Of a DNA stretch of 49,146 bases, positions 1 through 49,146 are shown piece by piece. The stretch lies in the NCBI GenBank assembly GCA_021813445.1, contig JAKAKP010000022.1, positions 1 to 49,146 on the forward strand. Reading direction: 5' to 3'. The notes beneath the pieces were generated by a model that made no database searches, was not told the origin of the DNA, and saw only the letters and a program-made list of their open reading frames with translations. This stretch comes from Deltaproteobacteria bacterium. GTDB lineage: Bacteria; Desulfobacterota; Desulfobaccia; Desulfobaccales; 0-14-0-80-60-11. The position numbers and the translations under genes are program-made. Every line of letters begins with the position of its first letter. Position 1 is the stretch's first letter.

Positions 1-18
1 CCAGGAGGAATTGCACGT

Positions 19-435
19 TTGCTGAAAAAAGACCGGAGAACCGCAGGCTTCACCCTGATCGAGCTGATGATCGTCATCGCCATCCTGGGCTTGATGGCTT
101 ACATGGTGGCCCCCCGCTTGATGGGGGTGATGGGCAAGGCCAAGCCCAAAATCGCCCTGACCGATATCAAGAACCTGGAAACCGCGCTGGACATGTTCTA
201 CCTCGATGTGGAGCGCTACCCCTCCCAGGAGGAAGGCCTGAAGGTGCTGTATCAAAAGCCGGACAACATCCCCAATTGGGCCGGACCTTATATTAAAAAG
301 GCCCCCAAAGACCCCTGGGGCCGGGATTATGTCTATAAATTTCCCGGCGAACACGGCAACGCTTACGACATCCTCTCCTACGGAGCCGACGGCCAACCCG
401 GCGGAGAGGGTGAGAATGCCGACGTTACCAACTGA
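19..435 (+). CDS. gspG: Type II secretion major pseudopilin GspG
   Basis: Major pseudopilin of the T2SS, the periplasmic piston subunit that pushes substrates towards the secretin. The prepilin signature is clear: a short basic leader, cleavage predicted after Gly10, then FTLIEL with the conserved Glu at mature position 5, followed by a roughly 20-residue hydrophobic helix. The C-terminal part (KDPWGRDYVYKFPGEHG, YGADGQPGGEGENAD) matches the calcium-binding C-terminal lobe of GspG. At 138 aa the length is normal. It starts at TTG 19, with a good Shine-Dalgarno (AGGAGG, 3-8); no ATG fits. It is the first gene of the visible T2SS operon; gspE and gspF presumably lie just upstream of the window. 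Family assignment is firm. Confidence 0.95.
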   Translation: MLKKDRRTAGFTLIELMIVIAILGLMAYMVAPRLMGVMGKAKPKIALTDIKNLETALDMFYLDVERYPSQEEGLKVLYQKPDNIPNWAGPYIKKAPKDPWGRDYVYKFPGEHGNAYDILSYGADGQPGGEGENADVTN

Positions 436-456
436 GGACGGTCAGCCGGAGGTATC

Positions 457-1008
457 GTGAAAGCCGCGACGGCAAATTTTCCGGAACTACCTTTGGCCCG
501 GAGCAAAACGGCCCCATCCCTCACTTCAGGGAAGGTGGTTGGGAAGCGAATCTGCCCGGTCCGGGAGGAACGCGGCTTTACCCTGTTGGAACTGACAGTG
601 GTCTTGGCCCTCATCGCCCTGATGCTGGGCCTGGTGGTGCCGAACCTCTATGGTTCCTGGCGGCGGGAGCAGGACCGGGCCGCGGTGCGCCAGATGATGG
701 CCGCCATGCGCACCGCCCGGAGCCTTGCGGCCACCAGGCACCGGCGCGTGCGGGTCTTTTTTGACCTGGTCAAAGGCCGCTACCAATTGGAAGGATCGCC
801 CCAATCAGTGGATGTGTCCCGGAATTTCCGCCTGGGCGAAGCCCACTTGGCCTGGCAGGACCGGGAGGCCCGCCGGGGCTATGTGGCTTTCTATGGAGAT
901 GGCTCCTCCAGCGGCGGGTATCTGGCGTTGGTGGACCGGGGCGGGAAGATCCAGGTGCTTGATGTGGAAATCCTAACCGGCAGGGTCAGCCTCAAAACCA
1001 CAGGATAA
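457..1008 (+). CDS. gspH: Type II secretion minor pseudopilin GspH-like
   Basis: Minor pseudopilin, 183 aa. The prepilin motif RGFTLLELTVV follows Gly40, with Glu at mature position 5 and a hydrophobic helix, then a soluble beta-rich domain. The order (after gspG, before gspI) supports GspH rather than another pseudopilin. The leader before the cleavage site is 40 residues, much longer than usual. GTG 457 has a CCGGAGG ribosome site at 446-452, but a GTG at 535 would give a more typical 14-residue leader, so the start is uncertain. The stop overlaps the next start by one base (TAATG). Confidence 0.85.
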   Translation: MKAATANFPELPLARSKTAPSLTSGKVVGKRICPVREERGFTLLELTVVLALIALMLGLVVPNLYGSWRREQDRAAVRQMMAAMRTARSLAATRHRRVRVFFDLVKGRYQLEGSPQSVDVSRNFRLGEAHLAWQDREARRGYVAFYGDGSSSGGYLALVDRGGKIQVLDVEILTGRVSLKTTG

Positions 1009-1412
1009 TGAAGAGTCCAGCGGCCCGGCATAAGAGAGAAAAAGACGGGGGGTTCAGCCTCCTGGAAGTGTTGGTGGCCACCGCCCTGATGGGCGTGATG
1101 CTGGTGGTCATCCTGGAGGTCCTCACCTCGGCCTTGCGGGCCCAGGAGGCCTCCCGGAGCAACACCCAAGCCGTGCTGGCCGCGGAAAAGGTGCTGGCGG
1201 AATACAGCGAGATGAATCTGGCCAAGGGGATATATCAGGGCCGGGAAGGACGCTTTGATTATCAGGTGCGCCTGGACCCCCAATTACAGGTCCAGTACCC
1301 CATGCAAAACAAAAAGCTGGTTTGCAGCTCACTGCAGGTGGTGGTCTCCTGGAAGGAACAGGGAAAAACCAAGAACCTGGAACTCGAGACCCTGAGAACG
1401 GTGGTCCAATAA
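1008..1412 (+). CDS. gspI: Type II secretion minor pseudopilin GspI-like
   Basis: Minor pseudopilin of 134 aa. Prepilin motif GGFSLLEVLVATALMG follows a basic 15-residue leader (KREKDGG), with Glu at mature position 5. In characterised systems GspI nucleates the pseudopilus tip together with GspJ and GspK. The Cys-containing C-terminal domain ends shortly after a LELETLRTVV segment. ATG 1008 shares its first base with the gspH stop, a sign of translational coupling. Identity rests on motif, size and gene order. Confidence 0.85.
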   Translation: MKSPAARHKREKDGGFSLLEVLVATALMGVMLVVILEVLTSALRAQEASRSNTQAVLAAEKVLAEYSEMNLAKGIYQGREGRFDYQVRLDPQLQVQYPMQNKKLVCSSLQVVVSWKEQGKTKNLELETLRTVVQ

Positions 1413-1417
1413 AAATC

Positions 1418-2038
1418 GTGAGTGTGACAAAGATGCCCTCCCGCGCCAGCGCCGGTTTCACGCTGCTGGAGCTGATGGTTTCCCTGGCCTTGGTAAGCCT
1501 GCTGAGCCTGGTGGCTCTGACGGCCTTGAACCTGAGCCTGAAGGCGGTGGGCCGGGGGCAGGCCGCGGCCGACAACTTGCAGGAATTGCGGGTGGGCCAG
1601 AGCTTTTTGGAAAGGAGCCTCAGCTCCGCGGTGGGAGGGATCAAAGGGGCCCACAATTACTTCTATGGCAACTCCCAGGAGATCCGGTTTTTAACCTTTC
1701 TGCCCCTGGAAGCGTATAACTTGGGAGGGGTTTATCATTGGCGGATCCTGGTGGGGCGGGATGAAGCCGGGCAGGGCGCGGTGGCCGTGGAACAAAGCAA
1801 AAGCGTCAGTTGGCTGCGGAATCCCGACGTAGTGGAAATCAGGCAGATCGTATTAACCAATGTGACTTCCGTCCGTTTCTTTTTCGGCCAGAATGGCAAA
1901 GAATACAACAGTTGGGACGGTCCCCGTCAAAGAGGACTGCCGGATTGGGTGCGAATGCAATTGACCCTGGGAAACCAGTCACCCCGGGATTGGATAATTC
2001 CCATCCATGTCAAGATTAATATCGGCCAAGAATCGTAG
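1418..2038 (+). CDS. gspJ: Type II secretion minor pseudopilin GspJ-like
   Basis: Minor pseudopilin; partner of GspI and GspK in the tip complex. The prepilin motif AGFTLLELMVSLALVSLLSL carries Glu at mature position 5. The soluble domain includes a WRILVGRDEAG stretch and a C-terminal WIIPIHVKI beta strand. The reading frame is open back to 1322 inside gspI, but GTG 1418 (alternatives GTG 1424, ATG 1433) starts just after the gspI stop and gives a normal short leader of about 13 residues. The 3' end overlaps gspK by 32 bp. Confidence 0.85.
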   Translation: MSVTKMPSRASAGFTLLELMVSLALVSLLSLVALTALNLSLKAVGRGQAAADNLQELRVGQSFLERSLSSAVGGIKGAHNYFYGNSQEIRFLTFLPLEAYNLGGVYHWRILVGRDEAGQGAVAVEQSKSVSWLRNPDVVEIRQIVLTNVTSVRFFFGQNGKEYNSWDGPRQRGLPDWVRMQLTLGNQSPRDWIIPIHVKINIGQES

Positions 2039-3026
2039 ACCTCCCCGGGAAGGTGAGAGCGGGAGCCCCTGGCCTCAGGCGCGAGAAGAAGGGGCGATCC
2101 TGCTGCTGGTGATCTGGATTCTGGCCTTGCTCAGTGTGGTGGTTCTGAGCTGGGCCCAGGAATGGCGGACAGAGATCAAGTTGTCGGCCAATTTTCGGGA
2201 CGACCGCCAGTGCCACTCCCTGGCTGAGGCCGGCATCTATTATGCCTTGACAAAGCTGACCGCGGCCAAAATTGCCGAGAACCAGCCCCTTGGCCTCGAG
2301 TCGAAGGACAATGCCGCGGCCGCGAATCTCTGGAATGGGGACCAAAGGAAGCATGTTTTGGAACTTCCCGGCGGCAAGGTGGAGGTGCGGGTGGCGGACG
2401 AGGGCGGCAAGATCAATCTTAACCAGGCGGATGAGGTGGTCTTGCGGAATCTCCTGGGGATTTTGGGTTTTCCCCCGGGGAAAGTGCCGGTCATGGCGGA
2501 TTCCATCCTGGATTGGCGGAGCCGTGATGTGCGCCCCCATCCCTTTGGGGCCAAGAGCGGCTATTATTTGAGTTTGGATCCTCCGTATCCGGCAAAGGAG
2601 GGTTTGTTTGATACGGTGGAGGAACTGGCCTGGGTGCGAGGTTTTGCCGGCATAGACACCGCCCGCTTGTCCACGTATCTTACCGTGCAGGGTCAGAGCA
2701 GACAGATAAATCTGAATACCGCACCCCAAAAGGTCATGCTGGCTCTAGGGTTGCCACCGGATTTGGTCAGCAACCTGATCCAGGAGCGGGAGATTGCTCC
2801 TTTGCGCTCGCAGGACGTGTTGCCGCAGTTGTCTGCGAATCCCCAATTCCAGCAAATACTCCCCTACATCAACTTTAAAAGCTCGAATTTTTTTAGTGTC
2901 TTAGCTACAGGAATGTTAAATAATACGGAAGGAGCCCAGCATACCATCAAAGCCATGGTCCAGGTGGATAATCAAGGGATCAGACCCAGGAAGTTTCTCT
3001 ATTGGGCGGACGATTATCCCAATTAA
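2007..3026 (+). CDS. gspK: Type II secretion minor pseudopilin GspK
   Basis: Largest minor pseudopilin, 339 aa, predicted to cap the pseudopilus. The leader ends EEG and the mature chain begins AILLLVIWILALLSVVVL. Mature position 5 is Leu, not Glu, which is the known GspK exception. Later segments fit the GspK helical insert domain: LNQADEVVLRNLLGILG (helix-hairpin-helix-like), then a second SRQINLNTAPQKVM repeat. The gene overlaps gspJ by 32 bp, and gspL follows after 9 bp. Confidence 0.92.
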   Translation: MSRLISAKNRRPPREGESGSPWPQAREEGAILLLVIWILALLSVVVLSWAQEWRTEIKLSANFRDDRQCHSLAEAGIYYALTKLTAAKIAENQPLGLESKDNAAAANLWNGDQRKHVLELPGGKVEVRVADEGGKINLNQADEVVLRNLLGILGFPPGKVPVMADSILDWRSRDVRPHPFGAKSGYYLSLDPPYPAKEGLFDTVEELAWVRGFAGIDTARLSTYLTVQGQSRQINLNTAPQKVMLALGLPPDLVSNLIQEREIAPLRSQDVLPQLSANPQFQQILPYINFKSSNFFSVLATGMLNNTEGAQHTIKAMVQVDNQGIRPRKFLYWADDYPN

Positions 3027-3035
3027 AGAGCAGAC

Positions 3036-4460
3036 ATGAACAGCAAGCTTAGCAATTGGTGGGAGACGATCTCCACCGCCCTGCTGACGGAGGGCGGCAG
3101 CCTGGGGGTTTATCTGGACCGGAGCGGGCTGACCCTGGCTCAGGTGCAGAAAGGTTTTGCCGGCATCCGGGTGACGCATCTGCAGCGCTTCCCCAGAACA
3201 GGGGAGGCTCTGTCCTCCCTGGAACCCCGTCTCCGGGAGATCATTGCTCCCTGGGAATTGACCAACTGTCCGGTGAACCTGGCGGTGAGCCGGGACCTGG
3301 GCTTTTTCCGGGAGATAGTATTGCCCAGCGCCGCGGCGGAAAACCTGGCCCAGGTGGTGAGCTATGAGCTGGACCGCTTTCTGCCGCTGCCGGCGGGGCA
3401 ATTATTTTACGATTATCAGATATTAACGGAGACCGAGAGCGAAATTCACCTGATGTTGATGGCCCTGCCCCGGGAACCGGTGGAAGAGTGCCTGGAACTC
3501 CTCGCCGGGTTGGGGCTGCCACCGCTGTCGTTGGAGCCCGGACCGGTGGCGCTGGCCAATGCCTTTGCGCTTTTGGGAGAGAAACCGCCGTCTTCCTGGC
3601 TGCTCTTGCAGGAAGAACCCTGGGGGCTGGAGTTGAGCTGCATCCGCGGGCGGAACCTGGTTTTCTCCCGGCCGCTGCGGCCCCAGCCGCCGCAAAAACC
3701 GGCAGACGCCCTGGAAACGGAAATCCAGCATCTGGACCGGGCAGGTCATCCGCCCCAGGCCCTGGCTCTTTGCGGCCGGGCAGCCGCGACCGCTCAGATC
3801 ACGGCGGTGGCCCGACAGAGGAATTTGACCATCATCACCCCGGAAAAGTTCTCCGTCCCGGGCCTGCCCCCGGCAGATGACTTGGAAACCGGGGCCTTGC
3901 CGGCGCTGGGCGCGGCCCTCCGGGGTTTGAGGAAAGTGCCGCTGCGGACCAATTTGCTGCCGCCGGAGGAGAGGGCGGGCGCGGGGCCTAGCGGCTTTTC
4001 TTTGAATAGACTGTTGCTCATGATTATGCTGGCCCTTATCCTGGTATGGGTGGGGAGCTTGATGATCCATCAACGGGTGCTGCTCTACCAGGTGAACCGG
4101 CAGCTGGCCCAGATCACCCCCGAGGTCCGTCAGGTGGAGAAGCAGTTGGAGGAAAGCCGGGCCCTGGCCAAGCAACTGCATAACCTCCGCCACCTGGAAC
4201 GGTCCCCGAACCGACTTACCATCCTTAAGGACCTGACCCAGCTTATTCCGGTGCATACCTGGCTGTTTAACCTGCGGATCAATCAGCAGCATCTGGAGAT
4301 GGGAGGCTTATCCAAGTCCGCGGCTGATTTGATTCCTTTGCTGGAGAAATCCGGCTGGCTCACTAAAACTGAATTTGCCTCCCCCATAGTGACTGATGCA
4401 AATAAGCTCGAACATTTTAAAATTAAAGCAGAAATTAAAGACCTGGAAGTGGGTTCCTGA
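3036..4460 (+). CDS. gspL: Type II secretion inner-membrane platform protein GspL/PilMN-like
   Basis: 474 aa. Residues 1-320 form an actin-like cytoplasmic domain of the PilM/GspL type, starting with GVYLDRSGLTLAQVQKG. A single membrane helix follows at about 325-342 (LLLMIMLALILVWVG). The C-terminal part is periplasmic, with a coiled coil (VRQVEKQLEESRALAKQL) and a PilN-like domain. In the T2SS, GspL couples the GspE ATPase to the pseudopilus. The PilM+PilN-like fused layout is what GspL is. Its 3' end overlaps the likely gspM start. The alternative of a PilM-PilN fusion from a type IV pilus is made unlikely by the gsp neighbours. Confidence 0.82.
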   Translation: MNSKLSNWWETISTALLTEGGSLGVYLDRSGLTLAQVQKGFAGIRVTHLQRFPRTGEALSSLEPRLREIIAPWELTNCPVNLAVSRDLGFFREIVLPSAAAENLAQVVSYELDRFLPLPAGQLFYDYQILTETESEIHLMLMALPREPVEECLELLAGLGLPPLSLEPGPVALANAFALLGEKPPSSWLLLQEEPWGLELSCIRGRNLVFSRPLRPQPPQKPADALETEIQHLDRAGHPPQALALCGRAAATAQITAVARQRNLTIITPEKFSVPGLPPADDLETGALPALGAALRGLRKVPLRTNLLPPEERAGAGPSGFSLNRLLLMIMLALILVWVGSLMIHQRVLLYQVNRQLAQITPEVRQVEKQLEESRALAKQLHNLRHLERSPNRLTILKDLTQLIPVHTWLFNLRINQQHLEMGGLSKSAADLIPLLEKSGWLTKTEFASPIVTDANKLEHFKIKAEIKDLEVGS

Positions 4461-5043
4461 GGGACTGACCCCGCGGCAGCAGCGTCTGGCCTGGTCCTTG
4501 GCAGGGGTATTGGTGCTGCTGACCTGCTATCTGGTCTTAGTTTATCCGCTGCTGGCTTTGCATAGCAGCTGGTCCGAGGAGCTGACGCACAAGCGGGCGC
4601 TGCTAGCGCGCTATCAAGCTTTGCAGGATAGCAAGGCCAAGGTGGGGCAGGCGCTCCAGGCCCTGAAAGGCGCGGTGGGGCGCATGGAGGGCCAGTTCCT
4701 GGCCGGAGGCAATGCGGCGGTGGCCTCCGCGGACCTCCAGGAAATAGTGAAGAACATCACCAGCGCTCACGGGGCGCAGATGACCAGCATCAAGGTCCTG
4801 CAACCCCGGGATGCCGGTCCTTATCAGGAGGTGCCGGTACAGGTGCAGCTGTCCGGGACCATGTCCCAGTTACTGACCATTCTTTATCACCTGGAGCACC
4901 ATAAGAAGTTGCTTTTTATTCCGGAATTGGAGATTAATGCCCCTCGCTGGATGGCGCCGAAGCAGAAGGATGCCGATGCCGATCAACCGGTGCAGGTGAA
5001 CCTGGTGGTGACGGGAGTAATCAAAAAGGGGACCCCCGCTTGA
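4396..5043 (+). CDS. gspM: Type II secretion inner-membrane protein GspM-like
   Basis: 215 aa, bitopic. A short cytoplasmic tail is followed by a membrane helix at about residues 31-50 (LAWSLAGVLVLLTCYLVLVY), a long coiled coil and a PilO/GspM-like ferredoxin-fold domain. GspM partners GspL. The ATG at 4396 overlaps gspL by 65 bp and has no obvious ribosome site; no better ATG or GTG precedes the membrane helix, so the exact start is open. The stop overlaps the next gene by 4 bp. Confidence 0.78.
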   Translation: MQISSNILKLKQKLKTWKWVPEGLTPRQQRLAWSLAGVLVLLTCYLVLVYPLLALHSSWSEELTHKRALLARYQALQDSKAKVGQALQALKGAVGRMEGQFLAGGNAAVASADLQEIVKNITSAHGAQMTSIKVLQPRDAGPYQEVPVQVQLSGTMSQLLTILYHLEHHKKLLFIPELEINAPRWMAPKQKDADADQPVQVNLVVTGVIKKGTPA

Positions 5044-5513
5044 TTTGGCGCCGCAGTCTTTGGTTGCAGCTGTTGTTGCTGGCGGGCAGCGGCCTGCTGC
5101 TGCTGGGGATTATCCAGGTTTGGGTCGGCAACGACCTGGCCCCGGGGGCTAACCGCAGCCGTAAAGGTCCGGATGTGCCCCGGGTCAGGCCTTTTAGGGA
5201 CCGGCGGCCCTTGAGCGACTTTGCGGTGGTGTCTTCCAAGAATCTCTTTACCCAAACCCGGACCGGTCCGACCCCGGGGGCGGCGGCCCCCAAGGCCCAG
5301 GTGAGTTGGGAAGGCCGCCTGTTAATGGGTACGATTATCATCGGTAACGAAAGAGCGGCGCTGATCAATGTCAAAACCTCCCAGGGGCGGTCCGAGGTGC
5401 AGGTGTTGCATCTGGGGGAGGAATGGGAAGGCTTTAAAGTAGTGGAAATTTCCAATGAGTCTGTGGTTTTTCAAGGCAAAGAGGGCAAAAAAACCTTAAA
5501 CTTTCCGGAGTAA
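5040..5513 (+). CDS. gspC: Short GspC-like T2SS protein (HR domain, no PDZ)
   Basis: 157 aa. It has an N-terminal membrane helix (residues about 6-27), a proline/arginine-rich linker, then a domain beginning LSDFAVVSSKNLFTQ and continuing WEGRLLMGTIIIGNERAALI. This resembles the homology region of GspC, which contacts secretin N0. It ends without the PDZ or coiled-coil domain found in canonical GspC of roughly 270-300 aa, so it is a reduced form. TTG 5040 overlaps the gspM stop (TTGA). Position directly before gspD matches the usual gspC-gspD pairing, although both lie after gspM here. Confidence 0.7.
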   Translation: MIWRRSLWLQLLLLAGSGLLLLGIIQVWVGNDLAPGANRSRKGPDVPRVRPFRDRRPLSDFAVVSSKNLFTQTRTGPTPGAAAPKAQVSWEGRLLMGTIIIGNERAALINVKTSQGRSEVQVLHLGEEWEGFKVVEISNESVVFQGKEGKKTLNFPE

Positions 5514-5526
5514 AGGTGGGGTGACA

Positions 5527-7956
5527 ATGATGGGTGACGTCTCCGTTTGGCTGGAGAGGGCGGGAAGCAGGCGGTGCCTCACGCAGGCGCTGGTCTACGT
5601 TCTGACCATGAGCCTGATGGGTTGCGCCGGCTCCACTACGGTTGCCTCCCCTCCTCCTCCGCCTGGCCCCATGCAGGTGCCGGTGCGGGTGTCCCAGGCT
5701 CCCACCAAGCCGAATAAGGAGGCAGCGGCTCTGGCGGCTGCCGCTAAGGCTGGGAGAGAGCGCCGGCAAGAACCCCTCCGGGACGACGTGGGCATGCAAC
5801 AGTACGCCACCGCCATCAAAAAAGTCCCCCGCAAGCATCGCCAACCCAAGAAAGGGGAGAAGGTCTATCCCCTGGATCTCAACCTGAAGGGCGCAGACCT
5901 GGTGGAAGCCATCCGGGTCTTGGCGGATACCCTGGGCCTCAATTACACCGTCGATTCCCGGGTCAAGGGCACGGTGAATGTGCGGGCCACCGGGAAACTG
6001 ACCGAAGCCGATATCCTGGGGATAATGGAGTCGATCCTGGTGATCAATAACGCCACCTTGATCAAGCAAGGGAATCTTTATAAGATTGTGCCCCTGGATA
6101 AATCGTACACCGACTCCATGCCGGTTTTCCGCCGGGGCGAGACGCCCGTGGGCATGACGGTGCAGGTGGTCTTTCCGCAACAGACTTCGACCAAGGAATT
6201 GGTACCCTTGCTGAAGCCCATGATGTCTCCCGGAGGCAATATCGCTGAGGGGGCCCATAATGCCTTGATATTGGTAGACACCCCAGGCAACGTGGAAAAA
6301 CTCCTGCAGTTGATCCACATGATCGATACCCAGGCCCTGACCCAGACCCTGGTGCGGGTGGTGAAGGTGCAAAATACCGACCCTGGAGAGATTATCAGCG
6401 AGTTGGAGGTGATCTTCTCCGCTTACGGCGCCCTGGCCCAAAAAGGAAAATTCGGGGTCACCTTCATGCCGGTGCAGCGCCTCAATTCGGTAATGGTCTT
6501 AGCCAACTCCGGAGCTTTGATGGAGCGGGCCCTATATTGGGTCAGACAACTGGATCTGCGCAGCGACATGCTGGCCAATGTGCACGTCTACAATGTGGAG
6601 AATTATAAGGCCAAGAACCTGGCCGACTTGCTGACCCAGGTTTATGGAGGCACGGCCGCAGCCCCCGCCATTAAAGAGAAGAAGCCGGAGACCGGGGCCC
6701 GGGCTCTGGGGAGTTCGGCCTTCGGTGCTACCGGCGGCACCGGCGGCCTAGGGGGGATGGGGTTGAGCGGCGGCACCGCCGGGGGCCTGAGCGGCGCCCA
6801 GACGAGCACCGGCACGGGTGGTATTTTGGGTGGCGCCCTGGGCACGGCCGGCGGCGGTCTGAGGGGTCAGGCAGCCGGGGCTGCCGGGGCCATGAAGGAA
6901 CGGGCCGTACCCATGGGGCCGACGGCCGCAGCCGCGGGTACTGCCAAAGAAGGGGTGCGCATCATCCCCGACGAGGAAAATAATCTCCTGGTGGTGGTGG
7001 CCCCTCCCCACGAGTGGCGCATTATCTCCCGGGTTTTGAAGGAACTGGACGTCATGCCCCGGCAGGTGCTGAACGAGGTGCTGGTGGCCGAGGTCCGCCT
7101 CAGCGACGAACTCTCCTACGGCATCGAGTTTCTTCTGGGCGCGACCGCCCAGGCGCCCAGCACCTCCACCGGCACCGGTACCACCAGCAGCACCACCGGG
7201 GTGGCAGTGGCCAGTACCACCGCGACGTCGGCGCCCACCACCATCGCCGGCGTATCGGTCTCCAGCCCGGCCTCGGCCGTGTTTTCCGCAGCCAGCGGCT
7301 TCACCTTCGTGGCCACGGACACCCTGAACAAGCTGAAAGGCCTCATTAATTTACTGGCTTCCGAGGGCCGGGCGGATATTCTGGCTTCACCTCACATCAT
7401 GGCCGCCAACAACCAGGAGGCCACCATCATGATCGGTGAAGAAGTGCCCACCCTTACCTCCCAATCGGTACCCCTGGTCAGCCAGACCACCTCGTTCCAG
7501 ACCTCCACGGTGCAATACCGCAACACCGGCATCATCCTGACGGTGAAACCCCAGATCAATGCCAACGGCATGGTGACCCTGGATATCGCCCAGGAGGTGA
7601 GCAGCGCCAATACCACCAGCACCGGCGTGAACTCCACCCCCACTTTCACGGTGCGCCAGGCCAAGACCTCCTTGATTACCGGGGACAATCAGACCGTGGT
7701 CTTGGGCGGGCTCATCCGGGAGGATAAGACCACCAGCCAGGCCGGGATTCCCGGGCTACGGAAGCTGCCGCTCTTCGGTCCCTTGTTCGGGTCGGGGAAG
7801 GTGAGCAAACAAAAGACCGAACTCATAGTCTTGATTACCCCGCACATTATCACTAACTTGGAGGAAGGGGCGCGGATTACCAACGAGATGAAAAAGAAGG
7901 TGGGCATGGAAGAACCCCCGCCTCTGCGCCGGGACAACCCAAACCCCAAGCGGTGA
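5527..7956 (+). CDS. gspD: Type II secretion outer-membrane secretin GspD (lipoprotein-type)
   Basis: Outer-membrane channel of the T2SS, about 809 aa. The N-terminus ends in a lipobox (SLMGC, Cys at about 33), so the secretin itself may be lipidated. N0 begins near residue 113 (LDLNLKGADLVEAIRVLADT), followed by N1-N2 repeats. A Gly/Ala-rich low-complexity insert covers about 380-460 and a Ser/Thr/Ala-rich insert about 540-580. The secretin core is clear near the C-terminus (GIILTVKPQIN, QTVVLGGLIREDKT, LPLFGPLFG, TELIVLITPHII). ATG 5527 sits 5 nt after AAGGTGGGG (5513-5521); GTG 5521 would overlap that site. Confidence 0.95.
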   Translation: MMGDVSVWLERAGSRRCLTQALVYVLTMSLMGCAGSTTVASPPPPPGPMQVPVRVSQAPTKPNKEAAALAAAAKAGRERRQEPLRDDVGMQQYATAIKKVPRKHRQPKKGEKVYPLDLNLKGADLVEAIRVLADTLGLNYTVDSRVKGTVNVRATGKLTEADILGIMESILVINNATLIKQGNLYKIVPLDKSYTDSMPVFRRGETPVGMTVQVVFPQQTSTKELVPLLKPMMSPGGNIAEGAHNALILVDTPGNVEKLLQLIHMIDTQALTQTLVRVVKVQNTDPGEIISELEVIFSAYGALAQKGKFGVTFMPVQRLNSVMVLANSGALMERALYWVRQLDLRSDMLANVHVYNVENYKAKNLADLLTQVYGGTAAAPAIKEKKPETGARALGSSAFGATGGTGGLGGMGLSGGTAGGLSGAQTSTGTGGILGGALGTAGGGLRGQAAGAAGAMKERAVPMGPTAAAAGTAKEGVRIIPDEENNLLVVVAPPHEWRIISRVLKELDVMPRQVLNEVLVAEVRLSDELSYGIEFLLGATAQAPSTSTGTGTTSSTTGVAVASTTATSAPTTIAGVSVSSPASAVFSAASGFTFVATDTLNKLKGLINLLASEGRADILASPHIMAANNQEATIMIGEEVPTLTSQSVPLVSQTTSFQTSTVQYRNTGIILTVKPQINANGMVTLDIAQEVSSANTTSTGVNSTPTFTVRQAKTSLITGDNQTVVLGGLIREDKTTSQAGIPGLRKLPLFGPLFGSGKVSKQKTELIVLITPHIITNLEEGARITNEMKKKVGMEEPPPLRRDNPNPKR

Positions 7957-8053
7957 ACCCGGGTCGATATTAGATTTGCTTTAAGAATCAAGGTGTGGTA
8001 TCCGAAAATAAGATAGAGATGCACTGCCTCAGTGGGAGGCGAAGGAGGGAGGC

Positions 8054-8431
8054 ATGACGCGCAGGATGTTGACGGTAATCATGGCCATCATGCTGCTGGG
8101 AACCTGGACGGGTCTGGCCGCGGCCGGAGAGGCTTATTCCCTCAGGAAGGCTTATAACATGGACAAGGCGGAAGAGGGCTTTGCCGGGTCTCCCAAGAAA
8201 GAACCCAGCACCGCAGCCGTGGCTGGGGATGCGCTGTTTGCGCGTCCTTTGGGGCTGGCCACCACTATTGCGGGCACCGGCTTGTTCCTCGTCACCCTGC
8301 CCTTTACCGTGCCTTCCCGGAGTGTGGATACCGCGGCCTGGGAGCTGATAGGCCGGCCTGGCGGCTGGACTTTCGACCGCCCCATCGGTCGCGGCAATCC
8401 TGAGTATGAAGAAAAGGGAATTTTCAAATAA
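8054..8431 (+). CDS. Small exported protein of unknown function
   Basis: 125 aa with an N-terminal signal peptide (MLTVIMAIMLLGTWTGLAAAG). The mature part carries a conserved-looking block (RPLGLATTIAGTGLFLVTLPFTVPS) that could be a membrane-associated hairpin, then RPGGWTFDRPIGRG. I recognise this as a type of short hypothetical protein recurrent in Desulfobacterota genomes, without known function. The ribosome site GGAGGGAGG lies directly before ATG 8054. It follows gspD by about 100 bp and ends at the strong terminator at 8456, so it may be the last gene of the T2SS transcript. Confidence 0.75.
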   Translation: MTRRMLTVIMAIMLLGTWTGLAAAGEAYSLRKAYNMDKAEEGFAGSPKKEPSTAAVAGDALFARPLGLATTIAGTGLFLVTLPFTVPSRSVDTAAWELIGRPGGWTFDRPIGRGNPEYEEKGIFK

Positions 8432-8455
8432 AAGCGACTTGGAGAAGGTTATTTA

Positions 8456-8490
8456 GGGGGGAGGGCCACTGGCTCCCCCCCTTTTTTTTG
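8456..8490. terminator. Bidirectional rho-independent terminator
   Basis: A G-rich arm (GGGGGGAGGGCCA, from 8456) pairs with TGGCTCCCCCC and is followed by eight T residues on the + strand. It lies between the convergent stops of the small exported protein (8431) and the prepilin peptidase (8501), so it can serve both strands. Confidence 0.85.
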
Positions 8491-8500
8491 CAGTAAATAA

Positions 8501-9277
8501 TCACACTCCCGGCAATAGCCGGGCAAGGGCCGGATGGCCAAAGAGATAGAGCAGCGCGGCCCCGGCCAGAAAGGGGCCGAAGGGGATGGCCGTGGCCCGC
8601 CAGTCACCCGGACGCCAGTTGCCGCTGATCAGGACCACCGCGATGCCCACCAGGCTCCCCAGGGCGGCGCTCACGAGAATCACAAAAGGCAAGGCTTTAA
8701 GACCCAGGAAGGCCCCGATCAGAGCCAGCAATTTCACGTCCCCCCCGCCCATGCCCATCCTCCCCGTCAGTCTCTCGTAAGTCCACATCAGCGCGTAGAA
8801 CAGGCCGCCGCCCAGCAGCGCTCCGGCCAGGGACTCAAAAAAAGAAAGTTGGGGGAAGATCAGCGAAAAAGCCAGGCCCAGGGCGATGCCGGGCAGGGTG
8901 ATGACATCCGGGAGCCAGCGGTGCTCCAGGTCCAGGCCGGTGAGCACCACCAGCGCCGCGCAAAAAGACCCGTAAACCAGGAGCAGATAGCTGCCGGGAA
9001 AGGAGGTCCACAAAGCCAGGGCCAAGAGCCCCCCGGCCAGTTCCACCGCGGGATAACGCCTGGGAATAGGGTCGTGGCAGATGCGGCAGCGGCCCCGCTG
9101 CCGGAGAAAGCTGAGCAAAGGCACGTTATCCCGCCAGGAGATGGGGGCGCGGCAATGGGGGCAGCGGGAACGTCCGGCCCAGAACGCCTCTCCCAGGGGC
9201 AGGCGGGTGATCACCACATTGAGAAAGCTCCCCAAGGCCAGTCCCACCAGAAATGCCAGAAGAAGGGCCGCCATCAC
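8501..9277 (-). CDS. gspO: Prepilin peptidase / N-methyltransferase GspO (PilD)
   Basis: Inner-membrane aspartyl protease that cleaves and methylates the pseudopilins encoded at 19-3026. 258 aa with about eight hydrophobic segments. The N-terminal cytoplasmic domain has both Cys pairs (CPHC at 39-42, CRIC at 64-67). Catalytic Asp116 lies in TGLDLEHRWLPD and Asp180 in the GxGD-type motif GMGGGDVKLL. Start is GTG 9277 or the adjacent ATG 9274. It is convergent to the T2SS operon, and is probably the shared peptidase for other type IV filaments too. Confidence 0.96.
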   Translation of the reverse strand: MMAALLLAFLVGLALGSFLNVVITRLPLGEAFWAGRSRCPHCRAPISWRDNVPLLSFLRQRGRCRICHDPIPRRYPAVELAGGLLALALWTSFPGSYLLLVYGSFCAALVVLTGLDLEHRWLPDVITLPGIALGLAFSLIFPQLSFFESLAGALLGGGLFYALMWTYERLTGRMGMGGGDVKLLALIGAFLGLKALPFVILVSAALGSLVGIAVVLISGNWRPGDWRATAIPFGPFLAGAALLYLFGHPALARLLPGV

Positions 9278-9306
9278 TCAGGTCCGGGGGCTTGGCCGCG
9301 GCAGAA

Positions 9307-9771
9307 TCAATCCCGGCCTACATCCAGGCGCTCCACCTTGGATAAAGGCATATTCCAGTACCCCAGGTCGGTGGAGCCTTCCAAAATAACATTAACTAGA
9401 TAAATTTCCCCCTTCATCCTATCGCCGGAAATGAGGACGATCTCGGCCGGACGATACCCGCCCCGGGCGGGGCCGGTAAAGCGCACGCCCATTATCCGGT
9501 TAAGGGGCACCCACTCCTTGGCGCTGCCGTTGCGGATGGTGAGTTCCTGCCTGGTGCCGGGGAGTCTGAGCCGGTGCACCATGAAAGCCAGACCGTCATG
9601 GGTGATGACCCGGCTGGGATAAACGGGGGCCGGCGGCGGGGGCAACTCCCGGGGGGCACAGGCCGCCAGCAGGCAGAGGGCCAGGAGCCAGCCCAGGGAA
9701 GGGGCCGTGATCCGACAGAGATAACGGCAAGCCTTGGCTTTCCTTAAGGGCAAAGGGTGCTTAATTTTCAT
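9307..9771 (-). CDS. Small lipoprotein of unknown function
   Basis: 154 aa. A basic N-terminal region is followed by a hydrophobic stretch and a lipobox (LLAAC, Cys about 39), then a Pro-rich linker (PRELPPPPAPVYPS). The folded part (RLPGTRQELTIRNGSAKEW, VLISGDRMKGEIYLV) is beta-rich. It is in the same direction as gspO, with about 30 bp between them. I do not recognise a family; a role as a periplasmic or outer-membrane accessory factor is possible but not shown. Confidence 0.7.
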   Translation of the reverse strand: MKIKHPLPLRKAKACRYLCRITAPSLGWLLALCLLAACAPRELPPPPAPVYPSRVITHDGLAFMVHRLRLPGTRQELTIRNGSAKEWVPLNRIMGVRFTGPARGGYRPAEIVLISGDRMKGEIYLVNVILEGSTDLGYWNMPLSKVERLDVGRD

Positions 9772-9859
9772 CTAAAGGCCCTCCCAGCCTCCAGCATACC
9801 CTAACTTATCCATATCTATATCATAAAGAGGCGATCCGGGGGAAATAAATCGGCGATGG

Positions 9860-9892
9860 CCTGGGGCAAACCGCCGAGGCGGCTGCCACAGG
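9860..9892. other. Isolated GC-rich hairpin in the 9772-10090 gap
   Basis: In an AT-rich gap of about 320 bp between divergent genes, CCTG/CAGG, GGC/GCC and CCGC/GCGG segments nest into one stem-loop. There is no T-run on either strand. The rest of the gap is AT-rich promoter-like DNA leading into the sigma-54 site at 10020. No gene was found in it. Confidence 0.45.
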
Positions 9893-10019
9893 TTTGTATC
9901 TACCGTGACAAAGACACAAAACTGCAAAATTGTAAATGTAAATTAGAATGTGTTAACAATTATGTATTTTAACTATTGCGCCGCATAAGGCTAACATACT
10001 GATATTTCACAAATAATAG

Positions 10020-10036
10020 GTGGCATTGACTTTGCA
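10020..10036 (+). promoter_or_regulatory. Sigma-54 promoter of amt-glnK module 1
   Basis: TGGCATTGACTTTGCA has the -24 GG and -12 GC exactly 10 nt apart, with TGGC and TTGC cores matching the RpoN consensus. It lies about 55 bp before the amt start at 10091. This predicts activation by an NtrC-type protein. I could not identify a convincing NtrC palindrome upstream. Confidence 0.8.
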
Positions 10037-10090
10037 CTAAGAGCAACAAATATCGAGAAATCATTTATCCTGATAAGGAGGGAGATACAA

Positions 10091-11326
10091 ATGAATTCAG
10101 GGGATACCGCCTTCATGTTGGTCTCTGCCGCCCTGGTGATGCTGATGACTCCTGGGCTGGCTTTGTTTTACGGAGGAATGGTGCGCAGTAAAAATATCCT
10201 GGGCACCATCATGCAGAATTTTATCATGCTGGGGGTCATCAGTGTGCTCTGGGCCTTTTTCAGTTACAGCCTGGCCTTTGGCCCCGATGTCGGGCATATC
10301 ATCGGCAACCTGGATTGGATCGGTTTACGGGGCGTGGGCTTCGAACCCTTTAAGGCCTATGCCGAAACCATTCCTCATCAGACCTTTATGATCTACCAGG
10401 CCATGTTTGCGGTCATCACCCCGGCGCTGATCACCGGCGCCTGGGCCGAGCGCCTGAAATTCAAAACCTTCCTGGTATTTATGATCTTATGGTCGATCCT
10501 GGTCTATGATCCGGTGTGCCACTGGGTCTGGGGCGACGGCGGCTGGCTCAAGAGCCTGGGCGCCTTGGATTTCGCCGGCGGCACGGTGGTGCATATCAAC
10601 GCCGGTATCGCCGCCCTGGCCGCGGCCCTGGTCATAGGGCCCCGCAAGGGTTATGCGGGTTATGGCAATGGGGCTGAGGCCTTCATTCCCCACAACCTGC
10701 CCATGACTATTCTGGGCGCGGCCTTGCTGTGGTTCGGCTGGTTCGGCTTCAACGCCGGTAGCGCCCTGGCCGCAGGGGCCCTGGCCAGCTCCGCCTTTGT
10801 CGCCACCCATATGGCCACTGCGGCCGCGACCCTGGCCTGGGTGGGCGCAGAATGGATTCACCGGGGCAAACCCACCACCCTGGGCGCGGCCTCCGGCGCC
10901 GTGGCCGGGCTGGTGGCCATCACCCCCGCGGCCGGCTACGTGGGCCCCATGTCGGCCATCATCATCGGCTTGGTGGCCGGGGTCGTCTGCTACATGGCGG
11001 TGCTGGCCAAAGTGAAGCTGGGTTATGACGACTCCCTGGACGTGGTGGGCGTCCACTGTGTGGGCGGGGTCATCGGCGCCTTGTTGACCGGGCTTTTTGC
11101 GTGCAAGCTGGTCAACGCCGCGGGCGGTGACGGCCTCTTCTTTGGCAATCCCGGGCAACTGGGAATTCAGGCCCTGGCCGTGGGGGTGACCCTGGTCTAC
11201 TCCTTTGTGGTCAGCTTCATTCTCTTGAAGATCCTGGACGCCACCATGGGTCTCAGAGTGTCTCCGGAAGAAGAAGTGGCCGGTCTGGACATCTCCGAGC
11301 ACCAGGAAACCGGATACAGTCTGTAA
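10091..11326 (+). CDS. amtB: Ammonium transporter Amt (copy 1, no signal peptide)
   Basis: Inner-membrane ammonium channel, 411 aa, about 11 membrane helices. The twin pore histidines are visible: His168 in GGTVVHINAG and His322 in VVGVHCVGG. The N-terminus begins at the first helix (SGDTAFMLVSAALVMLMTPGLALFYGGM), so this copy lacks a cleaved leader. A ribosome site (AAGGAGGGAG) precedes ATG 10091. It is followed 18 bp later by a PII gene, the standard amt-glnK pair, in which PII blocks the channel when nitrogen is sufficient. Expression is predicted to depend on sigma-54. Confidence 0.96.
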   Translation: MNSGDTAFMLVSAALVMLMTPGLALFYGGMVRSKNILGTIMQNFIMLGVISVLWAFFSYSLAFGPDVGHIIGNLDWIGLRGVGFEPFKAYAETIPHQTFMIYQAMFAVITPALITGAWAERLKFKTFLVFMILWSILVYDPVCHWVWGDGGWLKSLGALDFAGGTVVHINAGIAALAAALVIGPRKGYAGYGNGAEAFIPHNLPMTILGAALLWFGWFGFNAGSALAAGALASSAFVATHMATAAATLAWVGAEWIHRGKPTTLGAASGAVAGLVAITPAAGYVGPMSAIIIGLVAGVVCYMAVLAKVKLGYDDSLDVVGVHCVGGVIGALLTGLFACKLVNAAGGDGLFFGNPGQLGIQALAVGVTLVYSFVVSFILLKILDATMGLRVSPEEEVAGLDISEHQETGYSL

Positions 11327-11683
<357 letters not shown>

Positions 11684-11700
11684 GCCAGCCGTTTGCCTGC

Positions 11701-11731
11701 AGCCGGGGGGAATCCTTCCCTCCGGCTCTTT
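11701..11731 (+). terminator. Terminator after glnK copy 1
   Basis: AGCCGGGGGGAA pairs with TTCCCTCCGGCT (11716-11727) across a three-base loop, followed by a short pyrimidine run (CTTTCCCC). It resembles the terminator after the second PII gene, so gene and terminator may have been duplicated together. Confidence 0.7.
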
Positions 11732-11914
11732 CCCCTCCAGCGCCTTAAATAAATTACATTATTGTCAGATCATGCAAGCATTTCTGTATTACATTTTTGA
11801 TAATTTTATATAAAATTGCCATTTATGTAATTAATCATAAAATAAAGTCTACATTTTTGTTTTCTAATGGATTTCTAATAATTATAACTTTATGAAATTA
11901 TTGTTAATTTTAAA

Positions 11915-11930
11915 TGGCATGGCAATTGCT
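11915..11930 (+). promoter_or_regulatory. Sigma-54 promoter of amt-glnK module 2
   Basis: TGGCATGGCAATTGCT places GG and GC 10 nt apart and matches both core elements of the RpoN consensus. It lies 57 bp before ATG 11988, at the end of a very AT-rich gap (11732-11987) that contains no gene. This suits an upstream activator region with DNA bending. Confidence 0.82.
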
Positions 11931-11987
11931 TTTAATCCACCGAGAGCGCTCTAAAAATTCGACCATCGCATCAGCAAGGGAGAAATC

Positions 11988-13969
<1,982 letters not shown>

Positions 13970-13987
13970 AGCAAGCGCAGTGCTGCC

Positions 13988-14013
13988 GCCGGGGGGAATT
14001 CTTTCCCCCCGGC
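13988..14013 (+). terminator. Terminator after glnK copy 2
   Basis: GCCGGGGGGAA (13988-13998) pairs perfectly with TTCCCCCCGGC (14003-14013) around a four-base loop, followed by CTTTC. It is a strong hairpin with a weak T-tract. Confidence 0.7.
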
Positions 14014-14169
14014 CTTTCATCCCGGCGGCGGTCATGACCGCGGTCTCGAAAAACTTTCTAATAGCCGGGCAGAGAAGCAGCTCCGTCGATTTTCCGGATA
14101 ATGCCGGCTTTATTAATACTTAATATTTCAAATACTGTGGCAAACGACAGAGAAAAGGGGGAACCTGGC

Positions 14170-15198
14170 ATGATGATGCGGAAATTTGAGAGTAATGGTG
14201 ACACCTTGAGAATGATTCTGACTTGTCTCGTTCTGGGATTGTTTCTGACGGGGCTGGCTCCGGCGACGCCGGCGCGGGCCCAGGGGGGTGCTCCGGCCAT
14301 GATGGAAAAACCGGCGACCCCGCCGCCCGCAGAAGAAAAAAAGGAGGGTCCGCCCACCACCTGCGGCCCCATGATCAGCGACACCTGTACACCCATCGAA
14401 ACCGGCAAGTTCGCCATGCAGGCCTGGTGGGCTTTGTCCTTTTATCCGGGGAATTTTACCAATAGCTGGCGGAGTGTGAAGGCTCCGGGCAATTATTACA
14501 CCTTTTTCATGCCGGTCAAATTTGTCTATGGCCCCACCAAAGACCTGGAAACGTACATCGTTGTTCCGTTTATCCATAACTGGGTCAACGACGCGAATTT
14601 CCCCGGCCCCAACAACGAAACCTCCGCCAGTTACAGCGGGGTTGGGGATATTACCTGGGTGGCCAAATACAACTTCCTGCCGGAGGGCGATTATCACCCC
14701 GCGGTCAGCGCGGTGGGCGGGGTGGGTTTTCCCACCGGCCACGCCTCCAACCTCAATCCGGGGCGTCTGGGCGTGGATGCCATCGGCACCGGGTCTTTCA
14801 ACTTCATCACCGGCGTCAACCTCTTCAAATATGTGAAGCCGGTGTTAGTCCACGGCCAACTCTGGTTCAACACCCCGGTGAACATGTTTAAAATCCACGG
14901 CGAGGAAGGCCCCATCAATGTCCGTTCCCGGGAATATCTGACCGCCAACCTGGCTATGGAGTTGCCTTTGGCCTCGAAATGGGTCGCGCTGTTTGAGGTT
15001 TACAGCAACTGGACCTGGCAAAACCTCCCCACGGTCCAGGGCTACCAAACCCCGCAGACGGTGATCGGCGTCCTTCCAGGCATCGAGTTCCTGGCTACGG
15101 ATAAACTATCTTTAGCCGCGGGCGCGTCCCTGGACCTCTGGGGCAAAAACGGCGTGCAAAAGTATACGCCTATGATCACGGCGTTCTATACTTTTTAG
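14170..15198 (+). CDS. Putative outer-membrane beta-barrel transporter
   Basis: About 342 aa. A signal peptide (ILTCLVLGLFLTGLAPATPARA) is followed by a low-complexity Pro/Glu/Lys segment, then a barrel-like domain rich in alternating aromatic strands. The chain ends in Tyr-Thr-Phe, the C-terminal Phe typical of outer-membrane barrels. It resembles the broad MetA-pathway/phenol-degradation transporter family (sometimes misnamed neuromedin U). The start at 14170 is chosen for AGGGGG 8-9 nt upstream; the frame stays open from 14101. Its place after amt-glnK suggests a channel for nitrogen compounds, but that is inference. Confidence 0.7.
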   Translation: MMMRKFESNGDTLRMILTCLVLGLFLTGLAPATPARAQGGAPAMMEKPATPPPAEEKKEGPPTTCGPMISDTCTPIETGKFAMQAWWALSFYPGNFTNSWRSVKAPGNYYTFFMPVKFVYGPTKDLETYIVVPFIHNWVNDANFPGPNNETSASYSGVGDITWVAKYNFLPEGDYHPAVSAVGGVGFPTGHASNLNPGRLGVDAIGTGSFNFITGVNLFKYVKPVLVHGQLWFNTPVNMFKIHGEEGPINVRSREYLTANLAMELPLASKWVALFEVYSNWTWQNLPTVQGYQTPQTVIGVLPGIEFLATDKLSLAAGASLDLWGKNGVQKYTPMITAFYTF

Positions 15199-15214
15199 CA
15201 TTTGTCAGGGTCAG

Positions 15215-15253
15215 CCAGGAGGGGGTATGTCCCCAGGACATACTTCCTCCTGG
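15215..15253. other. Long perfect-core stem-loop after the barrel gene
   Basis: CCAGGAGG at the left pairs with CCTCCTGG at the right, and GTATGTCC with GGACATAC inside, leaving a tetraloop-size centre. There is no T-run, so it is probably an mRNA-protecting or rho-type end structure rather than a classical terminator. Confidence 0.6.
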
Positions 15254-15338
15254 ATAGCGCTGCCTCAACGATAAGGACAGCGTTATCTGTCTGGGCGGGG
15301 GCCTGTGCTCCAAGTATTTCATTAGGGAGGAAATGCCC

Positions 15339-15521
15339 ATGCAAGCAAATAAAAATAACTGGCGGCAGCATGGGGGACGCTTCGCCATGGTGGACGAGCT
15401 GGCCCCGGTCCGGTTTCTGAGCCGGGAAGAGTTTGACTTGCTGAAGAAGCGCAACCCCAACCTCATTGAAATGAAGGCCGGTGACATTCTCTATCTGACG
15501 GAACCGCCAAAAAAGGGTTAG
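15339..15521 (+). CDS. Small protein of unknown function
   Basis: 60 aa, soluble and charged. ATG 15339 lies 8 nt after GGGAGG (15325-15330); an in-frame ATG at 15333 is too close to that site. The sequence ends in a compact motif (RFLSREEFDLLKKRNPNLIE, then MKAGDILYLTEPPKKG). The strong ribosome site argues that it is translated. No family recognised. Confidence 0.5.
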   Translation: MQANKNNWRQHGGRFAMVDELAPVRFLSREEFDLLKKRNPNLIEMKAGDILYLTEPPKKG

Positions 15522-15572
15522 TGCGTCCGGCACCATATCAGGATGGTCCGGGAGAGACACCACGGGGGACCA

Positions 15573-15761
15573 ATGGTCTGGACCTTATTGCCTTTCGGTC
15601 TGGTAGCGATTTTGGTGGCCGGGATACTCCTGACTTCCAGGGGTCTGCCAGATAGACCGGCTTGCAGCTCCCAGGAAACACCGCCGGGACAAGACCCCCT
15701 CGCCAACTGCCTGGCCGGGGGCGAAGGGGTGGCCCGGGCGGACAAACGTGAGGCGATGTGA
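15573..15761 (+). CDS. Possible small single-pass membrane protein
   Basis: 62 aa from ATG 15573 with GGGGGA just upstream. One hydrophobic helix (LLPFGLVAILVAGILLTS) precedes a short polar tail with two Cys. Codon use looks normal for the window but there is no family match I can name, so it could be spurious. It lies between a small protein gene and the hydrogenase promoter. Confidence 0.3.
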   Translation: MVWTLLPFGLVAILVAGILLTSRGLPDRPACSSQETPPGQDPLANCLAGGEGVARADKREAM

Positions 15762-15872
15762 TTCCAGGGGCAGGATCTCTGGGATTCTGTCCTGATTTGT
15801 TCCGCCTCCGCTTCCTCTCCCGGCCTCCCAGCTTTCCCGCCTACATCCCCATCTCCGGTTTGACGTTGTGGC

Positions 15873-15901
15873 TTGACGCCCCCCCTCAAGATAACTATAC
15901 T
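15873..15901 (+). promoter_or_regulatory. Sigma-70-type promoter of the hydrogenase operon
   Basis: TTGACG (15873-15878) and TATACT (15896-15901) are separated by 17 bp, close to the ideal -35/-10 arrangement. It lies 68 bp before the start of the hydrogenase beta subunit. Confidence 0.7.
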
Positions 15902-15969
15902 AATTCCTAGTTGTTTTCTTGGAATCATTTGGCTTCATGCTGCTCCATCCATAGGAGAGCACGCCAAGA

Positions 15970-17127
15970 ATGAGCGCTGCGTCCGTAAACCTGGGGGATG
16001 AGGTAGTCATGGAGCCCGAGGTTCTCCAGCAATTGCTGGAGAGCTTGCGCAGCCAGGGATACCAGGTGATTGGTCCCACCCTGCGCCAGGGCTCCCTGGT
16101 TTACGCCCCCTTGTCATCTCTCGCCGATCTTCCCCGGGGTTGGGGCGACGCCCAGGAGGGAGGCGTCTTCCGGCTGCGGAAACTGAAGGCCCCCATTTTC
16201 TTCGGCTACGGGGTGGGCCAACAATCCTGGAAACAGTTTCTCTATCCCCCCCGCCGCCGGACCTGGCAAGCCCGGCGTGAAGAAAACGGCTTTCAGATTC
16301 AGCTGCCGGATGAAGACGCGGTCAAATTCGCGTTTATCGGGGTCCACGCCTGCGATCTGGCAGCCATAGCCGTCCAGGATAAGGTCTTCCTGGAGGGCCC
16401 CTTCACTGATCCCCACTATCGCGCCCGGCGGGAGCAGGCCTTTATTCTGGCGGTGAACTGCGGGCACCCTTGCGGCACCGGTTTTTGCGTCTCCATGGGC
16501 TCCGGCCCCCAGGTTACCCAAGGCTTTGACCTGGCCCTCACCGAGATTCTGCAAGGAACGCGGCATTTCCTAGTGGCGGCCGCGGGTTCGGCGCGGGGGC
16601 AGCAGTTAATCGCTCAGGTTCCCCACCAAAAGGCCCTGCCTGAACAACGGCAGGCCGCGGCCAATTTGACGGCCCAGGCTGCCCGGCAGATGGGCCGCAC
16701 CCTGGAAACCGCGGACCTTAAGTCCCTGCTGTACCGCAACTATGAAAATCCCCGGTGGGACCAGGTGGCGGCCCGCTGCTTGAATTGCGGCAACTGCACC
16801 CTGGTCTGCCCCACCTGTTTCTGCCATACCCTGGAAGACACCACCGACCTGACCGGGACCCAGGCCGAACGCTGGCGGCGCTGGGACGTTTGCCATACCG
16901 TGGATTTCACTTATCTGCACGGCGGCGGCATCCGCAATACCATCCGCTCCCGTTACCGCCAGTGGCTGACTCACAAACTGGCCACCTGGATCGATCAGTT
17001 CGGAGTCTTGGGATGCGTGGGCTGTGGCCGCTGCATTACCTGGTGCCCGGTGGCCATTGATATCACCGAGGAAATTCAGGCCATTCGGGAGAGCGAACTG
17101 ACTACCCCCCCGGCGGCAAAGGAGTAA
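15970..17127 (+). CDS. hyhB: Group 3b-type [NiFe] hydrogenase (sulfhydrogenase) beta subunit, Fe-S protein
   Basis: Electron-transfer subunit of a cytoplasmic NAD(P)-linked hydrogenase, 385 aa. The first [4Fe-4S] motif has Cys270, 273, 276 and 280 (CLNCGNCTLVCP); the second has Cys349, 352, 355 and 359 (CVGCGRCITWCP). The N-terminal two thirds match the dicluster protein family and include VHACDLAAIAV and AVNCGHPCGTGFC. It would pass electrons between the small subunit and the flavoprotein encoded at 17836. It is the first gene of the operon, with a good sigma-70 promoter upstream. Confidence 0.88.
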   Translation: MSAASVNLGDEVVMEPEVLQQLLESLRSQGYQVIGPTLRQGSLVYAPLSSLADLPRGWGDAQEGGVFRLRKLKAPIFFGYGVGQQSWKQFLYPPRRRTWQARREENGFQIQLPDEDAVKFAFIGVHACDLAAIAVQDKVFLEGPFTDPHYRARREQAFILAVNCGHPCGTGFCVSMGSGPQVTQGFDLALTEILQGTRHFLVAAAGSARGQQLIAQVPHQKALPEQRQAAANLTAQAARQMGRTLETADLKSLLYRNYENPRWDQVAARCLNCGNCTLVCPTCFCHTLEDTTDLTGTQAERWRRWDVCHTVDFTYLHGGGIRNTIRSRYRQWLTHKLATWIDQFGVLGCVGCGRCITWCPVAIDITEEIQAIRESELTTPPAAKE

Positions 17128-17132
17128 GGGGC

Positions 17133-17585
17133 ATGGATACGCCTGAATCCAGCTTGACGAGCCATCCGTTTCTGGAAGGATTAACTCCCCGTCACCTGAG
17201 TATTATCGGAGAATGCGCCTCCCGGGTGAATTTCAAGGCCGGGCAGTTCCTCTTCCGGGAACAGGAGGAGGCCGCCAAATTCTATCTCATTAACCACGGG
17301 CAGGTGGCGGTGGAGATTTTCCGGTCCCGGCGCGGCCCCATCACCATCCAGACCCTGGGGGAGGGCCAGGCCCTGGGCTGGCTCTGGTTCGACAAGCCGT
17401 ACCACTGGCACTACGACGCCCGGGCGGTGCAGCTTACCAGGGCCACGGCCCTGGATGTCAAATCCCTGATGCACATCTGCGAACAGGACCACGAACTGGG
17501 TTATGCGCTGATGAAAAGATACGGGCAGATGCTGGCGGTGCAGTTCCGGGTGATCACCATGCAGATGGCGGATATGTATGGATAA
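17133..17585 (+). CDS. Cyclic-nucleotide-binding domain protein without DNA-binding domain
   Basis: 150 aa, essentially only a Crp-type cNMP-binding beta roll (FLEGLTPRHLSIIGECASRVNFKAGQ at the start, then FREQEEAAKFYLINHGQVAVE). There is no helix-turn-helix after it, so it is not a Crp/Fnr regulator. It begins 5 bp after the beta-subunit gene, inside the hydrogenase operon. Similar proteins often accompany group 3b hydrogenases. It may sense a ligand or contact the complex; its function is unknown. Confidence 0.8.
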   Translation: MDTPESSLTSHPFLEGLTPRHLSIIGECASRVNFKAGQFLFREQEEAAKFYLINHGQVAVEIFRSRRGPITIQTLGEGQALGWLWFDKPYHWHYDARAVQLTRATALDVKSLMHICEQDHELGYALMKRYGQMLAVQFRVITMQMADMYG

Positions 17586-17586
17586 G

Positions 17587-17812
17587 AAGCTGTCAGCGGT
17601 CAGCTGAAAGATTACTCTCGCAAAGACGCAAAGGCGCAAAGGAAGACGCGAAAATATAGAGATTAAATTGGTGGCACAGGCGTCTCGCCTGTGCGACGTT
17701 GAGGCGGGCGAGACGCCCGCCCCTACGAAACTCTTCCTAATTTATTGGTGGCCAAATGCCAGGGAACGCTGGGGGGATATTTTTTTGCTGAAAGCTGATC
17801 GCTGATAGCTTA
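17587..17812. repeat. Composite repeat island splitting the hydrogenase operon
   Basis: Three families sit side by side: a CAGC-rich unit (17587-17608, with an inverted partner at 17787-17812), a CGCAAAGACGCAAAGG unit (about 17616-17650), and a double palindrome (17670-17727) whose halves are GGCACAGGC/GCCTGTGC and GCGGGCG/CGCCCGC. Related copies occur at 21359-21464, 25038, 42072, 42798 and 47144. No ORF of interest is present. Confidence 0.85.
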
Positions 17813-17835
17813 TCTATCCCCGGGAATTGAAAGAT

Positions 17836-18675
17836 ATGCTTAATCCTGCTACCGAGCCCATGTTGCCGCGGCCTTTCCGGGTCTTAAAAGTAGGGCGGGA
17901 GACCGCGGACACCTTTACCCTGACCCTGGAGGCGGCTGGCGGCGGTCAGGGTTTCTCCTTTGCCCCCGGGCAGTTCAACATGCTCTATGCCTTTGGGATA
18001 GGAGAATCCCCGATCTCCATCAGCGGCAACCCGGAACGGCCGGAGACCCTGGTGCACACCATCCGGGCCGTGGGTGCGGTGACCCGGACCATCTGCGGCC
18101 TGAAAAAGGGGGAGATCCTGGGGGGGCGGGGGCCCTTTGGCGCGCCCTGGCCGATGGCCGCCGCCGCGGGCCAGGACGTGCTGGTGATTGCCGGGGGGCT
18201 GGGTCTGGCGCCTTTGCGGCCTGCGGTCTACCACCTGCTCAGCCACCGCCAGGATTATGGCAATCTGGAATTGATCTATGGCGCCCGCACCCCCGAGGAC
18301 TTGTTGTATTACAAGGAACTGGAGGGCTGGCGGGGCCGTTTTGATTTCCGGGTGCACGTCACCGTGGACGCGGCCCGGGGCGAATGGCGGGGCAGTGTAG
18401 GGGTGGTGCCCCATATTATTCCCCGGGCTCGCTTTGATCCGGTGAACACCGTGGCCCTGGTTTGCGGCCCCGGGGTGATGATGCGCTTCACGGTCCAGGA
18501 ACTTTTGGCCCACGGCCTGAAGCCGGAAAACATCTACGTGTCCATGGAGCGGAACATGAAATGCGGCCTGGGCCTGTGCGGCCATTGCCAGTTGGGGCCT
18601 TTCTTCGTCTGCAAGGACGGGCCGGTGTTCCGTTATGACCAGTTGCAGGATTGGTTCCTGGCCAGAGAAGTTTAA
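17836..18675 (+). CDS. hyhG: Hydrogenase gamma subunit, FAD/NAD(P)-binding with [2Fe-2S] cluster
   Basis: Diaphorase subunit, about 279 aa, ferredoxin-reductase fold. The FAD part has ESPISISG, the NAD(P) part GGLGLAPLRPAVYHLL, and the C-terminus a [2Fe-2S] site with Cys243, 248, 251 and 259 (CGLGLCGHC, then FFVC). It links the hydrogenase to NAD(P)H; family preference is NADP(H), which cannot be told from sequence by eye. ATG 17836 is preferred; TTG 17827 is possible. The TAA stop is the first base triplet of a tandem heptamer repeat. Confidence 0.9.
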   Translation: MLNPATEPMLPRPFRVLKVGRETADTFTLTLEAAGGGQGFSFAPGQFNMLYAFGIGESPISISGNPERPETLVHTIRAVGAVTRTICGLKKGEILGGRGPFGAPWPMAAAAGQDVLVIAGGLGLAPLRPAVYHLLSHRQDYGNLELIYGARTPEDLLYYKELEGWRGRFDFRVHVTVDAARGEWRGSVGVVPHIIPRARFDPVNTVALVCGPGVMMRFTVQELLAHGLKPENIYVSMERNMKCGLGLCGHCQLGPFFVCKDGPVFRYDQLQDWFLAREV

Positions 18676-18765
18676 GGTTCAAGGTTCAAGGTTCAAAGTT
18701 TAAGGAAGGCCCATGGGGGCGCTAGGTCTTGACCTTGAACTTTGAACCTGGAACTTTGAACTTAT
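18671..18765. repeat. Inverted pair of tandem heptamer repeats (TTCAAGG/TTCAAAG)
   Basis: Three to four copies of a heptamer (GGTTCAA-type) read forward from the hydrogenase gamma stop, and the complement reads back from 18728 to 18765. The pair can form a long stem with a loop of about 30 nt, between the gamma and small-subunit genes. Related arrays lie at 33517, 35209-35368, 36781 and 42758. Confidence 0.85.
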
Positions 18766-18784
18766 TACGGAGATGGTAACGATT

Positions 18785-19567
18785 ATGCCCCGGAAAAAAC
18801 GCCCCAAGCTGGCGGTGTGGAAGTTCGCGTCCTGCGACGGCTGCCAGTTGTCCCTGCTGGACTGCGAGGATGAACTGTTGGCCATCGCCGGGGAGCTGGA
18901 GATCTCCTACTTTGTGGAGGCTTCCAGGGCAGTGGTCAAAGGCCCCTACGACCTGTCTTTGGTGGAGGGCTCCATTGCCGCGCCCCATGACGTGCCGCGC
19001 ATCCAGCAGGTGCGGCGGATTTCCAAATTTGTCCTGGCCATCGGCGCCTGCGCCACCGCGGGGGGCATCCAGGGGTTGCGCAATTTTGCCGACGTCCAGG
19101 AATACATCCCCCTGGTTTATGCCCGGCCCCAATATATCGAGGCCCTGGAAACTTCCACGCCCATCTCCGGCCATATCCAGGTGGACCTGGAGTTACAGGG
19201 CTGCCCCATCAACAAGCGGCAACTGGTGGAGGCGGTGAGCGCCTTTCTCCAGGGGCGCAAACCGGTGATGCCGGCCCACAGCGTCTGTCTGGAATGTAAG
19301 ATGCGGGGCAATATCTGCGTGCAGGTGGCCCACGGCACCCCCTGCCTGGGGCCGGTGACCCATGCGGGCTGCGGCGCGCTTTGCCCGACCTACCAGCGGG
19401 GTTGCTATGGTTGCTACGGACCCAAGGAGACCCCCAACACTGCGTCTCTGAGCGCCTGGCTCGGCAGCCGCCTGGGAATGACCGAGCCCGAGCTGCTGCG
19501 TCTCTTCCGCACTTTCAACGCCGGCGCACCGGCCTTTCGCCAGGAGAGCGAGGCCCATGAGCACTAG
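18785..19567 (+). CDS. hyhS: [NiFe] hydrogenase small (delta) subunit
   Basis: Carries the Fe-S cluster next to the active site; about 260 aa, no Tat signal, as expected for a cytoplasmic group 3 enzyme. The proximal-cluster motif SCDGCQ is near the N-terminus, with further ligands in GACATAGG and [11 protein letters not shown]-terminal Cys-rich section ([35 protein letters not shown]) would hold additional clusters. ATG 18785 is favoured over 18773 because GGAG at 18769-18772 overlaps too closely with the latter. It overlaps the large subunit gene by 11 bp. Confidence 0.94.
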
Positions 19568-20858
19568 GACCATCAAAGTGGATTACCTGGCCCGGGTGGA
19601 AGGGGAAGGGGCGCTCCATATCAAGATCAACGACGGCCGCGTGGCCGGGGTGCAACTACAGATCTGGGAGCCGCCCCGCTTTTTCGAGGCTTTCTTAAGG
19701 GGCCGCCATTTCACCGAGGCCCCGGATATCACCGCCCGCATCTGCGGCATCTGCCCGGTGGCCTACCAGATGAGCTCCGTGCACGCCATGGAAGAGGCCC
19801 TCAAAGTCAAAGTGGAAGGCCCCCTGCGCTCCCTGCGGCGGCTGCTCTACTGCGGGGAGTGGATCGAGAGCCACGCCCTGCACCTCTTCATGCTTCATGC
19901 CCCGGACTTTTTAGGCTATGAGGATTCCCTGCAGATGGCCCGGGACCATCCGGACATGGTGAAGCTGGGCCTGCAACTGAAAAAAGTGGGCAATGAGTTG
20001 GTAGCCCTGCTGGGAGGCCGGGAAATCCACCCCATTAACGTCCGGGTGGGGGGTTTTTACAAGGTCCCCGCCAAGGAGGAGCTGGCTCCCCTGGCGGAGA
20101 GGCTCAAATGGGCCCGGGACGCGGCCAGCCAGACCGTGGCCTGGGTGGGGGGCTTACCCTTTCCCGAGTATGAGGCGGACTATGAATTCGTAGCCCTGCG
20201 CCATCCGGAGGAATATCCCCTGAATGAAGGCCGCCTGGTGTCCAGGCGGGGTCTGGATATCCCGGTCAAGGACTATGAGAAGTATTTCCAGGAAGAACAT
20301 GTGCCCCACAGTCACGCCCTGCATTCGACCCTGAAGAGCCGGGACCAGGGCCGGGGTCCTTATCTGGTGGGGCCTCTGGCCCGCTATAACCTCAACTTCG
20401 ACCGCCTTTCGCCTCTGGCCCAAGAGGCCGCCAGACAGGCGGGCCTGGGCCCGGAGTGCCGCAATCCCTTCCAGAGCATTGTGGTCCGGGCCGTGGAGAT
20501 GCTCCACGCCGTGGCTGAGGCCCTGGGCCTGATCGCCGCGTACGAGATGCCGGACGCGCCCGCGGTGCCGGTGGCGCCCCGGGCCGGCGTGGGCTGCGCC
20601 TGCACCGAGGCCCCCCGGGGCATCCTCTACCACCGCTACCGCCTGGATGAAGCGGGGCTGATCCAGGAAGCGAAGATCGTGCCCCCCACCTCCCAGAACC
20701 AGAAGAGCATGGAGGGCGACCTGGCGCAATTCGTCGCCGGCCACCTGGACCTGTCCCAGGATAAGCTTACCTGGCAGTGCGAGCAGATGATCCGCAATTA
20801 CGATCCGTGTATTTCTTGTGCAACGCATTTTTTGAATCTACGTATTGAACGCGCATAA
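19557..20858 (+). CDS. hyhL: [NiFe] hydrogenase large (alpha) subunit
   Basis: Catalytic subunit, 433 aa. The L1 motif RICGIC gives Cys63 and Cys66; the L2 motif DPCISCATH gives Cys418 and Cys421. His424 marks the maturation cleavage, which would release the last nine residues (FLNLRIERA). All four Ni ligands are Cys, so this is not a selenocysteine enzyme. The short length and partner subunits fit group 3b (sulfhydrogenase-like, bidirectional, NADP-linked). The next gene, its likely endopeptidase, overlaps by 14 bp. Confidence 0.96.
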
Positions 20859-21330
20859 TCTTCAACTGCATCAGGAAACCATCTTAATCATCGGCATCGG
20901 CAACATCTTCCGGGGCGATGACGGGGCGGGGCTGGCCGCGGCGCGTCTGATCCGGGAGTTGCAGTTGCCGGGAGTAGCAGTCCTGGAGTTGGATGGCGAT
21001 CCCAGCACTTTGTTGGACCGGTGGCAGGGGGCCCAACGCGTGGTGGTGATCGACGCGGTGGCCTCCCAGTCGAGCCCGGGCCGGATCTTCCGGTTTGCCG
21101 CCCAGGCCGCGCCCTTGCCCCGCCGGCTCTTCGCCTGCTGCTCCTGCCATAGCTTCGGGCTGGCCGAGCAGATAGAAATTGCCCGGTCGCTGCAGCAACT
21201 GCCGCCCAGTCTCACGGTTTACGGCATCGAAGGCAAGGATTTCCGGCTGGGATCAGGGCTGTCCCCGGAGGTGCAACAAGCCCTGCCCCGGTTGGTGGAG
21301 CAGATCCGGGAGGATTTGGGTATTTGTTGA
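20845..21330 (+). CDS. Hydrogenase maturation endopeptidase (HyaD/HybD family)
   Basis: 161 aa. It has the family N-terminus [20 protein letters not shown] with the Asp that binds nickel, then VVVIDAV and the [15 protein letters not shown] segment. It removes the C-terminal peptide of the large subunit after Ni-Fe insertion. The frame overlaps the large-subunit gene by 14 bp and begins at TTG 20845. An internal start cannot be excluded, but the conserved GIGN block begins only 17 residues in. Confidence 0.92.
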
Positions 21331-21358
21331 ACCGCCTGGTCCTGCTCTTAAAATTACT

Positions 21359-21464
21359 TCACGCAAAGACGCCAAGGCGCAAAGTAAGGCGCAAAAGTTT
21401 TTCAAAGCGGTAGCACAGGCTTTCCAGCCTGTGCGTATTAACGTGGCGGGCAAGACGCCCACGA
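21359..21464. repeat. Repeat island after the hydrogenase operon
   Basis: A CGCAAAGACGCCAAGGCGC unit (about 21359-21395) is followed by the GGTAGCACAGGC double palindrome (21409-21464), the same two families as at 17616-17727. A GC-rich hairpin (GGCCGGCAGCCGGCC core, near 21568-21590) lies closer to the convergent EF-hand gene and may end its transcript. Confidence 0.8.
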
Positions 21465-21623
21465 TTTCTTTCATAATTCAGGGGGGCGCCGCAGGTTCGC
21501 GAAGAACTGATTTGGAATCGGCAGGGGCCTGAGGAAAGGGCCGGTGGCCGGTGGCCCGGGTGTCCCGGCCGGCAGCCGGCCCCGGGTCCTTCCCTCAGGG
21601 ACATGGTCACAGAGCTCTCAGGC

Positions 21624-22313
21624 TCAGACGTAGGCGTTCGTGCTTTGATAATCCTGAGAGGTCTGCGAATTCTGCGAATATTGGGAATATTGATCATCTT
21701 GCAGCTTCGCCAGCAAGTCGAGAAATTGCTGTAGCAGCGCCGCCAGGCTGTTGCTCTCGCTGGAACCGGTGGAATCCGTGGAAGTGCTGGCGGTGGTGCT
21801 GCTGCTGGACGTCGACGTAGAACTGTCGGTGGTGGTGGATGAGGCCGTGGAGCTGATAGACTGGCCAGTAAGCTGCTGCATGGCCGCCTCGAACTCGGTT
21901 TGGCTGATGGTGCCGTCACCATCAGTGTCCATGGCGGCAAAGATCTGGTCCGCCAGATTGGATAACTGGCTGACCGCGTTCGAGTCCTGTGGAGGCGGCG
22001 GCGGTCCCATGGAGCTCATGCCCGCGGCATCCATCAGGTTTTTCATGTGGTCTTCCCACGTGGAACTGGCCTGGGTAAATTCCGTTTGGCTAATGGAGCC
22101 ATTTTGATCGGTGTCAAAGATGGACATTATTTGGTCCGCCGTAATGGACAGACCGGTGTCTTGGGACATAGTGGCAGCGGCGGTTTGGGCTTCACTGTTG
22201 TCGATGGACCCATCGCCGTTTGTGTCCCACGTCTTGAAGATTTTTTGCCGCATCTGCTCGATGGACATGTGGTCATATCCACCACCGGTGCTGCTAATTG
22301 CGCTAATGCTCAT
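21624..22313 (-). CDS. Triple EF-hand protein with low-complexity C-terminus
   Basis: 229 aa, no signal peptide seen. Three canonical 12-residue EF-hand loops are present: Asp30-Glu41 (DTNGDGSIDNSE), Asp67-Glu78 (DTDQNGSISQTE) and Asp129-Glu140 (DTDGDGTISQTE). A Pro run lies between loops 2 and 3. Residues about 152-195 are almost pure Ser/Thr/Ala, followed by a leucine-rich helix and a Tyr/Ser/Gln tail. It should bind calcium. Upstream on its strand is AAAGGAGAGGG. Its partner or role is unknown, and export by a leaderless route is only a guess. Confidence 0.88.
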   Translation of the reverse strand: MSISAISSTGGGYDHMSIEQMRQKIFKTWDTNGDGSIDNSEAQTAAATMSQDTGLSITADQIMSIFDTDQNGSISQTEFTQASSTWEDHMKNLMDAAGMSSMGPPPPPQDSNAVSQLSNLADQIFAAMDTDGDGTISQTEFEAAMQQLTGQSISSTASSTTTDSSTSTSSSSTTASTSTDSTGSSESNSLAALLQQFLDLLAKLQDDQYSQYSQNSQTSQDYQSTNAYV

Positions 22314-22650
22314 GACCCTCTCCTTTGCATTTCATTGGGAAATTCCGGTGGGTAATCTAGTTTTGGCCATTTCCTTTGCCGCGTGCTGCTTCAGGTTGAC
22401 TGGTGGCTGTCATCACCCCCTTTGCATGCTTTCTGTATTGAAATGTGGAGAAAAATCCATACCTTAAAGGCCGCAAGATATATGCCAGGCCTATCTTGGG
22501 CAACTACTTCAAAATATTGGATAATTGTTTAAGAAAATTGAAATGGACTTGAAGAAAGCAAAATTTTCCCTGGGCCAAGGGGAAAAGCTTTCCTGTTAGG
22601 GAAGATTTTTGCCGTTAAAATATGGAGAAAAGGACTTTCGCAGACTTCTC
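22314..22650. other. Non-coding gap upstream of the EF-hand gene
   Basis: AT-richer DNA holding the presumed promoter of the minus-strand EF-hand gene. I see no gene or structured RNA here. The gap continues to 22914; its right part is the inverted-repeat element listed separately. Confidence 0.5.
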
Positions 22651-22848
22651 ATACCGAGTTGCAATCTAACGGCAATTTTATGTAGGGGCGGACCCATGTG
22701 TCCGCCCTTGCGTCCGCAAATAAAACTGCGTTAATTTTATGAACCTAGGTTATTTTTTGAGACTGAAGGATTGTGTTTTTGCGAGCGTCCAGGGGGCACA
22801 CCCGGGTGCCCCCCTACAAATCCACATCGTTAGATTGCAGCTCGGTAT
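22651..22848. mobile_element. Candidate MITE with 20-bp terminal inverted repeats
   Basis: The left end ATACCGAGTTGCAATCTAAC (22651-22670) and right end GTTAGATTGCAGCTCGGTAT (22829-22848) are complementary at 19 of 20 positions. Inner palindromes follow: GGGGCGGACCC/TGTCCGCCC (22684-22707) and GGGGGCACACCCGGGTGCCCCC near 22790-22813. The element is 198 bp and has no ORF. No clear target-site duplication is visible. Confidence 0.65.
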
Positions 22849-22914
22849 CAAATAGCAATTTCCCCATGGGGCTTTATGGTCGGCGGCCCTACTAATCCCT
22901 TGAAAGGCGGCAAA

Positions 22915-25032
22915 ATGAGCGATTCCCGGCAAGGCCTGGACCTGCAACGAATCTTCTCTCCCCAGTCGGTGGCGGTCATCGGCGCCACCACCCGTCCGGA
23001 GAGCGTGGGCCGGGCGGTTTTCGGCAATGTCTTGCATTACGACTATACGGGCGTGGTCTATCCCGTGAACCCCAAGGCCCGGAGCATCATGGGCGTCCGG
23101 GCCTACGCTTCGGTCCTGGAGATTCCCGATCCCGTGGACCTGGCGGTGATCATCGTGCCCAGCGGCGGGGTGGCCCAGGTGCTGGAGGAGTGCGGCCGCA
23201 AAGGGATCAAGGGCGCCATCGTCATTACCGCCGGCTTCAAGGAGCTGGGGGGAGAAGGGGTCGGCAAGGAGGCCGCGGTGCTGGCCGCGGCCCGGCAAAG
23301 CGGCATTCCTCTGCTGGGCCCCAACTGCCTGGGGATCATCAATACCGACCCGCAGGTCTCCCTGAACGCCAGCTTCTCCCGGCTGATGCCGCAGCCGGGC
23401 AACATCGCCCTGGTCTCCCAGAGCGGCGCGGTGGGGGTGGCGGCCCTGGAATATGCCCAGGCGGAGCGCATCGGCCTGTCCAAGTTCGTGTCCGTGGGCA
23501 ACAAAGCCGACCTCAATGAGACCGACTTCCTGGCCTACCTGCTGGATGACCCGCAAACGGACGTGATCCTGCTCTACCTGGAAGACCTGGCCACCCCCCA
23601 GAAGTTCTGCCAGTTGGCCCAGGCGAGCGGGCAGCGGAAACCCATCCTGGCCATTAAATCCGGGCGCACCGCGGCCGGGGCCCAGGCCGCGTCCTCCCAT
23701 ACCGGGGCCCTGGCGGGGTCGGACGCGGCCTACGACGCCCTCTTCGCCCAGTGCGGCGTCTTCCGGGTGGAATCCCTGGAAGAGCTGTTCGACTACGCCG
23801 CGGCCCTGGCCACCCAGCCGCTGCCCCAGGGAAACCGGACCGCAATTGTCACCAATGCCGGGGGCTTGGGCATTATGGCCACGGACGCGGCGGTGCGCTA
23901 CGGCCTAACCATGGCCGGCTTTCAGGAAGAGACCACCCAGCGTCTCCGGGAGAGTCTGCCGGCCGCGGCCAACATCCACAACCCGGTGGATGTCCTGGGG
24001 GACGCCAACGCCGCGCGCTACGCCGCGGCCCTGGAAGGGGTGCTGGCCGACCCCGGGGTGGACGGGGCCATCGTCATCTCCACCCCCCAGTTGATGACCA
24101 ACCTGAAGGAAATTGCAGCGGAGGTAACCCGGGTGGCCGAACAGCATCAAAAGCCCACTCTGGTCTGCCAGATGGCCCTGGGGGAAATTGAAGAGACCCT
24201 GACCATCCTTACCCAGGGCCACCTGCCCCATTATCACTTTCCGGAGGAGACGGCCCGGGCCCTGGCGGCCATGGCCCGCTTCGCCCGGAGCCGCCGCCGC
24301 CCCCGCTACGAAGTCAAGACCTTTACGGACGTGGATCGGCCGGCGGTGCAAAAGGTTATAAACGGCGCCAAAACCGCAGGACGCCAGTTCGTCCTGGAAC
24401 CCGAGGCGCACCAGATCTTCCAGGCCTACGGCTTCCCGGTGCTGCCCCACCGCTGGGTGCACTCGGCCGCGGACGCGGTCCGGGCCGCGGAGGAGCTGGG
24501 CTTTCCCGTGGCCTTGAAGATCGTCTCCCCGGACATTGTTCATAAGTTTGAAGTGGGGGGCGTCAAGGTTTCTCTGCACAACGGGGCGGAAATGAGCCGG
24601 GCTTACGGCGAACTCCTGGCCGGGGTGGCCCAGGCCCGGCCCCAGGCCGCGCTGGCCGGGGCCCTGGTGCAAAAGATGGCGGCCCCGGGCACGGAAATGA
24701 TCCTGGGCATGACCCGGGACCCCCACTTCGGCCCCTTGCTGATGATCGGCCTGGGGGGCACCCTGGTGGAGATTTTTCAGGACGTGGCGTTTTGCGTGGC
24801 CCCCATTTCCGAGCAATGGGCCCACAAGATGATCCGGGAGCTGAAGGCCTTTCCCCTGTTGCAGGGTTTCCGGGGAGAGCCCCCCGCGGACCTGGAGTCC
24901 ATCGCCCAGTGCCTGGAGCGCCTGTCCCAACTGGTCCTGGACTTCCCGGAGATCCGGGAGCTGGACATCAACCCCTTGATAGTCTTTGCCCAGGGCGCGG
25001 CCGTAGTGGACGCCAGGATTTTCGTGGACTGA
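22915..25032 (+). CDS. ADP-forming acyl-CoA synthetase (acetate--CoA ligase family), alpha-beta fusion
   Basis: About 705 aa. N-terminal CoA-binding Rossmann domain (SVAVIGATTRPESVGRAVF), then succinyl-CoA-ligase-like domains with ITAGFKELG and LLGPNCLGI. The phosphohistidine region is SSHTGALAGSDAAYDALF. The C-terminal ATP-grasp domain has GFPVALKIVSPDIVHKFEVG and ends LDINPLIVF. It interconverts an acyl-CoA, ADP and Pi with the acid, CoA and ATP, giving substrate-level ATP, or works in the acid-activating direction. Substrate is not predictable. ATG 22915 follows AAAGGCGG; a start at 22876 has no ribosome site. Confidence 0.9.
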   Translation: MSDSRQGLDLQRIFSPQSVAVIGATTRPESVGRAVFGNVLHYDYTGVVYPVNPKARSIMGVRAYASVLEIPDPVDLAVIIVPSGGVAQVLEECGRKGIKGAIVITAGFKELGGEGVGKEAAVLAAARQSGIPLLGPNCLGIINTDPQVSLNASFSRLMPQPGNIALVSQSGAVGVAALEYAQAERIGLSKFVSVGNKADLNETDFLAYLLDDPQTDVILLYLEDLATPQKFCQLAQASGQRKPILAIKSGRTAAGAQAASSHTGALAGSDAAYDALFAQCGVFRVESLEELFDYAAALATQPLPQGNRTAIVTNAGGLGIMATDAAVRYGLTMAGFQEETTQRLRESLPAAANIHNPVDVLGDANAARYAAALEGVLADPGVDGAIVISTPQLMTNLKEIAAEVTRVAEQHQKPTLVCQMALGEIEETLTILTQGHLPHYHFPEETARALAAMARFARSRRRPRYEVKTFTDVDRPAVQKVINGAKTAGRQFVLEPEAHQIFQAYGFPVLPHRWVHSAADAVRAAEELGFPVALKIVSPDIVHKFEVGGVKVSLHNGAEMSRAYGELLAGVAQARPQAALAGALVQKMAAPGTEMILGMTRDPHFGPLLMIGLGGTLVEIFQDVAFCVAPISEQWAHKMIRELKAFPLLQGFRGEPPADLESIAQCLERLSQLVLDFPEIRELDINPLIVFAQGAAVVDARIFVD

Positions 25033-25037
25033 CTTTT

Positions 25038-25067
25038 AAAGCTGTCAGCTATCAGCTTTCAGCTTAT
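25038..25067. repeat. CAGC-rich repeat unit
   Basis: AGCTGTCAGCTATCAGC followed by TTTCAGC, the same family as at 17587, 17787 and 42798. It begins a few bases after the stop of the acyl-CoA synthetase gene. Confidence 0.75.
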
Positions 25068-25095
25068 AAGGGAAATGCTTTGAGGATAGGAGACG

Positions 25096-25698
25096 ATGAT
25101 ACAGCTTAAGAAGTTATTTACTCCCGAGGCCTCCCTGGACCCGGACGAGGCCCGGAAATACCTGGCCTCCCATGGGGAGGGCACTTTCACCTTACTGGAC
25201 GTGCGCCAGCCCGGCGAGTATGAAGAAGAGCATATTCCCGGGGCCACGCTCATCCCCCTGCCCCAGCTCCATGACCAATACCAGAAGCTGGACCCGGAAA
25301 AACCCACCCTGGTTTACTGCGCCACCGGCGGCCGCAGCCGGGTGGGGGCCCAACTCCTTTCCGGGCAGGGTTTCAAAGAGGTCTATAATCTGGCGGGGGG
25401 CATCAAGGCCTTCCAGGGACAGAAGGCCAGGGGGCCCCAGGAACTCAACCTGGACCTCATCCGGGGGGACGAATCTCCCACGGAAGTGGTGATCCTGGCC
25501 TACACCCTGGAAAAAGGGCTGCAAAGTTTTTATGAGGCTGCGGCCGTGCAAGCCGCAGATGCCGATCTGGCTGCACTCTGCCGGCAACTGGCGCACTTCG
25601 AAGAACTGCACGAAGAGAAGCTGGCCGGCCTTTACCGCCAGATGGAGCCCTCCGGCCAGGACCTGGCCGCCCTGGCGGCAGACAAAGAACCTGCCTAA
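25096..25698 (+). CDS. Rhodanese domain fused to rubrerythrin-like helical domain
   Basis: 200 aa. Residues about 15-110 are a rhodanese fold (LLDVRQPGEYEEEHIPGA) with the active-site loop CATGGRSR, Cys intact. Residues about 125-185 are two helices with TLEKGLQSFYEAAA and HFEELHEEKLAGLYRQM, like half of a rubrerythrin/ferritin four-helix bundle with possible metal-binding Glu/His. It would handle persulfide sulfur, perhaps with a di-iron or dimeric helical site. ATG 25096 is preceded by GATAGGAGA. Confidence 0.85.
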   Translation: MIQLKKLFTPEASLDPDEARKYLASHGEGTFTLLDVRQPGEYEEEHIPGATLIPLPQLHDQYQKLDPEKPTLVYCATGGRSRVGAQLLSGQGFKEVYNLAGGIKAFQGQKARGPQELNLDLIRGDESPTEVVILAYTLEKGLQSFYEAAAVQAADADLAALCRQLAHFEELHEEKLAGLYRQMEPSGQDLAALAADKEPA

Positions 25699-25889
25699 AT
25701 AATCCTCCAGGTCATTGTTCTAGGCATTGGCGCCTATATGGCGTGGCAGGGAAGCATCACTCAGTGACTGTATCGTCTTCTATATTTGCAGCATATCAGA
25801 AATTTTCCAGAGAATATCGATAAGTCCAGGGGATGGTAAGGCACGGGCATCCGGGGCGCGATGCCCTTTATGTAGGCTGGCTAACTGCC

Positions 25890-26159
25890 TCAGGTCCGCT
25901 TGAGGCTCGCCAGGGCTGCTTCGTATTCGGTCAGAGTCTTTTGCCAGTACTGCAGCTCGCGATATTCCTGGGTCCAGCTCTGGATGGGATGCTGCTCGGA
26001 CAGGAGTCCCTCCTCCAGGGCCTGGAGAAACGCGGCCGTGGTCAGGCCGTATTGCTGCTCCCGCCTGGCGAGGGAATCCTGCAATTGCCTTACCTTTTTC
26101 CGGCAAAGGGCGATTTCCCGGCCCATGGATATCGAATATTCATCCGTATGCATGGTCAT
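25890..26159 (-). CDS. Small helical protein, likely partner of the chelatase
   Basis: 89 aa, strongly helical (GREIALCRKKVRQLQDSLARREQQYG, WTQEYRELQYWQKTLTEYEAAL), probably a coiled coil. It starts 10 bp after the stop of the chelatase gene on the same strand, with AGAGGG upstream, so the two are likely co-transcribed. No family recognised. Confidence 0.7.
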   Translation of the reverse strand: MTMHTDEYSISMGREIALCRKKVRQLQDSLARREQQYGLTTAAFLQALEEGLLSEQHPIQSWTQEYRELQYWQKTLTEYEAALASLKRT

Positions 26160-26169
26160 CCATCCCTCT

Positions 26170-28137
26170 CTACCCCCGCACTTCTTCGATCCGGGCCACC
26201 ACGTCCGCGGCCTGGAGGCTTTGGATGCTGAGGTATTGACCGCCCATGGTCTTGCTCAGCTCCGGCAGACAGCCGAAATCGATCATAGGGGTATGGATTT
26301 CGGTGTCCAGGATCAGGGTGTTAATATTCAGGTCCCGGAGTTTGACTGCCAGCTTCTTGGTCTCGACAATGGCCGGGCCCCGGCCCAGGTTGATGTTGGC
26401 CTTGCCGTCGGTGATCAGGACCAGGAGAAACGCATCTTTGGGGTGCTTCAGCTTCTCCTGATTAATCACGTCGTAGGCCAGGTGCAGGGCGTGGGGCAAC
26501 GGCGTCTTGCCGCCGGTGGGCAGGTGCTCCAGGCATTTGCGCGCGGTCTCGATGCTGTTGGTGAAGGGGAGCGCCAGTTCCGCTTTCTGCCCTCGAAAAG
26601 TGATCAGTCCCACCCGTTCCCGTTTCTGGTAGGCGTCCAGGAGCAGCGAGAGGATGGCGGCCTTGGTTTCGGACATGCGCTGCTCCGCGCCCATGGAGCC
26701 GCTGGCGTCCACCACGAAGAGGATCGGGTGGCCGATGCGCTTTTCCCGGACCTTGTGGCGCACGTCCGGCGGGGCCACGGCCAGGGCCAGGTTGCCCTTC
26801 TCCCGGAAGGCCTGGTAAGGCGCGGCGGCCCTCAAGGTGGCGTCCAGGGCCAGGTCCGGTGCGGCCTTAGGGGTAGGGGTGGAGCGCACGTAGCGGCCGC
26901 TTTTGTCTTCGGTGGGGGCCTGGGTGCGGCGGCCCAGGGCCTTTTTGGGGATGCGGTCCGGGGGCAGTTCCAGGGGCTTGACGGGGTAGGTGGCGCTGGG
27001 GGTAAAAACGACTTCCTTCATACCGGGGTCCTGACCCGGGCGGGGTGCCGCGTCCGGTTGGGGCGTAGCGGTGGTGGGGGTATGCTCCCGGTGTTTGTGG
27101 CTTTCCTCGTGGCGCTTGAGGCTTTCCTCCAGCTTCTCCAGGTCCAGTTGCCGCTCGCTCAAGGGTTTGCGCCGCAGCCGATGGGGCAGCACCAGTTCCG
27201 CGGCTTCCCGCACCTCCTGAGGCCCGGCTTCCTCCCGGCCATGGTAGGCGGCCAGGGCCAGGGCCACCTTGAGCATGTAGATATCGGCCCGGTGGCCGTC
27301 CACGCCCTGATCCAGGCAGATGCGGGAGATGAGCTCAAGCAAGCCGCCTGCGGCCTGCACCCGGGGCAGGCGCTCCCGGGCCGACAAAATGGCCTGGCGC
27401 AGGTTTTCCTGCTCCGGCTGCCACTTTTGGGAAAAGGCCTCCGGGTCCCCTTCGTATTCCAGCCAGCGCTGCACCACGGTGATGCGGGCCTCCAGGTCAT
27501 GGAGGCCGGTGACTTCCACGCAGAGGCCGAAGCGGTCCAGGAGTTGGGGCCGCAGTTCCCCTTCCTCCGGGTTCATGGTGCCCACCAGGAGGAAACGGGC
27601 CGGGTGGATGAAGGAGACGCCCTCCCGCTCCACCACGTTGAGGCCCATGGCCGCGGCGTCCAGGAGCACGTCCACCAGGTGGTCGTCCAGGAGATTGACT
27701 TCGTCCACGTAAAGGATGGAGCGGTTGGCCGCGGCCAGGATGCCGGGTTCGAAGTGCTTTTCCCCGCTTTTGATGGCCTTCTCCAGGTCGATGGTGCCCA
27801 GGAGCCGGTCTTCGGTGGTGCCCAGGGGCAGGTCCACCACGGCCATGGGCCGCTCCCGCACCGGCAGCTTGTGGCCCGCGGCCAGGCGACCGCGGCAGGC
27901 GTCGCACAGGGATTCGGCGGCTTCGGGGTCGCAGTTGAAGGGGCAATCCGCCACCAGGCGCATGGGGGGCAGGAGGGCGGCCAGACCCCGGGCCGCGGTG
28001 GATTTGGCCGTGCCCTTTTCCCCCCTGATCAGGACGCCGCCGATGAGGGGGTTGATGGCATTCAGGATCAGGGCCTTCTTCAGGCGTTCCTGGTCCACCA
28101 GGGCCGCGAAGGGAAAGACCGGGCGTTTATAGGTCAT
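26170..28137 (-). CDS. Fused AAA+/VWA metal chelatase subunit (BchI-BchD / CobS-CobT-like)
   Basis: 655 aa. The N-terminal AAA+ domain has a Walker A ([14 protein letters not shown]), a Cys-rich insert ([17 protein letters not shown]), Walker B ([23 protein letters not shown]) and [21 protein letters not shown] Pro/charged linker (about 350-440) leads to a VWA domain with a MIDAS site ([28 protein letters not shown]). Such fused ChlI-ChlD proteins power Mg2+ or Co2+ insertion by a large ChlH/CobN subunit, which is not in this window. Given the cobalamin operon nearby, cobalt chelation is plausible but not proven. Confidence 0.88.
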
Positions 28138-28194
28138 TTATTCTCCGGACATAGTGCTTCGTTATATTAATGCCGTATATCGAGGTTTTGGTCC

Positions 28195-28295
28195 TTCTCC
28201 CTCCCCCTTGAGGGGGGAGGGCTGGGGGGGATTTTCTGGAAGTTGCGCCGATTAATCCCCCTCCCCCCAACCCCCTCCCACAAGGGGAGGGGGAG
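28195..28295. repeat. Nested palindromic CTCCCCC/GGGGGAG element, copy 1
   Basis: The outer half CTCCCTCCCCCTTGAGGGG and the far half CACAAGGGGAGGGGGAG are each palindromic and also complementary to each other. Homologous elements: 34203-34319, 36863-36967, 42147-42264 and 48992-49094. Confidence 0.85.
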
Positions 28296-28464
28296 TTAAG
28301 ATGCCGAAATGGCCAAAATGCCTTACAGAAATCTAATATAGGTAGTTTATGGGTGCGCCCAGGGCTCATGAATAACTGTGGTGCATTTACTACAAGTCAT
28401 TTCAAAATCTCTTTACCGGAGTCAATTTTCATAAACCAGGATTAAGGTTGATGTTGATGAGGAA

Positions 28465-28546
28465 CAAATTCCCCCCTTTGCAAAAGGGGGGGGATTTATA
28501 AGCGCCCGAAAATCCCCTAAATCCCCCTTGCCCAAAGGGGGACTTA
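28465..28546. repeat. CCCCCCTTTGCAAAAGGGGGG palindrome pair
   Basis: Two adjacent palindromes (AATTCCCCCCTTTGCAAAAG... and ATCCCCCTTGCCCAAAGGGG) with short spacer. The same family occurs at 42625, 44137, 45160 and 48850. Confidence 0.8.
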
Positions 28547-28652
28547 AAAGCAGTTCCCCTAACCTGTCACAGGTTGATAGCATATCTGTAGCGCCCTGAT
28601 TTAGGTTTTGAAATAGGTTCTATTCAGAGCGTCATAAATCTGTGCGCAGCAT

Positions 28653-28715
28653 TGTCACCCTGAGCGAAGCGAAGGGTCTAGATTCTTCGCCGTCTTCGAC
28701 GGCTCAGAATGACAA
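28653..28715. repeat. GTCACCCTGAGC...GCTCAGAATGAC inverted repeat
   Basis: Ends GTCACCCTGAGC and GCTCAGAATGAC are complementary except for two central bases; the middle holds GAAGCGAAGGGTCTAGATTC. This looks like the dispersed GTCATTCTGAGCGAAGCGAA-type repeat seen in many bacterial genomes. Only one copy is in the window. Confidence 0.7.
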
Positions 28716-28791
28716 AAGAGAACAGGCGGAAAAACATATTACGTTCTATATTTTTACTCCATTACTAAAAACCAAAAACTAAAAAACTGCA

Positions 28792-29742
28792 TTAGGCATG
28801 ATACCTCAATTGCAACTCCAGGGGGTGGGGGTGGAGATAATATTGCTCCTGCAAATATGGTTGACCGTATTTCCGGACGTAGTGGTTGATCAGGGTGAGC
28901 GGCGCCAAGAGGGGCAGGTCCCCCCGGCGGTAGGAGTCGATGAGCTCCAGCAATTCCTGTTTTTCATCGGGGGCTAAGACCTTCTTGAAGTAACCCTGGA
29001 TATGCTGGAGGACGTTGGCCTGTTTCTTGTTGGTGGCCTGGAGCTTCATGGCTTCCAGGAGCAGGGCCTGGTATTGGACGGCGAGCTCCGGAGCCGGCAT
29101 TTCCTTGGCCCGGGCCGTGAGTTTGCCCAGCAGCCGGTAATGCCCGGGGCTGTGGGCCAGGAGCAGCAGCTTGTGCCGGGTATGAAAGTTGATGAGATCG
29201 CCGCTGGTCCATTTTTGGGCCAGAAGCTCCTGCCAGCGTCCCAAAGTAAAGACCCGTTCGATGAAATTCTCCCGAATCCGGGGATCATGGAGGCGGCCCT
29301 CATCCTCTACCGGCAAATAGGGGAAACGGGCCATAAACCCGGCGGCAAAGAGGCCGGCGCCCCGCTTCACCGGCACGCCGTTGGCGTCGTAGACCTTGAC
29401 CCGGACCATGCCGCTGCTGGGGGAGCCGCTTTTGAAAATGAAGCCGCTGAGATTTTCCCGGGCCAGCTCCTCCAGACGGTTGTGCGTCCAGTTGAGCATC
29501 CGCTCGGTATGGTCGAGGTGGGTGTGCACCGTGAGCAGCCGGGGCGCAGCCGGGTCCCCCACCAAGCGCATGGCTTCCCGGGGCACCCCCAGGCCGCACT
29601 CCGCTTCGGGGCACACCGGCACAAAGTCCACGTACTGCCCCAGGGTATCGGTGAGAAACTGCTCCCACTTGTGCCCGCCGTCATAGCGGACTTTCTGGCC
29701 CAGAAGGCAGGAGCTGATGCCGATTTTGATTTTCGGGTGCAT
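28792..29742 (-). CDS. TudS-like (DUF523) protein fused to DUF1722 (YbgA-like) domain
   Basis: About 316 aa. The N-terminal DUF523 part has the Cys ligands of the [4Fe-4S] TudS family: ISSCLLG and PVCPEAECGLGVPREAM, plus KSGSPSSG. TudS enzymes desulfurise thiouracil; whether this one does is unknown. The C-terminal DUF1722 part (WTSGDLINFHTRHKLLLLAHSP, RKYGQPYLQEQYYL) resembles YbgA, found fused or next to photolyases elsewhere. ATG 29742 fits the conserved start; an ATG at 29793 would add 17 unconserved residues. Confidence 0.85.
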   Translation of the reverse strand: MHPKIKIGISSCLLGQKVRYDGGHKWEQFLTDTLGQYVDFVPVCPEAECGLGVPREAMRLVGDPAAPRLLTVHTHLDHTERMLNWTHNRLEELARENLSGFIFKSGSPSSGMVRVKVYDANGVPVKRGAGLFAAGFMARFPYLPVEDEGRLHDPRIRENFIERVFTLGRWQELLAQKWTSGDLINFHTRHKLLLLAHSPGHYRLLGKLTARAKEMPAPELAVQYQALLLEAMKLQATNKKQANVLQHIQGYFKKVLAPDEKQELLELIDSYRRGDLPLLAPLTLINHYVRKYGQPYLQEQYYLHPHPLELQLRYHA

Positions 29743-29868
29743 GGGAGTCAGGTTCCTGCCATTAGAATTTACTCCCGATTCCCTTTCTTGCATAGTTTAT
29801 TGCAAAGAAGGGGAGGTTGGGGTATTCCCCGGCGCCCGGATTTTCGCAAAAGGGCTGATAATCCCGGG

Positions 29869-31101
29869 TTAAGACAGACGGTTTTTGAAAATCTTTCCTG
29901 CCTTCAGGATCAGGCTGAGGTGAGTTTCCGGGTCTTGCAGCAACCCCAGGTCTGCCAAGGGATTGCCGTCGACTACGATTAGATCGGCATACGCGCCAGG
30001 GGCGATGACCCCGATCCGGCCGGTCAGGTTAAATAACTGGGCGCAGCAGATCGTCGCCCCTTGAATAATATCCAGCGGTTGCTGCACCTCGCGGCGGAGG
30101 CCGAATTCCAGGGATTGATGGCGGTGCATGGGGCCGATGAGGTCGGTACCGAAGGCGATCTGCGCACCTTGCCGGTGGGCCGCTTCCAGGGCGGCCAGGG
30201 CATGTTTCTGCAGCTCATTCGCCTTGCCTTGGAACTCCACCGGAAATCCCGATTCCTTCCCCTCCCGGCTCAACATCTCATAAGTGACCAGGGTGGGCAC
30301 GAAAAAGGCCCCTTTCGCCACCAACAGGTGGAGAGCTTCCTGGTCAATGAGATTGCCGTGCTCAATGGACCGGACTCCAGCCTTCAGGGCCCGGACAATG
30401 GCCCGAGACGTACAGGCGTGCGCCATCACATAGGTTTGTGCATCTTCGGCCTCGGCTACGATAGCCTGCATCTCCTCCAGGGAAAATTGGGCGGAGTCCA
30501 CGAGATCATTGGGGGAAGCCGCACCCCCGGAGGCCATGATTTTAATTTGCTGCGCGCCTAACCGGAGTTCCTCCCGGGCGGCCCGGCGCACTTCGGTTAA
30601 TCCATCGCAGATGCGGCCCAGGGTGCCCACGGTGGGGAAAGGCTGCGGGAATTGGGCCTCGCCTCGGGTCCGGGCATCCCCATGCCCGCCCGTTTTCGAC
30701 AGGGCGTGGCCGCAATAAAGGATACGGGGGCCCGGCAGCAGGCCCTCTTGCACGGCCTGGGCCAGACCCCAATCCGCGCCAGCGGCATCCCGCACGGTAG
30801 TGAAACCCCGATTTAGCATGGCCCGTAAAATTTGGGCGGCCCGGGCCGTAATATAGGCGGGAGACATACGCGCAATTTTGGCAAAATCCGCCTCCACCGC
30901 GGTGACATGGACGTGGGCGTCAGAGAGCCCCGGCATCAGGGTGCGGCCGGCCAGGTCGATGTTGGCCGCCCGGCCGGCTTTGAGGGGCCGGTCGCTCACC
31001 TCTTTGATGTAGGGACCTTCCACCAGCACGTGGTGTTCCGGGAGAAGTTCTCCGCGAGTCGTATCCAGTAGACGGCAATTGCTGAAGACCATGGCTTCCA
31101 T
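29869..31101 (-). CDS. Amidohydrolase family metal-dependent hydrolase
   Basis: About 410 aa, imidazolonepropionase/prolidase-like amidohydrolase. Metal ligands are visible: DAHVHV (HxH), the candidate carboxylated Lys in QIKIMASGGA, His in VMAHACTS and SIEHGNLID, and Asp in FGTDLIGP. The C-terminus returns to the small beta domain (GVIAPGAYADLIVVDGNPL). It should hydrolyse a cyclic amide or dipeptide; substrate unknown. ATG 31101 follows GGAAAGG; the frame is open to 31146. It runs divergently from the riboswitch operon and is not under its control. Confidence 0.88.
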   Translation of the reverse strand: MEAMVFSNCRLLDTTRGELLPEHHVLVEGPYIKEVSDRPLKAGRAANIDLAGRTLMPGLSDAHVHVTAVEADFAKIARMSPAYITARAAQILRAMLNRGFTTVRDAAGADWGLAQAVQEGLLPGPRILYCGHALSKTGGHGDARTRGEAQFPQPFPTVGTLGRICDGLTEVRRAAREELRLGAQQIKIMASGGAASPNDLVDSAQFSLEEMQAIVAEAEDAQTYVMAHACTSRAIVRALKAGVRSIEHGNLIDQEALHLLVAKGAFFVPTLVTYEMLSREGKESGFPVEFQGKANELQKHALAALEAAHRQGAQIAFGTDLIGPMHRHQSLEFGLRREVQQPLDIIQGATICCAQLFNLTGRIGVIAPGAYADLIVVDGNPLADLGLLQDPETHLSLILKAGKIFKNRLS

Positions 31102-31272
31102 GAGTAGACGCCTTTCCTTTGCAGAAAGAAAATAATCAAAAAGCAAATGTTACATACCTCAAATCTCCGGTTTTGTCCAAAAATGCCCGGGAAACCTCTG
31201 GGTCAGTTACCAGAAAATCACTCCGGACCCGCCGGGTTATGGTTTCAGCCGGAAGCTGCAGACGGTATAAGA

Positions 31273-31301
31273 TTGACAGCCCCGCAATTTCCCTATATGC
31301 T
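31273..31301 (+). promoter_or_regulatory. Sigma-70 promoter of the cobalamin operon
   Basis: TTGACA (31273-31278), a 17-bp spacer, then TATGCT (31296-31301). Predicted transcription start is near 31308, exactly at the 5' edge of the riboswitch fold. Confidence 0.75.
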
Positions 31302-31307
31302 TAATCA

Positions 31308-31470
31308 TCCGGGCACCCTTCGGGGTTTAATAGGGAAGACGGAGAAGAGCCGTCGCGGTCCCGCCGCTGTGACCGGGGACGAACCCTGCACGAAGCCACT
31401 TTTCCACTTAAGTGGAAGGGGAAGGCGCAGGCAGTAGGCCGATCCGGAAGCCAGAAGACCTGCCTGGAGG
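31308..31470 (+). promoter_or_regulatory. Cobalamin (B12) riboswitch
   Basis: Adenosylcobalamin-class leader. Seen: P1/P2-like start GGGCACCCTTCGGGGTTTAA with TAGGGAA, the CGCTGTGACCGGGGACGA core segment, an AAGCCACT segment, a peripheral AT-rich stem (CCACTTAAGTGG) and the B12 box AGCCAGAAGACCTGCC at 31449-31464. It precedes btuC and would repress the uptake and synthesis operon when cobalamin is abundant. Confidence 0.93.
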
Positions 31471-31561
31471 TCTAGAGCCCTCGCGAGAGACTTTAGGGCC
31501 GGACGCTGGAGACGCCCTGGACAAGCGCCTCCTATTTTAAGGATTAAGAAGCTGGGTGCAT

Positions 31562-31594
31562 CCTTAAGTCCATTCGGGACTTAAGGATTTTTTT
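31562..31594 (+). terminator. Riboswitch expression platform: terminator that also holds the btuC ribosome site
   Basis: CCTTAAGTCC (31562-31571) pairs with GGACTTAAGG (31577-31586), followed by A and an eight-T run. The run is directly followed by ATG 31596. The only ribosome-site candidate, AAGGA (31583-31587), is in the 3' arm of this stem. Confidence 0.88.
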
Positions 31595-31595
31595 T

Positions 31596-32702
31596 ATGAA
31601 AGATCCCTCCACCTCCACCGGAGCCGCAGGTCCCCTGGACCTGGCCGGGGCCAGAGACAAGCGCCGGGCCGGGACCCGGGCCTATGCCGCGGCCCTGGTG
31701 GCCCTGAGCCTGGGGCTGCTGGCCTCGCTCGTCCTGGCCACCGTCATCGGCCGCCTGGACCTGAGTTGGCAGGCCATCGCCTGGGTCATGCTGGGGAAAT
31801 TGGGCTTTGCCGTGCCCGCGGTGGACCGGACCACGGAGGTGGTAGTCTGGGGCATCAGGTTGTCCCGGGTGGTGCTCTCCGGCCTGGTGGGCGCTTCCCT
31901 GGCCACCGCGGGGGTGGTCTTCCAGGGGCTGTTGCTCAATCCCCTGGCCGATCCTTTTACCCTGGGGGTCTCCACCGGCGCGGCCTTTGGAGTGGCCCTG
32001 CTGGTGATCCTGGGAGTGGGCGGCAGCTTCCTGGGCCTGAGCCCGCTGCCCCTGGGGGCCCTGGCCGGGGCCCTGGCGGCCATGGTCATAGTGCTGGCCT
32101 TGTCCCGGGAGTCCGGCGGGCGCATCCGCAAGGAAACCCTGATCCTGGCGGGGATCGTGGTGAGTACCTTTTTGTCCGCGCTCATCAGCCTGATCAAAAG
32201 CCTGGACGAAGAGTCCCTGTCCGCCATCGTCTTCTGGATCATGGGCAGCTTCTCGGGCCGGGGCTGGATCCACGTGGGCTTTCTGCTGCCGTACGCGGTC
32301 CTCGGATTGGCCCTGGCTTTTGCTTATCACCGGGAACTGGACATCCTGGCCCTGGGGGAAGAGCAGTCCCACCACCTGGGGGTGGCGGTCTCCCAGGTAC
32401 GGCTCAAACTCCTGGTGGGGGCCTCGCTGCTCACCGCGGGCGCGGTGTCCGTGTCCGGGGTCATCGGTTTTGTGGGCCTGGTGGTGCCGCACCTGGTGCG
32501 GGTCCTGGCCGGGCCTTCCCACGGCCGGCTTCTGGTTCTCTCGGCCTTCACCGGGGCCCTGATCCTGATTTGGGCCGACGTGGCCTCCCGGGTCCTCCTG
32601 GCCAGCGGCCAGGAACTGCCGGTGGGGGTGGTCACCGCGCTGCTGGGCGGCCCCTTTTTCTTTTATCTCCTGAAAAGCAGGCGCACCCGGGGGATGTGGT
32701 GA
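31596..32702 (+). CDS. btuC: Corrinoid ABC transporter permease BtuC (FecCD family)
   Basis: Inner-membrane permease of a vitamin B12/siderophore importer, 368 aa with about ten membrane helices. Signature segments: RLSRVVLSGLVGASLATAGV, PLADPFTLGVSTGAAFG and GVIGFVGLVVPHLVR, the FecCD coupling region. A variable N-terminal 25 residues precede the first helix. It starts immediately after a riboswitch-controlled terminator, so corrinoid is the most likely substrate. Its stop overlaps the ATPase start. Confidence 0.93.
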   Translation: MKDPSTSTGAAGPLDLAGARDKRRAGTRAYAAALVALSLGLLASLVLATVIGRLDLSWQAIAWVMLGKLGFAVPAVDRTTEVVVWGIRLSRVVLSGLVGASLATAGVVFQGLLLNPLADPFTLGVSTGAAFGVALLVILGVGGSFLGLSPLPLGALAGALAAMVIVLALSRESGGRIRKETLILAGIVVSTFLSALISLIKSLDEESLSAIVFWIMGSFSGRGWIHVGFLLPYAVLGLALAFAYHRELDILALGEEQSHHLGVAVSQVRLKLLVGASLLTAGAVSVSGVIGFVGLVVPHLVRVLAGPSHGRLLVLSAFTGALILIWADVASRVLLASGQELPVGVVTALLGGPFFFYLLKSRRTRGMW

Positions 32703-33550
32703 TTCAGGCCGAGGGACTCAATCTGGGTTATGGAGAGCGCCTGGTGCTTAAGGACCTGAATTTCCGGGTGGCCGCCGGGGAGTTCGTGGGCATCCTGGGT
32801 CCCAACGGCAGCGGCAAATCCACTTTGATGCATGCCCTTTGCGGTCTCCTGGCCCCCAGAGAGGGGCGCATCAGCATCAAGGACCGGAGGCTGGAGGATA
32901 TTACCAGCCGCGTGCGGGCCCAGATTCTGGCAGTGGTGCCCCAGTCCAGCGACATGCGCTTTCCCTTTTCCTGCCTGGAGATCGTGCTCATGGGCCGCTA
33001 TCCCCGCCGCCGGCGCTGGGGGTCCCTGAGGGACGATGATCTGCTCTGGGCCTTAAAATCCATGCGCCGCACCACCACGGAGCATCTCCAGGACCGCCCC
33101 GTCACCGAGGTCTCCGGCGGCGAGAGGCAAAGGGTGGTGATCGCCCGGGCCCTGGCCCAGGACCCGGAGTTCTTGTTGCTGGATGAGGCCACCTCATCCC
33201 TGGATGTGCGCAAAAAACTGGAGATTTTTGAAATCCTGAAATTCCTGAACGCCACCAGGGGCCTCACCGTGCTCTGCGCCATGCATGATTTGAACCTGGC
33301 CGCGCTCTACTGCGGGCGGCTGATGTTCATCAAGGACGGGGGCATCATCCAGGACGGCCCCACGGAGGAGGTCTTTACCCCGGAGGTCCTGGCCCGGGTT
33401 TACCAGACCCCCATGGAGGTCATCCGCCACCCCGGCCACCAGCGGCCCTATGCGGTGATGCTGCCCTTGACGCCGGGGGCCGTAGCCGAAGAGGAAATAT
33501 TGGAGGCGGCGCAGGAAGTTCAAAGTTCAAGATTCAAAGTTCAAAGTTAG
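32699..33550 (+). CDS. btuD: Corrinoid ABC transporter ATPase BtuD (FecE family)
   Basis: Cytoplasmic ATPase, about 283 aa. Walker A GPNGSGKST, signature VSGGERQRVVIARAL, Walker B EFLLLDEATSSLD and switch His (AMHDLNLA) are all intact. GTG 32699 overlaps the btuC TGA (GTGA); GTG 32696 is an alternative. The region after the ABC core (GTPGAVAEEE) is a variable tail. The last ten codons ([10 protein letters not shown]) and the stop lie in a tandem heptamer repeat, so the native C-terminus has probably been replaced. Confidence 0.93.
   Translation: MIQAEGLNLGYGERLVLKDLNFRVAAGEFVGILGPNGSGKSTLMHALCGLLAPREGRISIKDRRLEDITSRVRAQILAVVPQSSDMRFPFSCLEIVLMGRYPRRRRWGSLRDDDLLWALKSMRRTTTEHLQDRPVTEVSGGERQRVVIARALAQDPEFLLLDEATSSLDVRKKLEIFEILKFLNATRGLTVLCAMHDLNLAALYCGRLMFIKDGGIIQDGPTEEVFTPEVLARVYQTPMEVIRHPGHQRPYAVMLPLTPGAVAEEEILEAAQEVQSSRFKVQS
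33517..33550. repeat. Tandem heptamer repeat forming the btuD 3' end
   Basis: Four units of AGTTCAAAG type run through the last ten btuD codons into its TAG stop. Same family as at 18671 and 35209. Confidence 0.85.
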
Positions 33551-33584
33551 AAGCAATGCGAACCTAAAGACGAGGAAAGGAGTT

Positions 33585-34115
33585 ATGGAATTATTGTTAG
33601 AACAGATCGAAAAAGGTCTTGATGCAAACCTGTATTATCTCTCTTTATTTGTAGCATTGTGTATTCCTGATATATGTGGAGCCATCGAATCAGAAAATAG
33701 CGAGGCAAATAGAGATAAATACTTAAAATGGATTGAAGAATATCTAATTAAAGCCAGGCCAGAAAAATATGGTCGCCAGTTATCTGCTGAACATATTTAC
33801 TATTTTAGATGTGCATTGCTACACCAAGGGCGCACAAAGCATGATCAGAAAATAGAATATAAAAGGATATTATTTGTAGAACCGGGTATAAAAACTGGAA
33901 TTGATAGTATTCATTGCTGTATTGTTGGATCAAGCGGCCAAGATAAATCTCTTTTAATAAATTTGATCCAATTTTGTACAGACATTATAACTGGTGTGAA
34001 ACTGTGGCAAAAAAATAATCTTACCAATCAGGATTATCTAAAGAATTATGAAAGGCTTATTAAAAGATATCCAAATGGGGTTAGTCCCATTTTTGGATGC
34101 CCAATTATTGGATGA
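33585..34115 (+). CDS. AT-rich hypothetical protein, possible HEPN-like fold
   Basis: 176 aa, from ATG 33585 with a good ribosome site (GGAAAGGAG). Codon use and base composition are far more AT-rich than the flanking genes, with many AAA, ATT, TAT codons, suggesting horizontal acquisition. The protein is helical. It contains YYFRCALLHQGR, an Rx4H motif like the HEPN RNase signature, though the usual polar residue after Arg is Cys here. No partner gene or signal peptide seen. It interrupts the btuCD-btuF gene order. Function unknown. Confidence 0.65.
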   Translation: MELLLEQIEKGLDANLYYLSLFVALCIPDICGAIESENSEANRDKYLKWIEEYLIKARPEKYGRQLSAEHIYYFRCALLHQGRTKHDQKIEYKRILFVEPGIKTGIDSIHCCIVGSSGQDKSLLINLIQFCTDIITGVKLWQKNNLTNQDYLKNYERLIKRYPNGVSPIFGCPIIG

Positions 34116-34202
34116 GTGCCTCGTATGAAGAGTCTCATAAATAAAAATATTGTACTCAAAGCATACCATGAGGCATATCTTAGCTAAATTGTCTGATCTC
34201 TA

Positions 34203-34319
34203 CTCCCTCCCCCTTGAGGGGGGAGGGTTGGGGTGGGGGTGGCGTCTTGGGGACGATAGCAGCTACTTGGCCAAGTCCCCCCCCTCCCCCCAACCCCCTC
34301 CCTCCGTGGGGAGGGGGAG
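34203..34319. repeat. Nested palindromic CTCCCCC/GGGGGAG element, copy 2
   Basis: Same family as 28195-28295, with a conserved centre (GGCGTCTTGG ... GGCCAAGTC). It lies directly before and into the 5' end of the btuF frame. Confidence 0.85.
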
Positions 34320-35211
34320 AATTAGAGAGTCCTTCCCGAACCTGTTGCTGATAGGGCTTCTCATTTCTTTCACATTAGGATGGTGCCAAGACCTGGCAGC
34401 AGCCCGGCAGATCAAGGACGACCGCGGCCAGGAGATTTCCCTGGCGGCGCCACCCCAGCGCCTTATTTCCCTTTATGGCGGGCTCTCCGAAGTCCTGGAG
34501 GCTTTGGGGCTGGGAGGGCGCGTGGTGGCCCGCATCCAGGGGGATGAGACCCTGAAGAACATCCCCACGGTGGGGACGCACTTGCAACCCAATGTGGAGA
34601 TGATCCTGGGACTGAAACCCGATTTGGTGGTCCAGGGCGGGGTGCCCAAGGGGCTGCCGGCGCTCAAAAAGCTGGAGGCGGAAGGGGTGCCGGTGGCCAT
34701 GTTCGCACCCCATGATTTTCCGGGGCTCTTCAGCATGATCCAGCGCCTGGGACTGCTTACCGGCCGGGAAAAGGCCGCGGCCGCGTTAAACCGCAGCCTG
34801 GAAGAGCACCTGCAGGCAATAGCCCGGCGGTTGCAGGGGGCCAAACCGGTGCGGGTTTTCTTCGAGGTGCGCTGCCTTAACCTCCTGGCCGCGGGCCGGG
34901 GCTCCATGGTGAATGACATCATCACCCGGGCCGGGGGGGTCAATATCGTGGAGAGCCCCCAGAAGCTGGCCCCCTATGGTCTGGAAGCCCTGCTCCAGGC
35001 CCAGCCGGAGGCCTACGTGATCCAGCAGGGGCCCATGAACCGGAGCCCGGAAGACATCTATGCCCGGCCTTACTTCCAGGAACTGCGCGCGGTCAAGGCG
35101 CGGCGGGTGCTGGTGGTGGACGAGAGTCTCTTTTCCCGGCCCGGCCCCCGGTCCGCAGACGCGGTGGAGCAGTTGGCGCGGTTTCTCCACCCGGAGGCAT
35201 GGGAGAGATAG
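34306..35211 (+). CDS. btuF: Corrinoid-binding periplasmic protein BtuF-like
   Basis: Substrate-binding partner of BtuCD, about 300 aa. A signal peptide (RGRIRESFPNLLLIGLLISF, cleavage near LAAA) leads to the helical-backbone binding fold (PQRLISLYGGLSEVLEALGLG, LKPDLVVQGG, NIVESPQKLAPYG). The frame is open from 34150, but residues of that extension are a translated repeat (residues about 18-54), so GTG 34306 inside the repeat is preferred: it gives a normal basic n-region, though with no clear ribosome site. ATG 34150/34168 remain possible. The TAG stop abuts a heptamer repeat. Confidence 0.85.
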   Translation: MGRGRIRESFPNLLLIGLLISFTLGWCQDLAAARQIKDDRGQEISLAAPPQRLISLYGGLSEVLEALGLGGRVVARIQGDETLKNIPTVGTHLQPNVEMILGLKPDLVVQGGVPKGLPALKKLEAEGVPVAMFAPHDFPGLFSMIQRLGLLTGREKAAAALNRSLEEHLQAIARRLQGAKPVRVFFEVRCLNLLAAGRGSMVNDIITRAGGVNIVESPQKLAPYGLEALLQAQPEAYVIQQGPMNRSPEDIYARPYFQELRAVKARRVLVVDESLFSRPGPRSADAVEQLARFLHPEAWER

Positions 35212-35368
35212 TTCAAAGTTCCAGGTTCAAAGTTCAAAGTTAAGACTGCGAATCTCGGGGATTTTATAAGGACTTCAAGGTGAGCCACAGGCTCCTGAAT
35301 GGCTATCATGAAAGAATTAGTGATGAGAAACCTAACCTTGAACCTTGAACTTTGAACATTGAACTTTT
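35209..35368. repeat. Inverted pair of tandem heptamer repeats flanking an 88-bp core
   Basis: Forward units (TTCAAAG type) at 35210-35243 and complementary units (CTTTGAAC type) at 35332-35368. The outer ends touch the btuF stop and lie just before the cbiA start. Confidence 0.8.
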
Positions 35369-35375
35369 TTGAAAT

Positions 35376-36761
35376 ATGACTCAACAAAGCCGAGGCCTGG
35401 TCATTGCGGGAACGCAGAGCGGGGTGGGCAAGACCACCATCACCCTGGGGCTGATCGCGGCCTTGCGGCGGCGGGGATTGGCGGTGCAGCCCTTCAAGGT
35501 GGGGCCGGATTTCATCGATCCGGGCCACCACACCCGGGCCGCGGGCCGGGTCAGCCGCAACCTGGACGGCTGGATGCTGAGCCGGGACATCAATCTCACC
35601 CTGTTTCGGCGCCATGCCCGGGAGGCCGAGATCGCGGTGGTGGAAGGGGTGATGGGGCTCTTTGACGGCTATGACGGCCTGAGCGAGGCCGGCTCCACCG
35701 CCCAGATGGCCAAGTGGCTAGGGCTGCCGGTCCTGCTGGTGATGGACGCCCGCTCCCTGGCCCGGAGCGCCGCGGCCCTGGTCCACGGCTTCGCCACCTT
35801 CGATCCGGCCCTGGCCCTGGCCGGCGTGGTCTTTAATCGGGTGGGCAGCGCCGCACATTTAAAATACTTGGAGCAGGCCCTGAGCCAGCTTGACGGCATA
35901 AGATGCCGGGGCGGCCTGCCCCGGGAAAGGGAACTGGCCATTCCCGAGAGGCATTTGGGCCTCTTCACCGCGGAGGACCATCCCCTGGAGGAGCAGCGGC
36001 TGGAGCATCTGGCGCAAGTTATGGAGGAGCACCTGGACCTGGAGGAGCTCCTGGCCTCGCTGCCGCGGCTGAATCTGCCCCATGAAGCCCCGGAAGAGGC
36101 AGAACCCCGCACCGTGCGCCTGGGAGTGGCCCGGGACCAGGCTTTTTGTTTTTATTACGAGGAGAACCTAGAGCTGCTGGCCCGTTGCGGCGCGGAGCTG
36201 GTGCCCTTTTCACCGCTTAATGACCGGGAGTTGCCCGAAAATTTGCACGGACTTTACCTGGGGGGCGGCTACCCGGAATTATCGGCCGCGGCCCTGGCGG
36301 CCAATATGGGTCTGAAGCGCAGTATCGCCCGGCAGGCTGCGGCCGGCCTCCCCATTTATGCGGAGTGCGGCGGGCTGATGTATCTCGCCCGGGAGATCGA
36401 GGACCTGGAAGGCAGGCGCCACCCCATGGCCGGGGTGCTCCCTTTAAAGGTGCGGATGCTCCCCCGGCTCAAGGCCCTCGGCTACCGGGAGGTCACTCTG
36501 ACGGCTTCGGGGTTATTGGGACCGGCGGGCACCAGGGCCCGGGGGCACGAGTTCCACTACTCGGAAATCACCCATGGCACCGAGGAGTTGCCCAAGCTCT
36601 ACCGAATCACCGCCAGGCAGGGGCAGGAGGCCGGGGCCGAGGGCTATTGCATCAACAACGTCTTGGCCAGCTACGTCCACCTGCACTTTTTAAGCAATCG
36701 GGAAGTGGCCCGGCATCTGGTAAGCAAGTGCCGGGAGTATCGGCAATCCCTGAAGAGATGA
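35376..36761 (+). CDS. cbiA: Cobyrinic acid a,c-diamide synthase CbiA
   Basis: Amidates the a and c side chains of cobyrinate using glutamine and ATP. 461 aa, normal. The N-terminal P-loop is GTQSGVGKTT, with KVGPDFIDPGHHT and GVMGLFDGYDG. The C-terminal class-I glutaminase has the nucleophile Cys in YAECGGLMYL and the ends of the triad in HEFHYSEI and YVHLHF. Part of the corrinoid biosynthesis operon. Confidence 0.96.
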   Translation: MTQQSRGLVIAGTQSGVGKTTITLGLIAALRRRGLAVQPFKVGPDFIDPGHHTRAAGRVSRNLDGWMLSRDINLTLFRRHAREAEIAVVEGVMGLFDGYDGLSEAGSTAQMAKWLGLPVLLVMDARSLARSAAALVHGFATFDPALALAGVVFNRVGSAAHLKYLEQALSQLDGIRCRGGLPRERELAIPERHLGLFTAEDHPLEEQRLEHLAQVMEEHLDLEELLASLPRLNLPHEAPEEAEPRTVRLGVARDQAFCFYYEENLELLARCGAELVPFSPLNDRELPENLHGLYLGGGYPELSAAALAANMGLKRSIARQAAAGLPIYAECGGLMYLAREIEDLEGRRHPMAGVLPLKVRMLPRLKALGYREVTLTASGLLGPAGTRARGHEFHYSEITHGTEELPKLYRITARQGQEAGAEGYCINNVLASYVHLHFLSNREVARHLVSKCREYRQSLKR

Positions 36762-36780
36762 GCGTCTCTGATGGGAATGG

Positions 36781-36967
36781 TTAAAAGTTCAAGGTTCAAT
36801 GTTAATACTGCGACCCCCAAGGATGGCGTCCCAGGGAATACCTAAAGATTGCTCGGAATTTTTCTCCCTCCCCCTTGATGGGGGAGGGCTGGGGTGGGGG
36901 TGAAATTGGTGGCAATCAAGCAAAAATCCCCCCTCCCCCCGGCCCCCTCCCACAAGGGGAGGGGGAG
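36781..36967. repeat. Heptamer units followed by palindromic element copy 3
   Basis: AAAGTTCAAGGTTCAATG at 36781-36805, then the CTCCCTCCCCCTTGATGGGG ... CACAAGGGGAGGGGGAG element at 36863-36967. Confidence 0.8.
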
Positions 36968-36988
36968 TGATGATGACTCAGGTTCTGA

Positions 36989-38398
36989 ATGACTGCAATG
37001 AACTCTTACTGGCAAGAACGCTATCTGCGCAACGGCAGGATTTGGGGCGATGCGTCCAGTCCTACGGCTGCTTTGGCCGCGGAACTGTTTCAGCGGCAGC
37101 GGGTGCAGCGGGTCCTAGTGCCTGGCGCGGGCTACGGCCGCAATGCCGGATTCCTGGCCCGGGCCGGCTTCACGGTCACGGGCGTAGAGATTTCCCCGGA
37201 GGCCATCCGCCTGGGGCAGCAGGATCACCCGGACGTGACCTTCGTTGAGGGCTCCTTCCTGGATACGCCCCTGGAACCAGGGTCCTTCGATGGGGTCTAT
37301 TGTTTCAACATCCTGCATCTGTTCCGGCAGGCGGACAGGCAAAGGTTCATGCAACGCTGCCGGGATTGCCTGCGGGATGGCGGCCTGGCCTTTGTCGTAG
37401 TTTTTTCGGATGCAGAGCCCAGCTGCGGCCGGGGGGCGCAGCTGGAAGAGAACACCTTCGAGAGCAAGCCGGGGCGGCCGGTGCACTATTTTACCGCGGC
37501 CGACCTGGACGGCCATTTCCGGGGTTTCGAGATCCTGGAGCGGGGCCGGGTGGAAGACCCCGAGGACCACGACGACCAGGGGCCCCACGTGCATCGGTTG
37601 CGGTATGTGGCTGCGGCCCGGCGGCCGCTGCACGAGTTCGACGGCGAGCGCTACCGGGAGGCCGCCAGCCACCAGCGGGAGTGGGGCGAGCGGCTCATTG
37701 CCGCTCTGGAGCTTCAGGGCGATGAGACCGTTCTAGACCTGGGCTGCGGCGACGGCACGGTCACCACCCGGCTGGCCGACCGGGTGCCCTCGGGCTCGGT
37801 CCTGGGGATCGACGCTTCGGCCGGCATGATCAAGGCGGCCCTGCCCCTGGCGCGGCCGAACCTGCGCTTTGCCCTCCAGGATATCCGGACCTTGGATTTT
37901 CGGGCCGAATTTGACCTGATTTTCTCCAATTCGGCCCTGCACTGGCTGAAGGATCAGCCGCGCCTGCTGGCCGCCTGCCATCACGCCCTTAAAGATGGCG
38001 GCCGCCTCTATTGCGGCTTCCCCGGGGCCGGCTCCGCCGCGGGTTTTATCCGGGCGGTCAGGAAGATTATGGCCGCGCCGGAGTATCAGAAATTTTTCGT
38101 TGATTTTGAGTGGCCCTGGTACATGCCTGAGGCCGGGGAGTACGAAGCGTTGCTGCGGCAGGCGGGCTTCCGGGAAGTCTCCGTCCGGGTCCGGATAAAC
38201 GACCGTAGCTTTAGTGCAGCCCAATTCACCGGCTTCATCGACCAGCCGGCCATTGTCCCCTTTCTGACCCCGGTGGCAGAGGCCGATAAAAAGCAGTTCC
38301 GGGACGCGGTATTGCGGGCCGCCTTGGAGCTGACGGCCCTGGGCGAGGGCGAATATTTCGAGGCCTTCCGGCGCCTCGAAGTCTTGGCCCGCAAATAA
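36989..38398 (+). CDS. Two-domain SAM methyltransferase in the cobalamin operon
   Basis: 469 aa, apparently two class-I methyltransferases in one chain. Domain 1 (residues about 1-205): motif I VLVPGAGYGRNAGFLARAG, motif II GVEIS. Domain 2 (about 220-469): motif I VLDLGCGDGTVTTRLAD, GIDAS, SNSALHWL; this half resembles the trans-aconitate methyltransferase (Tam) family. Neither is a corrin-methylating enzyme of the CbiL type. Start ATG 36989 or 36998 (MNSYWQERYLRNG), the second with a better conserved start. Substrate unknown. Confidence 0.85.
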   Translation: MTAMNSYWQERYLRNGRIWGDASSPTAALAAELFQRQRVQRVLVPGAGYGRNAGFLARAGFTVTGVEISPEAIRLGQQDHPDVTFVEGSFLDTPLEPGSFDGVYCFNILHLFRQADRQRFMQRCRDCLRDGGLAFVVVFSDAEPSCGRGAQLEENTFESKPGRPVHYFTAADLDGHFRGFEILERGRVEDPEDHDDQGPHVHRLRYVAAARRPLHEFDGERYREAASHQREWGERLIAALELQGDETVLDLGCGDGTVTTRLADRVPSGSVLGIDASAGMIKAALPLARPNLRFALQDIRTLDFRAEFDLIFSNSALHWLKDQPRLLAACHHALKDGGRLYCGFPGAGSAAGFIRAVRKIMAAPEYQKFFVDFEWPWYMPEAGEYEALLRQAGFREVSVRVRINDRSFSAAQFTGFIDQPAIVPFLTPVAEADKKQFRDAVLRAALELTALGEGEYFEAFRRLEVLARK

Positions 38399-38419
38399 GG
38401 AAAAGAACGAGGAAGAGAC

Positions 38420-39058
38420 ATGACCTGGCAGCCGCGCTTGCCCCAGGAGATTGAGGCGGAGAGTTTCCGCCGCATCGACGCCCAGGTGGGGGCCCATGAT
38501 TTTGCCCCCGCAGTCTGGCCCGTGGTGCGGCGCATGATCCACACCACCGGGGATTTGGATTTTCATAGGCTGGTGCAGGTGCACCCCCAGGCCGTGGCCG
38601 CGGGGGTGGCGGCCCTGCGCCGGGGCTGCGCCTTGGGCACGGACACGAAGATGCTCCTGGCGGGCATCTCCACCGGCCGCCTGCGCCGCCTGGGAGTGGA
38701 GCCTTTCTGCATCCTGGATGAACCGGAAGTGGCCGCGGCCGCGGCCCGGCAGGGGACGACCCGCACCGCCGCGGGCCTGGAACTGGCCCTGCCCCGGCTG
38801 GCCGGGGGGATCGCGGCCATCGGCAATGCCCCCACCGCCCTGCTGCGCCTCCTGGAGTTACTGGAGGCCGGGGCCCCGGCCCCGGCCCTGGTGGTGGGAA
38901 TCCCTGTGGGCTTCGTCAACGCCGCGGAGTCCAAGGAAGCCTTAAGCCGGCAGCACTACCCGTTTATTACGGCCCTGGGCCCCAAGGGGGGCTCGGCCGT
39001 GGCCGCTGCGGTGATAAATGCCCTGGCCATCATGGCCTTGGAGGAGACGACCTCATGA
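38420..39058 (+). CDS. cbiC: Precorrin-8X methylmutase CbiC
   Basis: Moves the methyl group from C11 to C12 to give cobyrinic acid (cobalt-precorrin-8). 212 aa. The catalytic His is His41 in RMIHTTGD. Other conserved blocks: VQVHPQAV, TDTKMLLAGIS and GIPVGFVNAAESKE. ATG 38420 follows GGAAGAG. Its stop overlaps the CbiL start by 4 bp (ATGA). Confidence 0.96.
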   Translation: MTWQPRLPQEIEAESFRRIDAQVGAHDFAPAVWPVVRRMIHTTGDLDFHRLVQVHPQAVAAGVAALRRGCALGTDTKMLLAGISTGRLRRLGVEPFCILDEPEVAAAAARQGTTRTAAGLELALPRLAGGIAAIGNAPTALLRLLELLEAGAPAPALVVGIPVGFVNAAESKEALSRQHYPFITALGPKGGSAVAAAVINALAIMALEETTS

Positions 39059-39777
39059 CCCCGAAAACCGGGACTCTTTATGGGATTGGCGTGGGACCGG
39101 GCGATCCTGAGTTGATCACCCTGAAGGCCCTGAAGGTGCTGCAGCAGGTCCCCCAAATCTTTGCTTCCTGCTCCAGCAAGAACAATTACAGCCTGGCCCT
39201 GAACATCGTGCGCCGCCATCTCAACGGCGCGGGGATCGAACACCTCCCCTTTCCCATGACCCGGGACCCCCAGGCGTTACAAGATGCCTGGGAGAAAAAC
39301 GCCCGGCGGGTGCTGGAGGTCCTGGAGGCGGGAAGCGACGCGGCCTTTGTCACTCTGGGGGACCCCCTGACTTACTCTACCTTCGGGTATCTATTGAAGA
39401 CCATCAAACGCTTGCAGCCAGAGGTGCGGGTGGTCACCATCCCCGGCATCACCTCTTACAGCGCCGCGGCCGCCCTGACCCATACGCCGCTGACCGAAGG
39501 GGAGGAATCCTTTTATGTGGTCTCCGGGGCCCTGGGCGCGGCCCGGCTGCGGGAGGTGGTGGAGCGGACAGAAAACATCGTCATGCTTAAGACCTACCGC
39601 AACTTCGGGGAAATTTACCAGGCCTTGGAAGAGTTGGACCTCCTGGACCGGGCCACCTGCATCAGCCGCTGCGGCCTGGAAGGGGAGACGGTGGTGCAGA
39701 ACTTAAGGGACTATAAGGGTCAGCCCATGCCCTATCTATCGATGATTATTATCAAAAAGAAGGGTAGAGGTTATTGA
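39055..39777 (+). CDS. cbiL: Precorrin-2 C20-methyltransferase CbiL
   Basis: Methylates C20 of (cobalt-)precorrin-2. 240 aa, tetrapyrrole-methylase fold. N-terminal GIGVGPGDPELITLKA, then SAM region VTLGDPLTYSTFGYL and GITSYSAAAA. Overlaps cbiC and the next gene (TTGA), so translation is probably coupled. Confidence 0.95.
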   Translation: MTPKTGTLYGIGVGPGDPELITLKALKVLQQVPQIFASCSSKNNYSLALNIVRRHLNGAGIEHLPFPMTRDPQALQDAWEKNARRVLEVLEAGSDAAFVTLGDPLTYSTFGYLLKTIKRLQPEVRVVTIPGITSYSAAAALTHTPLTEGEESFYVVSGALGAARLREVVERTENIVMLKTYRNFGEIYQALEELDLLDRATCISRCGLEGETVVQNLRDYKGQPMPYLSMIIIKKKGRGY

Positions 39778-40841
39778 AGGCCAGACAGACCACCTCCGGG
39801 GGTTGGGGACGCTGGGTCCTGCTCCTGGCCTTCGGCCTCCTGGCGGCCAGCTATTGGCTGGGCCTGTGGCCGGCCGCGCATCACCTCTCCCTGGGCAAGC
39901 TCTACCGGCACCTGGCCTGGCCGCTCGTCCATCTCCTGATCTATATGGGGGTGGGCCTGCTGCTGGGGCAGGCCATCGAAACCCTGGGCTGGGCCGCCAA
40001 GCTGGGAAGCTGGGCCGCGCCCCTGCTCCGCTGGGGGCACCTCCACCGGGAAAGCGGGGCCGCGTTCACGGCCGCATTTTTCTCCGGGATTATGGCCAAT
40101 ACCATGCTGATCACCCTCTACCAGGAGGGCAAAATCAGCCGCCGGGAACTGACCCTCACTTATCTGTTCAACAACGGCCTGCCGGTTTATCTGCTGCACC
40201 TGCCCACCACCTTCTTTATCATTCTCCCCCTGACCCGGCAGGCGGGCTTGATTTACCTGGGGATCACCCTGGCTGCGGCGGTGCTGCGGAGCATCGGGCT
40301 GCTGATTTATGGCCGCCTGGCGCTCCCGGCCCCTGGAGGTGGCGCAGGCGGGGAAGCCGCGCCCTTACCGGCCCAAAAGGTGGGCTTGTTCCGGGAGATC
40401 TGGCAAAAATTTCAACGCCGCTTTACCCGGGTGGTGCTCTTCACGCTGCCCATCTATTTTTTTATCTTTCTGCTCAATGACTGGGGCCTGTTCAAATGGC
40501 TCCGGGATATTGCGGCCGCGCACGTGTCCTTAAACTTTCTGCCCATGGAGGCGGCCAGTGTGGTGATTTTCAGCGTGGCCACGGAATTTACTTCTGGCAT
40601 CGCCGCGGCCGGCGCGTTTTTGCAGGCCGGGGCCCTGACCGTGCCGCAGACGGTGATGGCCCTGGTGCTGGGCAATATCGTGGCCACGCCCATCCGGGCC
40701 TTGCGGCACCAGTTGGCGGCCAATGTGGGGATTTTTTCCCCGAAGCTGGGGACCCAGCTGTTGCTGCTGAGCCAGGGCCTGCGGCTGCTGAGCCTGGTGG
40801 CGGTGGCGATTCCCTATGCCATCTGGGGCGCCGGGGCATGA
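39774..40841 (+). CDS. Gate-domain (nucleoside recognition) membrane protein
   Basis: 355 aa, about nine membrane helices. Resembles the nucleoside-recognition/Gate domain family seen in transporters and spore proteins: two halves with conserved AAFFSGIMANTMLITLYQEG and GAFLQAGALTVPQTVMALVLGN motifs. TTG 39774 overlaps the cbiL stop and its 3' end overlaps the possible cbiD start region. Its embedding between cbiL and cbiD suggests transport of a cobalamin-pathway substrate (cobalt, precursor), but no family function is established. Confidence 0.75.
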   Translation: MKARQTTSGGWGRWVLLLAFGLLAASYWLGLWPAAHHLSLGKLYRHLAWPLVHLLIYMGVGLLLGQAIETLGWAAKLGSWAAPLLRWGHLHRESGAAFTAAFFSGIMANTMLITLYQEGKISRRELTLTYLFNNGLPVYLLHLPTTFFIILPLTRQAGLIYLGITLAAAVLRSIGLLIYGRLALPAPGGGAGGEAAPLPAQKVGLFREIWQKFQRRFTRVVLFTLPIYFFIFLLNDWGLFKWLRDIAAAHVSLNFLPMEAASVVIFSVATEFTSGIAAAGAFLQAGALTVPQTVMALVLGNIVATPIRALRHQLAANVGIFSPKLGTQLLLLSQGLRLLSLVAVAIPYAIWGAGA

Positions 40842-40929
40842 GACCGGGACGCGGCGAGACTGCCCCGCCCTTAACCGGACGGATAGAGCCGGACCGCTGA
40901 AAGAAGCGCAGATTTTGACTAATCAGGAG

Positions 40930-42069
40930 ATGGATAATAATTCGGAGATGCCCAGGCTACCCCGGCCCCGGAAGGAGCTGCGCCAGGGGTTTTCCACGGG
41001 CACCGCGGCCGCGGCCGCGGCCCAGGGGGCCTTGCGGGAGCTGCTGGAACTGCCGTGTCCGGAGACGGTGGAGTTGGACCTGCCCGGCGGGGGCAGCTTA
41101 AATATCCCCTTGTCTTGCCATCAGCGGCGCGGCGGCTGGGGGGAAGCCGCGGTGATCAAGGACGCCGGCGACGACCCGGATGTGACCAACGGCGCGGAGA
41201 TCGCCGCCCGGGTCTGGCGGCTGCCGCCAGGGACCCGGGAAGAGATTATTTTCCAGCAGGGTGCAGGGGTGGGGCGGGTGACCAAACCGGGGCTGGCCCT
41301 GGCCGTGGGCGAGCCGGCCATCAACCCGGTGCCCCGGAAGATGATCCGCCAGAGCTTGAAGAAGGTGTGGGAGCAGGTCTTTCCCGGACGGCCCCTGCGG
41401 TTGGGGGTGGAGATTGCCGTGCCCCGGGGCGAGGAGATGGCCCGGCACACCTTGAACCCCCGGCTGGGGATCGTGGGCGGCATCTCCATTCTGGGGACCA
41501 CCGGGCTGGTGAAGCCCTTTTCCCATGCGGCCTACCGGGCCACCATCGCCGCCAGCCTGCGGGTGGCCCAGGCTTTGGGGATAGGCAAGATCGTCTTCAG
41601 CACCGGGGGCAAGAGCGAGTCCCATTTGCAGGCGCTGCTACCGGAGTTGCCGGAAGAGGCCTTCGTGCAGATGGGCGATTATGTGCGTTTTGCCTTAAAG
41701 GCCGCGGCCAATATGAAATTTGGGGAGATCACGGTGGGGGCCTTTTTCGGCAAGGCCCTGAAAATCTCCCAGGGCCGGGGGCAGACCCATGCCTCCCGGG
41801 GGCTGGCCGATTTGAAAAAGTTGGGGCAATTGACCGAGGAAATAACCGGGAACTCCCGGCTGGCCCGGGAGGTGGCCCGGGCCAACACCGGGCGGCAGGC
41901 CCTGGAAATCCTGCTGGGGGCTGAGAAGCAGCCGGTGGTGGCCGCGGTGGGGGAGCGCATGCTGGCGGCCTTGCGGGAGTATGCGGGGACTGGGCCGGAC
42001 TTGGCCGCGGTGATTTTGGATTTTGCGGGGCAGCCCCTGTGGCGGGGGGAAAGCGCGGGAAAAAAATAA
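40930..42069 (+). CDS. cbiD: Cobalt-precorrin-5B C1-methyltransferase CbiD
   Basis: Methylates C1 in the anaerobic pathway. About 380 aa from 40930. The N-terminal LRQGFSTGTAAAAAAQGAL block and VIKDAGDDPDVTNGAEI are family signatures, with GSVGISILGTTGLVKPFSH-like IVGGISILGTTG further on. The start is uncertain: ATG 40816 would overlap the upstream gene, TTG 40915, ATG 40930 and ATG 40948 are alternatives. This enzyme is diagnostic for early cobalt insertion. Confidence 0.92.
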   Translation: MDNNSEMPRLPRPRKELRQGFSTGTAAAAAAQGALRELLELPCPETVELDLPGGGSLNIPLSCHQRRGGWGEAAVIKDAGDDPDVTNGAEIAARVWRLPPGTREEIIFQQGAGVGRVTKPGLALAVGEPAINPVPRKMIRQSLKKVWEQVFPGRPLRLGVEIAVPRGEEMARHTLNPRLGIVGGISILGTTGLVKPFSHAAYRATIAASLRVAQALGIGKIVFSTGGKSESHLQALLPELPEEAFVQMGDYVRFALKAAANMKFGEITVGAFFGKALKISQGRGQTHASRGLADLKKLGQLTEEITGNSRLAREVARANTGRQALEILLGAEKQPVVAAVGERMLAALREYAGTGPDLAAVILDFAGQPLWRGESAGKK

Positions 42070-42071
42070 AT

Positions 42072-42265
42072 ATCACGCCAAGACGCCAAGGCGCAGAGAC
42101 GCAGAAATAGTATTTGGCAGGACGGCCGTCTCTGGCCGACTTCCTTTCTCCCTCCCCCTTGAGGGGGGAGGGGCGGGGTGGGGGTGGTGTCTTTGGGCAG
42201 ATTACAGCCACATAGCCAAGACGCCCCCCTCCCCCCAACCCCATCCCATCGTGGGGAGGGGGAGT
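42072..42265. repeat. CGCCAAGACGCC unit plus palindromic element copy 4
   Basis: The CACGCCAAGACGCCAAGGCG unit (42072-42105) is followed by the CTCCCTCCCCCTTGAGGGG ... GTGGGGAGGGGGAG element (42147-42264). The latter shares an inner AGCCA-CATAGCCAAGACG core with copy 2. Confidence 0.8.
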
Positions 42266-42351
42266 TATAAGAGGCGATAATTGGTAACTTATTACTATGG
42301 CACACTTTTTAAGAATAATAGAAAGAATTATCAGCAAGGGGATAGCGGCAT

Positions 42352-42609
42352 ATGAAAAAGTTACCGGAAGGCGACGAACTTGAACAACGTGCCCGCGAAC
42401 TCGGTGTTGATATTCAAGGAGACCTGATTACTCAAAGCTCTTCAGGCAGGCACAGGCGGGCCAGTGATTATGAGCTTCAAAGACGGGTTATAGAAGCTGA
42501 ACGGTCGGCTCGGGAATCCAGATTGTGGAAATTGGCCCTATTATCCGCCATTGCTTCAGTGGTTAGTGCTGCGGCTGCACTACTGGCAGTACTGTCAAAA
42601 TGGAAATAG
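42352..42609 (+). CDS. Small tail-anchored membrane protein
   Basis: 85 aa. A charged helical N-terminal part (DYELQRRVIEAERSARESRLWK) is followed by a single C-terminal membrane helix (LALLSAIASVVSAAAALLAVL). No signal peptide. It sits between repeat clusters within the cobalamin operon but its codon usage is less GC-rich. No family recognised; role in the pathway is doubtful. Confidence 0.6.
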   Translation: MKKLPEGDELEQRARELGVDIQGDLITQSSSGRHRRASDYELQRRVIEAERSARESRLWKLALLSAIASVVSAAAALLAVLSKWK

Positions 42610-42624
42610 CGGAACCTACATGCT

Positions 42625-42830
42625 TCCTCCCCCTTTGAAAAAGGGGGAAGGGGGGATTTGGGTGCGTACCAACTCCAAGACGGTGTGGTTCATGAGGATT
42701 TAGCAGGTGTGCAAGAGATTCCGCACAGGCTGGAAAGCATGTGCTACCGCTCTTTCACAACCTTGAACTTTGAACTTTCGGAAGCGATTCTTTGGTCTTT
42801 GCTGATAGCTGACAGCTGAAAGCTGAGGGC
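42625..42830. repeat. Mixed repeat cluster before cbiET
   Basis: CCCCCTTTGAAAAAGGGGG palindrome (42625-42660), heptamer units ACCTTGAACTTTGAAC (42758-42778) and a CTGATAGCTGACAGC unit (42798-42830). The last unit ends just before the cbiET start. Confidence 0.75.
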
Positions 42831-42836
42831 TGTGAC

Positions 42837-44126
42837 ATGATTCCTGTACAGGTAATCGGTCTGGGCATGTCCCCATCGGACTTGACGCCTGGGGCTTGGG
42901 AGATCATTCGGCAGGCCCAGGTGCTGGTAGGCGGGCGGCGCCTGCTGGGCTATTTCCCGGAGCATCCGGCCCGGAAGATCGTCCTGGGGAAGGACCCGGA
43001 GGCCGCGCTGGCCCAAATCCCGGCCCTGGCCGCGGACCAAAGAGTGGTGGTACTGGCCTCCGGCGACCCCCTCTTCTACGGGGTGGGACCCCTGGTGGTC
43101 AAGGTCCTGGGGACTGAGGCGGTGGTCATCCACCCCAACCTCACCGCGGTCCAGGCCGCGTGCGCCCGCCTGCAAATGGCCTGGCAGGACACCGAGATCA
43201 TCAGCCTCCACGGCCGCAGCTGGCAGCCCCTGGAAGAGGCCCTGGGCCGGAGGGAGAAGCTGATCATCTACACCGACCCGGAGCATACGCCGGCCGCCAT
43301 CGCCCGGTTTCTCCTGGCCCGGGGGCAAACCGGGGCCAGAATGTGCGTGCTGGAGGACTTGGGCCAGGAAACGGAGCGGGTCGCCTGGCTTAGCCCGGAA
43401 GAGGCCAAAGATCGGGAATTTTCGCCGTTAAATCTAGTGGTGGTTCTGCTGGACCAGGTTGCATTTAATGTAGGGGCGAACCTTGTGTTCGCCCTTCCCG
43501 CTTCGCCCCTGGCCGCGGCTTCGCAACCGCCGGGGACGGCCTGCTTGCACCTGGGGCTGCCGGAAGAGGCCTTGGAACACCAGCGGGGCCTGATCACCAA
43601 GGCCGAAGTCCGGGCCGTGGTCCTGGCCAAGCTGGCGTTGCAGCCCGGTATGGTGCTCTGGGACGTGGGCGCGGGCTGCGGCTCCGTAGGCCTGGAGGCC
43701 AGTCTGCTCCTGCCCGGCGGCCGGATCATAGCGGTAGAGCAACAGGAAGAAAGAGCCGGGCAGATCAAAGCTAATGCCGGGAAATACGGGGTAAGGAATC
43801 TGGAGGTGGTCTGCGGCCTCGCGCCCGGCTGTCTGGCCGGACTGCCCGATCCCCAGCGGGTCTTCATCGGCGGCGGGGGGCAAGATTTGGCGGCCATCCT
43901 GCAAGCCGCCCTGGGCCGCCTGGACCGTGAAGGCCGGGTGGTGATTACCGCTGCACTCCTGGAGACTCTGGAGACGGCCCGGCAGGTTTTTTCGGAAGCG
44001 GGTTGGAATCAAGAGGTAGTCCAGTTGCAGGTGAGCCGGTCTCAGCCCCTGGGAGAAGGGGTGTTCATGCAGGCCCTGAACCCGGTGTGGATAGTTACTG
44101 GCTACGGGGGGCGGCCCGGGATTTAA
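42837..44126 (+). CDS. cbiET: Cobalt-precorrin-7 C5- / 6B C15-methyltransferase fusion CbiET
   Basis: 429 aa, bifunctional CobL-type. Residues about 1-200: CbiE (VIGLGMSPSDLTPGAW, VLASGDPLFYGVG). Residues about 240-429: CbiT class-I methyltransferase with GAGCGSVGLEASLL. It methylates C5 and C15 and decarboxylates the C12 acetate. The junction (residues about 205-235) includes a repeat insertion in frame. ATG 42837 follows repeat DNA. Confidence 0.92.
   Translation: MIPVQVIGLGMSPSDLTPGAWEIIRQAQVLVGGRRLLGYFPEHPARKIVLGKDPEAALAQIPALAADQRVVVLASGDPLFYGVGPLVVKVLGTEAVVIHPNLTAVQAACARLQMAWQDTEIISLHGRSWQPLEEALGRREKLIIYTDPEHTPAAIARFLLARGQTGARMCVLEDLGQETERVAWLSPEEAKDREFSPLNLVVVLLDQVAFNVGANLVFALPASPLAAASQPPGTACLHLGLPEEALEHQRGLITKAEVRAVVLAKLALQPGMVLWDVGAGCGSVGLEASLLLPGGRIIAVEQQEERAGQIKANAGKYGVRNLEVVCGLAPGCLAGLPDPQRVFIGGGGQDLAAILQAALGRLDREGRVVITAALLETLETARQVFSEAGWNQEVVQLQVSRSQPLGEGVFMQALNPVWIVTGYGGRPGI
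43469..43494. repeat. Palindromic repeat module in frame inside cbiET
   Basis: TGTAGGGGCGAACCTTGTG with GTTCGCCC closes as GGGCGAAC/GTTCGCCC. It matches the module at 22681-22707 of the inverted-repeat element (TGTAGGGGCGGACCC with TGTCCGCCC). It encodes part of NVGANLVFALPAS in the CbiE-CbiT linker. Confidence 0.75.
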
Positions 44127-44136
44127 CGGAGTCACC

Positions 44137-44210
44137 AAAATCCCCCAAAATCCCCCTTTTGCAAAGGGGGACATTAACCCCCTTGGTGAAAGGGAGCAGG
44201 GGGGCTTTTT
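44137..44210. repeat. CCCCCTTTTGCAAAGGGGG repeat pair
   Basis: Two palindromes in the gap between cbiET and cbiF (44127-44301), same family as 28465. Confidence 0.8.
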
Positions 44211-44301
44211 GATCGCCAGGAAGTGCCATCCGGGTTTAATGAACATTTAGATGCGCCGGCACCGGCTGGTAAGCCTGCGCCACCAAGAGAAAGAAGATTA
44301 A

Positions 44302-45084
44302 ATGCCAGACAATTTTCCTGTTATCTTTTTAGGGGCCGGGCCGGGCGACCCGGAGCTGATCACGGTCAAGGGCCAGCGGGCCCTGGGGCAGGCGGACGTT
44401 ATCCTTTACGCCGGCTCCCTGGTGTCGGACGCGGTGCTGGGTTGGGCCAGGCCGGGGGCGGAGCTGACCGACACCGCGCCCCTGGACCTGGAGCAGATCG
44501 TGGCCAAGATGATCCACGCCCAGCGGGCCGGGAAACGGGTGGTGCGGGTCCACTCCGGTGATACGTCCCTGTTCAGCGCCATTCAGGAGCAATTGGAAAT
44601 CCTGGAGCGTGAGGAGATCCCCTGCCAGGTGATTCCCGGGGTCACCGCCGCGGCCGCCGCGGCCGCGGCCCTGGCCCAGGAACTCACCCTGCCGGAGGTG
44701 ACGCAAACGGTGATTTTGACCCGGGCCGCAGGCCGCACGCCGGTGCCGGAGGAGGAATCGTTGGGCGAGTTGGCCCGGCACAGGTCCACCATGGTCATCT
44801 ATCTGAGCATCAAGCTCATCGACCAGGTGGTGGCGCAGCTCACCGGGGCCTACGGTCCGGAGACCCCGGCGGTGGTGGCCTACCGGGTGAGCTGGCCGGA
44901 CCAAAGGCTCATCCGGGGAAAGCTGGGGGATATCGCCGCCAAGGTGAAAGACGCGGGCATCGAGCGCCAGGCCTTGATCCTGGTGGGCCCGGCCCTGGCC
45001 GCGCGGCAGGGGAGACTCAAGGCTCAATCGAAACTCTATGACCGGAGCTTTACCCATGGGTTCCGGGCCGGCAAGCAGGATTAG
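44302..45084 (+). CDS. cbiF: Cobalt-precorrin-4 C11-methyltransferase CbiF
   Basis: 260 aa, tetrapyrrole methylase. FLGAGPGDPELITVKGQRAL, then VRVHSGDTSLFSAIQEQ and VIPGVTAAAAAAAAL. Methylates C11. The start ATG 44302 follows an AAGAAAGAAG purine tract. Long Ala runs come from GCC/GCG repeats. Confidence 0.95.
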   Translation: MPDNFPVIFLGAGPGDPELITVKGQRALGQADVILYAGSLVSDAVLGWARPGAELTDTAPLDLEQIVAKMIHAQRAGKRVVRVHSGDTSLFSAIQEQLEILEREEIPCQVIPGVTAAAAAAAALAQELTLPEVTQTVILTRAAGRTPVPEEESLGELARHRSTMVIYLSIKLIDQVVAQLTGAYGPETPAVVAYRVSWPDQRLIRGKLGDIAAKVKDAGIERQALILVGPALAARQGRLKAQSKLYDRSFTHGFRAGKQD

Positions 45085-45159
45085 GGCCTGACTGGGATAA
45101 TCATGTAACTAATTAAACACGTTACCGCCAAAATCCTCTTTCCCCCTGGGGTTCCTTTT

Positions 45160-45276
45160 ACCCCCTCCTTTGAAAAAGGGGGCAGGGGGGATTTGGAGGC
45201 GCCTATAAATCCCCCCTAACCCCCCTTTTACAAAGGGGGGGGCAAAACAATCCCCCCTTTTGCAAAGGGGGGGGAT
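45160..45276. repeat. Three-palindrome repeat block between cbiF and cbiG
   Basis: CCCCCTCCTTTGAAAAAGGGGG, then CCCCCCTTTTACAAAGGGGGG, then CCCCCCTTTTGCAAAGGGGGG. The last ends about 27 bp before the cbiG start. Confidence 0.8.
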
Positions 45277-45302
45277 AGAAGCTGGGCGGAAGCCGCGAGT
45301 TT

Positions 45303-46343
45303 ATGCAAACAAGCACCAGGATTTTAGCCCTCACTCCCCAAGGGTGTGCCCTGGCCCGGCGGCTCTGCCGGGAGCTGCCCGGGGCCTGCTGCTGGCTGCC
45401 CCGGGGGCTGGCCGGAGAGGACCCGGAAGTCAGGGCTTTCGGGCAATTGGCCCCGGTTTTCCGGGAAGCCTTTGCGCGCCGGGAGAACCTGGTGTGCATC
45501 ATGGCCGCGGGCATCGTGGTCCGGAGCCTCGCCCCCCATCTCCGGGGCAAGGATGCGGACCCGGCGGTGGTGGTGGTGGATGAGGCAGGCCAATTTGCTA
45601 TCAGTCTCCTCTCTGGGCACTTGGGAGGGGCCAACGACCTGGCCCGGCAGGTGGCGCAGATCTTGGGGGGCACCCCGGTGATCACCACCGCCACCGACGT
45701 CCAGGGGTTGCCGGCCCTGGACTCCCTGGCCGCGGCCCGGGGATTGTTGATCGAGAACCTGGCCGCGGTGCGGCCGGTGCACATGGCGCTTTTATCCGGC
45801 GAGAAGATTCGCGTGGTGGACCCGGATGGTTACCTGGCGGATTTGATCAAGGAAAACCCTGACCTTTGGGTCAGGGCCAATGACCTGGACAGGGCTTTAA
45901 CCACAGAAGAGCCCAGCGTGTACGTGGGGTTCCGGGAGCGGGCCTGGCCCCCGGAGTGGCTGGTGCTCCGGCCCAAGAACCTGGTGGCCGGGATGGGCTG
46001 CCATAAGGGGACTCCGGCCCGGGAAATCCTGGAATTTATCCGGGAGACCTTCAGGCAGGCGGGGCTCGCCCTCGCGTCCTTGAAGGCCCTGGCCACCATC
46101 GAGGCGAAAAAGGAGGAACCGGGCCTGCGGCAGGCGGCCGCCGGCCTGGGAGTGGAATTTATATGGTTTACCAAAGACGAATTGCAGCAGATCACCGTGC
46201 CCCATCCCTCACGGCAGGCGGCCCGGCATGTGGGGGTGGCCAGCGTCAGCGAGGCCGCGGCCCTGAGGGCGGCGGGCGGGGAACTGGTCCTGGCCAAGGT
46301 GAAGGGAGTAAACGCCACCCTGGCGGTGGCCCGGGTCGCCTGA
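45303..46343 (+). CDS. cbiG: Cobalt-precorrin-5A hydrolase CbiG
   Basis: 346 aa. Opens the delta-lactone and releases acetaldehyde. N-terminal part LVCIMAAGIVVRSLAPHL and GQFAISLLSGHLGGANDLA; C-terminal part MGCHKGTPAREILEFI and ASVSEAAAL. In several bacteria cbiG is fused to cbiH; here the following cbiH frame begins at its stop. Confidence 0.94.
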   Translation: MQTSTRILALTPQGCALARRLCRELPGACCWLPRGLAGEDPEVRAFGQLAPVFREAFARRENLVCIMAAGIVVRSLAPHLRGKDADPAVVVVDEAGQFAISLLSGHLGGANDLARQVAQILGGTPVITTATDVQGLPALDSLAAARGLLIENLAAVRPVHMALLSGEKIRVVDPDGYLADLIKENPDLWVRANDLDRALTTEEPSVYVGFRERAWPPEWLVLRPKNLVAGMGCHKGTPAREILEFIRETFRQAGLALASLKALATIEAKKEEPGLRQAAAGLGVEFIWFTKDELQQITVPHPSRQAARHVGVASVSEAAALRAAGGELVLAKVKGVNATLAVARVA

Positions 46344-47149
46344 GCATAGTCAGCCTGGGGCCAGGGTTTCCGGAGTATCTCATCCCCCAGGCCAAAGCGG
46401 CCCTGGACGCGGCCCAGGTGGTGGTGGGCTACCGCACTTACCTGGAGCTGATCGTGCCCTTTTTAAGCCACCAGGAAGTGGTGGCCACGGGCATGAAAGG
46501 GGAGGTCAAGCGCTGCCAGGCGGCCATTGACAGGGCGCGGGCGGGGGCGCGGGTCGCCCTGGTCTCCAGCGGCGACGCGGGCATATACGGCATGGCCGGC
46601 CTGGTCCTGGAGATCTGCGCGGCCCGGGAATTGCAGATAGGCCCGCCTGAGGGGGCGGGGGAGGTGGATTTGCATCTGGAAGTGATCCCCGGGGTGCCGG
46701 CCCTGGCCGCGGCCGCGGCCCTCCTGGGTGCACCGCTGATGCACGATTTTGCCGCCATCTCCCTGAGCGACCTGCTCACCCCCTGGGAGACCATCCAAAA
46801 ACGGGTGGAACTGGCCGCCCAGGGGGACCTGGTGATTGTCCTCTACAATCCCAAGAGCAAAAAGCGGGATTGGCAACTGGCCGCGGTCCGGGAACTGCTG
46901 CTTCAGGTCAAAGACCCGGCCACGCCGGTGGGCATCGTGTCTAAGGCCATGCGGGAGGGCCAGGAAGTGACGGTCACCACTTTGGGGGAGATGCTCCAGC
47001 ACCCGGTGGACATGCAGACCGTGGTCGTTATCGGCAACTCCCAGACCTTTGCCTATGGGCCTTATATGATCACTCCCCGTGGCTACCTAGCTAAATATCA
47101 AGTGGTGGATACAAAGAGCGAGGGAGAAGGCCGGCCACATGAGAGGTAG
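46340..47149 (+). CDS. cbiH: Cobalt-factor III / precorrin-3B C17-methyltransferase CbiH
   Basis: About 269 aa. Tetrapyrrole methylase: IVSLGPGFPEYLIPQAKAAL, VGYRTYLEL, SSGDAGIYGMAGLV and PGVPALAAAAALLG. It contracts the ring and methylates C17. No ATG, GTG or TTG occurs between 46166 and the conserved SLGPG; CTG 46340 overlaps the cbiG TGA (CTGA) and has GGTGG (46325-46329) upstream. A -1 frameshift from cbiG giving a fusion is an alternative. The TAG stop is the TAG of a repeat. Confidence 0.88.
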   Translation: MSIVSLGPGFPEYLIPQAKAALDAAQVVVGYRTYLELIVPFLSHQEVVATGMKGEVKRCQAAIDRARAGARVALVSSGDAGIYGMAGLVLEICAARELQIGPPEGAGEVDLHLEVIPGVPALAAAAALLGAPLMHDFAAISLSDLLTPWETIQKRVELAAQGDLVIVLYNPKSKKRDWQLAAVRELLLQVKDPATPVGIVSKAMREGQEVTVTTLGEMLQHPVDMQTVVVIGNSQTFAYGPYMITPRGYLAKYQVVDTKSEGEGRPHER

Positions 47150-47345
47150 CACAGGCTTTTCAGCCTGTGCGAATCTGGGGCGGGCGGGGACGCCCGCTCC
47201 TACGGAAGATATTTTTTCCCATCCCAAAATGCGTTTGGTAGTGATGATGCCTGCCAAGCTAAGCTTGGCAAGTCCAGGCGTTCCCAAGTACAACTTGGGA
47301 ACGAGAATCAAGCCGGCGGGCGAGGACGCCCGCCCTACTATGAGC
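47144..47345. repeat. Mosaic of palindromes between cbiH and cbiP
   Basis: GGTAGCACAGGC double palindrome (47144-47205), GCCAAGCTAAGCTTGGC (about 47253-47269), GTTCCCAAG/CTTGGGAAC (about 47279-47302) and GGCGGGCG/CGCCCGCC (about 47313-47334). Confidence 0.8.
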
Positions 47346-47347
47346 AT

Positions 47348-48865
47348 ATGAAATATCGTCCTTTAATGATTTTGGGTTCGGGCTCGGACGTGGGCAAAAG
47401 CATCATGGCCGCGGGCCTGTGCCGCATCTTCCGCCAGGAGGGCATCCGGGTGGCGCCCTTCAAGGCCCAGAACATGGCCTTGAACAGCTTCATCACCCCG
47501 GAGGGCGGGGAGATGGGCCGGGCCCAGGTGGTGCAGGCCCAGGCCGCGGGGCTGGCTCCCCACGTAGACATGAACCCCATCCTGCTCAAGCCCAGCAGCG
47601 AGGTGGGCTCCCAGGTGATCGTCCACGGCCAGGTCTACGGCAATTATTCGGCTCAGGACTATTACCGGCACAAACCGCGGCTGGTGAAGAAGGTGATGGA
47701 GAGCTACCGCCGCCTGAGCGCTGCCTACGAACTCATCGTCCTGGAGGGGGCCGGCAGCGCGGTGGAGTTGAACCTGAAGAAAAACGACCTGGTTAACTTC
47801 CATATGGCCAAAAAGGCCGGGGCCGCGGTGCTCCTGGTGGCCGACATCGACCGGGGCGGGGTCTTCGCGGCCACCATCGGCTCCTTCCATCTCCTGACGC
47901 CGGGGGAGCGCGTCTTGCTGGCCGGATTCATCATCAACAAGTTCCGGGGGGACCCGGAATTGTTCAAAGAGGGAGAGAAAATCATTGAGCGGCGCACCGG
48001 GCGGCCGGTTCTGGGGGTCTTACCCTATGCCCCGGATCTGGTGATCCCGGAGGAAGACAGCGTGGCCCTGGGGCGCAAAGCTTGCGGCGGGTCCTGGTCC
48101 GATCCCGGGTGCCTGCGCCTCGGCGTGGTGCGCCTGCCCCATATCTCCAATTACACCGATTTCGACCCCCTGGAGCAGGAACCGGGCGTGTCCCTGCGGT
48201 ACCTGGACCACCGCCAGGGGCTGGACGGGGTGGACCTGCTGATCCTGCCCGGGACCAAGAACACCATCAGCGACCTGCTCTATCTGAAGGAGACCGGGCT
48301 CTTTCAGCAGATTCAGGACTATGGCCGCGGCGGCGGCCACCTGGTGGGCATCTGCGGGGGGTACCAGATTTTGGGGCTGGAAATACAAGACCCCCTGGGG
48401 GTGGAAGGGCCGCCCCGGACGGAGCCGGGCCTGGGATTGCTGCCGGTGGTCACCATCATGGCCGGGGCCAAGACCACCACCCAGGTGCAGGCGCGATTAG
48501 CTGGCGGCAAGGGGCTGTGCATCGAGGCCTACGAAATCCACATGGGAGAGACCCGCTCCCAGGGCGAGGGCCGGGCGGCCCTGGAGATCATCAGCCGCAA
48601 CGGCGAGCCCGTCTCCGTGGCCGACGGCTGGGTTAGCCCCGACCGCCGGGTCTGGGGGACTTACCTCCATGGGTTGTTTGATAATGACGAGTTGCGGCGG
48701 AGCTTTTTGGCGGAGATCAAGCGGGATCGGAGCCAGGCAGGGGAGGCTGCGGCGGGCCTGTCTTTCCGGGACTTTCAGGAGGCCCAGTTGGACCGGCTGG
48801 CGGAGCTGATGCGCCGGCACCTGGATTTGGGCCGGATTCGGGCTCTGATAAATCCCTCCCTTTGA
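47348..48865 (+). CDS. cbiP: Cobyric acid synthase CbiP (CobQ)
   Basis: Amidates b, d, e and g side chains of adenosylcobyrinic acid a,c-diamide. 505 aa. P-loop-like GSGSDVGKS, NMALNSFITPEGGEMGRAQ, EGAGSAVELNL, and glutaminase Cys in VGICGGYQILGL with YLHGLFDN. ATG 47348 lacks a clear ribosome site. The last codons (INPSL) and TGA lie in a CCCTCCCTTTGAAAAAGG repeat unit. Confidence 0.96.
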   Translation: MKYRPLMILGSGSDVGKSIMAAGLCRIFRQEGIRVAPFKAQNMALNSFITPEGGEMGRAQVVQAQAAGLAPHVDMNPILLKPSSEVGSQVIVHGQVYGNYSAQDYYRHKPRLVKKVMESYRRLSAAYELIVLEGAGSAVELNLKKNDLVNFHMAKKAGAAVLLVADIDRGGVFAATIGSFHLLTPGERVLLAGFIINKFRGDPELFKEGEKIIERRTGRPVLGVLPYAPDLVIPEEDSVALGRKACGGSWSDPGCLRLGVVRLPHISNYTDFDPLEQEPGVSLRYLDHRQGLDGVDLLILPGTKNTISDLLYLKETGLFQQIQDYGRGGGHLVGICGGYQILGLEIQDPLGVEGPPRTEPGLGLLPVVTIMAGAKTTTQVQARLAGGKGLCIEAYEIHMGETRSQGEGRAALEIISRNGEPVSVADGWVSPDRRVWGTYLHGLFDNDELRRSFLAEIKRDRSQAGEAAAGLSFRDFQEAQLDRLAELMRRHLDLGRIRALINPSL

Positions 48866-49095
48866 AAAAGGGGGGGTAGGGCAGTAGTGTCCGGCAGCGA
48901 TTTTGCAGAAGAGGCGAAGCCGGTAGCATGAAAAAATACAACCACGGCTAATATCCAGAGCCGGTGCAGGATGAAGCCGCTGGTAGCAAAAACCCCCTCT
49001 CCCCTTCGAGGGGAGAAGGATGGGGTGAGGGGTGGCGTCTTCGGCCTCCCTACCCCCCCTCACCCTGCCTCTCCCCCCAAGGGGGGAGAGGGGAA
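48850..49095. repeat. Terminal repeat block after cbiP
   Basis: The CCCTCCCTTTGAAAAAGGG unit overlaps the cbiP stop; palindromic element copy 5 (CCCCTCTCCCCTTCGAGGGG ... CCCCAAGGGGGGAGAGGGG) occupies 48992-49094. No further gene to the window end. Confidence 0.8.
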
Positions 49096-49146
49096 AAACC
49101 TGGTATTTCCATGAGATGAATTTTAATGGGAGGGGTCTGTTTTATT

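Follow-up and report, generated by a model that had tools for sequence, protein, structure and literature searches.

Comparative sequence analysis leads us to conclude, with a probability of about 0.93, that an inverted dimer of a GTAG-tagged REP in a MITE-like form was inserted into the cobalamin biosynthesis gene cbiET within a single genus of Deltaproteobacteria and is translated in the linker between the two domains of the enzyme. The copy of cbiET considered here lies in a contiguous stretch of 49,146 nucleotides (hereafter the window), which belongs to genome G000. The complete dimer is present in three congeners and absent from two others and from all outgroup genera, which argues for insertion of a palindrome in the genus and its subsequent translation.

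The gene (42837..44126, + strand) encodes fused CbiE-CbiT, precorrin-6Y C5,15-methyltransferase, in an intact frame of 429 amino acids. Its neighbors are cbiC, cbiL, cbiD, cbiF, cbiG, cbiH and cobQ, and the cobalamin operon is intact. As the gene is placed among cobalamin genes and encodes the single CbiET of the genome, the frame almost certainly represents a working gene. In a profile search of the complete protein, the CbiE match covered residues 6–203 (TIGR02467, E 3.8e-57) and the CbiT match began at about residue 240, while alignments with solved CbiT structures begin at residue 239; the CbiT domain thus spans residues ~239–424. The REP-derived insert is therefore located in the interdomain linker, i.e., in residues 204–238 (43446..43550, + strand). 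Further short repeats flank the gene at 42621–42660, 42718–42750 and 44140–44207; they comprise inverted repeats of the CCCCCTTTTTCAAAGGGGGA type and a GCACAGGCTGGAAAGCATGTGCTAC hairpin that resembles a further GTAG-REP family.

The linker region contains an intact REP module, GTAGGGGCGAACCTTGTGTTCGCCC (43470..43494, + strand), that forms the first arm of the element. It consists of a GTAG foot, an 8-bp stem (GGGCGAAC/GTTCGCCC) and a CTTGT loop, such that the GTAG foot is directly followed by a short palindrome with a 5-nt loop, as is characteristic of GTAG-REP elements (palindromes of 20–40 nt). The module is read in frame as (N)VGANLVFA (CbiET residues 212–220); the peptide segment across the insert is NVGANLVFALPASPLAAASQPPGTACLHLGLPEEALEHQR. 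When the module pattern was searched for, this site was the sole match in the window, and 100 shuffles yielded 0 matches. The hairpin formed by the single arm has a calculated RNA folding energy of −13.0 kcal/mol (z −3.1). Upstream of the module, CCAGGTTGCATTTAAT (43454..43469, + strand) is a degenerate trace of the terminal inverted repeat of the element, CCAAGTTGCAATCAAA, and its distance to the module is 12 nt shorter than in relatives, in line with a 12-nt deletion upstream of the module. Downstream, codon alignment identifies TTCGCCCCTG (43502..43511, + strand) as the remnant of the second, inverted arm, which is complete in the orthologues from G003 and G005. The window copy of cbiET hence comprises one intact arm plus a remnant of the other. 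An earlier note on this DNA, prepared from the letters alone, had reported an in-frame module in the CbiE–CbiT linker at 43469–43494; the module is real and extends from 43470 to 43494, but half of the element escaped that first reading: what relatives have at this site is the whole inverted dimer, accompanied by terminal-repeat traces.

The 25-mer found in cbiET, which we term family A, occurs in 48 exact copies on both strands of the genome and in 86 copies when up to two mismatches are allowed, with 0 matches for the reversed pattern as a control. A total of 34 head-to-head dimers were collected, and in 33 of these the arms are separated by a spacer of 8–11 nt. A subset of the copies has a terminal repeat, ATACCAAGTTGCNATCAAA, 28–30 nt outside the module: with up to four mismatches it accompanies 22 of 84 copies as compared to 20 of 3000 random places, and 18 of the 22 show the distance of 28–30 nt. 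The full form of the family A element amounts to ~122 bp and has the terminal inverted repeats and the non-coding interior of a MITE, the repeats being degenerate at cbiET. At least 6 of the 86 modules reside inside genes backed by profiles or orthologues (cbiET, an addA-like gene, a heptosyltransferase gene and the REP transposase gene, RAYT). Numerous other long open frames that cover modules were disregarded, since they are either spurious or result from start codons extended too far upstream. All seven genomes of the genus contain the repeat, as do a few from the same family and order, whereas the 30 genomes examined outside the order have no copy. A phage collection gave no match, and a scan of genome contigs gave a single relative, a groundwater Deltaproteobacteria MAG.

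The earlier note had also equated the cbiET module with one at 22681–22707. This could not be upheld beyond a family resemblance; the true relatives of the cbiET module are found elsewhere in the genome. In both modules, the GTAG is located directly at the foot of the hairpin. The module at 22682–22707, GTAGGGGCGGACCCATGTGTCCGCCC, belongs to a different 26-nt family of the GGACCC type (family B, 52 pattern matches in the genome) and is several substitutions and one indel apart in an alignment, such that both pattern and alignment rule it out as a member of the same family and as the source of the cbiET insert. It is part of a 198-bp intergenic MITE-like element (22651..22848, + strand) with 21-nt terminal inverted repeats. 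A 51-nt stretch of this element (ATTGTGTTTTTGCGAGC...CCCCCCTACAA) shares 90% identity with the central part of the RAYT gene on contig C25, and the element also carries the REP of that RAYT's family. It thus resembles a derivative of the C25 RAYT locus that has undergone internal deletion.

In order to trace the insert, we compared the linkers of 30 CbiET proteins, 24 of them from outside the genus, with length counted between the conserved SPLN and ITK motifs. Outside the genus, linkers comprise 35–53 residues in 23 proteins and 60 residues in the other, and the repeat is found in none of the 24. It is likewise absent from the congeners G001 (40 residues) and G004 (50 residues), although the linker of the latter might be a deletion remnant. 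G006, G003 and G005 have linkers of 65, 75 and 81 residues, respectively, and contain the complete dimer in frame, translated as NVGVNLVFTQEAGRTPDSPL, NVGANLVFAPDVGRIQGSPL and DVGANLVFTLDVGRTQGSPL. Linker length ranges from 60 to 81 residues among insert carriers and from 35 to 81 residues across relatives. In the cbiET genes of G003, G005 and G006, a GTTGCAGCTAAA-like sequence is located at −28 from the module, the same offset as that of the terminal repeat in genomic MITE copies, and in the genus members carrying it the DNA of the insert agrees with the genome-wide repeat. Orthologues lacking the element encode a shorter but otherwise alignable protein, and this applies to cbiET as well as to the addA-like and heptosyltransferase genes. 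The alignment of relatives, which the earlier note had proposed as a check, confirms the in-frame palindrome, and the peptide did not reappear with different codons in distant proteins: none of the 24 aligned CbiET from other genera contains it, nor do those of two congeners. The statement that the site is direct evidence of a palindrome turned into coding sequence without frame loss holds when the full dimers and the empty sites of the relatives are taken into account, whereas the window alone shows one arm.

A tree calculated for the CbiET core protein supports the genus (96/92) and the grouping of G000 with G006 (98/95) and leaves the other four genus members unordered. A single gain followed by losses and two or more gains are therefore both possible. 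Because the flanks have decayed, neither an exact junction nor a target-site duplication can be defined for the cbiET insert, and there is no exact empty site for this gene. The course of events that we propose starts with a REP inverted dimer with short terminal repeats that entered cbiET in the genus and landed between the CbiE and CbiT codons, in a linker tolerant of length change. Both arms lack stop codons in the frame taken, so that the gene stayed open and the palindrome is read as VGANLVFA...GRTQGSPL. Later decay in the window lineage spared the first arm, reduced the second to a remnant and removed 12 nt upstream. Mobilization is attributed, conditionally, to a RAYT whose gene carries, and is flanked by, the family A REP.

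The same insertion was encountered in frame in two further genes, each with empty relatives for comparison. One is addA-like (UvrD_C and PDDEXK_1 domains) and carries VGANLVFAQRLGRTQGSPLQK in frame in the genome of the window; versions of the insert are present in G002 and G003 and a remnant, GACGTAGGGG, in G005, while the genes of G001, G004, G006 and other genera are devoid of it. The other encodes a GT9 heptosyltransferase; its dimer is complete in G003, and a single arm is present in G000. At about position 1440–1530 of locus L033 (contig C66 of G000), one arm of the REP dimer in the heptosyltransferase gene has been swapped for a different palindrome, GGGACCAACCCTGGGTTGGCCC, resulting in a mosaic element. 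All three host genes use the same reading frame across the element. A stop at GTAG closes one of the three forward frames of the element core, while the remaining two are open; filtering by stop codons would therefore be only part of the reason for the shared frame.

The genome of the window contains RAYT genes (Y1_Tnp). The RAYT gene on contig C108 is preceded by a family A REP, contains two arms of this family in frame and is thus a cognate RAYT flanked by the same REP family; the picture is the same in G001, G003 and G004. The same arrangement holds for family B and the RAYT gene on C25, while the RAYT gene on C30 is flanked by a third family. Given this association, RAYT (TnpA_REP) is the likeliest vehicle for the spread of the REP core. 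GTAG hairpins are present inside the frame in 17 of 19 RAYT frames from relatives. They are mostly located between the HuH and Tyr motifs, and flanking REPs, where seen, are generally of the same type. As controls, codon-shuffled RAYT frames gave 0 hits and 30 CbiET frames gave 3, all of them insert carriers. REPs placed in frame between HuH strand and Tyr helix, here of many REP types within one order (RAYT frames L147, L148, L149, L150, L151, L162, L152–L157, L160, L166–L169), are a published feature of subclass 2.4 (PMC6006769), and we rejected them as a novelty. On contig C25, one open frame (L073:1117–2175) joins a RAYT to a YraN/UPF0102 protein via an in-frame REP at L073:1799; a REP-mediated gene fusion and two adjacent genes in one open frame are both possible.

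That an IS with ends similar to the element's terminal repeats, and not a RAYT, moved the insert is conceivable but less likely. It would fit the observation that many contigs of the genome end in a repeated element whose end, ATACCAAGTTGCCATCTAA, is close to the MITE terminal repeat. Most family A dimers, however, lack such a terminal repeat, the body of the IS is missing from the assembly, and a DDE_3 search for an IS630-type transposase was negative, which speaks against a transposase of this type as the mover. As most dimers are without the terminal repeat, the REP core spreads without it, while the resemblance of the repeats to the ends of the unassembled IS suggests that an IS may have moved the MITE form. 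In G000, ~24 contigs break inside this high-copy IS (e.g., C1:1–125 and C113:1–125), the transposase of which was not assembled; its end was matched only in G000, G008 (91%) and G023 (75%). Chance or convergence, i.e., a linker encoding a normal conserved peptide that resembles the repeat, can be dismissed for practical purposes: the stretch is open coding sequence with normal codons, but the 25-nt match is exact to 48 genome copies where 0 are expected, and congeners have the full palindrome, which CbiET from other genera lack. The complete dimers of G003, G005 and G006 refute a chance resemblance.

We consider it improbable that the cbiET element is kept as a working nucleic-acid hairpin with a REP function in mRNA or DNA, or that gene conversion or re-insertion homogenizes it repeatedly, instead of its decaying as neutral sequence. 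A comparison of G000 with G003 shows a single difference among the 27 bases of the nine module codons, as against 39% divergence at four-fold sites in the rest of cbiET, and none of 316 nine-codon windows is as conserved as the module; moreover, the first arm is perfect in the window copy despite its decayed surroundings, and the stem in G006 has T-A in place of C-G. In the other five species pairs, however, the module is ordinary, with 66–110 of about 316 windows equally conserved, a stem pair is broken in G005, the second arm is lost in G000, and the 121-nt region around the insert folds no better than shuffles (z −0.5). Pairwise windows and folding thus do not support the view that the hairpin is generally conserved in cbiET, and the near identity of G000 and G003, being one pair of six, hints weakly at homogenization or hairpin upkeep. 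A dual use of the cbiET copy, as translated linker and as working REP hairpin at the nucleotide level (RAYT target or RNA element), would explain both this near identity and the perfect first arm amid decay; all the same, we regard it as distinctly improbable. Adoption of the inserted peptide for a new role in CbiET, e.g., coupling of the two domains, is very improbable. Four species whose cbiET genes otherwise differ at about 17–24% of nucleotides have kept the insert, but linker length varies from 60 to 81 residues among these carriers, two congeners lack the insert, most outgroups work with linkers of 35–53 residues, and the same peptide occurs in unrelated proteins. The effect of the inserted dimer is most likely a near-neutral lengthening of a permissive linker.

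GTAG-REPs inside open reading frames without frame loss have been described as giving rise to “REP-decorated proteins”, often as dimers coding for 20–30 amino acids, with DNA repair genes (recBCD, UvrD) among the intragenic targets (Di Nocera et al. 2013; PMC3733652). The elements reported here are alike in their GTAG-tagged hairpins, inverted dimers and position within genes, and the addA-like target parallels recBCD/UvrD; they differ in that Desulf- taxa are not named in that text, and in that the host is cbiET, with gain and decay traceable across congeners. REPs in frame inside tnpA_REP (RAYT) genes, between the HuH and Tyr motifs of TnpA_Y1 subclass 2.4, were reported by Corneloup et al. 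(2018; PMC6006769), who proposed that they are tolerated in flexible linkers or loops. This feature concerns the transposase gene and matches the RAYTs found here, not cbiET itself. REPINs and BIMEs (Bertels and Rainey 2011; PMC3116915) share the inverted REP doublet with its long hairpin, taken as the mobile unit, whereas the REPs analyzed there were extragenic and the cbiET copy is coding, with spacers of 8–11 nt and partly added terminal repeats in its family. Rickettsia palindromic elements (RPE, cited in PMC3733652) are palindromic repeats in frame in functional protein genes, yet they are CGTC-tagged according to PMC3733652 while the cbiET family is GTAG-tagged and RAYT-associated. As in-frame REPs in unrelated genes and in RAYT genes have both already been published, the cbiET case opens no new class of system and is a well-resolved new example. 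It allows the gain, persistence and decay of a translated palindromic repeat to be followed comparatively in a core metabolic gene, with parallels in two further genes of the genus, and supports the published notion that flexible linkers accommodate REP elements without harm and that proteins can become longer in this way.
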